Shown: in pieces, positions 1-64,000 of the stretch
Position numbering within the stretch: position 1 is the first letter of the stretch
How the letters are laid out: each line of letters starts with the position of its first letter
NCBI RefSeq assembly: GCF_932294415.1
Contig: NC_065535.1
Coordinates: forward strand, 91,590,862 to 91,654,861
Reading direction: 5' to 3'
Source of the DNA: Quercus robur
Taxonomy: Eukaryota > Streptophyta > Magnoliopsida > Fagales > Fagaceae
DNA length: 64,000 bases
The notes under the pieces: generated by a model
The model's input: the letters and a program-made list of their open reading frames with translations, nothing else
Databases searched by the model: none
What the model was told of the DNA's origin: nothing
Program-made: the position numbers and the translations under genes

Positions 1-461
1 TAAAATTCCAAGAGCGTTCTTTCCTTCGTTCTTTCATGACTTTTATGTAATATAATGAGAAACGCATCAATTCTTTGTAAATTTTCCTTCTTCTATATTG
101 AGAATAATACAAATTTTCTAATTTATTTATTTTTTATTTTTCCTTCCGGCTCTTTAGTCTGATTCAACTTCTTTATGAATCTTTCTCAAAAAAAAGAAAA
201 AAAAAAAATTTCTTTATGAATAGTAGTTACTAGAAGAAGCGAAAAACTGACCTTAAAGTTTGTTGGTTATAACATTCAGTGTATCCAATGTAGAGGCTAG
301 CTAGTGATTGCGATTGGGTTTACTTTCTTGGTTTTTTTTTTTTTTTTTTTTTTTCCCTAATGGAACATTATTACATCGAATAACAAAAGCTAAGCACAAG
401 CTTTATCCTTAATGCAACCTAATACAGTACATTTGACACATAATTTCTCCGCCAACAATAT

Positions 462-500
<39 letters not shown>

Positions 501-2130
501 AACCACGAAAGAGAAAGGGAGATAGGACGAGTGTAAGAATCATAACAAACATATATATATATATATATATATATATCATGTATTTTTTAGGTTAGAAAAT
601 ACTAAAACTAGTACCAATTTTATTAATTTTTAAAAATTTTCCTAACCAATATAGCAATAAATGTTATTGGCTTTGTGCCACTTTAATTACTAATAAATGA
701 TGTCGCAAAAACCTGAAAAAAGAACACATGATGCTCTCTTAATAGAACAAAAACTAAACTATTAGTTTAAAAAAGGATTTCTCTAAATTCACAAGGAAAC
801 GAAAATTGGAGTCCACCAGAAAAATAATTTGACAATAAGTCTTTTTTTATTGATAATAGTCTAATCTGCCTTTGACGACTACAAAACATATAAATAATGA
901 GAAAAAAACATCTAAAACTCTAATTCGCACTAATTACGCAATTATGTGACAAAATACCGAAATTTACCAAAAATTGCAAAATTGAGTTAAATGGGGAATT
1001 ATAAACTACTGACCTTAAGGGTCGTCCCAAAACAAGCGGGACTTTATTCTAACTTTTGAGTAAAAAGTTATAAAGAAAACAAAAATTACTATAAACAGCA
1101 AAATTTCAGTTTTCGAGATAAAGGAATTAGCCATTTTTAGGAAGTACCTCGTGGTAAAGCGAAGACTATTGTTCAGAAGGCCTTTTCACTTCAACCTGTC
1201 AAATTTCATGCAATTCTGACTCTGTAATCCATGATTTCTACTAGTGCCTTTTTGCCTTGTGTGTTGATTTCAAGCACGCATGAGATTCCAAGAAGGTCAT
1301 GACGGTCTATTCTACATTAGTAAATAAATATTAAGATTACATTTTTTATGATTAGTGATATATTAGTTTGTAAGATTTATTTTGTAAAATTTGTAATATC
1401 ACTTGGATAACACTTTTAGGTTTCTAGTTATGACATTATTTTCGTGATTATTGGCATGTAACCTTTGGTTTTCATAATGGGGAAGTAGTTGTCACTCAAA
1501 TATGGTGCTCAGCCGTTGGTACTCAAACTTGATGCTCAGGATGCTACTTTGAGCTTGGATTGTTCTCTAGTTGAGATTTTTCCTATGCGACCTCTTTAGA
1601 TGGTCTTTCTTTTTAGTAAACAATAATACTTATTAGAATACACACGAAAACAGTAATACTAGTATTTTAAACCAGATTTATAATACATTACATAACTAGA
1701 GTACAACTACAAAAGGGCCTAACATTTGTAGTTGTAGATAAGGTCATATTGTTCTGAGTGATGACGTGGCATCAATATATGGTCTTTTTCTTATTATGTA
1801 TACTTTTGTTTTCCATATCACCATACATTACACAAAAATAGAAAATTGATTATAGAAATGATTTGCATTTTAAAAACTATGTTTTGTGGAAATTTTAGAT
1901 CTTATTTCCATTTTAGTTATAGTTTGTTAAAGTTATTTGACTTGAATGGTTGTAATAAGTTGTATATTAATCCTATGATAGACCATCCATTAATAGGGAT
2001 ATTTGATGTTTCATCTATTTTTGCTAATTGGTCAATTAAATTATTTTGAATGTTTAAGGTAAAAAAACAGAGGACTAGTGGCTTACTTGAACCTGTCACG
2101 AGTTATGCAGAAACCATTCTCAATTGATCA
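1..2130. repeat. Upstream copy of a tandem segmental duplication (DUF761 3' region)
   Basis: From base 1 the sequence matches the 3' untranslated and downstream region of the DUF761 gene that starts at about 5934. Shared blocks include the first 120 bases, the purine-rich stretch around 500-545, the segment around 1310-1440 and the segment 1510-2100. The coding part of this upstream copy would lie left of the window. The copy has extra sequence (about 720-1310) that is absent from the downstream copy and in which I recognise nothing. It also contains a T22 tract near 333, a (GA)n run at 463-497 and a (TA)n run at 551-576. No gene was found here. Confidence 0.75.
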
Positions 2131-2339
2131 TCACAGCTGGTAGTGGGTCAGGTTTGGAAGGGTTGGAAGCCTTTGAATGGTTAAGTTTGGAGCCTCAAAT
2201 ATGAATAATTTATACCCAACCTGCTTTAAACAGCAGATCACTGTTGAACCACTAAATTGTTTTGAAAAGCAAATTCGAAAAAGAATATTCTAAATGAGTT
2301 AGCTTCAAGGCAACTTGCCTTTGATACTTTTTGAGTCAC

Positions 2340-4260
2340 TAATTGAATAAACAAAAAAAAAACAAAAAAAACTATTGATGAGTCTTTGGCTCTTTTTATA
2401 TAGTTAATAGATATACCAACTTACATAAATATTTAAAAGAAAAAAGAAAAAAAAAAAAAACACAAACCGATAATTGAAAAAAAAAAAAAAAAAAACTTTA
2501 GGCACTGTAGAAATTAACGTTAAAATGTTGTGGATTTAGCATTTTTTTTATTTGATCTATAAGAAACTGAGATCTTAACAACTGTGAAAATATTGTGATA
2601 ACAATAAATATTGTAACATTTTCTCAAAACATTTATTTTTAGTTGTGGTTGGTCACAGTCTCATATTTTATGTTTTATTTCGACTTGTAAAAAATTGACA
2701 AGTCAATAATTATGAAAATATTGTGAAATTTGTTGTGTCGGTATAAAAATATATACACAAACTTACATAAATATTTAAAAGGAAAAAAAAAAAACACAAA
2801 CCGATTATTGAAAAAAAAAAATGTAGCTACTGTAGCTACAGTGCCACTTGGCACTATAGTTACTGTTCAAAAGTACTTGGGAAAAAAATGACTCACAAAA
2901 CCAAAGCACTGTAACTACAGTATTTTAGCGCATTCGCGCACATCAATAATTGTGAAAATATTGTGAATATATATACCAGCTTACATAAATATTTAAAAGG
3001 AAAAAAAAAAAAAAAAAAAAAAACCAAAAATGTAGCTATTGTAGCTATAGTGCCACTTGGCACTGTAGTTACTGTTCAAAACTTGGGAAAAAAAAGTGGC
3101 TCACAAACCAAAGCATTGTCACTACAGTGATTTAGCACGAATACCGTGCCAGTTGAATAAACCAAAAATACTACACAATAAGTATTGTAACATTTTCTCA
3201 AAAGATTTATTTTTAGTTGTGGTTGGTCACAATCTCATATTTTATTATTTTATTATTTTATTTTGGCTTGTAAAAAATTGACACGTCAATAATTGTGAAA
3301 TTTGTTGTGTCAGTATAACAATATATATACCAACTTACATAAATATTAAAAAAAAAAAAAAAACTTTAGGCACTGTGGCTACTATGCTAGTTGAATAAAC
3401 CAAAAGCACTATACAATAAGTGTTGTAACATTTTCTCAAAACATTTATTTTTAGTTGTGGTTGGTCACAATCTCATATTTTATTTCGACTTGTAAGAAAT
3501 TGACACGTCAATAATTGTGAAAATATTGTGAAATTTGTTGTGTCAGTATAACAATATATATACCCGCTTACATAAATATTTAAAAGAAAAAAAAAACACA
3601 AACTGATTACTAAAAAAAAAAAAAAACTTTAGGCGTTGTTGCTATTATGCCAGTTGAATAAACCAAAAGCACTGCACAATAAGTGTTGTAACATTTTCTC
3701 AAAACATTTATTTTTAGTTGTGATTGATCGTAGTCTCATATTTTATTATTTTATTTCGACTTGTAAGAAATTGACATGTCAATAATTGTGAAAATATTGT
3801 GAAATTTGTTGTGTCAGTATAACAATATATATATCAGCTTACATAAATATTTAAAAGGAAAAAAAAAAAAAAAAAAAAAAAAAAAACAAACCAATTACTG
3901 GAAAAAAAAAATTGTAGCTACAGTGCCACTTGACACTATAGTTACTATTCAAAACTTGGGGAAAAAAAGTGGCTCACGAAACCAAAGCACTGTACAGTAC
4001 TTTGGTGCATTCGCACATGTCAATAATTGTGAAAATATCATATCAGTATAACAATATATATACTAGCTTACATAAATATTTAAAAGGAAAAGAAAACACA
4101 AACCGATTATGAAGGGAAAAAAAATTGTAGCTATTGTAACTACAGTGCCACTTGGCACTATAGTTACTATTCAAAACTTGGGAAAAAAAATTGGCTCATG
4201 AAACCAAAGCACTGTAGCTACAGTGATTTAGCGCATTCGCACTTTTATATATATAGATAA
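2340..4260. repeat. Tandem array, about seven units of 220-350 bp with hairpin cores
   Basis: The anchor cttacataaatattta recurs at about 2421, 2762, 2981, 3335, 3568, 3839 and 4069, giving spacings of roughly 341, 219, 354, 233, 271 and 230 bp. Two unit types occur. One has a block around aaccaaaagcactgcacaat followed by a T-rich stretch. The other carries the hairpin gtagctacagtgcca / tggcactatagttac (around 2830, 3040, 3920 and 4140). Every unit also has taataattgtgaaaatattg and an A-rich tract. No coding potential is visible. It looks like an amplified non-autonomous transposon or a small local satellite. Confidence 0.8.
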
Positions 4261-4370
4261 AGCAAGTCAATTGAATTAATAAGTTATTATGCATTCTTTG
4301 TACTTACCCAAAATGCACATTAACCATGTTTCTTCTTTACATTGTTTTAAACCTGATTTCTAGTCATTGA

Positions 4371-4585
4371 CCACTTAGTGTGTGTTTGACATTGATTATT
4401 TTTACCAATTTATTTTACTATTTAATTTATTTTTGCTATTATTTATGGGTCTTATTGCACTTTTTGATACTATTCATAGATCTCATTGTACTATTTCAGC
4501 TAACTTTTACCTTTATCTATAATACTTTTGACAAAAAGTTTTCAGTTTCAATAAAATAAGTAGATCCAAAATAGACCCTTAGACT
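4371..4585. mobile_element. Degenerate MITE-like repeat (GTTTGGATA family relative)
   Basis: It begins near gtgtttgacattgatt and ends near aaaataagtagatccaaaat, with an internal gttttcagtttcaataaaat. The same tail occurs in the copies at about 19645-19980 and 38390-38625. The ends are decayed and no clear target duplication is visible. Confidence 0.45.
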
Positions 4586-5184
4586 AACAATACTTGAGCA
4601 ACCGTGACATGGGTGAAAATTCAAAAATGGGTTGTGTTTGCTTTAAACTTTTTTTTTTTTTTAGTTATAATACAACGTAAGTAAAAACATGGTGTATAAC
4701 ATGATTTTCTCTTAAATAATTTTTTTTTTTAACAAATTTTAGGGAGACAACCACTCCATTATGTGGCAACTACTTGGCAATGTAACATGATTGTACTTTT
4801 TAAAAATTTATTTATATTTATTACTATTTTATTAACCATGGGACGTGGGAATATTAATTCACCTATAAACTATAATATTGTTTAGCAGTATCGTAAGCAG
4901 TATGCTGGAAGTTACATATATTTAACTTATTTTTGAAGTATAGGTATTAATAAACCAATAACAAAACTAGTACAATTAATTTGATAGAGATTTCTCAAAA
5001 AAATTTGATAGAGAATAATCAACTTTTTGACTCTTCTAAAGTTCTAACTTCTAACTCAATCTTCCGACTTTGTAAATGTCATCATCACACACGGTATACC
5101 ATTTTCATACGCATCATCTCCTTTGACCAATGACACAGCACTCCCTATGGAGTATGGATATATCATATATGTAAGCTCTTTCGT

Positions 5185-5196
5185 AGTATATAAATT
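5185..5196 (+). promoter_or_regulatory. Probable TATA box of the DUF761 gene
   Basis: The sequence tatataaat lies about 200 bp upstream of the DUF761 start codon, in an otherwise mixed-composition stretch. A long (TA)n microsatellite at 5293-5338 lies between it and the start codon and would be in the leader. Confidence 0.45.
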
Positions 5197-5291
5197 CCAC
5201 ATACCCCACTTATCGTATACCTTAAAACATTCCAATACATTTACCAAAAAAGTAAGAAAACTTTGCAACACATTACCATCCACAAACCTGA

Positions 5292-5292
<1 letters not shown>

Positions 5293-5339
<47 letters not shown>
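5293..5339. repeat. (TA)n microsatellite in DUF761 leader
   Basis: About 23 TA dinucleotides lie between the probable TATA box and the start codon of the DUF761 gene. Confidence 0.9.
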
Positions 5340-5342
<3 letters not shown>

Positions 5343-5390
5343 CAACTTTTTCCAACACAAGCTTATATAACTCTTGGTGTTTCATCTTTC

Positions 5391-5786
5391 ATGCAATTCC
5401 ACGACATGGGCAAAGACAAGTCTTCCTTGCTAACACGCCTAAAGAGGGCAGTGAAGAAGGTGAAGTTTCTGATAGATTTTAGCATGAACCGGTGGCATCT
5501 AGCTTCGGTGCTTGGCCGTGCTTCTTCGAGCAAACGAATAAGCTTCAATGACCGACCGGGCTTGAGGGCAGCTTGCGACGATGATACAATATATTCTGAT
5601 GAATCAGGAGGCTCTTCATCAAGATCAGGGATTCAGAGGACTATGAGTTTTCCATCCGAAGAAGATGTTGATAAGAGAGCAGATATGTTTATTGCTAATT
5701 TCCATCGTCAACTTCAGCTAGAGAGACAAATCTCACTAGAGCTTCAATATTGCCGGGGAAATAGCTTCAAGTCAATCTCTCCTTGA
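5391..5786 (+). CDS. DUF761 (cotton-fibre-type) small protein
   Basis: Single-exon reading frame of 131 residues. If translation starts at the second methionine (5406, MGKDKSS) the protein is 126 residues. The N-terminal third is basic (RLKRAVKKVKFLIDF), the middle is serine-rich, and residues about 95-123 form the C-terminal motif DKRADMFIANFHRQLQLERQ. That motif is the hallmark of Pfam DUF761, seen in 'cotton fibre expressed' proteins. The function of the family is not established; some members alter growth when overexpressed. No signal peptide or confident membrane segment is seen. A TATA-like box at 5185-5196 and a (TA)n tract lie upstream. Its 3' flank is duplicated at 1-2130, so this is probably one of at least two tandem paralogues. 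I am sure of the domain and less sure of the start. Confidence 0.88.
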   Translation: MQFHDMGKDKSSLLTRLKRAVKKVKFLIDFSMNRWHLASVLGRASSSKRISFNDRPGLRAACDDDTIYSDESGGSSSRSGIQRTMSFPSEEDVDKRADMFIANFHRQLQLERQISLELQYCRGNSFKSISP

Positions 5787-6140
5787 TTGATAATTTTTTG
5801 GTTCTTCGAGTGTTTTTTTTTTGGGACTTTGATTATTGTTTGTTTGATAGGGCCTTTGATTTTTAGAAAAGGGGCCTCAAGTGTGAATTTGCTGAAGTGT
5901 TTTTGATTTTGTAGTGCCTGTTGTAAAGTTCCAAGAGCTTTCTTTCCTTCTTTCTTTCATTACTTTTATATAATAGTGAGAAGGGCATCAATTCTTTGTA
6001 AATTTTCCTTCTTCTTCTTTTTGAGAATAATGTAATTTTTTTTTCCAATTTAATTATAATTTTAAGCTGAGTTTTTGGTTTTTTTGTTTCTGTCTTCTAT
6101 CGATCTCTTCCCTTATTCAACTTCTTTACGGTATATGTCC
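5787..6140 (+). other. 3' untranslated region of the DUF761 gene
   Basis: The T-rich sequence after the stop matches the first 240 bases of the window from about 5934 on. This indicates transcribed or at least duplicated 3' flank. The exact polyadenylation site cannot be fixed. Confidence 0.5.
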
Positions 6141-6165
6141 AATGTTGCAGCTAGTGATTGCGATT

Positions 6166-6200
<35 letters not shown>

Positions 6201-6902
6201 TAAAAGGTAAACAAAAGCGAAGCAAAAGCTTTATCCTTGAGGACTTTAACAACTCATGAGGAAGATCATTAAGATTAATACAACCTGTCGGCTGTCACCC
6301 CTAATTTTAAAGCTCTTTGGCCGCCTAATCCATGGGAAGATGGGCAGCTCTATAAGCTTTTTCTATCCGCCTGGTTAAGCCAACATGTGTATGGGCTCTT
6401 CCAAAAGCCCCATTGACCATTGTGATCGTCAATAATGGGAGCCACTTCCTAGTTTTGGATTTGTTGTATATTTTACATCATGTTATAAATGAATTGAATG
6501 ACACAATCACTACTTTACTAACGTGCACATAATTTCTTAGCCAACAATATAAAAAAGAGAGAAGAATCCAAGAAAGAGAAGGGGAGATAGGACAAGCGTG
6601 GAATCATAACCAACAAATCATGTATTTATGTTGAAAAATATTAAAATTGCTACAAAAGATTTACAAACTAATATAACAATAAATGTTATAAGCTTGGTGC
6701 CACTTCAATTTCTAATAAATAAATATTTAGATTATCCTTCAGTTATTAGTGACACATTAATTTGTAAGACTTCTAGTGAAATTTATAGTATCACATGTAT
6801 AACTTTTTTAGGTTTTTAGTTATGACAGTATTTTTGTGATTATCATGTAAGTGATGTAACCATCGGTTTTCATGATGGGGCATTGGTACTCAAACTCGAT
6901 GC

Positions 6903-7554
6903 TTAGAGCATCCACAGCAGACGTTGTAAAAAAAATGCCATTTTACAACATCAAACACCTACTTTATTATTTTACCACATCATTTTACAACATCTCATTT
7001 ATCAGATGTTTTATACTTCAATTTTATACATTAAAATAATATTTACACCACATTAAAATAATATATTAAATTCCTCCCCTCATCCTCATCATTATCATCA
7101 ACAACCACCAGAAAAATGGTTGCCGCCACAATCACCAGGAAAAAAAAAAAAAAAAAAAAAAACACATCCACCAAAATCAACCCACAACCGCCGCCAAATC
7201 CACCACCAAAACATAAAAACAAAGACAAAAATAGATCAGAAATCATCATCATCATCAATCACCACTACAACAACAACCACAACAACAACCAGAAAAATTG
7301 TTGCGGCCACAATCACCAGGAAAAAAAAAAAAAAAACCACAACCACCAAAATCAACCGCCGCCGAATCCACCACCAAAGCAGAAAAACAAAGACAAAAAC
7401 AGATCAGAACAGAGATCGGCACCACCACCGATTCGCCCACCAGTCCACCCACCCACTACCACCGATTCGCCCACCGCCATAACCCACAACCCGAACCCAC
7501 CCACCACCGTGCCTAACCTAACGCATCAAAATTAAAATTTTTTTAAAAAATAAT

Positions 7555-7588
<34 letters not shown>

Positions 7589-8224
7589 GCACCATACAGT
7601 GTTAAGAAAAGCGAGGAAGGTGTTGAGTTCAGGCGAAGCGGAGAGGACGCGGTGGAGGGAGCGCGTGGCGACGAACCCCAAATCGAAAGGCTCAGAAGAC
7701 GAAGGGACCATACGGAGCGTGTACTCCACGCCCATGAAGAACAGCAAACCCATGGCGAACAAACAAGGCACCCAATGGAACTTCGCCACGTGCGCCACGT
7801 CCTCCGCCGTCCACGTCATAAACGACGCTCTCTTTTCCTTCTCTTTCTTTACAACCATGTCCCTAGTAACGCCGCCGCCGTTAGTCCTGGTACCGGTAGT
7901 AGTGTGCCTTTTGTTGAGAGAACGAGAAAGAGAGAACAGAAAAAGAGAGAACAGAAAAAAAATGGAGAGGCGGAGAGAACGAGAAAGGGAGAACAGAAAA
8001 AAAATAAAGTGAAGAGAGAGGAGAGAGAAAAGAGAATAAAAAAATAATAAAACTTATACCATTTTCGTCCGTACTGTTGCAAATTTGCAACGGTACTGTT
8101 CATATGTGGTATAATTTTTACCATTTGGAACATTTGATAAAGCTCTGTTTTTGTGTTTGGTGTGCTAAATGTGCCAAAAATTTGACATTTGGCACATTTA
8201 GCACATCTGCTGCGAGTGCTCTTA
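6903..8224. mobile_element. Non-autonomous PIF/Harbinger-type element carrying a host gene piece (Pack-type)
   Basis: The element spans 6906-8221 (1316 bp) and is flanked by TTA at 6903-6905 and 8222-8224. The terminal inverted repeats are GAGCATCCACAGCAGACGT at the left and, read inward from the right, GAGCACTCGCAGCAGATGT. A 3-bp TTA duplication with such ends is typical of PIF/Harbinger and Tourist-type elements. The other copy of the local duplication has the uninterrupted site (gatgctcaggatgctac, near 1531-1547). No transposase is present. Inside are an AT-rich left arm, a duplicated CCACCA-rich block (about 7108-7250 and 7288-7410), a ROD1-like gene fragment on the minus strand, a purine-rich block, and two hairpins near the right end: gtactgttgcaaa/tttgcaacggtac and tgtgctaaatgtgccaaa with its exact complement at 8188-8205. 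Confidence 0.85.
7595..7910 (-). pseudogene. ROD1: Captured N-terminal fragment of ROD1 / PDCT
   Basis: On the minus strand this stretch reads as about 105 codons with strong resemblance to the N-terminal part of plant phosphatidylcholine:diacylglycerol cholinephosphotransferase (ROD1/PDCT). Recognisable pieces are ASFMTWTAEDVAHVAKFHW, LLFFMGVEYTLRMVP, SSSEPFDLGFVATRSL and HRVLSASPELNT. The first transmembrane segment is included. The match stops after LNTV, where the real protein continues with the rest of the membrane domain and the catalytic lipid-phosphatase-like motifs; none of these is present. It lies wholly inside the Harbinger-type element at 6906-8221, is much more GC-rich than the surroundings, and has no promoter or downstream exons of its own. 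I infer gene capture by the transposon. The reading frame is still open over the captured part, which suggests a fairly recent capture. It cannot make a working enzyme. Confidence 0.82.
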
Positions 8225-8699
8225 GGATGCTACTTTGAGCTTGGATTGTTCTCTAGTTGAAACTTTTCTTGCACGAGCTCTTTAGATGATTAATAAAGTC
8301 ATCTTGTACCGAGTGATGACATGGCATCAATGGTCTTTTTCTTATTTCGTACACTTTTATTTTCCATATAACCATTCATTACATGAAAGAAAATTGATTC
8401 TAAAATCGAGTTGTATTTTAAAAACCATGTTTTTGTGGATATTTTAGACCTTATTTCCGTTTTAGACATGGCTTGTTGAAGTTATTTGACTTGAATGATT
8501 GTAAGTTGTATTAATCTTATCATAGACCATCCACTAATTAGGATATCTAATGTTTCATCAATTTAATTTGAATGTTTAAGGAAAAAAAGAGAGGACTAGT
8601 GGCTTACTTGAACCTGCCATGAGTTATAAAAAATAATGATAAATTTACTCCAAGTAATTTTGACCCAGAAACCATTTACAATCCCAATTCAATTGAGTT

Positions 8700-9315
8700 A
8701 AATTCAAACATGATTCGATTTATCGTCATGTCTAACAACTAGGGTTGTAAATGAATCAAGTGAAGTTGAGTTTTTAAAGTTCAGGATTTGGTTATTTAAT
8801 TTTATTTTGAAAACAAACTAAGTTTGAGTTCATCACCAAGCTATTATATACGCACATTTTCTTCTTATATTATATCCTCTACGCTAACATAATTTCTAGT
8901 ATATCAAAGATCAATAGCTATGTTATCAATTAGATATTTAAATTTCAAATTTTTGTAATATAAAATTATGTATAAAAAATAAGTTTATAAATCAAATAAT
9001 AAATAACATCCGATTGGTACGAAATTTGACATGTGTGATAGTGTTAACTGTTAAGAACATAAATATTATGCAATCTAACATTCAAGTTTTCAAAATATAT
9101 AATCATATTAGGTTTTTTTAGTAGAAGTTGTAGACCAAGTTTGTTGCCAAATTTTACCAATAAAATATTTCACAAATATATAATTAATACCATAAAATAA
9201 ATTGTTTTCCCAAAATTATTTTCAGCTAAGCTCGGACTTAGGAAAATGTTTTATGTCAAAACAAATGCAGCCCACAACCTCGGTTGCATTTTGTTTTTGT
9301 TTTTGTTTTTTTTTT

Positions 9316-9365
<50 letters not shown>
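8700..9365. other. AT-rich intergenic stretch, nothing recognised
   Basis: No coding potential on either strand. An A-rich tract of over 30 bases at about 9323-9358 runs into a short (GA)n run near 9375, just before the putative DPMS3 leader. Confidence 0.6.
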
Positions 9366-9374
<9 letters not shown>

Positions 9375-9375
<1 letters not shown>

Positions 9376-9539
9376 GAGAGAGAGAGAGAGTGCTTTTTGT
9401 GCACTACGCGGAAAAGGAGAAAAGATTGAAAACAAATTCCGGCAGATCACAAGAAAAAACAAATCCAGAATCCGTGAGTGAAGGGAACATCAAGGGGCAG
9501 CACACAGATTGGTCCTCGTCCACCACCCCATAGCCATAG
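9375..9539 (+). other. Putative 5' untranslated exon of DPMS3
   Basis: A mixed-composition, GC-richer island follows a (GA)n run and ends at ccatag|gtaggg, which could serve as a splice donor. The nearest good acceptor before the DPMS3 start codon is cgtgtag|gggcgg at 11587/11588. Plant DPMS3-sized genes often have a leader intron, so I propose 9375-9539 joined to 11588. This is inference without transcript support. Confidence 0.4.
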
Positions 9540-10122
9540 GTAGGGCAGACTCTCTTCTCTTCTTCTTCTTCTTCTTCTTCATCATCATTAATTTAATATT
9601 TATTTCAACCCATTTCTCTCTCTCTCTCTCTCTCTCTCTCTGCGTATTACTGTTCTATTTAGAAATTGATGACTTTGACTGATCACTTGGGTAAAGATTT
9701 ATGGAACGTTGCTGTAATTCAAAGCGTTTGAGTAGGCTATTTGGTTTCTGGGAAAACGTAGACAAACGAGATACATTTCATTGTTTTGTCATTTGGAGAA
9801 CCAAAAGCTTTACTCAACCAAAGCCTAATGCTAAAAATTTGACCCAATTTACTATTCTTGGAATACCCACACAGCATAAATTTTATGAATTCACTTTCTT
9901 TTAATTTCCTTAGATTAGTGTTGTCATAATTCGGAGTTAAGTTTACAAACAACATTCATGAGCTCTCTGATAAACTTTAAGTTATGCTCAAACTCAATAT
10001 GAGTACAACCAACAGCTTGAGTAGTCAAATCTTGTAGGATGAATTCACTTTGTTTTCCGGTCAAAGAATTATAAACCTTGAGCTTGACATGACATGAACA
10101 TTGGGTTATACTGGATTTGTTA

Positions 10123-10426
10123 GACTGGTTAAGAAGTTCACCAAGGTTAGCTTGGATTTGGGCTGAAGTAAACCAACCCGAATCAAAGTGAATTTGCATC
10201 TATGTATTAAAATAGAAATGTTTTTGTGTCATCATGTGTTGGATCATCTAGCAACATATGAGATAATGTGGTTAAGACTGGTTAAGAAGTTCACCAAGGT
10301 TAGCTTGGATTTGGGCTGAAGTAAACCAACCCGAATCAAAGTGAATTTGCATCTATGTATTAAAATAGAAATGTTTTTGTGTCATCATGTGTTGGATCAT
10401 CTAGCAACATATGAGATAATGTGGTT
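10123..10426. repeat. 153-bp tandem duplication, two near-identical copies
   Basis: Copy one is 10123-10275 and copy two is 10276-10426, both starting gactggttaagaagttcacc. I see no differences over about 150 bases, so the duplication is recent. It lies in the putative leader intron of DPMS3. A minus-strand open frame (9924-10199) overlaps the first copy but resembles nothing I know. Confidence 0.9.
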
Positions 10427-10529
10427 TGCTGGGTGGGTTCAGTTTGTTGGTTTGGAAATTTACTGATGGTTCTTTCCTTGTCTGGTGCACAAGATACTCG
10501 GGTTGGTTCAGTTAATCTCTCTTTATTAA

Positions 10530-10613
10530 TTTTTAATTGGTAAGTTTACACATGCATCCAATGGGTTCTGAACCCACAATGGGGATGGAGGAGTTGAGCT
10601 AGAGCTAATTGGA
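10530..10613 (-). mobile_element. SINE family A copy (tRNA-derived), antisense
   Basis: Read on the minus strand: tagctctagctcaactcctc, then a box-B-like gtgggttcagaaccc, then catgtgtaaacttaccaatt. This is the same consensus as the copies at about 25112, 26635, 27855, 28830 and elsewhere in the window. Confidence 0.65.
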
Positions 10614-11318
10614 AATAGTCTAAACCAATCTTTCAAATCGGATGTGCAAACAGAGGACAAACACGTGCCCATGACTTTCCAAGCCATGGCATTTTACATT
10701 TCATATCTTTGTAATCACAATATTGCAATGTGATTATGAAATTAAGAGTTTTTCAATATTTTAATAATTTATGTTGCATCATCTGATATGTTGTGTCTGC
10801 AAATGTGCCTTGGACCAAATGGGATCTCCTCCCCCCATAAATAATTTGCAGAGGCCTGGAGGGTGAGGTCACATTTTCATTTCTGTGGGAGTGGTGTGTA
10901 AATTCTATTTATCAATCAAAAAATATCATGTGTTTTAAGTTATAATTATTTGAAACAATTTCAATTATCTATGCATTTTAGTAGAGATATTACGATTTGT
11001 ACAGATTATTCTTATCCTATATATGGGCATAATAGAATACCTCATGCAAAGTAACTAGTTACATTCCATTATATTACATTTTTCTTTTCTATAAATACGA
11101 AAAAATTGAGCCAACATCATCAGCTGAAATCCTTAAAAAATTCCTTTGCCATTAATTTGGATTTGGATTTGGATTTGGATTAAGAGTTTCATTTTCTCTG
11201 TTAGCTGTAATCTGAATGTTGGATTGTAACTTTGGGTGCTAAGAAGAGACAATGGAGTGATTTAATCTATGTGACATAATTTAATACATAGACCTGCTTC
11301 TACTCAATAGTTACAATG

Positions 11319-11385
11319 GGGGAGGGGGTGGTTTTGAACCTTAGACACCAAGAAGTGCCAACCAGTTGAGTTACAAGGCTCTTGA
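11319..11385 (-). mobile_element. tRNA-like SINE remnant, antisense
   Basis: On the minus strand it contains a box-A-like taactcaactggttggca and a box-B-like ggttcaaaacc at tRNA-like spacing. It is a different family from the gagctctagctc copies. No target duplication was identified. Confidence 0.5.
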
Positions 11386-11626
11386 CACATAGAACTGCTA
11401 CTGCTCACCATGATATGGCTGATGTCCTAGACACTGGGCATTTTGGGCTACCCATCTATGTGACTTAAGATGATATATATACACACACTATCAAACTTAA
11501 TGCATATATTCACCTATCTTATTTCTCAGAAATAATGGAAGTTTACATTTTATTTCCACATTTACCTTATGGTATTGTTTCGTGTAGGGGCGGAATTAAG
11601 AAGCATCATCTCATCGAAACATCCAT

Positions 11627-14557
11627 ATGAAGCACATCGTAAAGCTTTTAGCATTGTTGGTGGCCGTATCTGCCTTTTGGATCGGTCTTCTTGAGACAGT
11701 GATCCCACGTTCTTATGCTTGGTTGGTGAGAAATTCATCCTTTACGATCTGAGTAGTGGTTGAAGGCATTTAGTAGTTTTCAACTTTACTTTTTAGTTTT
11801 GATTAAATGTCTTGTTACTCTTCAGTTGCCAGTATATTTCGTTGTGTCACTCGGATGCTATGGTCTTTTGATGGTTGGGGTTGGTTTGATGCACTTTCCA
11901 ACATGTCCTCAGGAAGCAGGGTTGCTGCAACAGGTTCTCAATTCTTTTCCCTAGTAAATAATTTGACTCATTGATATTATTAAATTATGCCAATCAATCA
12001 TGTTTCTGCAAGGAAGAAAACCTCATGTGAAGGTAATGATTGCCTCATGTTAATGGAACTCGTGGGAAATAGTGCATGTTAATGGTCATCTGCGTGGTTA
12101 AATGATTTCCACCTTTCTTTGGGTGGGGTTGTGTATCCGTGGTTACTCCCTAGGGGTGGGTCCAAAGGGCCCTTGGTGAGGTTCCACATCATTAAAAAAA
12201 ATGATAAATTGGATTTCCAAATTCAGTTAGATTGTCCGGACTGTTGGAGAAATAAATCTAAGATGTGTTCTCCCAAATTTCTCTGCGGTTGCAATTTTTA
12301 AAAGGGTAGGACTATACCTTATGAACTCAATTTTTTGATCCATACAGTCCCCACTAATGGGTTTATTAAGCTCCTCGAGAACATGGAAGAATTAAAGGTG
12401 GATCATCAATAGCATTGCCCTTGTGAAATCAGATCACCAGCCTTGGTATATTTGAATATGCATCTCTCCATATTCAGTGCTGTGATTAATCTAGACCAAA
12501 AAATTCGAGGCATTTGCTTTCCACACCATGTTCTTTTCCTTGGAATGTTTAAGCAAATCATGCTCTGAAGTGTGGTTACTGATTTCATATGAATAATTAA
12601 AAAAGCCAATGTATCTGTCTGAACTCTGAAGGATATAATCACAAGAATATATATACTCCCCCCCCCCCCCCCCCCCCTTTTGGCTTTTATTTCGCAGATG
12701 ACCACATGCTTACATTATTTCAATGATGATTTCTTTAATTTAACTTAATCAGTTTTTTTAAATAAATAAATTTTGGTAACCACCTTTCCACTACCTCTCT
12801 TCACTTCCAGCACTCTTTTTTCTCTTCCCCTCCTGCAAATATCTCTCTCTCTCTCTCTCTCTCTCTTGTAATTGACTGTGTTTTTTCTTTGATTGTCTCA
12901 GAAAATTTATATTTATTTATATACACTGCATGTGTTAAGAGCTAGCTTAAATGGTGGAAATGTGGAAGATTTGCATTAGAATAATTTTTTTTATAAGTAA
13001 TCTGCATTAAAATCTTAAATATCTTCAAATTGTTAATTTTTAGTTTTTGTAAAAAACAAACAATCTTATCTAATTTAACCTGGCTATGGAATATTATCTA
13101 TAGTGTCAAAGTCTCATCTGTTTACAGATTCACAATATACTGCAGGTACAATCCTCATCAACATTCCATTTCCAATGTTAATTTCTGCATGTAGTTCAAT
13201 GTGTGATTGATCAATTTCACTTGTGCTATTCTGAAGCTTGTTTAATACAGCTTCTTAGTCAATTTGGTCATTGGGCTGCAGCTCAAATAAAATGACACCT
13301 TCTCTTATAACAGCAAGGTAGAAGATGAGGTTACTAATGGAGCCAGGATATTAATTTGGTGGGGCAAGAAAAAAAATAACGTTAAATATATAACTGATTC
13401 AAAAAAAAAATATTGAAGTTGTAAAATAATTAATAATTAATTAAATTATAATTTATTTGCCATGTAAAACATAATGTAAATAGAAACTGTGATCTATTGT
13501 TTTTATGCCTAATGTCAATTTACTCAGTTACACTCGAGGTTTTTTCATATTTAAAACTATTGTGAGTGTATACACATACTTTTGTGTATGTGTATTTATT
13601 TCCCAATATATGAGACCAAATGATCATTAATCCATTGATTTTCCATTTAGGAGCTTGGTCGGTATTTAATAATATGCAAACTCATAAAATTCTTTTCAGC
13701 AATGTCCGTTACAACTGGTAGAGCCATTGTGTAACTTACCCTTTTTAAAGAAAAATAGCTATCTTAGTCAATTTGAACAAGGCTATCAAAATTGAGTTTC
13801 TTTTTTCTCCTTCCGGTGAAGCCGCTCAATTGCCCTGGTCTTTGTTCTGTTGTATTTCCTGATACTGAATTGGCTTACTGACTTATGACTCTAAAGCGTG
13901 TTGGATCACTGTGTTCTGAAACATAAGTGTGTCAAGCGCAGGATTTTGCATTACTTAAACTTTGGATCTGTAGCATTGTTAGGATTTTTGGTCAGACTGT
14001 TCCAAGCTCTAAGGATAATGCAATTAAGTTATAGTTTTTAGAGTATTGGTAATCAAAGTGTTTCCAGAGCATTTTGAGTCTAACCCTAATGTTTTTCCAG
14101 ATCAAGATTTGATAAAAGTGCTGCTTTGTAATATATCTCTGATATGTATTTGGTGATTGGGTAGTCTTAGCTTGTGTCGGTCAGTAATATATCTCTAACG
14201 CCATGTGTATTCTGTGTAGTCTTAGCGTCTTGGTCCATAACAATGCTCTTATAATTGTAATATTTAAACATTAGAATCCATAACTGAAGGGATTCTTATA
14301 ATTATCCAATATGCACAACTTAGCATTTTTGCCCCTGGCAGGATTTTTTTCTTTTGTTTTGTGCGCTCTCTGTTACCTACCCTTAATTTTCTTCTAGTAT
14401 ATCTCTGCAATATATTAAGTGGAATGATACTTGTATTGGGTTGAATCTGTTTTATGGGGCTCTGGTATGCATAACCATTTTCAATTCTTTTGCACAGGAC
14501 ATTGCAGAGGCCAAAGAATTCTTGAAGCAGAGAGGGGTTGATGTGGAATATGATTGA
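11627..14557 (+). CDS. DPMS3: Dolichol-phosphate mannose synthase subunit 3
   Basis: Three coding exons: 11627-11725, 11826-11933 and 14498-14557. All join in phase 0 at GT-AG junctions and give 88 residues. The protein starts MKHIVKLLALLVAVSAFWIG, continues with a second hydrophobic segment (LPVYFVVSLGCYGLLMVGVG) and the family-typical FPTCPQEA, and ends in a short charged tail (DIAEAKEFLKQRGVDVEYD). Size, two membrane helices and the charged tail match plant DPMS3. In the endoplasmic reticulum DPMS3 anchors and stabilises the catalytic DPMS1, which makes dolichol-phosphate mannose for N-glycans and GPI anchors. Intron 2 is 2.56 kb and holds a 20-base poly(C) tract and a SINE remnant. After the stop, a 36-codon frame beginning at 14570 ends next to a donor-like gag|gtaaga. 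I take it to be 3' untranslated sequence, but alternative splicing is possible. Confidence 0.95.
12658..12677. repeat. Poly(C)20 tract in DPMS3 intron 2
   Basis: An uninterrupted run of 20 cytosines, which is rare in AT-rich plant introns. The transcript would carry C20; the opposite strand G20 could form a quadruplex. Confidence 0.95.
13258..13345 (+). mobile_element. Degenerate SINE family A copy
   Basis: The order gctgcagctcaaataaaatg, acaccttctcttataacagc and aaggtagaagatgaggtta matches the left half of the family A SINE. The right half with box B is eroded. It lies in DPMS3 intron 2, sense to the gene. Confidence 0.5.
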
Positions 14558-16997
14558 AGACTTTATCTTATGGCTCTTTTGAAGAACCAGGGTGATTTTC
14601 AGGCAGTTTCAATTCTATATGATCAAAACTTGAGGTACAAATTGGATTATAAGTTGAGGAGTGTTAAATTTGATGAGGTAAGAGTTTGCTAACAGGTCTC
14701 TGAAATTTGGATCGGCAAATGAAAATTATAGATGCAGAATATGTTGGATGAACGTATGTAAAAGTTATTATAACTTACGTATGATGTTCATTAAAGAGAA
14801 ATTTATGACTGATTTGATTAACTTTAATTTGGTTGAGTAAAATGATGGACATTATGTGGTATTAGTTGCCACCAACTGGTATGGTCATCATCAAAGAAGA
14901 AGCTGCCCCATGCAACAAGTAGCCTGCAGTGTGTGTGTGTGTGTGTGTGTTAGAGAGAGAGAGAGAGCATGACTAATGACTGGTGCTCGCATGGAGATTT
15001 TGGAGCAATTATCGTCACATTTATCATAAAATGTTAGAGAAACAAATCTGGAAGGGGAGCAGTTTCATTATGTCCTGTTAAAATCAGGCTAAAGTGCACA
15101 TTATATCAAATATATTTGGATTGGAAAAACTAGTAAAATTTCATTTGAATAAATTTACATATGTTGCAAGTCTCATGCAAAAACTGTAGATGCAGAAAAT
15201 TCATTCAAATAGCTAGTTTTGTTTTTGCAAATCTCTGTCTGTGTTGCTGACATTTTGCTAATGTTCATAGGGTTTCAACTTTCTACTCCTTTGCACTTAT
15301 TATAAAGAAGAGTTCGTTCAATAAAGAATAAAAAGAGACATTAGGAATAAGCATGATTAAGGAACGGTGATCACGTGGAATATTCAAAGCAAGCCACCCC
15401 ACATTTATGAGGAAACTGTGCTATCTATTACTTCTCATAGGTATTTTTCATCAATAAGTCTTGAGACATAACAAATTTCACAATACTTTTCACAAGTAAT
15501 AAGGGCTATTTGCATCACTATTTCACGACACTGCAATACCAATTGACGTGCCAAAACCAATTAGTTTGTTTCATAACTATTTCCCACCCCTGCAATCTCT
15601 GTCATACAAATGTAGAAACATCCGGTGAATTCGCGATGCTGCAGTACCAATGGAAGTACCAAAGCCAATCCTTTAAAAGCGCGAATGTATTTGCAAATGC
15701 ATCATCACCATCCTTTAAGTAAAGTATGGGAAACTCGTTTCTTAAAGCAGTAAGTCTGAAAACAAAACACTTCTAGTTCATTTTATAATAATATGAGAGC
15801 TATTCCTCAAATATCTCAATGACTTTTTAGTTGGCTTGGTGCTGAATTAATAATGATAAATGGAGGAAGAACAACAAAGAAAAATTGATTGATGTTCTTC
15901 CTTTAGCACAGGTCACAACCCAATAATGGAGCTAAAAGTACCAAAATTTACTTAGATCACTATGATTTTTCTATGGATAATTAGAAAGCATTTTTTTTCT
16001 GGGTCAAAGGCATTGCTTTATGTTCAAGTATGGTGAGCAGCAAGTAAGCTGAAGAACTTGAAGCACACCATGTTCATGCAAAGATACCTAAATTACGAAA
16101 AGTTGACCAAATTCACTATTTGGGTTTTGGCAATATGCAAAGCTTGACTTCAAGAGGTGTAGCGTAGCTAACATTAGGCTCAGCTCCACTACCGTCTAGG
16201 CGTCTCCCTAACTTTTGACATTGATTATGAAATTTGCTTAATTATTGCCCTCTATTAAGGAAAAGAAGAAGCTATTAAAAAGACCGAAAACTCCTTAAAT
16301 TAAAAAATAAACTAGGTGGTACAAGAAATTATATTAGTGCTTTTGCAATTATACAAAAAGTAAGATAAAAGATTTATAATTTAAGTTTCACTTATCCTCC
16401 ACCAATCATAGTATGCTATGTGTTTGATTTTTTTTTTTTTTTTTCATTTTATAGTTTTGTTATTTTATGAGAAAATTCATATGAATACATGACAAATTAT
16501 AAATTATGGAGCATAACATGAAGTGAAAAATTGTAATCTAAATTTAGGGAACTAGTTGAATACAACTTCGACAATAATTTGATTTAAGCACTATCAGTGA
16601 AATCCTATCAAAATTATGAAGTTGTTTGGGGGAATTTTTTTTTTAGAGATAGGTAGATCATGGATAAGAGAGGTTGGATTCAAACTTCAAACAACAATAT
16701 ATTATAAAATATCACAAAGGATACCATTACCACTTAGTTATCACTTTAACCCTAATTTAACCTATTCTTATTGTACTATTTTATACATTTAGAATATTTG
16801 CATTAATATATACGTTACATATAAACTTTTCTCAAAAAGAAAAAGGACACCATGGTAAATTCGTTCACTCCATTTGCTTTTTCCACCCTCACGTTTCTTG
16901 CAAGAGGAAAAGTCAAAAAATGCTAGCCCCAATACCACGAAATTCACAACTAATGCGTTACATTTAAGAAAGTTTGGGACTTTATTATGAATAACAC
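14558..16997. other. DPMS3 3' flank and GT31 upstream region
   Basis: After the DPMS3 3' untranslated region there is a compound (GT)n/(GA)n microsatellite at 14931-14968. The rest is mixed AT-rich sequence without a recognisable gene. A T18 tract lies near 16427. No clear TATA box could be assigned to the GT31 gene; tattatgaataacacatgg directly precedes its first ATG. Confidence 0.5.
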
Positions 16998-18047
16998 ATG
17001 GATTTCAAAACCCTCTCGCAAAGCACAACCCATATTCAGATCCATATAAACTCTAGAGGGTTCAACTTCAAGAACCAAATAATGATGAAGAGTGCAAGGC
17101 TGAATGGGCGACATCGTTTCATAATTTCTTCTTTCTTCTTCATCATGTTCCTTTGTGTCTTAGCTTCTATCAATGAAGTCCGATTTGATAGCTTCTTAAA
17201 GTTTGGTCAGTGTGCTCTAGCCAACGTGCCCTCACACAATTCATCGTTAGAAAACAATATTGTAGCTTCAAATTCTTCTTCTTCTTCCTCGGATGAAATT
17301 CGAATACTCATCGGCATTCTAACACTTCCGGATCAATACCAACGCCGCCACTTCCTCCGACTCATCTATGGAACACAGTCTCCATTGGGTGCCAAAGTTG
17401 ACGTGAAGTTTGTCTTTTGCAACCTAACAAAGGAAGACCAAAAGGTACTCGTTGCACTAGAGATAATGCGTTATGATGATATCATAATCCTCAACTGCAA
17501 AGAGAACATGAACAAGGGTAAGACTTACACATACTTTTCAAGCTTGCCAGAAATGCTAAATGATACAAATAGTCCTTACCCTCCATACCATTATGTCATG
17601 AAAACCGATGATGATACTTACTTTAGGTTAAATAGCTTGGTAGAGTCTTTGAGGCCATTGCCTAGAGAAGATTTGTACTATGGTTATGTTATTCCTTGTC
17701 GTAGCATGGACCCTTTTGTGCATTACATGTCTGGAATGGGTTATATGATTTCTTGGGATATAGTGGAGTGGATTAGGGATTCTGATATTCCAAAGAATCA
17801 CCTGGAAGGGCCTGAAGATAAGGTTTTTGGCGATTGGATTCGAGAAGGGCATCGTGCTAAGAATAGGTACAATGCTAAGTGGTCTATGTACAATTTTCCC
17901 GAGCCACCCACGACATGTACACATGAGCTTTGGCCAAACACGATTGGTGTTCATTTGTTGAAGACGCAAGAGAAGTGGATTCGGACATTGAAGTATTTCA
18001 ATGTCACAGATAATTTGAAACCATCTAAATTGTATCATATACCTTAA
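16998..18047 (+). CDS. GT31 family beta-1,3-galactosyltransferase-like protein
   Basis: Intronless frame of 349 residues. A second in-frame start (MMKSARL, residues 29-30) would give about 320 residues and a shorter cytosolic tail, and may be the true start. A single hydrophobic segment at about residues 41-58 (FIISSFFFIMFLCVLASI) indicates a type II Golgi membrane protein. The luminal part carries GT31 features: IRILIGILTLPDQYQRRHFL at the domain start, the metal-binding DDD at residues 204-206 (VMKTDDDTYF), YMSGMGYMIS and a GPEDKVFGDW stretch equivalent to the ED-containing acceptor or base motif. Several Asn-X-Ser/Thr sites lie in the stem. The family transfers galactose (or GlcNAc) in beta-1,3 linkage on glycoproteins and arabinogalactan proteins. 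The exact acceptor cannot be told from sequence. It resembles what I recall of Arabidopsis At5g57500, next to VDAC4, which matches the neighbour here. Confidence 0.9.
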   Translation: MDFKTLSQSTTHIQIHINSRGFNFKNQIMMKSARLNGRHRFIISSFFFIMFLCVLASINEVRFDSFLKFGQCALANVPSHNSSLENNIVASNSSSSSSDEIRILIGILTLPDQYQRRHFLRLIYGTQSPLGAKVDVKFVFCNLTKEDQKVLVALEIMRYDDIIILNCKENMNKGKTYTYFSSLPEMLNDTNSPYPPYHYVMKTDDDTYFRLNSLVESLRPLPREDLYYGYVIPCRSMDPFVHYMSGMGYMISWDIVEWIRDSDIPKNHLEGPEDKVFGDWIREGHRAKNRYNAKWSMYNFPEPPTTCTHELWPNTIGVHLLKTQEKWIRTLKYFNVTDNLKPSKLYHIP

Positions 18048-19204
18048 TTAGGTAATACCTCACAATTTTTATTTTTATTTGTTAATTATTTTCTTTGGAC
18101 AATTTAATTGATACAATCTGATTTTGGGATTTATAGTTTCTGTTTTACCCTTTAGATTTTAGCGATTAAGGGTTCCAAATTTGAACATTTGAAGATACAT
18201 CTTGAGGTTGTTATAAAAAAAAAAGATACATCTTGAGGTCTTGTAATAAGAAACCATATGATTCTATTGAGATTTTGCTTATTCCAATGCTGGGGATTAA
18301 GATGTGTAAGTAATACTCAAGATTTTTGGCATTTCATCATTATGACTTTCGCAAACTGTTTACCATGTTTAATGGGGAAAAATATTATATGAGCTGCATG
18401 TGCCTCCATACTTATGCTGGAGAAAATTCTACGAATACCAAACCCAACACATAATAGAAGACGCACATGCATCTTGGACCAAAAAGGTGTTCAAATGTTA
18501 GTTATTTTCATACATGATCCAAGTGATTTGACAATTTCTATACCTTAAATCTTGAACTTTAAGGCATCCAGAGTAGACCCTAGTAATATTAAAGTGCCAA
18601 ATTAAACCAATTGGGATGCACACAAAGCTCTCGATCCATGCGTAGTTGATATAAAAAGGTTGACACTTTAAGCAAAATGTCTCCTGGTACTTGAGGTTGA
18701 GAAAAATCGAGCACAAAATGGCACCCATAATGGAAGCTAAGCAAAGCTATTTAAGGGACCAACTTTGCTTGTGAATCCTGATTAATTGACACTTTGATGG
18801 TCCAAAAAGGCACCCACCTTCTTAAAATTCATCACTTTCGCGCTCTTAAAGTTGTACCATGAAAGCTTTCAACACAAACATATCAAATTTTATTGCAAGG
18901 TACCTAGCTTTCCGAGGCCATAAAATTGACTCCGAAAGTTTGATTGGCGCAAACTTAGTATCGTTTGAAAGGTCATTTCATATACAATAAACTAAAATTT
19001 CACAAAGCAAATTTCCAAATGTGCCAACAAGCTTCTCAAAGGCTGTGGAAAAAGTAAAAAGTGCTACAAATTTGCTAAAAAAAAGAGTGGGATTTTTTGG
19101 CTTGTGATGTTCACAAGACATATGAGCATCACAAGCTAAAGCATCACTCACCCATCTATAAATACCCCCATTATTTTCCTTTGCTACCAACAAACAACCT
19201 TCGA
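18048..19204. other. Intergenic region; possible regulatory-like repeat at 18500-19200
   Basis: 18048-18480 is AT-rich 3' flank. From about 18500 to 19200 the base composition is more even and ends in ctataaatacccccattatt followed by accaacaaacaacctt, which looks like a promoter and leader or the promoter part of an old LTR. No partner LTR, primer site or coding region was found, and the Harbinger-like MITE begins directly after it. Confidence 0.3.
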
Positions 19205-19640
19205 GTTAGCATCAAATGTTATTAAAAAAATTATTATTTTAACACATCAAAAAGTTATTTTATCTATTTTAACACATCACTTTACAATATATTCTACATC
19301 ATATCTTTTATTTTAAGATTACAACACATTAAAATAATTTGAAACAAACCTCATCTATATTCAAAATTTAACAAAACAAATATATTTTATCATTTTTCGG
19401 TCCCATATGATGAAGAGAGGTATAAAAAGAGAGGGAGAGAGAGAGAGAGAGGACATGGGGATGTGATGTTGGAGAGAGAAAATTCAATAAAAATTACCAA
19501 AATATTTTTAGCACATATAACCGTATCATCTTATTATTAGACCAACTTGTAGCAAATGCCAAATTTATTTGGCATTTGACACATCTCATGAAGGTGATTT
19601 TTTGTGTTTGGTGTGTTAAATGCTAATTTAGCATTTAGGT
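19205..19640. mobile_element. Harbinger-like MITE, relative of the 6906-8221 element
   Basis: The left arm (aacacatcactttacaatat and surrounding) and the right arm (ttttgtgtttggtgtgttaa) correspond to the arms of the 6906-8221 element, without the central gene piece. A hairpin aaatgccaaat/atttggcattt lies at about 19556-19580. The right end abuts another MITE, so the terminal repeat and target duplication cannot be read. A (GA)n run lies near 19431-19453. Confidence 0.6.
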
Positions 19641-19644
19641 AACG

Positions 19645-19982
19645 TTTGGATATAACATCTCACCCTCACATCTGTGTTTCTGCATTTGAAGTGGGACTCG
19701 CTTACACTGTGCACGTTCATCCATTTACGCAGTTTGTCCATCCTTACTAGGACCCACGTGTATTGTGCAGTTTGTCCATTCACGCAGTTTAACCACTGTG
19801 CATGTGTTTGTCCATTCACGCAGTTCAATCATTGTGCACTAAGCACATCTCAACATTTAGTTGCGTAAACAGTTTGTCCATCTTTGCTAGGACCCACGTG
19901 TGCACTGTTTAGTCTTATTTTAAAATTATTTGCTATAATGTTTTCAGTTTTCAGTAAAATAAACGGTATCTAAACAGACCAT
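19645..19982. mobile_element. GTTTGGATA-family MITE
   Basis: Starts cgtttggatataac and ends aaacggtatctaaacag, an inverted pair of about nine bases. Inside, a block with tttgtccat and cacgcagttt is repeated about four times, and aggacccacgtgt occurs twice. The tail gttttcagttttcagtaaaa is shared with the copy at 38390-38625. A target duplication was not resolved. Confidence 0.55.
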
Positions 19983-20462
19983 TAGTTAAACCTCTTTCCT
20001 CTCATTTTCTTCACTAAAAACCCTCCTTTGGAACTCTGTTCGCGAGTTCCTTTTGTCAAAAACTCTAAAACCCTAGCTACCAATATGCATTCACCTCCAA
20101 ATCTCTTCGCTTTTGTGATGATGGAGTAATCATTTTGGCATGCCCTTGATACCTTGTTAAGGTCCAAAAGATGGGGTCTTGGTCAGTTGGTCATTGGGAT
20201 GGCTTATTATAGTCTATGACTATGAGCAAGTTTCTTGATTTTCATTCCCACAGTATTCCAATACGCTAAGAAGATGGAGACATGTGTCCACTGTTCACGC
20301 CTGCAAATGTGAATGGCACCCACCTATCGTTGATTGTGCACACATAACACATTGCATACCAAAAAAAAGAAACGCACTTGGTGAATTCCATAGACACAAG
20401 GAGCTTTGTAACTCTTATTTAAAATTAAAAAAAAAAATTAGTTTTATAACATTAAACTCTGT

Positions 20463-20469
20463 GAGTAAG

Positions 20470-20501
<32 letters not shown>

Positions 20502-20600
20502 AAGTTTCTTCCTGAATACTTGAATCTTGGCTCTTACTCTCCATACCCCACAAATTTATATTTATAGAGTGACCATTACACTAAGAATATGCAATGGTAA
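20463..20600 (-). mobile_element. SINE family E copy (antisense)
   Basis: Same order of blocks as the copies at 39948-40095 and 56066-56234: a (TA)n-expanded stretch, gtgaagtttcttcctgaata, cttactctccataccccaca, then tagagtgaccattacac. On the minus strand gtgtaatggtcactc corresponds to box A. The left end has turned into a (TA)n microsatellite at 20470-20497. Confidence 0.6.
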
Positions 20601-21500
20601 CTAAACTTTTTTAAAAAAAAAGAGTTCTATTGTTTCGACAAACAAAAACCATGGAAAAATACTTACGAAATATAAAACCATTATCAAATGACGAACCACA
20701 TCAATCTTAACCAAATCATGGGGTCTAGATGATGACTGTTAAAATTATGTATAGTTGCAGTAAGTTACCTCGAGTTTTTGAATACATCTTAGCAGTAACC
20801 TCATGTTGACCCACTATTTTTTTTAAATGTTTTCAAAATTAAAAACTATTTCCCCATAAAAAAATAAAAAATAAAAGCTATTTCCTTTTTCCCCTTGATT
20901 TTATTAAATAAATACCTTTGGCACAATTTCGCATGCTTCACGAATTCACAATACTATTTTCCTTTTTTTTTTTTTTTTTTTTTTCTCTAAATCAACATCT
21001 CATTAACCATATACCAAAATTGAATATTTTAAAATTAAGAGACCAAAATGAAGTAAATTCTAATTTTTTTTAAAAAAATTTTATATTTCAATAGTTACAA
21101 TGGAAATAAAGAGATTTAATCCCTAAAATTTTAATTAAAAATACTAAAAGATGTCAATGAAGCTACAAGGAGCTTAGACAAATAAATCCCGAATTTAAAG
21201 GGCAAAAATTACAATTTATCCCAATAATAATTGCGAAGGTGAGAGAAAAATATGATAGGCAATTCCACGTGCAAATAAAAACAAAAATGGGTTTTGGAGA
21301 CAACTGACTAGCAAGGCCAGCCAAGCTTCGGCAAGCGAATCCAGAGTATTTGCTAAAAAAAAACACCCAGAAAAGTCTCCAGCCACCGATTCCAGGACAC
21401 AAACGTCATTTCAAACTTTCCACACTGTCTTTCCGGTAATTTTAGATTCACCCAAAAAACTAAAAAAAAAATCATCAAAATCTCCACCTCACTTCACAGT
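20600..21500. other. Intergenic AT-rich region upstream of VDAC4
   Basis: No gene seen. Long T and A tracts occur at about 20965-20984 and 21350-21363. From 21480 on the sequence becomes promoter-like. Confidence 0.5.
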
Positions 21501-21509
21501 GACGTAACA

Positions 21510-21690
21510 CCCTCACGGACCAATCAACACCGTTCCTCGAATTCCAACTCTCCAATCAAAACCCAACTTTTCGCTCACGTTGCCGTGACCTTGAGTCAGC
21601 CAATTTGACCCTTTGTTTTTTTCTTGAGCACCACACACACACACACACTCATATAGACTCTCTGCTATATTTTCCTTGGCGTATAAATTT
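21510..21690 (+). promoter_or_regulatory. VDAC4 core promoter
   Basis: A CCAAT motif lies at about 21520 (ggaccaatcaacacc), a second ccaat at about 21553 and a third at about 21600. A TATA box, gtataaattt, lies at about 21680. The CT-rich tract that follows (21695-21716) is typical of plant transcription starts. Confidence 0.6.
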
Positions 21691-21704
21691 CACAGCTCTC
21701 TCTT

Positions 21705-21797
21705 CTCTTTCTCCTGAAGCGGTCCGTTAAGCGCCGCATCAGGGTTTTGTCGGCGATCGATTCTCTTCCAACTCCGACTACGATACTTCTTTTCTCT
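21705..21797 (+). other. 5' untranslated first exon of VDAC4
   Basis: A GC-richer block downstream of the TATA box ends at ttctct|gtgagt. The next acceptor in frame with the coding start is gtggcag at 23579-23585, so a leader intron of about 1.8 kb is inferred. Leader introns are common in plant housekeeping genes. Confidence 0.6.
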
Positions 21798-22059
21798 GTG
21801 AGTCCTTTTATTCAACTTCTACAGCTTTTTTTTTTAATTTTTGGATTGATGAGATTTGCTTGTTGATTTTGGTGAAAAAGTTTGTTAATGTGTTATGGCT
21901 TTATTAGAGTTTATAGTTTTAGACTATGCTTCAAATCTAACTGTGAAAACTTGAGCTTAAATTTATAGGTTTAGTTGTTTAGAAATGCCAATCATTGGTG
22001 CACATTCTTCTTAATAATGAGTTCAATTGAAATACCATTTAAATGCCAATGATAACATT

Positions 22060-22210
22060 ACAAAAACAACAGTAACAAAGCCTTAATCCCAAATTTTTTG
22101 GAGTCGGGTATGGATTCCCAACAAGATTAGTTAGGGGTCTGTATTGGATCCATTCATGATACAGTGACTAGATTTTTTTACTCTGGCTGTCAGCCTACCT
22201 ACCACAATCC
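22060..22210. repeat. Dispersed repeat (aaagccttaatccc type)
   Basis: The stretch aacaaagccttaatcccaaa followed by ggagtcgggtatggattccc belongs to a short dispersed repeat that I have often seen in woody dicot introns. It lies in the VDAC4 leader intron. Its class is uncertain. Confidence 0.45.
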
Positions 22211-22484
22211 TCCTACTTTTACGTTAGCGGAGTTATGCCAATGAAACATTGATGCCCTGATTTTTTCATTATATGTGTAACAAATGTGAAAGTTTTAGAT
22301 GTATGGAAAGATTGGAGCATTGGTCGTTGAATTTGGAAAAAAAGAGCATACTACCTGGTTGATGAAATGTATTTTTCATGGGCCGTGTAGACTTGGACAT
22401 GGTACCATTTCCTTTAAATCAAGTAGATGTATTTATATCCTCTGCTATGTTTGTGATGAAGGCGTGCCCGTGACATACTATTAT

Positions 22485-22595
22485 ACTAGTGTATTAAGCA
22501 CGCGCTCAATGGGTCTTTAACTCATGACCTTACCCTCCAACCAATTATTATGGAGAAAGAAGTGCTAGTTAAGCTATAGCTCATTGGCATATTTT
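22485..22595 (-). mobile_element. SINE family A copy, antisense
   Basis: On the minus strand: atgccaatgagctatagctt, then ttggagggtaaggtcatgag and ttaaagacccattgagcgcg, the family A order with box B eroded. It lies in the VDAC4 leader intron. Confidence 0.6.
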
Positions 22596-23264
22596 GGGTT
22601 GAAAAAAATCAACTTTACATATACAGTTTCATCTGGGAATTTCTTTCCCCCCTTTGCTTTATTGTGGACTATTTGATAATTGTAAAAGATTTATAAAGAC
22701 CAGTCCTCTGATCATAATTTTGTGTCCTTCTAGATATTGTGAGTATTTTCTAGTGTAACTTCGGCATCTTGTGCATGGATATCACTTCTTACTGAAATTA
22801 AGTCTTTCAAATATTACTTCAATTCTGAGTGTGTTTCTACTTATTATGTTAGACTGATAACCTTTCCTGAGGTAAATATTCTTATAAATCTCCGACATTA
22901 GTCAAAAGTAGGTTCTGGAATAGTTATCTTCTAAGAAGTTTCTTCTTTCTTGTGTTTGAAGGTCCGAATAGCTTTCACAGATAGAGCTGCTTTATAAGAT
23001 ACCATTGACTAATAAGATGCTATCAAAAAGATCAGAGGCAGATATGCTTCCTTTTTTTTGTTATTCAGTTTTTCTTGGATACTTCATACCAAAGTGGTCA
23101 CATGCCTTTTCCCTGTCTACATTGCCAGTGACGGGCAGAATGTGGTATGCTTTTATGCTGTATGAGAAACTGTTTATAAATCCTAATTTTGGTAGCACTG
23201 GGACTCATTACCCAGTTAACCACATAAGCCAGACTCTGCATTAGTCTCCAGCTCATTTTATTCT

Positions 23265-23267
<3 letters not shown>

Positions 23268-23295
<28 letters not shown>
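23268..23295. repeat. (TA)n microsatellite in the VDAC4 leader intron
   Basis: About 14 TA units. Confidence 0.85.
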
Positions 23296-23299
<4 letters not shown>

Positions 23300-23617
23300 T
23301 TACAGTGTATAGTTTCATTAGAGTCTTCCTTAAGTTATTTGTAGTCATGTTAGGTTATTTTCTGTCTATTCGCTTTGGGGTTGACATTTTTCCTTGGCTA
23401 GTTTAACTTAAGGATACCGTGCTCACATATATTTTTACACAAAACATATAACTGTATGTGCTGGTGGACGCATTCTTATGAACTGAGTCCTGTCTTTTTT
23501 TCTCATTTGTTATTTTTATCCCCATGCAAGATATAATGATGTTGTGTAAATCTACAACTTATGGTATTTATCATATTTGTGGCAGATTGTGGTACAAATC
23601 GTTTATTCTGGTTAGAC

Positions 23618-26600
23618 ATGGCTACCAGTCCAGCATCATTTTCGGATATAGGCAAAAGAGCAAAAGGTATCCCCGATTTGAAACATTTACATATGCCATA
23701 TTCTTGTCTGCATATTGGGCTGTGTATTTGGATAACATGGGTTGTAGAATACAAAATTGTTGTAGTTTCTGTTTTTTTTTTTGACACCCCTGCAAGTTAA
23801 CCAGAAGTTTAGCCAATTCAAATAGTGCAAGCACACTTGAGCAAAGGTGACAGTAGGATGTAACAATTTGGGGTAGCACTAAGTAACATTCACAAAGTTG
23901 GCAACATATGCTACATATTCTTTTACCAGGTATATTGTTAGTTGCATGACATCTAGTGCACCAACTAATGATTTTATTTTTCAAGTTCTGATTAGCAAGA
24001 CCTGGCTTGTCACAGCTAAGTAAATCTGCGTGGATTTGATCTACTGACAAATGTGATGTATCTGTCCTTGAAATAAAGTGATTAATATAGTTGAGTTTGT
24101 CTATGAAGTTTTTTATTCTAGCAGATGGGCTGTGCCCTTATAAGAGGGAGAGTGATTGATGATTGTTACATAATTGGTAGATTTAGGATGTTTTGACATT
24201 GGGTTAGATTTCATTGAGTTTCCAATGGACAAGGTCCTTTAAGTGCATAGAAATTAAAAGAAAAGGGATATATTTAAATCTGCAGTACTTGAGCTAAACT
24301 GGTATAATAGTTAGATGTATCTAAAAAGGTCTGAGCCCTAGCTAATTTTGCAGTTATGATTTTGAATTGTTAGATGCTATCATGGTTTAACATTTAGTAT
24401 TCAAACTTTGCTGTAACATGCTTATTTTGGTTGTGTTTAAATCTTCACTTTTATGCAGACCTCTTGACCAAGGATTACAACTTCGATCACAAGTATACTC
24501 TGTCATTGCAGGGCTCGTCTGGGCTGGTATTGTGTCTGATCCTACTTTCTGCTCTTAAATTCTTTGTTCTGCAGAACTTTGTTTTTCTTTAGGGCAGTTT
24601 GACTGGTTTACTGGGGAGATTGAAACTCTCTGCTTTAATTTGCTATTATATCTGATTCTTTTAAACAATGATTGTGCTATAGGCTTTTGAGTTTATGTAG
24701 GTCTTAGGAATCAGCTAAGATTGATTATTTGTAATGTGTTTTCTATTTCTACCCCCCACCCTTCTCCACTCTCAATTTTAAAGGTAATAAATCAATTAAA
24801 ATTAAATGATGAATCTCAGGAAATTTTTTTAATAAAGTGTCAATCCTCAAGTCAAAAATCTTTAACAGACAGTTCAGTTATGACAATCTGTGTTCATCAG
24901 TTTCAGAGGTATATGAATCCAAGACAGCCAACGAGTGGACAGTTGGGATAATTAAGTCTAGTATGAATTGGCTTCTGATGTATCTCTAGATATTGAGTTA
25001 TCTGTAAATTCTTCACTTCATATTCTTCCTCTTTATGGTGAGGTGAATTTTCTTTTTGATAAATAATATAAAAATAATAATAACTTTGATTGATATGGAA
25101 GAGATACCTTATGGCCAACGAGTTCTAGTTCAAAAGCAATCATCATCCTTTGTAAGAGCAAGGTGGAGGTGAGGTCGTGGGTTCCTGGGAGCATGTGTAA
25201 TTACTAATAAAAAGAATAAAAAATTTTAGAGGAGATATCTCATGTCAAAGTACTCCCAAAGAATTACATTCTAAAGAGAGTCTGTAAAATCTACAATTGA
25301 ATTCATATAACTAGTTCCAAGAGTGCATAACCACTTGAACAATGATCTCAAAAATAAGGACTTCAGCTCAATAACTGAAACCTACACCCCATTAAATGTG
25401 CAGTTGTTCCTCTCCCTTCAAATTACCTACATTAAACATCAGGGGTGAAACTCCAAGCAAAAAGCTTCCATGTTTACCAATTCAACTCCTTCATCCAAAT
25501 AGTAAATCCACTACTCTTTTAGGCATCACCAAATCAACCTGAAACATATAATAAACAAAAGACGACAAAAATGATAAAAAAATTAAAATTAAAATAAACA
25601 AAAGATGACAACAACTGATCAATAATATCACCATTGCATTTGCACATACAACACCACTCCACTAATGTAATGCATCCCCTGTCAAAATCACCCCCCCCCC
25701 CCCCCCCTCCCCACAACACACACACACACACAAAAAAGGCAATCCTTTTCGGAGCCTTATTGCATCAAATACTTTTCCAAGAAAGACTCACTCCATTGGA
25801 ATCTCTAAAAGCCACGTAATATGATCAAACATCAAACTTACTATTGCTATTCAACCTCCACCTCATACGATCAGTACCTTCACAAATTGGTATATTGGAA
25901 TACAATGTATCAAACACGGAGTCCATCTATTCCAATTCCCGATTATTAATCTTCTAATTCTACCCCATGTACCTTTCCTGACCATGTTTGTTATTGATCT
26001 TCTAATTTTCTATGATTAGCACATTTGTTAACATGATTTAGCAGTGTTGAAATGTTTGGATAAATTATTTTTCAATTTGGAAGTTCTCACATGACTAGAG
26101 GATGCAAGTCAGGATTCTGGTTTCCTCAAAGGGAAGAATTTGTGTATGTCAATGAGCTCTGCCACAAATGGTTGTTCTTCCTCCCATATGAATGGGTGGA
26201 CGAGGGTTAGGTCATGGTTTCAAAACCCACTGGTGCATTAGTTACTTACAATCCAAAAGGATTTATGTACTCCAGTCAATGTATTTGCATTTTTATCTGC
26301 TAAGTCTTGATTAGTAAAGCAAATTCATTTCAAGAATGAAGTTCATATCAGTATTTGTCTTGTCAATGGCCTTCATTGCTAAGAGTATTGGTCTCTTCTG
26401 ACTGTTTGTCTCATGTTTTCATTTCTTTGCTGTTGTGATTTTTCTTTTTCTCTCTACATGTTCCTTTCTTCTTCTTTTTTCTCCCTCAATCAATGTTGGC
26501 CATAATTGCTGGCACTTCTGTATTCTGCACATGCATTTCTTTCTAAAGCAGCTTTGAAATAAGTGGTATGGAAGGAAATGGGCAAAATGTAATTAGAAAT

Positions 26601-29600
26601 ATTCCTCCATTTCCTGTATTAGAAATACAGAAAGCCAATGAGCTCTAGCTCAAATGGCACTTCCTTCCCTTTTAAGAACAAGGTGGATGTTTAGATCTTC
26701 ATCCAAGGCATGCTCTATGTATACAGTAAATACTTAATCCAGAATTTGTTTTTATGCTAATAAAATAAAGTTTAATCTTCCTTCCTCTTGCTTATGATGT
26801 TGTGTAATGTACCCATATGCTTAATTTTTTTATGGCAGGGACTAACAGCTACAGGTTTGAAGAGGGATCAAATATTTGTTGGTGACATAAATACCTTGTA
26901 CAAGAGTGGGAAGACTACAGTGGATGTGAAAGTTGATACCTATTCTAATGTAAGTGAGGAGATTCTGTCCTTTATACAAATTTTTGTGGTGTCTTGTAAT
27001 GTTTATAGTGTAATCCATACCCATGGTACTGTTTTCAAGAAACTGGGCATGCCCCATGATTTGCATTTGTGATCTTGACAGATTTAAAGTATTTCATTTA
27101 ACAGGTGTCTACAAAAGTGATCTTGAGTGATATCTTGCCAAGCACCAAAGCTGCCTTTAGCTTCAAGATACCAGATCATAAGTCTGGAAAGGTCAGTAAG
27201 ATGCAATTAACGGAAATGAAATTGGTAAAAATTATGAACAAAAAATATAAAAGAAAAAAAAGGATGATAATCTCATTGTAGAATAATGATTTTTTTTTTT
27301 TTTTTTTAAGTGGTAATCTTTGGGATATTGTTTGTTCTCTATTTTTTCCATGAAATGTTTGTTTACATTGAGTTCTTTCCAGCTTGAGCTCCCAACAATT
27401 TTTAATCTTTTTAGAAGTCATCATGCCCAACCAAGATTCTTAATTTGGGAAGAGTGCCAAAATCAGTATGTGGCTATGTGCTGTTGTCTAAGTGTATTCC
27501 CCATTACCAGAATTCTTATGGGCATTTGTTTGGGGTTGGCATGGTATGGATGGTAATAAAGAAATAAGGAACAGATAAAGGAATAAGGGAATTGGTTGCC
27601 ACAAATTCATGAATTAGGGAAGACCAATTTGCTGGTTCTCTGAGATTATAAAGAATAAAAAATAAGGTTATGATATATATTGGGTCAGGCAGGCTTATTT
27701 TACATTTTATATACAGTGCTTAATTTGAAGCTAGAATGTTGTAAGGTGGTTGACTGTAGTTAAGATAATTATAAACAGTATCCTCTTTTTGCAAAAACTT
27801 TGTAATCTATAATGGTTTCTTCTTGCTTTTGTTCCTTGCAAACAAGGCAAGAATATGGCCAATGAGCTCTACCTCAAATGACACCTTCTTTCCTTGTAAG
27901 GGCAAGGTGAGGATAAGGTCTTGGGTTCAAGACCCACTGGGTGCAAAAAAGGCAAGAAAGTGAATAAATGTGAGAAGATTTTGGATTGCTAAAATCAATG
28001 AGTTGAAACATTATTGGCAATTCTGGATGTCAATTTGCTAGGGCAGTGGTGATTTGTGGGAACTCTGATATAGGATCATTAGATCTTTGGGTTCTAATCT
28101 AGGCATTATGATGTCTAAGTATCATTAGATAACTAGTTTGAGATGCTAGCAGGCAGTCTAAGATGAGAAGCCCTACCCCAGACTCCATATTCATCATAAT
28201 TTGTGATTAGAAGAGGGCATGAGACTTTCATCTCACACGGCTCCTAAGTTATAAAAGAAAGAAGAACTTGTCTTCTTTCCTTTTTTGATTACCTTCCTTG
28301 CGTATGTATAAGATCGAATCCATTCGATTTCTACAAAGGATTACTAATCCTTAACTTTTCGAGGAATCCTTTATCAATGGTTGTGAATGACCTATTTTTC
28401 TCAATCTTTTCGACCTTGGTTCCATAGGAGCAAGTCAGAAAGATTGAGAAATAGAACCATCTGATTTGATTCGTTCTCAATAGCCATGAGATGATCATGG
28501 GCAGTAAAAAGTATAAAATATGATGCGGTGGGGTGGGGTGGGGTGGGAGCCTGTTGGGAGAGAAACTTCTGAATTAGTTCAGCTAGTGTTTGAAATGTGC
28601 ATCTACATTGAAGTTACATATGCAAATAGTCAATTATGAGATTGGGTTAATGGTTGAACAGAGGGTTTCCTTATTTGTCACTGTATTACTAGCATGTGTA
28701 TGTGGATGTAAGGACTGGACGCAAGAGTGTATAGGTTTTTTTTTTTTTTTTTTTTAACTTACCTAACCAACCACTTTCCAATATACCATGATATGTCAAT
28801 AAGGGATTGTTTTACATTGAAAAGTTGTTTTCAGTGAGCTCTAGTTCAAATGGTACCTCCTTCCCTTGTAAGAGGCAGGTGGGTGCATGTGTAACTTACC
28901 AATCAAAAAAAGATTTGAAATGCTGAAGGAGTTTATGGAAAAATCAATCAAAAAAGATTTCAAAGTACAGATGACATTGTGAAAAGAGTAATGAACGTCC
29001 AATGCTTTTATTGTTCTGGAAGCTCCTAATTTGGGATAATCTCAAGTTTTGATTCTTAATGGTAAAATGTCACATTCTGGCATCCTGAAAATATCTGACA
29101 TTTTCTCTACTTTGTATCTCAGCTGGATGTGCAGTACATTCATCCTCATGCAGCAATTGATTCCAGTATTGGCCTGAACCCAACTCCTCTTTTGGAGCTT
29201 TCAGCTGCAATTGGGAGCAAGGATCTCAGTTTGGGTGCTGAAGTAGGATTTGATACCGCTTCTGCTAACTTCACCAAGTACAATGCTGGGATTGGCATGA
29301 ACAGGCCAGATTACTCTGCATCAGTTTTACTGTAAGTTTAGATCAAACCTCACTTTCCTTGTTTTAAAGTATATTTATTCTTAGGGTTAATTGCATCTCT
29401 CCATGCTAAATTATAAGTTCATTTGCAATTTTCACTCTAAATTACATAATTTTGCAATCAACACCATAATTCGAGGTTTATTTAGAATGTCTACCCCACC
29501 ATCCAAATTTAGTGGTAAGATTACAAATTAGGGGGCTGGTTGGGTGGTGAGATCCACTAATGTCAAAGTTTACATATTGGTTTCATTAATTTGCATGTCC

Positions 29601-30485
29601 ACCCAATTAGCCTACTTGTATGTTAATTTTAACATTTATTTTGGATAGTCTGGTGGACACTGGACATTGCAAATTATTCTCAAATTAGCATGTCGATTGC
29701 AAACGTTTATAATTTAGGGTGGACATAACAAATGACCCCATGGCTAGGTGGATAGTCAAAATGTGTGTGTGCACACTAATTTGTTTCAACAAGGACCTTT
29801 TCTGGATTCATGCTTGCATTTTAGGTAACCTACACAAGGCCAGAAAAGGAAATGAGTGTATGTGTATGTGCGTGTGCACTTCTTTGTTTCAACAAGGACT
29901 AATTTGGCAGATAAAATTCAAAAGTATTTATCAGCTTAGATTAAAGCTTTTTACTGTGTCTTTTCTAGAAGCTTATTAAATGTTCTAAACTGATGCTGAG
30001 TAAAGTTAGATAAATGGAATTTCAATAAATCTTAGAAGGTCCTTTTGAGTTTTGTCTGTTTCCTGCTGACATACTAGTTTCTTTTCTTCCCTAACAACAG
30101 TTTCTGGATGGATATATTTTAATTACAAATGCAAGGTTAGTCTTGCTTGTAACCTGGAATATGTGATTGTTTATGCAGGACGGACAAAGGACAGGTACTG
30201 AAGGCATCTTATGTTCATCTTGTGAATCCTGTCAATGGGACAACAGTTGGTGCTGAAATGTCTCACAGATTAAACACCAATGAAAACAGTTTTGCAATTG
30301 GAAGCTCTTATGCACTTGATCAGTTAACTGTGGTAAAAACAAGATTCTCTGACAATGGGAAAGTTGCGATGCTATGTCAGCGTGAATGGAGGCCTAAGTC
30401 ACTGGTTACTTTATCAGCTGAGTATGATTCAAAGGCCAGTAATGCAGCCCCGAAGTTGGGTCTTGCCCTTAGTCTCAAGCCTTGA
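23618..30485 (+). CDS. VDAC4: Mitochondrial outer membrane porin, VDAC4-like
   Basis: Six coding exons: 23618-23666, 24459-24526, 26839-26949, 27105-27191, 29123-29331 and 30179-30485. All have GT-AG borders, the phases match, and the product is 276 residues, the usual plant VDAC length. It begins MATSPASFSDIGKRAKD (the N-terminal amphipathic helix), continues as a 19-strand beta barrel and ends REWRPKSLVTLSAEYDSK...LGLALSLKP, with the eukaryotic porin signature region around YALDQLTVVKTRFSDNGK. Among Arabidopsis porins as I recall them it fits VDAC4 best (SPA.F.DIGKKAKD, KIPDHKSGKLDVQY, SSIGLNPTPLL). VDACs pass metabolites such as ATP and ADP across the mitochondrial outer membrane; Arabidopsis VDAC4 is needed for normal growth. 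The introns hold five sense copies of SINE family A (a sixth is antisense in the leader intron), a poly(C)17 tract and an organelle-derived group II intron piece. Confidence 0.96.
25112..25212 (+). mobile_element. SINE family A copy
   Basis: ggccaacgagttctagttca, then gtaagagcaaggtggaggtg and aggtcgtgggttc, then gcatgtgtaattactaataa. The box-A-like and box-B-like parts are in tRNA order. It lies in VDAC4 coding-region intron 2, sense to the gene. Confidence 0.65.
25691..25707. repeat. Poly(C)17 tract in a VDAC4 intron
   Basis: Seventeen cytosines are followed by tcccc and a (CA)n run. It is the second long poly(C) tract in the window, again inside an intron on the sense strand. Confidence 0.95.
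26147..26262 (+). mobile_element. SINE family A copy, diverged
   Basis: caatgagctctgccacaaat, then gggtggacgagggttaggtc and ggtttcaaaacccactggtg, then tagttacttacaatcc. Sense orientation in a VDAC4 intron. Confidence 0.6.
26632..26765 (+). mobile_element. SINE family A copy, box B eroded
   Basis: gccaatgagctctagctcaa, then atggcacttccttccctttt and aagaacaaggtggatgttta. The 3' part is diverged. Sense orientation, about 75 bp upstream of VDAC4 exon 3. Confidence 0.65.
27850..27950 (+). mobile_element. SINE family A copy
   Basis: ggccaatgagctctacctca, then gtaagggcaaggtgaggata and gtcttgggttcaagacccac, then tgggtgcaaaaaaggc. This copy has the best-preserved box B (gggttcaagaccc). Sense orientation in a VDAC4 intron. 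Confidence 0.7.
28190..28500 (-). other. Organelle-derived insert with group II intron domain V
   Basis: On the minus strand, 28243 down to 28210 reads GAGCCGTGTGAGATGAAAGT then CTCATG, which matches the domain V hairpin of plastid group II introns. The last bases of the expected hairpin are changed. The flanking text up to about 28500 (for example gagatgatcat, tctttcgac-like blocks and the direct copy-like inverted gattgagaaa elements) also has the look of plastid intron sequence. I infer a nuclear insertion of organelle DNA within the VDAC4 intron between coding exons 4 and 5. I cannot say which organelle intron it came from, nor exactly where it ends; it could extend down to about 28060. 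Confidence 0.65.
28830..28915 (+). mobile_element. SINE family A copy, internally deleted
   Basis: cagtgagctctagttcaaat, then ggtacctccttcccttgtaa and gaggcaggtgggtgcatgtg, then taacttaccaatcaaaaaaa. The box B segment is missing. Sense orientation in a VDAC4 intron. Confidence 0.65.
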
Positions 30486-32060
30486 GTACTGGATTGATCA
30501 TGTTCGGCAATTTGAAATTAATACCTTTCAATGTGGCGTATTTCCTTCTCAAGTTCCAAGAGGGTATGTTTTACCCAAATTTTATTTAAATACCAAAGAT
30601 TATTTGCTGTAAGGATGAAATGTGCTTTGAAGCAATGTTAGGGAAGGTGGACCCATTTTTGGGAAAAAGGAAAATTACAATGATATTTACATTTTTTTGT
30701 TCTGATTTTTGAGAATGCAATAGAATGTAGTGCATACTCAGACAGAATTGGTGACTCTCACGGGGATCTCAGCTTTAAATCCCATTTTGAGTATAATGTT
30801 GGTGCCGGAGTTTTCTGGCACAATTTAATAACTGATTTGGTCAATTACTACTATCTAATTTCTAGCTATTTTACTGCGTGAATGATAAGTGTATTTGCGC
30901 GGGTCATGGCAATGATCACGATGTCGTTAATTTGCTACTCATCAACACTGCAGCAAACCCACGAAATCAGCTGGATCTGATTGCTCATCACAGGTTACTG
31001 GCCGGTGGAACACCCATGCCTTGACAATAGGCAAGGAGTTAGCACTTACTAAATCCGAACCCTTCAGGTTAGATGGTAGCGGGCAATAGAAATTTGTTTA
31101 AACCTAACCTGGGGACATGATTTTCACTTGCTTTAGATATATGCAATGAGCTCTCTCACAATGGGTGGGCCCTATCCATTGTGAGTGGCATGTTGCATGC
31201 ATCCCTAATAGGTAATGTTGTCTTTGAATTTTTAATGCAGTTCTCTTACCTTTGTCTATGTCCAGTTAGTTCTAATCCATTCTCCAATAAATGCAAACTT
31301 TTACCCAAATCGACCTAAATTTCATAACCTAATATTTCTGTCACCATTATTAATCCAACTTAAAAATTTAAAAATAAAATAATAAAAAAAAAAAAAGGTG
31401 AGGGAGGGACATTAAAAAAATACTATCATTTATCACTGGACTATCACTTGGAAGTTTTAGAAAGTTTTAGAGCCTCTAAAAAGTGTTCATTTAAAGGCCA
31501 TGATTCAATGTGGAAAAAATATGAGCATTTAGATTTTGCTAACTCATTAACTCTAGTTTAATTTATTTATTCTACTAAAATATGAGCATTTAGATTTTAC
31601 TAACTCATTAACTCTAGTTTAGTTTATTTATTCTACTTTAAATCATGACGTTTAAATGAAGAGTAAATCTAGTGTCACAAATTTTTCCACAACTTTATTA
31701 CGTGGCGATTTATAAGTGATGGAAATAAAATAATGAGTCCATGATTTCATCACTCATAAGTTGCTATATAAAAAAGTTGTGAAAAAATTTGAGACAATGC
31801 ACTTACTCTTAAATGAATTCTCTCCCTTTCAATTTCAATCGAAAGGATCTAAATCAAAGTGTTAAATTGAAGGATCCATATTCTCACCGGATACCCGACC
31901 CAACTTCTTTGTGACGCCTTCAATACCTGTCAACCCCTTGACGACGACGTTTCAAAGTGATTAACACGTTTAAGCTAACAGCAACAGAATTAAATAATAA
32001 AAAGTAACAATTAAAAAAAGAAAAGAAAAAAAGAAAAAGGAAGTTTCAGACTTGAGAGCG
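30486..32060. other. VDAC4 3' region and intergenic stretch
   Basis: The VDAC4 3' untranslated region probably ends before about 30750. The rest is AT-rich with no gene. A 61-bp tandem duplication lies at about 31516-31637 (aaatatgagcatttagattt repeated with two or three differences). Confidence 0.5.
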
Positions 32061-32096
32061 CAAGAGAGTCGCGTACCAAGAAAATTACCGATACCA

Positions 32097-32163
32097 TTGT
32101 CCAATCCAATCCAATCCAATCCCAACGGAATCAACAATGCGAATTCTCTCTCTCACTAGATAG
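32097..32163 (+). promoter_or_regulatory. (CCAAT)4 tract and short upstream ORF before YIP4
   Basis: Four head-to-tail CCAAT units lie at 32101-32120. Directly after, an ATG at 32137 in a good context (caacaatgc) opens an eight-codon frame (MRILSLTR) that ends in TAG at 32161-32163, 62 bp before the YIP4 start. CCAAT units are the NF-Y recognition core. Whether they lie in the promoter or in the leader depends on the unmapped transcription start. Confidence 0.45.
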
Positions 32164-32225
32164 ATAGATCTCCTCACCCATTCCTCACTCCCTCAGATCC
32201 CATTCTCTAAAACCAAAAAGCCAAA

Positions 32226-35200
32226 ATGTCACACAGCGACACCATACCTCTCCACCAATCTTCCCAATCGGACATTGACGAGATCGAGAACCTAATCCAC
32301 GCCAGCGTCCAATCCAGCTCCGCCACCGTCCTCCCCGCCCGTCCCCCAAGTCCGCCGCGCGCTTCCATCCCAATCTCATCCTCTCCTTCTCCTTCTCCCT
32401 CCCCCTTCATCTCCTCCAACCTCCCTCCTCTTCCCCCGACCAATCACAAGGTGCCATCTGTCCCCACCGCCCCTCCCCCGCCTCCCCCTCCCTCTTCCTC
32501 CTCGCGCGGCGTCGCTCCCACCGGGTTCGGACCTGCCCCGAACACCCTCACCGAGCCCGTGTGGGACACGGTGAAGCGGGATCTGTCGAGGATCGTGAGC
32601 AATTTGAAGCTGGTGGTGTTTCCGAATCCCTATAGAGAGGATCCTGGAAAGGCGTTGCGTGATTGGGATCTTTGGGGTCCTTTCTTCTTCATTGTCTTCT
32701 TGGGCCTCGCTCTTTCTTGGTCTGCCTCCGTCAAAAAGGTTTTCATTCCTTTCTCTACTCTTATTATGCTATAAATTTAGTCATTAAATTACCAATAGAT
32801 CGCGTATTATTTGCTATTCAATGCTGCTTTTCGCCTTTGTGGCTTACTTCATCTTAAAATTTGATGGTCGCTAATGTAGCTTACTTGTTCGCTGATAAAT
32901 TATCGATTGTCTCGAGAGCTTAAGCAGTTAGGAAATGGGATATTTGATCATGCAGTGGTTATTCTAATAGTCTTTTGTAATGTGTGGAACGGGTTTTTGA
33001 TATTTTAAATGGGAGGTAGAGCGGAGTAGGGTTTGAACTCAGGATCACTTGCTTGCTTTGATACCACGATAAATTACCAATTGTCCTAAAAGTTTAAGTT
33101 GTTAGGAGATGATAAATTTAATCGTTACTACTTTGCTTGTTCTTCAACTTTATGATTGATGGTCGTTTTCTTTCTTCAGTGACCCGATGTAAACGTACAA
33201 TTTGTTTTGAAAAGAAGTATTCTGTTCTGTGTCTCTGTTGTTTCACTTTAGAACCCTAAAATCCTTTGACCAACTATGTTTTCCAGTTGTCCTATTAAGG
33301 AGCTTGCTTATATTTCAAGTGATAAATGGCATTGCAATTTTTGTTATTGATCTTCTTTTTCTTTTTTCTATGGAAACAATTTTGGGGCATTGAGTTCTTT
33401 GCTTGTTACTCAGCATTTGTAGTTTCTTTCATATTAAACTTAGTAATTTGTGTTGCTAGATGTGGAACTCTTCATCAGGTTTTTGAGTCAGATTGACAGA
33501 GAGAGTGTCTTTTGTATTATACTATCCAAATTGTGCTCATCATGTTCCGTATTGTGTTACATCTTGCCATCTTGGTAATTGGTATTTTATGATACTTAAT
33601 CTACATAAGAATTAGAAATGAATGCATTTGGGAGATGAGATAGATATCAACAAGTAAAAACTTATTAAGTAAGCTCTAGTTTAAATGAAATCTCCTACCC
33701 TAATTCAGCAAGGTGGAGGGTGAAATTGTGGGTTCAAAACCTACTGGTTGCTTGTGTTATTACTGATATAAAAGTAGGACAATATTAGAAAATGATGCTC
33801 AGGATTGTGGTGGCAGTGTAGGTTTACTGATGTGGGTCAGCAAAGGGAATATCATTAGGTTTTGTGGCCTGGCCTGCCTGGGGCTTAATGTAATGGCAGC
33901 TTTGACTTGAGGGATGGGTTTTGTTGTTAGCAAGGGCTTGGCTTTGGCATGGGTTTGTTTTGTTCGTCCAAGCAGATATTGGGAGTTGGGTGGGTTGTGA
34001 GTAGTGGTTTGGAATTTTTGAGGCCATTGCTGGTGGCGGTTGTGCTATGGGTAATAGCATAGCTCTTTAATGGTGATTGGGGCCTTTTTCTGGGTGAGAG
34101 TTTGATAGGGGTGGGGTTGGCTTCTGGGGGCTTTTGGTCACATGTGTAGTGGGTCTTTTTGCTGTGTATGGCTTGGTGATGATTATTTGAATGTGGAGAG
34201 GGGTTTACTGGTTTCTGAGCAGCTAACTACTTTATTGTTGTGTTTTTTCTTCTGCTGCTGCATGTTGATTTCCTATCATGACTGTTACTGCCTTGTTGGT
34301 GGTTGTTGTCTTTGTTATGGAATTGATTGTTTTGGGTGGTAGTTTGGGTTTTATTTGTGGAGAGAAGAAAGGGAGAGAACTATTTTTTATTTACCAAAAA
34401 AAGGGGAAGGGGGAGAGAGAGAGGGATGTGGCTGACAGCTGGAGAAGAAATAGAAGAGAGGAGAGAATAAAAAGGGGATTGCCACGTCAGATAAAAAATG
34501 GCACGCTTTCTGTTAGGGGTTTGACTTACCTCCAATACTTTTTTAACTGAAATCTCCTTTTGTTTTAATGAGAAACTACCACATCACCTACTAACTAAAT
34601 AAAAGGTGGAGCTTAAAGCCCACTACCACTTGCTATTGTGCATTTAAAACAAAACGAGACCTACAGTAAAAAAGTACTGGAGGTAAGCCAAACCCTTCTG
34701 TTAGCCACTTCTGCTAGAAAAGCAATGGTAGATAGATGAAAGGAGTAATTGTCACATATGAAATATTTTAGGTATGTAATGGTAACATTTTGAATTTTTG
34801 TAATCTTAGAACCTAAATGTGTTATTCATCTATCGTACCCCCTGTATTCTTGATGTATAAGTTCTCATCAATAAAACTTACTACTAGCAAAAAAAAAAAA
34901 AAAAATGTACTTTTCAAATTTCAATGACTAAAACTTCTAACCAATTGGTTGACTTCTTGTCGAAAACTGTATCTCTATCATTTTCTATAACTCATTATTA
35001 AAATTACTTTTTTTTTTTTCTAGATGTATCACAAATTTTTCAATATACATTGGTCAAAGCCAGACATATTTTTGTCATTGAAGATTACTGTTGGCCTGAA
35101 TTGCACAGTTGCCTGTTTGCATTCAATACTTCTTTTCTGTATTTGTTCTAATGAAGAAAGATTTCTGGCTTATTTGATTATGGAGCCTGTAATTATGCTA

Positions 35201-36330
35201 TTAATTTAATCATCTTCATACTCTACCATCGATTACGTTTTCCGTAGTAATTTCTACTTAAATTAAACGTGTGGTTATTTAGCTCTAGCTCAAAAGGCAC
35301 CTCCTCCCCCATAAGAAAGGGTGGAGGGTAAGGTCTTGGGATCAAAACCAACTTTTAGTGCGTCGTGTGTGTTTAAATTCACATAAAATTTTTTTTTTTT
35401 TTTAAAGTAAAAAACTTGGAGATGCAGAAAGTGAATGACGAAATATGTATTTCTTTCCAATAAAGAGGCATTTTTTTTTTCTCTACAATTGAAGTACTTC
35501 ATATTTCATTCCTTTTCAATCTTTTTGCTCTTTCCTTTTACCTTTTTGTGGCTGTGCTTCTTACCTTTTCCTTAGGATATCATTTCCAATGTAGGTTTGA
35601 TAGTACATCCCAATAGGGGGTGGCCATACTTGTTTAATTTATCCCTCTCATCATTTTATTTCTCAGTTAAATCTAATATGTTATACTTGGCTTGTTACCA
35701 ACATTCTTTTCTATAATCTCCAGTCTGAGGTTTTTGCTGTTGCGTTTGCGCTTCTTGCCGCTGGTGCTGTAATTCTGACATTGAATGTACTACTACTGGT
35801 AAGTTTCTCTCTCATTAACTTCTTTTTTGGGTATTAGATTATCAGCTTCCTTCCTGTTAGACATCCAAATTCTTGAAATGTAGTCTATGATTGTGTGCAA
35901 AAAGATTATGATAGTACCCAAATGTCGATAAATTGAATCTAGGAGATATGACAGCATGCATATGTCCTGTAATTTTTATTTTTTATTTAGAGTAGAAAGA
36001 AAAAAGTTAGTCTTCATACATAGTAAGAGGTTGACTTTGGCTGTCATTTGTTTACAATCCTTATTTCAGGGTGGACACATAATCTTCTTCCAAAGTCTAA
36101 GTTTGCTGGGTTATTGCTTGTTCCCTCTGGATGTTGGAGCTATAATCTGCATGTTGAAGGACAATGTGATATTGAAAGTGATTGTGGTATCTGTGACGTT
36201 GGCATGGAGCTCCTGGGCTGCATACCCTTTCATGAGTTCAGCAGTCAACCCTAGGAGAAAAGCCCTTGCACTCTATCCTGTTTTTCTCATGTATGTATCT
36301 GTTGGTTTTCTCATCATTGCCATTGATTAA
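32226..36330 (+). CDS. YIP4: YIP1-family Golgi/TGN protein, YIP4 (YIPF6-like)
   Basis: Three exons, 32226-32738, 35724-35798 and 36070-36330, joined in phase 0 give 282 residues. The cytosolic N-terminal half starts [20 protein letters not shown] and is rich in proline and serine (PARPPSPPR, a run of prolines near residue 80). A conserved linker [20 protein letters not shown] and [19 protein letters not shown] leads into about five membrane segments that make the Yip1 domain; the last ends at the C terminus ([11 protein letters not shown]). The start and linker agree with Arabidopsis YIP4a/YIP4b. Those trans-Golgi proteins work with ECHIDNA in secretion of pectin and hemicellulose and in cell elongation. 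Intron 1 (about 3 kb) carries two SINEs and a hAT-like MITE. The first exon is strongly GC-rich. Confidence 0.95.
33663..33775 (+). mobile_element. SINE family A copy in YIP4 intron 1
   Basis: aagctctagtttaaatgaaa, then cagcaaggtggagggtgaaa and ttgtgggttcaaaacctact, then ggttgcttgtgttattactg. Sense orientation. Confidence 0.65.
34508..34703. mobile_element. hAT-like MITE in YIP4 intron 1
   Basis: Perfect 8-bp duplication TTCTGTTA at 34508-34515 and 34696-34703 flanks a 180-bp element. The termini are GGGGTTTGACTTACCTCCAA at the left and, read inward from the right, GGGTTTGGCTTACCTCCAGT; the inverted similarity continues for about 35 bases (tactttttta). An 8-bp duplication fits the hAT superfamily. 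It has no coding capacity. Confidence 0.85.
35280..35390 (+). mobile_element. SINE family A copy in YIP4 intron 1
   Basis: agctctagctcaaaaggcac, then ctcctcccccataagaaagg and gtggagggtaaggtcttggg, then atcaaaaccaac. Sense orientation, about 340 bp upstream of exon 2. Confidence 0.65.
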
Positions 36331-36512
36331 AACATTAGCAATGCTCATTATAGAGACTCCCATAAGTATTATAATAGGAATTTCATGTCATGTTAAATTC
36401 TCTCATGTTACTGTAATTTTTGACTTCTGAGTTGATGTGTTTGTTGACAATTCTGCCGATATTATATACTAGTTGTATGAAACAGTCTATGTGATTCTTT
36501 ATCCTTCTGTGT

Positions 36513-36826
36513 CATGCATTTTGAAAGTGAAGATTTGAGTTAAAAGGTAATTTATATTTACAGATCTCCTTTAGTTGGTAATTACAATTGTAAAATGGTT
36601 TTTTTAGATTAACAATGCCATTATTAGTTTTTCTGAGTACAAGATTCGCCACGTTTCTACGTATTATTTCATGCATTTTGAAAGTGAAGATTTGAGTTAA
36701 AAGGTAATTTATATTTACAGATCTCCTTTAGTTGGTAATTACAATTGTAAAATAGTTTTTTTAGATTAATAATGCCATTATTAGTTTTTCTGAGTACAAG
36801 ATTCGCCACGTTTCTACGTATTATTA
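36513..36826. repeat. 157-bp tandem duplication downstream of YIP4
   Basis: Copy one starts at 36513 and copy two at 36670, both with catgcattttgaaagtgaag. The two copies differ at only a few positions. It lies in or just after the YIP4 3' untranslated region and would add alternative 3' end signals. Confidence 0.9.
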
Positions 36827-38389
36827 AAAATAGTAGTCAAATTAGTCAAAGCCAGATCCAAAATGAAAAAGTAGCACCCCTTAGTCCTGGAATTGAGCCG
36901 TTTAAGTGCTCAACTTCAACCCATCCATTCATTCATAGACGAAATTGCGGGTAATATGGCTAAGGAGTGGAGTTTTGTCTGGAATTTTCGGCGAGTCTTA
37001 TATTACTGCTCCAAAATGTTTCCTATACTTCTTAGTGCCCGTCTAGTTAAAAGCTTTTTGGGCCAGAATCACATTGACAATTCGAAAACATGCCCATAGG
37101 GCATTTGGTAAAATTTTGAAATCATGCTTCCGTCCCTAGACATGAAAAAAGTACATTTTTGTGTTACATCTCTGAAGCAGCAAATGAAAAAGTACAAAAG
37201 TAAAGGCAAATAACTACTTCTTCAAAAAGCCCAAAAGTAAAGGCAAATAACTACTTCTTCAAAAAGCCCGAAGCAGCAAATAACTACTTTCTCAAAAAGC
37301 CCAAAAATAAAAGGCTGAAACAAACTCACCCTTAATAAACAACTAAACACACCAATAACTTTTATCTTAAAACCTGCTTAATAATGCGTTTTCTATTTTG
37401 CCAAGCCTGTAATGGAAAATATAAAGAATATAGATAAGCCAGCAAATGGAACTTTCATTTTTGGCATGCATGGAAGCCCCATCTGTGGATCTAACGGAGC
37501 TTGCATCTTTGGCATGCATAGATAGACCAAATATGAGGGGATCAAAGTTAAATTTGTCTGCAAATTTTTTTTTCCATCAGTGTATTCTAATTAGAGAATG
37601 TTGACACAACTATATAATTGACCTACATCCACTTGTTATTGTCGCGCATCAGCTACTACATAAACTTCAGACATATCAATAGCTGGAACTTATTTTTTGT
37701 GTTATGAATTGATTTCAATTGGTGGAATTTAAGAAAGCCAAGGTACATGCATGTAACACGAAATTTGTCTCTGGTTGTGGGGCATGGCATAGATATTAGT
37801 AAGTAGTTGATTTCTCCGTTGAAGTTTTTGCTCCAATATTGTTAATGCTTCATTTCATGGCGCTTCTGGACCAATTAACTTTACATATTGGCAAATCCCA
37901 ACCTTGTGATCCTTCAATCATCATAGTCATATATAGTCAATGCCAACAAAACCAACAATTACATATGCATTCTGGATAGGCATAGCCGAAACAGAAATAA
38001 AAACATAACTACGTAGTTGTTATGATAGGACACTAGGGACATCATTGTCTCCCCCTATGTATAGAGTGGTGGCTACTTAGTTGTTCCTTCGCGAATTGTA
38101 AGGAACTACCTAGAAGCCATTGGTCAGAAGAAAAGGTTGAAGTGCCATTAACCTGTAAATTTACTATTTGTTAGTAATGTATTTTGCTCATTACACCAAA
38201 GAAAAAAAGATGGAAGAAAACAAAACAAAACTCTTTCTATGGTAGCACATGGATCCATGTGTTACAAGCAATAACAATCAAGTAATCGATGAAGTTTGTT
38301 TGATTTTTCTAGATAATTCTCTTCTTTTCTCTATTTTCATTAATAGAAATGAGAATATGAAGTTTTCCTGAAAAGGAAAACTTAATACC
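36827..38389. other. Intergenic, one short tandem repeat
   Basis: A 37-bp unit (aaaagtaaaggcaaataact and following) is repeated at 37196-37232 and 37233-37269, with a partial third copy to about 37310. Otherwise AT-rich sequence without a recognisable gene. Confidence 0.6.
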
Positions 38390-38625
38390 TGTTTGGATAA
38401 CCTCTGCGTTTGGGCAATTTTTTTTTTTTTTTTTTTTTTTATGCACGCGTTTTAGGAGACACTATGCACTGTTCAGTGGGTCCCGTGCATTATTTACGGG
38501 ACCCACAAGTACTTTATTCAAAAAAAAATTAAATGGGTCTCATGGTAATATTCATTCATTTAAAAATTATTTTGTTTCAGTGTTTTCAGTTTTCAATTTT
38601 TATTAAAATAAGCGGTATCTAAACG
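38390..38625. mobile_element. GTTTGGATA-family MITE
   Basis: Left end tgtttggataacctctgcg, right end aagcggtatctaaacga, with gggacccac and cagtgggtcccgtgca inside and a tail gttttcagttttcaat as in the copy at 19645-19982. A T26 tract lies at about 38409-38440. No target duplication was resolved. Confidence 0.6.
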
Positions 38626-38775
38626 AATATTTAGATTAAAACTTAAAAGTAGTTAATCATCATTTCTATTTGGGAAACAGGACTAGTCTCTTTATGTTCT
38701 GTCCACATCTAAATTCCAACTAGTTTAAAAGATAAACACTGCATTTCTATAATGTATCAGTAAAACTAATCATAA

Positions 38776-39028
38776 CCTTCCATCTATGCTTAGCTAACTT
38801 TGCTTTTGTTTTTACTCTTTCATCTGTTATTTTGTCTGTTTAAGTTTTTTTTTTTTTTTTTTTTTGGAGAAACAAGTCTGTCTGTTTAAGTTGTTAAATG
38901 ATTTTCTTGGATATCAAATCTGCAAATTCACGTGACAAATCCCTGTCAGTGTTCTAGACTGTTGAGTGTTGACACACTACTTTGTTTATATCTTCACTCA
39001 AGTGGGATTTTCCTTGTGTGTATAATGT
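38776..39028. repeat. Duplicate of the AAA-ATPase upstream segment
   Basis: Matches 48989-49236 along its length: ccttccatctatgcttagct at the start, then catctgttattttgtctgtt, gacaaatccctgtcagtgtt and ccttgtgtgtataat. A T23 tract with short duplication is inserted in this copy. The other copy lies about 800 bp before the AAA-ATPase start codon. Confidence 0.75.
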
Positions 39029-39127
39029 TGAGGATGGGTATAAAAATAAATAAATAAATAAGAAACTGTTCTAGTAATGGTTCTTTGAACTTCAAGGACC
39101 TTTTAATACATATATGATTTTTATTTG

Positions 39128-39376
39128 GGGTAGAGAGATTACTTTTTTTTTCTTTTTTTTTCCATTCTATTTTCTTAAAACTTTCAATTAAAGATTAATC
39201 ACTGTTTGCGACAGATGGGTCAATAGCGGGATAAATCGCTGGCCTTAGGAGTTTTTTCAAAGTGCTAGTACCTGGACTTGAACTAAGGAGCACCTAGTCA
39301 AACCCCAGACAGCTACTTTGAGACTGAGTGTCCAACCACTCGACCAACTCCACTGGGTTAGGGTAGAGAGATTACT
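39128..39376 (-). mobile_element. tRNA-derived SINE with 16-bp target duplication
   Basis: The duplication gggtagagagattact occurs at 39128-39143 and again at 39361-39376. The element between (39144-39360) is on the minus strand: a box-A-like tggtcgagtggttgg near its head, a box-B-like agttcaagtcc, and a poly(A) tail that appears as poly(T) at 39144-39164. The perfect duplication suggests a fairly recent insertion. Confidence 0.85.
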
Positions 39377-39929
39377 GGTCATGCACATTGTACTCTATCT
39401 TCTTCCTGTAGTCATAGCCTCATAAGTAAAATGCATGTGCATATTTCATGAGAAAAGTTTTGAGTATGAAAATGGGAGAGACATTATCACTCGTGTCTTC
39501 CCATTGCTTTCATACTGTTTCCAATTCCACACCTTCCACCATAGCTGCATATCATTTTCTAGTCATTGCCTTTTTTATTCCCCTATGACAACGTTTATTT
39601 TTCGAGTAATGTGACACTTCACTTTTCATAATTTGTTGTTAATGGTTACATAATTTATTTGTTGTAAATTGACATAATTTTCCTACGAATTTATCATTTG
39701 AAATCATTTTTATAATAAAACAATCATATTTTTTTTAACAAATTAGAAATATTATTACATAAATACCATACCCCTTCTCCTCTAGAACTTGAACGAGGCC
39801 CTATGATACCTCATGCACTAAAAAAAAGTAAAATTTTGGAATTGGCTTAACTCATCCATGGTAAAAGTAAAACAATATATCATATTAACAGTAATTAAAA
39901 AAACATTTAATTATTAATTACTAGGACCC

Positions 39930-40113
39930 AAATTTCATATAATTTTTTTTTATACAAGATAAAAATTTTACTCTAGTCTAATTTGTGTATATATATGTGA
40001 AGCTTCTTCTTAAAAACTAGAACTCTATCCGTTATTCTCCATACTTCACAAACACTTATACTTATAAAATAACTATCATATTAAAAGTACACGGTAAATT
40101 TCATATAATTTTT
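39930..40113 (-). mobile_element. SINE family E copy with 18-bp target duplication
   Basis: aaatttcatataattttt is found at 39930-39947 and again at 40096-40113. The element is on the minus strand, with its tail at the left. It shares the blocks tttactctagtctaatttgt, gtgaagcttcttcttaaaaa and ataactatcatat with the copies at 20463 and 56066. Confidence 0.85.
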
Positions 40114-41109
40114 ACCGTGGCGGTACACAAATGAGCAGTAAATGCAGAAGTGCACAGAATTAGAACAGAACCAAATTGTGACCTGCAAAACATGACACAG
40201 TTTTATCGTAACTATTGTTGTTGTTGTTGCGTTTACGCGTAGACAGGGAGTCGTACGGTCAAGCCTGTTGGATCTTTGCTGAGTTATTACTGGGCAGTCT
40301 GTGCATATACAATATTGTAACTATCGCTTGGTTTACGTGAGCTTGGAATTTGTACGGCCATACAGATTCTGAAGCTAAAAAACAAAGATAGAAAGAGATA
40401 GAGACAGAGATTTTTAAATGCTTTTTTACGTAATGGGTGAGTCTTTCTTGTAAGTGGGTAGTTGAGTTATTGGGCATGCCGCACGCGGGTGACCAAATAA
40501 TGCATGCATAAAGAGTCAGAGAAACAAGTCCCAAAATGATTCCCTTTAACATTAGGGTATGTTTGATTAGAATGGTGAAAAAGTAGAAAGATGAAAAATT
40601 AGTAGGAAGATAGAAAATATTTAGTTTTTTGTCGTGTGTGTTTGGTTGGAGGGGTGAAAAAGTAGAAGGGTGGAAAACTCTTTTGTTTTGTTGAAAATAA
40701 AAGTGAGATGATAGAAAATGTAATTTATATAAATTGATTATTATACACTTGTTACATAATAGGTAAAAAATAGATTTATTTATACTCATTAAATAATATA
40801 AAATTTACCAACAATTATATTTTTCAATGAGAAGTATTACGTCCATAACATTTTTCGCAATACTTTCACAACAAAATTTATATGAAAAATTGTTACTAGT
40901 TCTAATTTGAACCCACCATTGAAATTATTTTTTTACTCACCAATATTAACTAATAACAATCTGTTCCTTAAAATTTATTGTAAAAATATTGTGATGACAT
41001 TACTCAATTAAGATTTTTTATTCATTATATTATTTCCCCTTTTCCCAGCCTTCATTTCATCCATACGTTTTACTTTTTTCTTTTTTTCTTCTTTTTCTCC
41101 TCCACACAC

Positions 41110-41172
<63 letters not shown>

Positions 41173-41215
41173 AAGTTTCATATAAAATAAAATAATAATG
41201 AGAGAAGAGTAGATG
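40114..41215. other. Intergenic, dispersed repeat and microsatellites
   Basis: 40555-40720 is a repeat-like stretch with ggtgaaaaagtagaa occurring twice (a 'gtgtgtttggttgg' type repeat). A compound (GT)n(GA)n microsatellite lies at 41115-41170. A minus-strand open frame (40259-40789) crosses this repeat and is not convincing as a gene. Confidence 0.45.
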
Positions 41216-41217
41216 GT

Positions 41218-41310
41218 TAACTTAATTGATAGCTCTATATCATCAGGCCCCCAGATCTCTTATACAACCATCAGAAACTTTATCAGTTGAGCTAACTGGA
41301 ACCCACTATA
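41218..41310 (-). mobile_element. SINE family B copy, antisense
   Basis: On the minus strand it begins gtgggttccagttagctcaa, has a box-A-like agctcaactgataaag, and continues to gagatctgggggcctgatga. The same plan is seen at 45186, 47690, 57804 and 58434. Confidence 0.65.
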
Positions 41311-42330
41311 ACTTAATTGACCTAAATTCATATGTTTAAACTTTTGAATTAAGTGGTATCATTATATATTATTATATTAAGGGTTTTATTAATGTATGTC
41401 CTTATGGCATATATTAGTAAATCAATTTATGAAACTTTTTATGGAAAAATGAAAAAGTGATTAATTGTTTTGATAGGTTTTCAATTCCCCATAAAAACTT
41501 TCTCAGAGTGGATAATTAACATATGCCCTTAAGACATATATTAACTGAACCCTTATATTAATTAGTTTGGTTAACAGGTGTCTTTAAGAAATCTGTTGAT
41601 AGACAATTTTTAAAAAGCGATAATATCACTTCTATGAGAAATTAATATAAAAAATTGTCAAAAAAGTTAGTTACTTTTTTCTTTAATTATAAAATTTCAA
41701 AAAATATATTTCTTAAACCAATGTTCTTACTCATTTGGAGTCTCCGATTGATAGCTTTGATATGGATTTGGGGAGAACATTGGATTTTTTTTCCTATTAT
41801 ATATATTAGCTTGTAACACTATACATATACATTGATATATTTAAAAGATACACATTAAGATGCATAGTATAATCTTACATATATAATTTAAATATTATTG
41901 ATAGTCATTCTTATATTTTTTTTTAACTTTTTAAAAAGTTTGGTAAGAATGTTATTAGGTAGAAAATGTAAATTGTCAATTTTTAAATATTTTTATATTC
42001 ATTAATTCTAGACTCTTTGGTTTTTGTACACAATAAATCACTTGAATGGATATTTATGATATGATCTCATATTTGATTCCAAAATTAAGAAATAAAACTC
42101 TCTCTAAAAAATAAATAATTTAGGACACATGGCACAAAATTGGACTTTAATTGTAGAATCTAATTGGATTTTTTCTAAACTTTACCTATTAATATATATA
42201 ATTTTTGTGCTAAATGAATTGTTTTTAGTTATAAAAAAAAGGCTCATAAATATAAAATCATTCAAACTCTCTATTACTCTAATTTTATATATAGTGTTAG
42301 ATATATGATTATGTTTCTTATGATTTATTT
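41311..42330. other. AT-rich intergenic stretch
   Basis: No coding potential. A monomer with ggcacaaaattggactttaa and taattggattttttctaaac at about 42128-42190 is an outlying copy of the repeat blocks that flank the Gypsy fragment. Confidence 0.5.
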
Positions 42331-42334
42331 ATAT

Positions 42335-42569
42335 TGGACTCGTCGTTTTCTACTCTAAATTAACTCATTTGACACAAAAATTAAAAAATTTCAATTAGAT
42401 AGAACACGTGCCGTAAAATTAAACTCTAATTGAAATCCAATTTTTACACTAAACTAACTAACTTGATTCAAAATTTTTAAAATTTTGATTAGATGGAACA
42501 TGTGGCGCAAAATTAAACTCTAATTGAATTTCAATTTAAAATCTAATTAGATTTTCTATCATCTTTACT

Positions 42570-42575
<6 letters not shown>
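42335..42575. repeat. Flanking repeat block, left of the Gypsy fragment
   Basis: Two monomers of about 100 bp (taactcatttgacacaaaaa ... aaattaaactctaattgaaa). The same two-monomer block recurs at 44535-44765 on the other side of the retroelement fragment. It runs into an (AT)n(GT)n microsatellite at 42570-42614. Confidence 0.7.
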
Positions 42576-42589
<14 letters not shown>

Positions 42590-42617
<28 letters not shown>

Positions 42618-44510
42618 CGGCATACGACCACAAGCCCATTTATCTTGGGCCCAGGCCAAAATAGGACCATAAATATTGTCAAGCCCAAGCCCAGTGTCAT
42701 GACCAGCTCATTTTTCATAAGCTTGGCACGTGAATGCCACCCACGTGTAGGATGGTCGATAGGTATCCATGTGATGGGCAAAAATGCCTCAGTAGCTTGG
42801 GAGTGTCACGGGGAATCACGCTGCCAAGCAATCTTTTGGAGGCTAGCGCCAGTTCCAACATCCTTGACACCATTCCCAATAAAGCATATTCCTTGTCAAG
42901 AATAATCAATTTGGGCCCCACCCACACGAGTGGAATCAAAGGTAATCATGATTCCCCCACTAACCTAAAGCTATAAGCAAGAGAAAGCAAGGAGGTAATG
43001 GGGTTGGATATGAGGGAGAGAGAGAAGAGAGAGAAAAACACATCTTTAGCTTGTGAGAGCTTAAGGAGGGAGGCTAGGTTGTGCAAGGCAGTTCTTTCTT
43101 AAAGTTCGGCTAGGAGCTACCTAAAGTAGAAAACCCATTACCCACTATATAAGTAAATTATGTGTCCAGCCCAAGGTTCGATCTAACAAGGAACATTGGG
43201 TACGCACAATTGGCGCCGTTTGTGGGAATCTCCTACATAGCTGTAGCTCTACCGAGGTTCAAGTGAGGGGGATGTCTAAATGGCACTCAACAAGTTACGC
43301 CGCTAATAGGTCTAGAGGCTCTTATTGGGGTTTTAGCTGGCGGGAAAAAAGGTATAAGAGAAATGAGGATTGAAGACGTGAACGAGGTAGGGAACATTGT
43401 GTTTCGAAGGAGGGATCGTCCCACACGTACCGGTCAATGTCGGACATCCCCGAACATGAGCATCATGATAGGAGGGATCAAGAGCTAGAACGCCTGTGTA
43501 GGATGGTGAGGGACTTGGAGTTAGAAGTACGAGGAAGGCGTCGATGAAGAAACCGTGATGAACATGCTAAAGGGTCTGTAAGTGTGAAGGGCAGTCATAG
43601 AGAAGCATCCCGTCAGTCTGGTTCCCATTGTTCTAGGGATCAGTCTAGGGATTACGTCGACAGAGGCTCGGTTTCCCCTGAAGGGCGAAGGCCCCAAAAT
43701 GCCGCGTTGGGCGCTATGAGCTAGGCATTACATAAAGCTGCTCAGTCACCGTTTTCGACAAAGATCAAACGAGCACCTATGCAGAGCAGATTTACTAGAC
43801 CCCCATTTATTTCTTATGATGGGAAAATAGACCCAGTACAACATGTAAGCCATTATATCCATATGATGCCCCTTCATAATCATAACGATGCATTGATGTG
43901 TAGGGTGTTTCCCTCTAGTCTCGAGCCCACTGCTTTGAGGTGGTTCAACAAGTTAAGGAATGACTTGATTCATAATTTTGCAAAGCTAATTCAAGAGTTC
44001 GGGGTCCGGTTTATAACCTGTAGCCGGGTACCACAACCAATGGACGCGTTGTTGTCTATGAAGATGGGAGTCAGGGAAACCCTTCAGAGTTACACTAGTA
44101 GGTATTGGGAACTGTACAATGAGATCGGTGGGGGTAATGAAAAAATCGTAGCAAGCACTTTTAGGCTGGAATTGCCTGAAGACTCTGAATTACGAGAGTC
44201 GCTGACGAGGAGACCTCCAAATATGAGGCAACTTTTAAGGCACGTTAAGGAGTATAAAAAGCTTAGAGGATGATCAGCAGCAGAGTAAGGGTAAGGCACC
44301 GACCGTGCTGCAATATTCGAAAGAGTCCCGACAAGGGGGTTTTCAGCCAAGACCTATAAGGGATTTAAGGATCCAAGAACCCAGTGCTCGGGCAGGGGAA
44401 GTCAGTGTGACGTTTAAGGAACCCGTGCACAAAATTTTGGACTGAATAAAGAATGAGTCATACTTTCGGTGGCCGAGCAAGATGGGGGGTGACCTATTAA
44501 GAAGAAATCA
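42590..44510 (+). mobile_element. Ty3/Gypsy LTR retrotransposon fragment (5' LTR, primer site, gag)
   Basis: A fossil. A stretch of about 600 bp ending near 43206 with gtacgcaca looks like a 5' LTR. It is followed by a primer-binding-type sequence, ttggcgccgtttgtggg, at 43209-43225. The leader and the start of gag follow. An open frame at 43779-44273 (164 residues) matches the retrotransposon gag domain. No protease, reverse transcriptase, integrase or second LTR is present, so the element is incomplete and cannot move; the region before the gag frame also looks decayed, with several breaks. Age cannot be calculated without a second LTR, but decay suggests it is not recent. Confidence 0.8.
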
Positions 44511-44534
44511 TAATTTGTATTGCATTCCTCGTTA

Positions 44535-44765
44535 TTTTACACTAAATTAACTCATTTGGTACAAAAATAAAAAAAAATTATATTAGATGGAACACATGTC
44601 GCAAAATTAAATTCTAATTGAAATCCAATTTTTATATTGAATAAACTCACTTGACACAAAAATTTAAAAACTAAGATTATATGGGACATGTGACTCAAAA
44701 TTAGACTCTAATTGAATTCCAATTTAAAATCTAATTGGATTTTCTCTCAACTTTACCTATTATTA
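44535..44765. repeat. Flanking repeat block, right of the Gypsy fragment
   Basis: It repeats the two-monomer block of 42335-42575 in the same orientation (ctaaattaactcatttggta, tctaattgaaatccaatttt, ttaaaatctaattgg). It is followed by (ATT)n and (AT)n microsatellites at 44760-44803. Confidence 0.7.
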
Positions 44766-44803
44766 TTATTATTATTATTTTATATATATATATATATATA
44801 TAT

Positions 44804-45005
44804 ACAGATTTGTTTCCTTTTACTTATAAAGACTTAGCTTAGTAATAAAAAAATTGCCGTAGTTTCCTATATAATAAATTGTATTATTATGATTCAATCT
44901 CAATTTAATTGAATTTTATATTGATTAAGAGATTATAAAAAATTTATGAGAGAGAGAATATTTAGTGCCATGGATATTAGACTATCATATGTAATTGTTC
45001 TACCA

Positions 45006-45043
<38 letters not shown>

Positions 45044-45960
45044 ACTTTTCATATTTAACCACATTCTATGATTCAATCTCAATTGAATTAGATTTGAAAA
45101 AAAAAAAAAATTGTGAGAGTTTCAATCTATGACGTTTGTTTCTGATCATAGCTATTTATTATTAGATCAAGACATCAATCAGTTTTTAGTATAGGCGGTG
45201 ATTGAACCCCGAATCTCTTATTGAATTATCAGAAATTTTACCAATTACCCTAACTAGAACCCACTTAGATTTGAAATTAGTTAAGAGGGTCATGTACCTT
45301 AATGACATTAACTGGTATTTTTTTTATAAGAGGAACTAGAGTTCAAATATTTTATGTCTCACTTATTATAATAATTTATCAAAAAACAAGTAAAAGACCT
45401 TTTTTTAATTTTTAATTTTTTTTATATAATTTGATAGTTGGGGGAGGGAAAATTAAAAACTTGAACATATTCATTTAGAAACATCAAGAATTGTCAATTG
45501 AGCTACAAAGCTCTAAACAAAAGGAGAGAGAGAGAGAGAGAGAGAGAGAGGTGCCATTGAAAATACATTATCAAATCTAATTGTTCCAATGTTTCATCTT
45601 TAAACCATAAATTACGATTCAATCTCAATTAATTGAATTTGAAATTGGATATCTCTATGCTAAGAGACTTGTAAGTCAATAAAATTACCTATTCTCCTTT
45701 AAATAGAGAACTAAGATACAAATCTCATTGTTGTAATCACCAAATTAAAAAAATTGAGTACTATATTAAATATACTTAATATTTTTTTTTATATAAATAA
45801 ATATTGGAGGAATGAGAAGCGAGTTCCAACTACATAAATGAAATATCAAATATATCATTATCACACTAGAACTCTTGAACTCCTTCATGTAATATTGGTA
45901 CATGGAATTTTTTCTTTGAAAAATAAAATTTTTGGCATCTGACTTTGAATTATAGACTAT
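44804..45960. mobile_element. Repeat-rich AT stretch with a SINE family B copy
   Basis: The SINE copy is at 45186-45272 on the minus strand: gtgggttctagttagggtaa, tggtaaaatttctgataatt, then ttcggggttcaatcaccgcc (box B). Microsatellites lie at 45018-45039 (AT)n and 45523-45550 (GA)n. No gene seen. Confidence 0.6.
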
Positions 45961-47160
45961 TTAGAGCATCAGCATCAAAGGATGCTATCCTATTTTATTT
46001 TACCATCTCAAAAAGCCACTTTATTACTTATACCATACCATTTTACAATACCTCCCACATCCTAAAACTCTATTTTTATTAAAATATTATTTTTAAATAT
46101 TTCTTTTTTTTTTTTTCTAACCGTAACTTTTGGTTTTCCTGGGCTTTTCCAAACCCATCACCACACACACAAACACAAACCATCAAACCTTAAACAGAGC
46201 CAACACACACTGCATCAAACCAGTTGGAGCCAACGATCAACCAGAAAAACCCAACCGTCAAAAATACCCAGAAAACGCCGATGATCAACCCAGAAAAACC
46301 CAGCGGAACAAAAACCCAGAAAAACCCAAGCCACCACTGCCCATTGCTCACCAAAATCCCACCGGAACAAAAACCAATATTAAAAAAAAAAAAAAAAACC
46401 CATCGAAAACCCAGAAGAACCAGCCAACCATGCGATGACCCACGTTGATCTCCACCAAACCCATCACCATGACCCACACCGATCTCACCATGACCTCGCC
46501 AGACCCAAACACTGGCGATCTTTGACAACCAACAACCCACTTCAGCCACAACCCAAACACCGGACCCAACCACGATCCACGACCCACAATCCACTTCAGC
46601 CATACCCACCTCTTCCTTTAAGAACTGGTCACAGCAAAAAAAAAAAACCCAGATCAACCCCGATCAAAACCCAGACACCGCCGTCGCTAGATCAATGTTT
46701 CCTCCATCGTTGATCAACCCAGATCAACCACCAAAATTCCATCGGAACAAAAACCCAGACATCGCCAATTGACCCCGATCACAACAGGAAAAAAAAAAAA
46801 CCCCATATCAACCCCGATCAAAATCCAGACACCGCCGCCACTGCCGTCGCTAGATCAACGTTTCCTCCATCGTTGATCAACCCAGACCAACGTTTCCTCC
46901 ACTGTGATGTGTGATGTTGATGTTGGGAGGAGGATGATATTTGGGTTTGAAGAGAGGAGAGAGCAGATGAGAAAGAGAGAATGAAGAGAGAGAAGATAAC
47001 AAAAATAATGAGAGAGGAGAGAGAAATTTTGAGCTTAAAATATTATTATTATTTTTACAATACTGCTACAGTGCAATTCTAAAGATAGAATTGCACTGTA
47101 TCAGTATTGCAAAAAAATTTGCAATAACTATCTTTAGCATTCTCTGATGCAGTGGGTTTT
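45961..47160. mobile_element. Larger Harbinger-like non-autonomous element
   Basis: Begins TTA then GAGCATCAGCATCAAAGGAT. The left arm resembles that of the 6906-8221 element (taccattttacaatacctcc). The right end, ttagcattctctgatgcagt, is an imperfect inverted match, so the end near 47155-47160 is approximate. A strong hairpin, caatactgctacagtgcaat paired with attgcactgtatcagtattg, lies at 47070-47117. The interior (46130-46900) is GC-richer and built of repeats of aaaacccag and gatcaacccagatcaac; a block around 46650-46730 recurs at about 46806-46890. No known protein was recognised inside. Confidence 0.65.
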
Positions 47161-48985
47161 TAAGCTTAAAATATTAAATACACCTTACATATGGCATTAA
47201 CATTCTTCAATGCTAATGCTCGTCTCGGAGTTCAAGAATGCTAATGCTCGCCTCGACCTCTTGAACTCCTTTATCATGTAATTTGACTTTTCTTTTTTTG
47301 GATGAAATGATTTGATTGACTTTATACATTGTCTTCCATTCAAACTTCATGTAATTTTAACCTCCATAAGTGGGTAAACAAATTGGTTTGCTTCATAATT
47401 CATTTTGACAGTGCATAATTATTAATTAGGCTTTCTTTTCAAATGGGCCCCTGTCTGATCCAAATAATAGCTCTGACCTTTCTTTAATGAGAAAAATAAT
47501 AGTAATTCAGAAGTTCAGCCCAAGCAATATGCAGCACGCTGTTCCAGGCAGCATGTTAATTTTTTTTTTTTTTTTTTAATATAAATTCCTTATCTCTTTA
47601 TTTATTTATTTATGGAATAGCATCTAATTGAATGCCGTCGTAGTTGTACCTCTTAATTAAACATCATCATTAACATTTAGGGTTTCAATTAATTTAATTG
47701 ATAAAAAAATTTATGATTGGATAAGTGATTTGAGTTTTAATCTCTGTTTACATAAAAAATCAATTAATATTTTAATCTGATAATAAAAAATTATTAATAA
47801 AAATAGATGTTATAGGTTGAAATTATCTCAAAAAAAAATCTACCTCCTTCTCTTAAGGGGAAAGGTTAATTGTGAAGATCCTTCTCTTAAAGGGAAAGGT
47901 TAATTGTGAAGAAAGACGTTTGTTTAAGAAATATTTTATAGAAGAGGAAAAGAATCTTGTCAACAAATGTGACCACGTCTCTGTATGTACTTTTGGCAAT
48001 AGCATCTCATTAAACGCTATCTCATTAAACGCTATAGTGGTTATACTTATTACTTATACCTCTTAATTAATTATCATCATCATAAATATTTGCCTGTGTA
48101 ACAAAAAGAAAAGTTAATTATGGATATATTTTAGAAAAAAAGAATAGAAATTTATTAACTTATGCTTTAAAGTTTTTTTTTTTTTTTTTTGAGAAAGAAC
48201 TTATACTTTAAAGTTTTTTTTTTTGAGACAAAATGCTTTAAAGTTAAACACATTAGTTTAGAACATACTTAAAAAAAAATTATGAGAAAAGAAAAAAGAA
48301 ACTCATTCTTTGATAAATTTTTTATATTTTATATAAACGTGGTATCTAATTTTTTTGGAATGATTTATTAAAGAAACCCATTAATCAAATAAATAAATAA
48401 ATAAATAAGTGATTTTTTTTTAACAATTTTATATATTTTAGTATTAATTTTTTTTTAAATGGTTCATTCAATTAAAAACTATTTTAATATGGATTTGGCT
48501 TCAGAAAAATTAATAGAAAAAACCAAGGTCATTAATTGATCTGCCTCATACGTATCAGACAGGACCAGACCTTGTGAACAGTGCATCATAACAAACCTAC
48601 ATTGATGGGATTCAACAACATGAGGGGTCAGCACCATGGGACCATTAAGAATGGGACACCTGTATTATGAGCTATGGCTTTAAGATAAACCCAGTAAGAT
48701 CTTTGGGTCTATTCCATTCCCAGCTTTAAAAAAAGCCACAAGAATTGCCTCAAACAAAGGAGGTAGAAAAATTAATCCCAAAAAGCACTGTCAATCTTCT
48801 AAAGATTTTATCAACTAAATGACGCAACTTGGTTGATACGGGTTGCAATTACCAATAAATAAAACCAAGGATCTGGAAATAAGAAATCTGAACAAAGTTT
48901 TTTTTTTCAATCTTCAAATGTTTGAATTTAGAAATTATATGTTTGACAGGTAAGCAAAAAAAAGGGGTTAAAGTGGGACCTATTA
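47161..48985. other. Intergenic, local duplications and a SINE family B copy
   Basis: A SINE family B remnant lies at about 47690-47840 (tttaattgataaaaaaattt, ttttaatctctgtttacata). A 33-bp tandem duplication (ccttctcttaaggggaaagg) lies at about 47846-47912. The block tagcatctaattgaatgccg at about 47615 recurs in changed form near 47998. No gene seen. Confidence 0.55.
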
Positions 48986-48988
48986 TTA

Positions 48989-49236
48989 CCTTCCATCTAT
49001 GCTTAGCTAATATTCCTTCTGTTTTTACTCTCTCATCTGTTAGTTTTGTCTGTTTAAGTTGGTAAATGATTTTGTTGGGATATAAAATCTGCAATATTCA
49101 CATGACAAATCCCCTGTCAGTGTTCTTAGATTGTTGACACACACACACACTGCTTTGTTTATATGTTCACTCAAAGTGAGGTTTTTGGTTTTTTTTATTT
49201 TTTTATTTTTATATCCCTTGTGTATGTGTGTATAAT
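48989..49236 (+). repeat. AAA-ATPase upstream segment, second copy of a duplication
   Basis: Corresponds to 38776-39028. Here it lies about 790 bp before the AAA-ATPase start codon, so it is probably part of that gene's upstream regulatory region. Confidence 0.7.
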
Positions 49237-49710
49237 TGTTTCCAGCTATCTCTGTAGCTCAGCAGTAGTAACAAAATCCTCTTTTTAACCCCATTCATTG
49301 TCCTTTTCCTCCGAGATCTTGAAATATATCATCATCTTCTCTCATTTCACAATCCTCCTCTGTCCTTCATTCATTAACAAATAGCAACCAAGCAAAGCAA
49401 GCAACTTGTTCAAAACGTCCATAATAGTACACAGGAAAAAACTCAATAAAGGGTCCAACAAAAACCTCTGTATCCAACCCCAACCCATACCCAATAGGCC
49501 CCATCCCCTCCCAACTCAAAAGCTCCAAAATCCTTTTTGTTTTATTTTCCCTTCATCCTTTTCTGTTTTCCTTGTACTTTTAACTCTCTCTCTAGCCAGC
49601 CAATCCTGCCCATCTCCAATTTCCTGTTCTCTTTTTGAGCTTTTCACTTCTCCTTTATGCCCCCTCTCTCTCTCTCTTCCACAATTTTCCCAGTTCTATA
49701 GTCCCCCCAG

Positions 49711-49758
49711 ATGACCATATTCTCCAACACCCACTTGCTAAAACCTATAAAACTCTAA
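49711..49758 (+). promoter_or_regulatory. Possible upstream ORF in the AAA-ATPase leader
   Basis: ATG at 49711 opens a 15-codon frame (MTIFSNTHLLKPIKL) that enters the first 83-bp leader repeat and stops at TAA. It matters only if transcription starts upstream of it, which the CT-rich leader-like stretch at 49590-49700 suggests. Confidence 0.35.
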
Positions 49759-49972
49759 CCCTTTGTCCTCAAAACCACACCACACCTCCTCAAAAACCAA
49801 TCTTTCTCAACACCCACTTGCTCAATCCTGTTCAACTCTAATTCCTTGTCCTCAAAGCCGCACAACACCTACTCAAAAACCAATTTTTCTCAACGCCCAT
49901 TTGCTAGAACCTATACAACTCTAGTTCTTTGTCCTCAAAAGCCACGCTATACCCAACAAAAACCAATCTTTC
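49721..49972 (+). repeat. Three tandem 83-bp repeats just before the AAA-ATPase gene
   Basis: Copies start at 49721, 49805 and 49888. Each runs tctcaacacccacttgct, ctaaccctttgtcctcaaaa (with variants), then ctcaaaaaccaatc. They differ from each other at roughly 10-20% of positions. The array ends about 57 bp before the start codon and is C-rich and G-poor on the sense strand, so it would make an unstructured leader. Confidence 0.85.
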
Positions 49973-50028
49973 TTATCCATATACATCCAAAAGACCATTC
50001 CCAAAACCTAAAACAAAATAAGTAGAAA

Positions 50029-51594
50029 ATGAAGGAATATTGGACCTCCTTGGCTTCCCTTCTTGGCGTTTTGGCCTTTTGCCAAAGCCTCCTCCAAGTA
50101 GTGTTCCCACCTGAACTCCGTTTCGCCACTGTCAAACTCTTCTACCGAATGTTCCACTGGGTCTCCTCCCACTGCTACTTTGACATAACAGAGATCGACG
50201 GTGTCAACACAAACGAGCTCTACAACGCTGTCCAACTCTACTTAAGCTCATCAGCCTCCATCACTGGCAGTAGACTCAGCCTCACACGCGCACTCAACTC
50301 AAGCGCCATCACCTTTGGACTCTCCAACAATGACAGCATAGTCGACACTTTCAATGGCGTCTCAGTTCTCTGGGAACACGTTGTCACTCAAAGACAATCC
50401 CAAACCTTCTCATGGCGACCACTACCCGAAGAGAAACGTGGGTTCACTCTTCGAATCAGGAAGCGAGACAAGTCTCTCATTCTCGATTCTTACATGGACT
50501 ACATCATGGAAAAAGCCAACGACATTCGAAGAAAAAACCAGGATCGTCTTTTGTATACTAACTCGAGAGGTGGTTCGTTGGACTCGAGAGGCCATCCTTG
50601 GGAGTCTGTACCGTTTAAACATCCAAGCACATTCGATACTTTAGCCATGGATCCTATAAAAAAGCAGGAGATCATGGATGATCTTAAGGATTTTGCGAAT
50701 GGCCAAGGTTTTTATCAGAAAACAGGGCGAGCTTGGAAAAGAGGGTACCTGCTTTTTGGTCCACCTGGGACTGGAAAGTCTAGCATGATTGCTGCTATGG
50801 CTAATTATCTTGGTTATGACATTTATGATTTGGAGCTGACTGAGGTGCATACTAATTCTGAGCTGCGGAAATTGCTAATGAAGACTAGTTCTAAGTCTAT
50901 TATTGTGATCGAAGATATTGATTGCTCACTGACTTTATCGAATAGAGCCAAGAGTAATAATGTTAGTACTAATGGTATAAGGAGTAGTTATGGCGATATG
51001 GGTGAAATGCGCGGTGGTGGTGGCGGCGAGGATGGTGGGAATACAAGCATTACACTTTCAGGGTTGTTGAATTTTACTGATGGGTTATGGTCATGTTGTG
51101 GGAGTGAGAGAATTTTTGTGTTTACTACTAATCACATTGAGAAGCTTGACCCGGCATTGTTAAGGAGTGGAAGGATGGATATGCATATTTTCATGAATTA
51201 TTGTTCTTTCCCGGCATTGAAGATACTTTTGAAGAATTATTTGGGGTTGGATGAGAGTGATTTGGATGGTGTGGTTTTGAAGGAATTGGAAGGTGTGGTT
51301 GATAAGGCTGAGATGACTCCTGCTGATGTTAGTGAGGTTTTGATTAAGAATAGGAGGGATAAAGGGAAAGCAGTGAGGGAATTGTTGGAGGCTTTGAAAG
51401 TGAGAGCAAGGATTAGTGAGAAGAATATTGTGAGGTTGAGAGAGAAGGGTTCAGAGTATTTGGAAGAGGAGCAAGAAAAGAGGGCATTGGAGAGTCCTAA
51501 AGAAGGGTGTGAGTTTGAGAAAGAAGAAGAGAGTGATTGCAAGAAAGGAAATGATGAGAAACAAGAGAGTAATACTACTACAATAGAGAAATGA
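50029..51594 (+). CDS. BCS1-like AAA-ATPase (plant AATP/OM66 family)
   Basis: Intronless frame of 521 residues. A hydrophobic N-terminal segment (about residues 5-26, SLASLLGVLAFCQSLLQVVF) is followed by the plant 'AAA-type ATPase, N-terminal' region (ELYNAVQLYLSSSASITGSR). The AAA domain has Walker A GPPGTGKSS at residues 244-252, Walker B IIVIEDIDCS at about 290-299, a glycine-rich insert (GGGGGEDGG, about 327-336) and the second region of homology FTTNHIEKLDPALLRSGRMD at about 365-384. The C-terminal 40 residues are charged and low in complexity. The length fits the closest Arabidopsis homologue I recall (At5g57480, next to VDAC4). Such proteins sit in mitochondrial or ER membranes and many respond to stress or hormones; the substrate is unknown. 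All catalytic motifs are intact. The first ATG with a full family N-terminus is used. Confidence 0.96.
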   Translation: MKEYWTSLASLLGVLAFCQSLLQVVFPPELRFATVKLFYRMFHWVSSHCYFDITEIDGVNTNELYNAVQLYLSSSASITGSRLSLTRALNSSAITFGLSNNDSIVDTFNGVSVLWEHVVTQRQSQTFSWRPLPEEKRGFTLRIRKRDKSLILDSYMDYIMEKANDIRRKNQDRLLYTNSRGGSLDSRGHPWESVPFKHPSTFDTLAMDPIKKQEIMDDLKDFANGQGFYQKTGRAWKRGYLLFGPPGTGKSSMIAAMANYLGYDIYDLELTEVHTNSELRKLLMKTSSKSIIVIEDIDCSLTLSNRAKSNNVSTNGIRSSYGDMGEMRGGGGGEDGGNTSITLSGLLNFTDGLWSCCGSERIFVFTTNHIEKLDPALLRSGRMDMHIFMNYCSFPALKILLKNYLGLDESDLDGVVLKELEGVVDKAEMTPADVSEVLIKNRRDKGKAVRELLEALKVRARISEKNIVRLREKGSEYLEEEQEKRALESPKEGCEFEKEEESDCKKGNDEKQESNTTTIEK

Positions 51595-53380
51595 TTATTA
51601 TGAAGGATTTGGGTTTTTTTTTTTTCTTTTTTTTTTTCGTTTTTTTCTTTTTAAGTTTTAATTATGGCATATTGCTCGTTGGAATTATTAGAGCTTAAAT
51701 TTTTTTTTTGGGTGGGTTTGTGGGGGTGACACAACTAGAGGGAGAGAGAGGGAAAGATCCAAATTTAAAAACATGTAATATGTCTGTATTGTTAATTTAA
51801 ATAATTGAGATGAGAAAAAACAAAAATGATATGATGAATGATCCATAGATAAGCTTATTTATGTGGCGTGGGCTGCTATACATGGCCATATTTGTAGTTA
51901 TTTAATTTATGTGATTTTATGATCTAAAATGGCATGCATATGTCCCTTCTCAAGATCTTTATTTACTTTGCGCATGTTACAATATAGATCATTGGCGGTG
52001 GTTAATGGTTGGTAGTACTTGTTATGAGGTATTAGATATTTGAAATTATTTTAGACATACATGATACGTTGCTTCTGCTAGCTGGGCCTTTTTTTGTGAC
52101 CACCTGGGAAGCACATGGGCAAAATCTGTATCTTGATGCGACATACATGTTGGGACTTTACAATTATATAAGTTATGGGACCAAAAGAAATGCATCTCAA
52201 CGTACATTCTGGCTATATGCTTTGTTGTTTGCAGTGTTAATAATATGGTACAGAAAAGGTGACATTCAAACAAGCAAAAATTACAAAATCGTTTCAAGTA
52301 AACAATGAAATTTTGGGAGCCCAAGAATAAACAATGGTTTCAGTCCTTTACTTCTGTTACTTTGGGAGCCCAAGAGTAATGCAACCGTTTGAGAGAAATG
52401 GGGTCTCTTTTTTACTGATGCCATAGGCATAAAAGTCTTGAGGATATTGATTAAGGAAACATGAATTATAGAAAAAGTGTTTCACTAGGTTGTATTTGGA
52501 AGTGGTAGCTCTTATTTTCTCAAAGCCTCTCGAGTACTTTGCAGCTTTGCTGTCTCTTTCTAGCTGGATTTTCTTTTCTTTTCTTTTCATGAACCTTCTT
52601 CCTCTTAGGAAAAGAGTTGAAACTAGCTAGCTATTCTTGGAGAGTACTGTATTACTGGATAGGATTAAAATGTGATTGGAAATAAGACACATCAAAATGT
52701 GAAACAACTAAACAAGTCCCAGATTTTGTGTTCGGAAAAGTAGGATTTGAGTTGCAAAAGGCAGCTGGAAAGTCACCACTTATAATGAGAAAAAGTTGAC
52801 ATTTCTGTTTGATGATTTTGATATTGAGTTGGAAAGGCATTGGGTTGTCAAGCCAACAGTAAAAACTCAGCCCACGTGGTTCTGAAATGACTATCAACAA
52901 CTTTTTTATTTTTTTTACATGGAAAACATGCATTTGCGTTTGTGGGGAGCTTGAAAAAGAGGACTTTTTTTTTTGGTGAGCATTTTAATATTACTAACAA
53001 TTTTTTTTCCTTTTATTTATTTATTTTTTTGGCATAAAGTGATCAAGATGCTAATGTGGCGGCTGAAATTGTCATTGAAATATGTAAGAGATTTTTGTTT
53101 TTTGTTTTTTTGGTCGTCGTGAATGTTCAGAATTCTTCAATCACCTAATTAATTTGGTAATTTTTTTTTTTTATGAATCTAATTAATTTGATAATTGTAA
53201 CAAAAAAAACCCTTAAAATGACATAATTCTTTTTATAATTCTTTTTGAAACTTTTTCCAATTAAATGTGATTTGTGAAAAATTATTTTTATGTATATTTA
53301 TCATTAACACTAATAATAACAAAATGTCATCTAAAAGAGGGAAAAAAAACTTTGAAAAGTAAGAAGTCCCCGTTGTTTGT
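51595..53380. other. AAA-ATPase 3' flank and intergenic stretch
   Basis: T-rich 3' untranslated sequence is followed by mixed sequence without a recognisable gene. Open frames of 70-90 codons near 52050-52320 on both strands have no family resemblance. Confidence 0.5.
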
Positions 53381-53390
53381 TTGTCTGTTT

Positions 53391-53392
<2 letters not shown>

Positions 53393-53433
<41 letters not shown>
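53393..53433. repeat. Poly(T) tract of about 40 bases
   Basis: The longest homopolymer in the window, ggtttt... to tttgtctgtctaag. Its true length in the genome is uncertain because of sequencing error in homopolymers. Confidence 0.9.
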
Positions 53434-53434
<1 letters not shown>

Positions 53435-53439
53435 TCTGT

Positions 53440-55800
53440 CTAAGACGCTATTGACTTTAATTATATGCCATATCTGAAGAATCTGCATAATGGTGGATTT
53501 TTTTATGCAAGTTCAAATTGTTAAAAATGTGTGAAAATACGTATAATATTGTTTAAAAACTGAAAACTTGTATTTGAATAGGTGTACCAAACAAGACAAC
53601 CTCTTGAATGCTCATATTCGATTTCACATTGCCTTAAGAGTTCAGTTATAAAATCAAATTTTGACACGCAAACTACTTATAAAAAGATAAGAAGCATCTT
53701 AGAAATTGCAAAAAGTAAAAGATTGAGCTATGTTGAGAGTTTAAAAGTAATATCTTACCGACAACCACAAAAGAACGAGTTATATGTAGTGGTAAGATGT
53801 GACATTAAATATGTCAGGTACAAAAATAATGTCGTAACACGGTTGTAATTAGTATACACAATTTCCATTTTTATCATAACTTCCACTTCTATCATCTCAT
53901 CTCTCTTTCCCTATATATGAGTGCGTGTGTTTCTCAAAAAAAAAAAAAAAAAAAAAACACGGTAACAGGTGTAATTGTATAAGGGTCTCTGGTTCACCAC
54001 ATCAGGGCCGGGGTAGCCTAGGCCATGCTCCGATGCCCGACTCTATTATGATAAAGGCTGGTGTGGGAAGGGAGTCAGTTATGTGTGCATTTCCAATGAA
54101 AAAGAAAAAAAAAAAAAAAAAAAGAGACAAGTTGGGTTGATTGCCATAACCAATTCCATTGCCACCATGTTGGAGTTCTTAGTTGCGTGAGAAAAAAATG
54201 AGAAGCCGTTGCCCTCAGTCATGATAAAGCCTCTGCCCTTTGTGGGAAATGCCAAACTAGGCAATCCTCCCCAACACAACACTTTCGCAAAGGATGATTT
54301 GTCACTCAGAGTAAAAATGACTTGGTGACCATCCAAATAGGTGCGCTAGGAAGATGGCTTTATCATTAGGAGCATGTAAAATAGGCTTGCCACTCATCTT
54401 GCTACAGAAGAATATTTTTACCATCATAGCATTGAAGACCTGGTTGGAGACAATTTGTCACTCAATAGTAAAAATCACCATGCATTGTTAAAAGTGGCCT
54501 TGGGTAATAGTTGACATTGGAATGGGTCTCTATTCATATCTTATCGATAGATTAGACACACGATAGATTAGACACACGTACACACAACCACACCAAAGGG
54601 TCTTAACTTAATAGATTAGACATATACACAGAACCACACAAATGGGTCTTAACTAGGAGTTGCTCCACTCCAATTAGGTGGTAGTGAACTCAAAAATTCG
54701 TGAGAAAAAGCAAAAGCCAAATAGATAAATATGCAAATCCATATGCTTTTGGCATAGGACACGGCTTATATCCAGTGTACAAGTACAAAAATCTCATTCC
54801 TTTCGCTATACCTTGAGCAAAGTATTTTCCTTTTTTTTTTTTTTTTTTTGAATCAATGGTTTTTAGTCCTAGTAGAAATACCCATAATATGCAGAGAAAG
54901 ATAGAACCTCTCTATTCCGAGAGGTACAATCCATTGAATCCAATCCCACACATCACAATCCATACTAAGCAACAAACAATGCAATTCCTTTGCAATCTTG
55001 CTTCAAGATCAATAAAAAAGATTTTTATTCCTACGGTTCCCCACTAAGGCATGTCACATGTCCCACAAACAACATATAGCAAAATTTTGGCATGCTCTTC
55101 CAACAAGAAGTCCAATGGTGCTCATTGTCGTAATACCAATTTAAAGAGAGAATAATTTCAATGGTGTGGCTTACTTGCAGTTGTTTCATACTTAAGGTCC
55201 TGGGGATCTTGGACCAGTTGGTAAATCCATAATTGCCGGCAATTTCAGGTGCATTTGATGGTCTAAAGTTTATTGATACTAAAATATAAATCCTTTGATA
55301 AGCAAGCTAGGAAAAATTGTCACCTTTCTTTGCAGAAAATTTCCAAATAAGAATCCAATCTTTTATTCCATCTTTTACCTATTGAAAACACACAGATTGA
55401 GGCCCTGTTTGCTCTTATTATTATTAGTGAAGAAATTATTGGAAAGCAAATGATATGAAATCTAGGAGAAGCCCTCCAACAAGTTTATGCTAGTTCAAAT
55501 TTTAAAATGATTAATATGAACAATAAAAGGTTATAGTATGATTCCTATAAAAAAAAAAGGTTATAGTATGATTCTTCTGCATTAAGTTCTAATATGATTA
55601 TATGGTATGCAATTATACAGAACTATAAGGTTTATTATCTTGGACAAGTTTAGGTTACTTTCAAAACAAACTGTCTCAAATTCAGGCAGGACGATGGGCC
55701 TAATCAAGAATTTGTAACAATTTCCCTCTAATTTCTTGAATTAAACATCTTCATCTTTTTAAAGGGATGAACTGGTATTTTTTTTTTTTTTTTTAAATCT
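53440..55800. other. Intergenic, nothing firmly recognised
   Basis: A short tandem duplication with atagattagacacac and gggtcttaact lies at about 54545-54655. Stretches near 54120-54340 and 55190-55260 have coding-like composition on the minus strand, but no family could be named. A-rich tracts lie at 53936-53957 and 54104-54124. Confidence 0.45.
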
Positions 55801-55811
55801 CCATGAGAAAT

Positions 55812-56880
55812 TGTTAGGATTTTTGTAGGCCTATTCCATGACCTTGTTTATAATGGAATTTCCAAGTGTTGATGTATTGCATTCAATGTAATAGTTTGGT
55901 AAAATCTGCTTAGAAGATTTTCAAAGAAGTGCTTACTGAAGAAGCTCACTCAACAGAAGGAAAATCTCACTCAAGGCTTTCTCAAGCGAGATCGCAAAAA
56001 TTTGTTTTTCAATTCCCTCTTTGACTAGATTTTTGTTTGTCGTTTAGAACTCAATTTGTACACTTTTATTTATTTATTTATTTTATACAAAATAGAAATT
56101 CTACTCTAGTCTAATTTATGTGTATATGTGTGTGAAATTTCCTCCTGAAAACTTGAAACCCAACCCTTGCCCCCTAGACCCAACAAGCACGTATATCTAT
56201 GAGTGACTATTGCACCAAAGGTGTACGGTGGTCTATTTGTACACTTATGTAAACCTTACTTTTGCATAATTTTTCAATAGAGAAAAAATGGTTACACTAT
56301 GCTACTTAGAAAGAAAATCTCAAACCTTTTCTCTTTTTACTTTATAAAAACCTTCTTCTTGACCCACACAGTGATTCCAAAAAAAAAAAAAACAGTGTCT
56401 TAAGAGTTTGAAATCACATAGTTATTTTACAGAGAGTTTTATTACCATTGAATCTTTAAGGAGATTCCTTGGAGTGCCTAAGGTTCTAGTTTAAGCAAAC
56501 GATGAGATTGTGTAAGAAGTTTGCTTAGGAAGATTTCATTGGTTTTGAGCTATTGTGGTAGGAAAGCAAATGGAATGTTTGCAAAGGTTACAATAAAAAG
56601 TCTAGCTTGTTAAAGGGTCTTGCAAGAAGATTATTGCAAGTGTTTTTACTAAGTGAATTTTCTACGTGATTTTTTGTGTCTCTAGAGTGGTTTTTCGATT
56701 GATTGATTGATTGATTTTGTTTTTCACTTTGTTGCCAAATTCTGTGTCTTGTGTTTTATTGCTTTTTATTTTATTGCTTTAAGGTCTGGTGTATGTATAA
56801 ACTTTTTGAATTAATCTTTTTGTTCCACAGCATAAATTGTTTGGCGTCAAAAATAAAATTTTCAATTGGTATTAGAGTAA
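55812..56880 (+). mobile_element. Ty1/Copia LTR with primer-binding site
   Basis: A fossil. The block starts TGTTAGGATTTTTG at 55812 and ends ...ttttca at 56864 (about 1.05 kb, including a nested SINE). It is followed after two bases by tggtattagagtaatt, close to the tRNA-Met(i) primer site TGGTATCAGAGC used by Copia elements. Inside are a TATA-like stretch and stem-rich text (cttgcaagaagattattgca). No gag or pol frame follows and no second LTR was found in the window, so it is incomplete and looks old. Confidence 0.7.
56054..56246 (-). mobile_element. SINE family E copy nested in the Copia LTR
   Basis: The 12-bp duplication atttgtacactt occurs at 56054-56065 and 56235-56246. The element (56066-56234) is on the minus strand; its tail appears at the left as (TTTA)n. 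On the minus strand it has a box-A-like tggtgcaatagtcactc and a box-B-like gggtttcaagt, so it is tRNA-derived. It inserted after the Copia element. Confidence 0.85.
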
Positions 56881-57800
56881 TTAGAACACAGGGTCAAAAC
56901 TGTCATATATAAATGGATCTATTTCATGGTTAATTTCATAATTAATATTAAATATTGCAAATTTAAATCTGCATCTAGTACCATGTTGTTTTAAATTCCG
57001 TAATGTTATGAGTGTATTTTGTGTTCAAGGACTCTTTTTTCTTTTTTCTTTTCTATGGGATTGTGTTCAAGGACTAAAGTATTGTAACTCAATGACATTA
57101 TTTGGTCTTTTTTATAAAATCATAAGCCTGATTTCCCTCCCTCACTTCTTGTAATAATCAAATTATCAAAAACAAAAATCGAATAAAAGTATAATTCGTT
57201 TTCAAGTCTTCAGCAGGATTGAGATCCAAAGGGCATGCCTTCTCTACAATATGTTTGCTCATTCAATTACCCAAAAAAACAAGAATCTGATACTAACGTG
57301 CTATAACAAAGGTTGACCACTACTTTTCTCATCGTCAAAAAAGGCCCAAGTATCTGAAGACCGACAAGGTGCAATGCATTGAATACAACGAGCGATGGCT
57401 ATGAATTTGATCAAGCTGTCAAAGATTGGATTCTTTTGTCCAATCAGCAAATGGATGAGCCATAATTGCAAGCATATCTTGAAGCATCTGTATTATGTAT
57501 ATTCTCTTTTGTTTTCTCCAAATTTTAAAAAATAAAGTTCCAAAAACTCCCAAGTTGTGGGAACTCTGTATGTTTTAGCAATAATTTTTGTTATTAGGAA
57601 GTACTTGTGTTGCAAAGTAGGAATAATCAATTTATATATATATTTTACTAAATCTTAAGCATAATTATCGTTTATGGATTAACTAGTCTCTTATCGGATA
57701 TGCCTTACGTATGAACCTTCTTAAAGTGATGCACTTTATCATATAAATTGATACTGTAAAAAATCATGGTAAAGCAATTCAATCAAAATAACAATTTTTG
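56881..57800. other. Intergenic, nothing recognised
   Basis: AT-rich sequence after the Copia primer site. It may contain decayed internal Copia sequence, but no reading frame or motif supports this. Confidence 0.4.
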
Positions 57801-57803
57801 TAG

Positions 57804-57925
57804 GGGTTTATGTTAGCTCAACTGGTAAAGTCTTATGTTGCTAAATAAAAAATCTGAGATTTAATTCTCGTCTACACAAAAAACTAATTAGTATTTTGGT
57901 AAACTATCACTAAAAAAAGAAAAAG
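57804..57925 (+). mobile_element. SINE family B copy
   Basis: gtttatgttagctcaactgg (box A), taaagtcttatgttgctaaa, then gagatttaattctcgtctac (box B region) and aaaaaactaattagtatttt. This is the clearest sense copy of the family in the window. Confidence 0.7.
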
Positions 57926-58433
57926 CAATTCTTGCATACAAAAGCAAAATGCTATTGTTATGTTGTTTTGGATACGCCATTGAGTTGGTATATTATTATA
58001 AAACATTCGTGGTGAAATTCCTAAAATTTGGTTCTTTTTAATTATTTATTTTCATTTTAAACCTTGAGTTTATAAATCATAACAAGTTAAATATCATGTC
58101 TATATATCTACTAAAAACCATTTTTCTCTCTCTAGTGTGGAAAAGAAAACAACCATTCACAGCAAATGGTATCGTTTTAATGTAATATCTGCTAATGGAA
58201 AATTTCCATTACAACATATAGATTGCTCCATTAGCAGTTTTTAACAAATATAAATGAAATATTTAAATTCTTATGAGTTATAAGATTTAGGTTTTAAAAT
58301 GACAAAAAATGATTTTTTTTTTTTAAATCAGGGTTTAATTTATGGATAACAAACTCTAGGATTTTTTTTTAACTTTAAATTTCCATTCTTTTGTAATGTG
58401 GCCTCTTAAAGAACTTATTTTTTTTATAGATTC

Positions 58434-58565
58434 CAATTAATTTAACTACTAAAATTTCTTATTGTTGAATAAAAATTCTAAAGTTCAAACACTGTCTATA
58501 CCAAAAATCAATTCATGTTTTAACCTAATAAAAAACAATCATCTTATAATTAATGTCAGAGATTA
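58434..58565 (+). mobile_element. SINE family B copy, diverged
   Basis: ttccaattaatttaactact, attgttgaataaaaattcta, then aagttcaaacactgtctata and ccaaaaatcaattcatgttt, the family B order. Confidence 0.6.
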
Positions 58566-59635
58566 AAATTCTATTATATCTATAAAATTTCCTTTTTCCT
58601 CTTGTTTTCCCCACCAATTTTTCATTAGTTGGATTATCTAGCAGTCCCTTTTAGCACATTAGCGCATGATCTTTAGGGTTAGACTTTTAAGACTAGCATG
58701 ATCATGAGCTCCTGGATCCTTAAGTAGTTTCAGTTTTCAAGAATCTTGAAAAAAAGGTAGACTCCCCCTACTTCAGTACTCCAAGTATCCGAACCCTAGT
58801 TCCTAGAGTACTAGTTTATTCATGCTTGAAATTAAAAGATCGATTTTGAGTTGAGCACTCTAGACTCTAGAGCAGTAACTGATCGGGCTCTCTGGAAAAA
58901 GATCGATTTTGATTTTCTACACTTCCTATCAAAACAAACGCTGATAGGAGTTGACAATGATCCCCCTAGGCGAAATCACCTTTCGAATTCACCGAAAAAA
59001 TACAAAGAGTGACCATAGACTCATAGCTCAAATCCAGCCTAATTTGTTTTCTATTCTTTAGCCTTTTATTTCTCAGTCCACCCAGGTCCTTAAAATGGCC
59101 AAAACCTCCATCTTCACACCAAAACTCATAATTTTCGTAGTGGGATACAAAATTGTAGAATAAAAAGATTTTGGTTTTCTTTTTTACCATTTGTGTTTGC
59201 TATAGAAGATAGTCAACTGGAAGAATATAATAAGTATAACTTTTTTTATTTTTGTTTAATTAGGAAGAAAAATAGGAAGATGAAAAATATAGATTATTCA
59301 AATTTACTATCACTAGCGGAAAAATTTGATGATTTTTTTTTTATTAAGTAAAAAATGGAAATAGTAGATGTGATTTATATGTGTTAGTCTTAAGTTATTT
59401 TTAAAATGATATGATTAATTTCTAACAATGTATAGTTGATATAAATATATTAAATTTTCTAAATTAAGCTATCTATATTTTTTAGTTGAAAGTGTTTTAA
59501 ATTTTGTAAGTTTTTTTTTCAAGGAAACATACTGCATTTTATATTCAATTATTATATAAGGCGAGAGATATTTTATAAATAAAGTAATGTGTAGTTGAAA
59601 TTTATTTATAATACTCCTTACAATTCTACACAAAC
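58566..59635. other. Intergenic, nothing recognised
   Basis: A minus-strand open frame of 74 codons (58966-59190) has no recognisable features. The rest is AT-rich. Confidence 0.45.
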
Positions 59636-59639
59636 TTCT

Positions 59640-59830
59640 CATCCCAAAGCATTAAAGTGGATGGATGTACCAAAATGAACTGAATGGACCGAAATGGACC
59701 GAACTGGCCTAAGTGAAATTATGGACTGAATGGGATCGAAATGGACAGAAGTGGACCGAAATGGACTAAAATGACCGAAATGGACTGAAGTAGATCGAGG
59801 TTGACCAAATGAACCGAAATGGACCAATAT
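59640..59830. repeat. GGACCGAAAT minisatellite
   Basis: About fifteen imperfect units of roughly 10-12 bases with the core ggaccgaaatgg in one orientation (for example aatggaccgaaatggaccga). It has no spacer structure and is not a CRISPR array. Confidence 0.85.
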
Positions 59831-61020
59831 GCTTCGCTTTAATTTTTAAGTATTACATAGATGCCTCTATTAAATAAGAACCGATTGTTTTAGCCAAAAA
59901 AAAACAAAACTAATTTTTTCAATAGTATATAAGAAGTAATGTTTTCTATTGTTATATAAGAAAAAAAAATTATCAATTAAATTAATAGTAAATATGACAT
60001 TTTATAAAAGCTAACACATCACTCTTACTTTATTATTTTATTTTTTATCCATCCATTTATTAAAAAAATTAATAATTATTGATTTTAAATAATTTCTCTA
60101 TTTATTTTATTTTATATATCACAAAAAAAGAGATTAAATAAATTAGTTAAAATGAAACCTTATTAAAGTGAATACATCACAATTATTATTATATATCTTT
60201 CTACATCAATCCATTTTATATAGAAAAACAATAATATTTTTTATTGAGCTATTTAAAATGATACCTTATAAAAATGAAGGCATTACAATTATTATATTAT
60301 TCATTTTACTTTTTGTCCCAGATAAAAGAAAACCATCATCTAGAACTTAATCTAAGTTGATACCAACTTGAATTTGCACAGTGTGCATTGGCACCCTCAC
60401 AATATATTTTATAACATCATAAAGTAATTTGTAAATGATATCAATCCCTTGTTTATTCGTTGGTCATGGAAGAGATGGGGATCAATCCCTTAAGAAATCC
60501 TTAGGAATTTCTTGTACATTGGAGGACCCTTCATCATCATATATTTCTGTTATGTTATCTACTAATTGGAATTATTAAGGTTTGAATTTGTGCAGTTGAG
60601 GCATCACAATGGAAGTACTTTTTGCCTTGTTTTTTTTTTTTAAGGTTTAGCCATGCTATGTATAGGTTTATGTAGATTGTACAATATTTTTGGTCATGTA
60701 TTTTAAAGTCTTAAAGCCTTTAAAGGTATGGATTTGGGTTCATACTTCATATAAAATCAAAATTATATATATGGAATTCGGGTTATGACATTTTAGAATG
60801 GTTATCCACAATTAGCCCAAATTTTTTTTTTCCCTTCTTCAACCTCTAAAAGGCTTTCATCTGGCCCGAATTGGGAACAAGGGGCTTTGATAATTTAAGA
60901 AATTGGGCTGACCCAATGCTTCCAAAGCTTTTATAAATGATTTCTTTGCTTGAAATTAGAAATAGTTGAATTCTAATTTTTCTTTCCTTCCTCCAAAAAA
61001 AATGGGCTGACCCGTGGTGA
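59831..61020. other. AT-rich region upstream of the SET gene
   Basis: No gene seen. The last 200 bases become more GC-rich as the promoter of the SET-domain gene begins. Confidence 0.5.
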
Positions 61021-61025
61021 TCCAA

Positions 61026-61048
61026 GTCCAGCCCAAACCGGCCCATTT
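61026..61048 (+). promoter_or_regulatory. Paired site II (TGGGCY) elements upstream of the SET gene
   Basis: AGCCCA at 61030-61035 and GGCCCA at 61040-61045 are TGGGCT and TGGGCC on the other strand, about 135 bp before the start codon. TGGGCY 'site II' boxes bind TCP factors and are common in housekeeping plant promoters. Further gggctgaccc blocks lie at about 60905 and 61004. Confidence 0.5.
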
Positions 61049-61177
61049 CGAATCCCTGAACACTGAGAATCTCAGGTATCAGTTAAACAAACACTTCCTT
61101 CACTTCACTAGCTTGCCGCCCAAACACACACTCTCTCTCTCTCTCTCTCTCTAGGTTCTGCTTCAACTCGGGCTTTA

Positions 61178-63774
61178 ATGGAGATTGATAACGTAAGCTC
61201 AAACTCTCTTCTACTCTATGCTTTTAATTTCATTTTCTTGGACTCTAATTTGCTGGGAAACTGTTGGAAAGTCTAAGAAAATGCTTATTTCAACTCAAAT
61301 TTGAGATTTTTTTCTATTTGAATTTCTTCCAAGATTCCAAATTTCCCTACAATTTTCCCAGCAACCAAGCAGACCATTCTTTATTTTATCTTGATACAGT
61401 TCTTTACGTTTTAGGTTTGATAGAAATTACATTTATGTTTAAAGAATTTATACTTGATCATTCTTTTTGACATTTCATATATATATATATATATATCACT
61501 CACTTTTTATTGCATCAATTTCTTTTTGACAACATGTAGAAAAGAGAGTGCTGAAGTAGAGAAGTATGAGAAAGAACCTTCTTTATGCCTGTGTATGTGC
61601 ATATGCTCCTGGGCATGAGCTTAAACTGCTTAGCCCATCAGGGGTAAATGCTCCAAAGGGCTATTCTTTAGAAAGGTTTCCTACATTATACACACGCATT
61701 TGTTTTGATTCTTGTTTGAAGTGATTTTTGTAAATTCAAGATTTGAAGCTAATATATAGGTCCATAAGGTAATTGTTTCCATTGCATCTTTAAACTCCTT
61801 TTTGTGATACTTGTTTGCAAAATAATTCAGAATTAATTATTTATCAGAATGGAAGAAAGAAAGTAGCATATGAAAGATGATATGAATGCTGCCATGTTAT
61901 ATAAACTACTAGTAATCTAATTTCTGTTTTTAAAATTTGTTCTCTTTGTGTGAGTGCATTCGCTCATATGTTCTGTGATTGTGGGAATTCCACCTATGTC
62001 CTGCAATCACAGCTTATACTGTTTTATTGCTATTTCCATAATATTGTTGACTTGATTTTTTATGTTGTCAAATGAGTAAGAATCTTAGTATTGATAATGT
62101 ATTTGTTCATTGCAGCCACCGTCATCTGATAAAGCCAAAGAAACTGATGACAACTTTGCAATAGTTCTTGAGCTATCTGAAGATGACCCGCATTTTGATA
62201 AAAAGAAGGTAAGAAATGGCATAATTGATTGCCTTCGAGCTCTCTTTTATTCTTCACAAATTTTTATTGAATAGTTGGTTAATGTTCAGAAATGTAAGGA
62301 TGAAATATTATGTAATTGAAGGATATATATAACTTTAGTAAGTCACTATTTATTGTTTACTCTATTCTATACACTGAAGTGCAGGGGATTGATACTGGAC
62401 TCCTGTTGCATACCAACTACTAAATTAAAAAATATTTACATTTATAATTTTATACATATGATTGTGTCAAATTCTTTTTAATTAAGATGTATACAAAAGA
62501 AATTGTGACTGTAAATACTGACAATAATTGTTCCATTTTTGTTAGCATGAAAATTATGTTCATAAATTTTCATTAGTATTTTCAGTTTATTACAGTTATG
62601 CTTTAATACTATCTAGTTTTTGGTAAAGAAACCTAATTTCTCCTAATTTAATTGAGTTGTTATGTTGCTACCATTATTCTTATTATTTTCACATCTCGTT
62701 GGCAGAAATTACTTCAGAATAACGGTTTTAACCCCAAGGAACAGGTTTATCTTAAGAGCTCTTCAGGTCCTGATTGGATAAGTACCACCTTGAAAGTAAT
62801 GCTTCAAATAGCAAGAATCATACAATTAGATGAGGTAAAAATTCCAATTCTTCTCTTTAAACTACTTGGTATTTCAGTGTAGGGACATGCTTGGAGGAAA
62901 ATGAGAGAGATAGACTAATTTCCTGTATGAACAATAGGAAACAAAATAGTTTTTCCACGTAGGTTTGATCCCTTTTAGGTTCTTGCAAGTTGTAGCTTCA
63001 GTGTTTTCCTGGTTTGTTTTGGCACAAAACTCAAAAGTGGAGCATGAATAGCATGATAGCCTGATCCCTGGCATTTTATGGATGATTAACTCATGATGAT
63101 ATTTATTATAAGGGGTTCATTGGGATGCAGGTAGAACTCTATTTTGGGGAGGATGATGCTTGTTCATCAGTGGAATATTACAGCCCCAGGAATGAGGTAG
63201 AGGCTCTTAATTCAATCCTTTCGCTTCTTGACATTTCACTGTCAAGTGGTATGTGCATGCAAATGAATGTCCTGCAAGAACTTCGGGAAGCAATTATTGG
63301 TATGATCCGTGACTTTGGGGACAAAAACAGTGTGAAGACTACAATTTTAGAAAACCACAGCTGTGGTAAAGAAGAATGTTTGTTGCAATGGGGTGAAAAC
63401 AATGGCATAAGGACAAGGTTGCAGATAGCTTGTAAGTCTTCACAAATATGACTGCTGCTGTTCTTTTTTTCCTTGCTTATAAGGCATGTAAAAATTTTGC
63501 CCCCTTTCTTGGTGTCAGAGGATTTTTCCTTTTTCTTTGAGGTGGAGTTGGAAACTCAGGAGGGTTGGAACACTATTTCTTTACAATTTTGCAAAGCTAT
63601 GTATAGAAAAAAGGACACCTAGTCTTTATTGTATTGTGCTTCATTCATCATGTAGATGTCGAAGGTGCTGGTAGAGGAGCCATAGCAAGAGAAAATCTAA
63701 ATGTTGGAGACATTGCTGTGGAGATCCCTGTATCTACTGTCATTTCTGAGGAGCTAATCCGTGAATCCAACATG
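61178..63774 (+). CDS. SET-domain protein, N-terminal part (runs off the right edge)
   Basis: Five exons: 61178-61192, 62116-62208, 62706-62834, 63131-63431 and 63656-63774. All have GT-AG borders and matching phases, and give 219 residues before the window's last donor (catg|gtacgt); the gene continues to the right. The first exon is tiny (MEIDN). The N-terminal part is acidic and unremarkable (FAIVLELSEDDPHFDKKK). The last exon begins the SET domain: YVEGAGRGAIARENLNVGDI followed by AVEIPVSTVISEEL, the GxG-containing start typical of the Rubisco-LSMT/SETD-like group. These are protein lysine methyltransferases, with substrates including plastid and ribosomal proteins; whether this one is active cannot be told because the catalytic NHS and tyrosine motifs lie outside. 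I recall an Arabidopsis SET gene (At2g18850) next to YIP4a. A (CT)n tract at 61130-61153 precedes the start. Confidence 0.92.
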
Positions 63775-64000
63775 GTACGTTTCATACTTCCATAAATGAT
63801 TCCTACTATGAGTTTGAACTTCTATGAGAGACAAGGAAATGAAGTTAAATGAAATGAATCTTCATTTGTGTGGGAACATGGATCACATATCTAAAAAACT
63901 TGTCACACAGAAAACAATAGATGGGTGATGATTAGTAAGAAAAATGTATTCTTGCCTACATGAATTTCTAATTATCCCTGCAATATGTAGAGAAAATTCC
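63775..64000 (+). other. Intron of the SET-domain gene, cut by the window edge
   Basis: It follows the donor at 63775; no acceptor is evident before the end of the window. Confidence 0.7.

Follow-up and report, generated by a model that had tools for sequence, protein, structure and literature searches.

A transposon at 6906-8221 and its family

The window analysed here is a 64,000-nucleotide stretch of Quercus robur contig NC_065535.1. Pfam matches mark exons of host genes at 5292-5786 (DUF761), 16995-18047 (galactosyltransferase), 30153-30485 (eukaryotic porin), 35932-36330 (Yip1 domain) and 50026-51594 (AAA-ATPase of the At3g28540 type), and a retrotransposon gag fragment (PF03732) lies at 43725-44273. 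Positions 6906-8221 are occupied by a transposon of 1316 bp, read from the sequence by TTA at both borders and by its inverted ends. It carries, in minus orientation, a piece of ROD1 (PDCT), a gene of membrane and oil lipids. The features are as follows:

6903-6905, target-site duplication TTA, left (from the sequence; matching TTA/TAA flanks in 16 of 19 relatives)
6906-7509, + strand, 5' transposon part, comprising the terminal inverted repeat GAGCATCCACAGCAGA, an A/T-rich subterminal stretch and a CA-rich stretch (relatives align)
7508-7509, left junction, 2-bp microhomology CG, common to donor and relatives (from the alignment)
7508-7918, - strand, captured ROD1/PDCT piece (411 bp), identical to the donor in 405 of 411 columns
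7508-7597, - strand, ROD1 intron 1, 90 bp, beginning with the splice donor GTATGG (from the donor alignment)
7598-7918, - strand, part of exon 1: 107 codons (LNKRH...LNT), donor codons 25-131 (donor alignment; Pfam PF24788)
7916-7918, right junction, 3-bp microhomology GAG, donor versus the element's GA-rich stretch (from the alignment)
7916-8221, + strand, 3' transposon part, comprising a GA-rich stretch, an A/T-rich subterminal stretch and the terminal inverted repeat (relatives align)
8161-8205, subterminal palindrome with two perfect 18-nt arms (from the sequence)
8222-8224, target-site duplication TTA, right (from the sequence)

The two ends, GAGCATCCACAGCAGA and GAGCACTCGCAGCAGA (reverse complement), agree at 13 of 16 positions, and at 19 of 26 when extended to 26 bp. 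In an unfiltered scan, the 12 best TTA pairs were mostly A/T-rich and did not include this one. After filtering for complexity it was the best 26-mer pair among 95,268; an equally good pair occurred in 2 of 20 Markov shuffles (161,000-178,000 pairs each), and over 16 bp the pair was at chance level. Taken alone, the inverted pair is thus marginal evidence for a transposon. The ends were accepted nevertheless, because of what the source genome contains (785,749,727 bases in 42 contigs). The 18-base pattern TWA+GAGCATCCACAGCAG, which stands for the left end preceded by TTA or TAA, has 477 exact occurrences in the genome, while its reversed control has none in the same 786 Mb. Together with the relatives described below, this led us to drop a chance origin of the inverted ends.

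A genome search with the element returned at least 128 matches, a lower bound since 40 of 1511 candidates were scored. Full-length relatives are present, with left parts up to 97% identical to the focal element; its mismatches with the nearest ones number 9 in 525 on the left side and 8 in 260 on the right. Over the 5' part (element 1-604) relatives align at 82-97%, and at 87-92% over all or pieces of the 3' part (element 1011-1316). The CA-rich stretch of the 5' part contains an internal duplication (7099-7241 and 7280-7409, 84.6%). Matching TTA or TAA flanks were seen in 16 of the 19 relatives fetched and read, but not in L016, L019 and L024. The borders, duplications and inverted ends given in the preliminary description are therefore borne out, and sibling ends, which it had proposed to look for elsewhere in the genome, proved abundant. 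As a separate observation, an interior stretch of about 165 bp is 98-100% identical in most of the close relatives L010-L017, although divergence among their left parts reaches 10%; a recent shared origin or conversion is possible.

Two distant relatives lie inside the window, at about 19209-19640 and 45964-47158, both oriented as the focal element, with the 5' and 3' subterminal stretches arranged as they are there. The former scores 70.7 bits against the 5' end of the focal element and 46.4 bits against its 3' end; the highest scores in 300 shuffles were 41.0 and 38.3, respectively. It is MITE-like, about 430 bp long, and has both subterminal stretches without the CA-rich interior and without ROD1; it has degenerate ends, at which no matching duplication could be made out. 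The copy at 45964-47158 is about 1.2 kb long, with a preceding TTA, a possible TTA after it, and a CA-rich interior and GA-rich stretch of its own. A further relation at 59990-60040 was set aside as a probable A/T-rich chance match (E 0.02).

To which superfamily does the element belong? A 3-bp TTA/TAA duplication, as in PIF/Harbinger, is present at the focal element and in the relatives counted above. Mutator-type elements have longer target-site duplications, of about 9 bp. Here the flanks (GATGCTTA before, TTAGGATG after) agree over TTA alone, and on this ground a Pack-MULE identity was rejected. A Pfam scan of the three element ORFs gave PF24788 as the sole domain above cutoff, which upholds the earlier statement that the element lacks a transposase. 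The genome has at least 177 matches to the transposase domain PF13359 (150 of 895 candidates scored). At six of these loci, family ends on both sides of the transposase were not found; a lone weak similarity to the 3' end, 35 bp long, was seen at one of them (L033). Among the left ends listed (contigs C1 and C2, and one on C3), none lay by eye within 10 kb of the transposases listed. The PIF/Harbinger label is thus based on the duplication and the ends, because no transposase-bearing family member was found at the loci examined. The element does show the features that define Pack-TYPE elements, here Pack-PIF: terminal inverted repeats with a duplication, a host-gene piece with its donor, no transposase, and a cluster of similar elements.

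The ROD1 piece, its donor and its age

The donor was found in the same genome on another contig, C5, where positions 28419349-28419758 match window 7508-7918 in 405 of 411 columns, with 5 mismatches and 1 gap (98.5%). It reads as a three-exon ROD1/PDCT gene without stops, exon 1 measuring 393 nt from the ATG, and we take it to fit the Arabidopsis ROD1 protein. This structure fits published ROD1 genes, three exons being reported in Lepidium (399, 138 and 327 nt; PMC9901296) and in pennycress (PMC8100250). The minus-strand ORF of the element matches PF24788 (AtPDCT1_2) with 33.1 bits (cutoff 27) over profile positions 1-36 of 160. The preliminary description had placed about 105 codons of ROD1 at 7595-7910; identity and strand were right, and the extent has to be corrected to 7508-7918, with 107 codons and 90 bp of intron. 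The ROD1 start codon is absent from the piece, the ATG lying 24 codons beyond the joint. The intron part contains a poly-T stretch, which reads as poly-A on the plus strand. Since intron sequence and its splice donor were captured, DNA was copied and not mRNA.

Searched against the genome, the piece was found at four sites: the piece itself, the C5 donor, a partial match of 82% on C38 and one of 35 bp on C3. No family ends were found in about 3 kb around each of the latter two (3.1 kb for C38), and among the four places only one copy sits inside such an element. The C38 sequence (L031, G000:C38:46502950-46503090) is an old partial ROD1 with the end of exon 1 and intron 1, about 80-82% identical to C5 and interrupted by stops. 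A tblastn search of viral and prokaryote contigs found no relatives of the piece, as expected for a plant gene, and the PDB gave no useful match (best E 0.92).

Nine close relatives (L010-L018) have a CA-rich interior of 297-616 bp where the focal copy has ROD1, running from the position of the left joint to the GA-rich 3' part. Compared with the ROD1 piece at E 1e-8, these interiors gave no match except a short A/T-rich one in L017. The family interior thus occupies the ROD1 position in all nine, indicating a replacement rather than an addition.

Donor and element differ at 5 of 410 aligned bases (1.2%). Elsewhere in the element, 15 changes are private to the focal copy: 5 in the 570 left-hand columns and 10 in the 260 right-hand ones, four of these 10 sitting in adjacent columns that are apparently misaligned. 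Since the two kinds of difference are of a similar order, the capture and the birth of this copy may have been near each other in time. At each of the four exon differences (7708, 7713, 7771 and 7872) the coding strand reads A in the donor and G in the element, and every one alters the amino acid (D/G, M/V, H/R and I/V). The rest of the element shows a different pattern, with C to T or G to A making up 9 of its 15 private changes. The assembled C5 allele is thus possibly not the exact donor. Three histories would account for these four sites: a later change in the donor allele (of the C-to-T type when read on the opposite strand), copying from a different allele, or error-prone copying. The C38 copy cannot polarise them, because they lie outside it.

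The minus frame across the exon part is open, from which it had been concluded earlier that the capture is young. Two plus-strand frames across this part are open as well. Neutral decay was simulated with an assumed indel rate: at 5% divergence the frame had survived in 20% of runs, and at 10% divergence in 4.5%, so that an open frame bounds the age only loosely. The conclusion of youth survives by way of the 98.5% donor identity, the open frame being a weak argument by itself; judged by this identity, the capture would be fairly recent.

Routes of capture and possible function

We consider it very probable that the locus holds a non-autonomous PIF/Harbinger-type Pack-PIF element that lost part of its interior and into which ROD1 DNA was copied by repair or fusion, the piece being a passenger. 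A family member evidently lost part of its CA-rich interior, where 411 bp of ROD1 DNA now lie, and the element would have been moved in trans by a transposase encoded elsewhere. For the exchange itself, our tentative choice, held with some doubt, is a swap that began with a break or gap inside a single element. Repair synthesis, error-prone and guided by the microhomologies, would have moved over to the ROD1 locus and then returned to the element, and no insertion near the donor would have been needed.

Fusion of two neighbouring insertions is a less likely route, and we regard it as rather improbable for this element. Here two elements would have flanked ROD1 exon 1, their outer ends would have been used as one pair, the inner ends would have been deleted, and the composite would have moved. 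According to PMC8903248, this model was proposed for Pack-CACTA, extended to Pack-PIF, and is the one favoured for Pack-TYPE elements. The layout of the oak element, a 5' part, a gene piece and a 3' part, is as the model predicts. It requires, however, that elements had inserted within exon 1 and intron 1 or close to them and later disappeared, leaving no trace. A comparison of 9.9 kb of the donor locus with the focal and 19 related elements (stretches of at least 55 bp) found no family ends and, apart from the piece, no family stretch. This relic-free locus leans against fusion but is compatible with it, because PIF elements are able to excise cleanly. The position of the piece, which is that of the relatives' interior, is explained directly by a swap during repair.

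Could the piece act on ROD1? The preliminary description had suggested a truncated protein and antisense control, which is pure speculation. It is highly improbable that antisense or small RNA, or a short membrane protein, would alter ROD1 activity. An identity of 98.5% over 411 bp would permit pairing with ROD1, and the open minus frame would give 108 aa from an internal ATG. Against this, the ROD1 start codon is missing and none of the four exon differences is silent. The catalytic triad and the C2/C3 domains, which presumably fall in exon 3, would be outside the captured exon 1. These features of PDCT are described in PMC4486708. With four of four exon differences changing the amino acid and one element copy found, the ROD1 piece is most likely a passenger without function, from which the enzyme could not be encoded.

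Two other origins were rejected with near certainty. A processed, mRNA-derived ROD1 copy inserted into the element might be suspected from the long homopolymer that borders the exon piece, but this homopolymer belongs to the donor's intron, as poly-T on the sense strand, and the 90 bp of intron 1 past the splice donor match the genomic donor. A native, decayed ROD1 gene hit by a transposon, to which the exon sequence with its open frame might point, is just as implausible, since the piece lies inside the element, its match to the C5 donor begins and ends there, and exons 2 and 3 are not found in the window (E 1.3 at best).

Comparison with known systems

The original reading, a ROD1 capture by a Harbinger-type element, is supported, and each of the three findings it had named as refuting it was looked for and did not turn up. 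It had been added that gene capture by PIF/Harbinger elements is much less documented than that by Pack-MULEs, which holds only in part. PIF transduplication was described in grapevine in 2008, where Pifvine-3 carries host exon and intron pieces (PMC2528002), and Pack-PIF elements were reported in 2022 by Gisby and Catoni, including the maize Zm-Pack-PIF cluster 18 (PMC8903248). The oak element therefore adds a case to a known process. Our literature search, covering titles and abstract openings among the matches listed, found no report of a ROD1/PDCT capture, and the identity of the gene suggests a possible link to lipid unsaturation.

With Pack-MULEs the oak element shares gene fragments within a non-autonomous DNA transposon, but its duplication is TTA. 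It resembles Pifvine-3 as a PIF-superfamily element carrying exon and intron pieces of a host gene; Pifvine-3 elements, however, retain the canonical coding regions of PIF, and their 5' stretches reach 3.5 kb (PMC2528002), whereas the oak element measures 1.3 kb and has no transposase. The closest likeness is to Zm-Pack-PIF cluster 18, for which PMC8903248 gives a gene piece of 163 bp, 97% identical to its donor, in 72 copies. Both are small non-autonomous PIF elements with TTA/TAA, a gene piece between conserved ends, and piece-free relatives. In maize the piece lengthens the element, from 402 to 535 bp on average, while in oak it replaces the family interior; in contrast to the 72 maize copies, the oak piece was found in one copy, with an intron and with joints bordered by microhomology, in a different plant and with ROD1 as the donor. 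Few Pack-PIF cases have the donor, the piece, empty relatives and both joints within one genome, and this combination makes a swap with microhomology testable against a fusion of neighbours.
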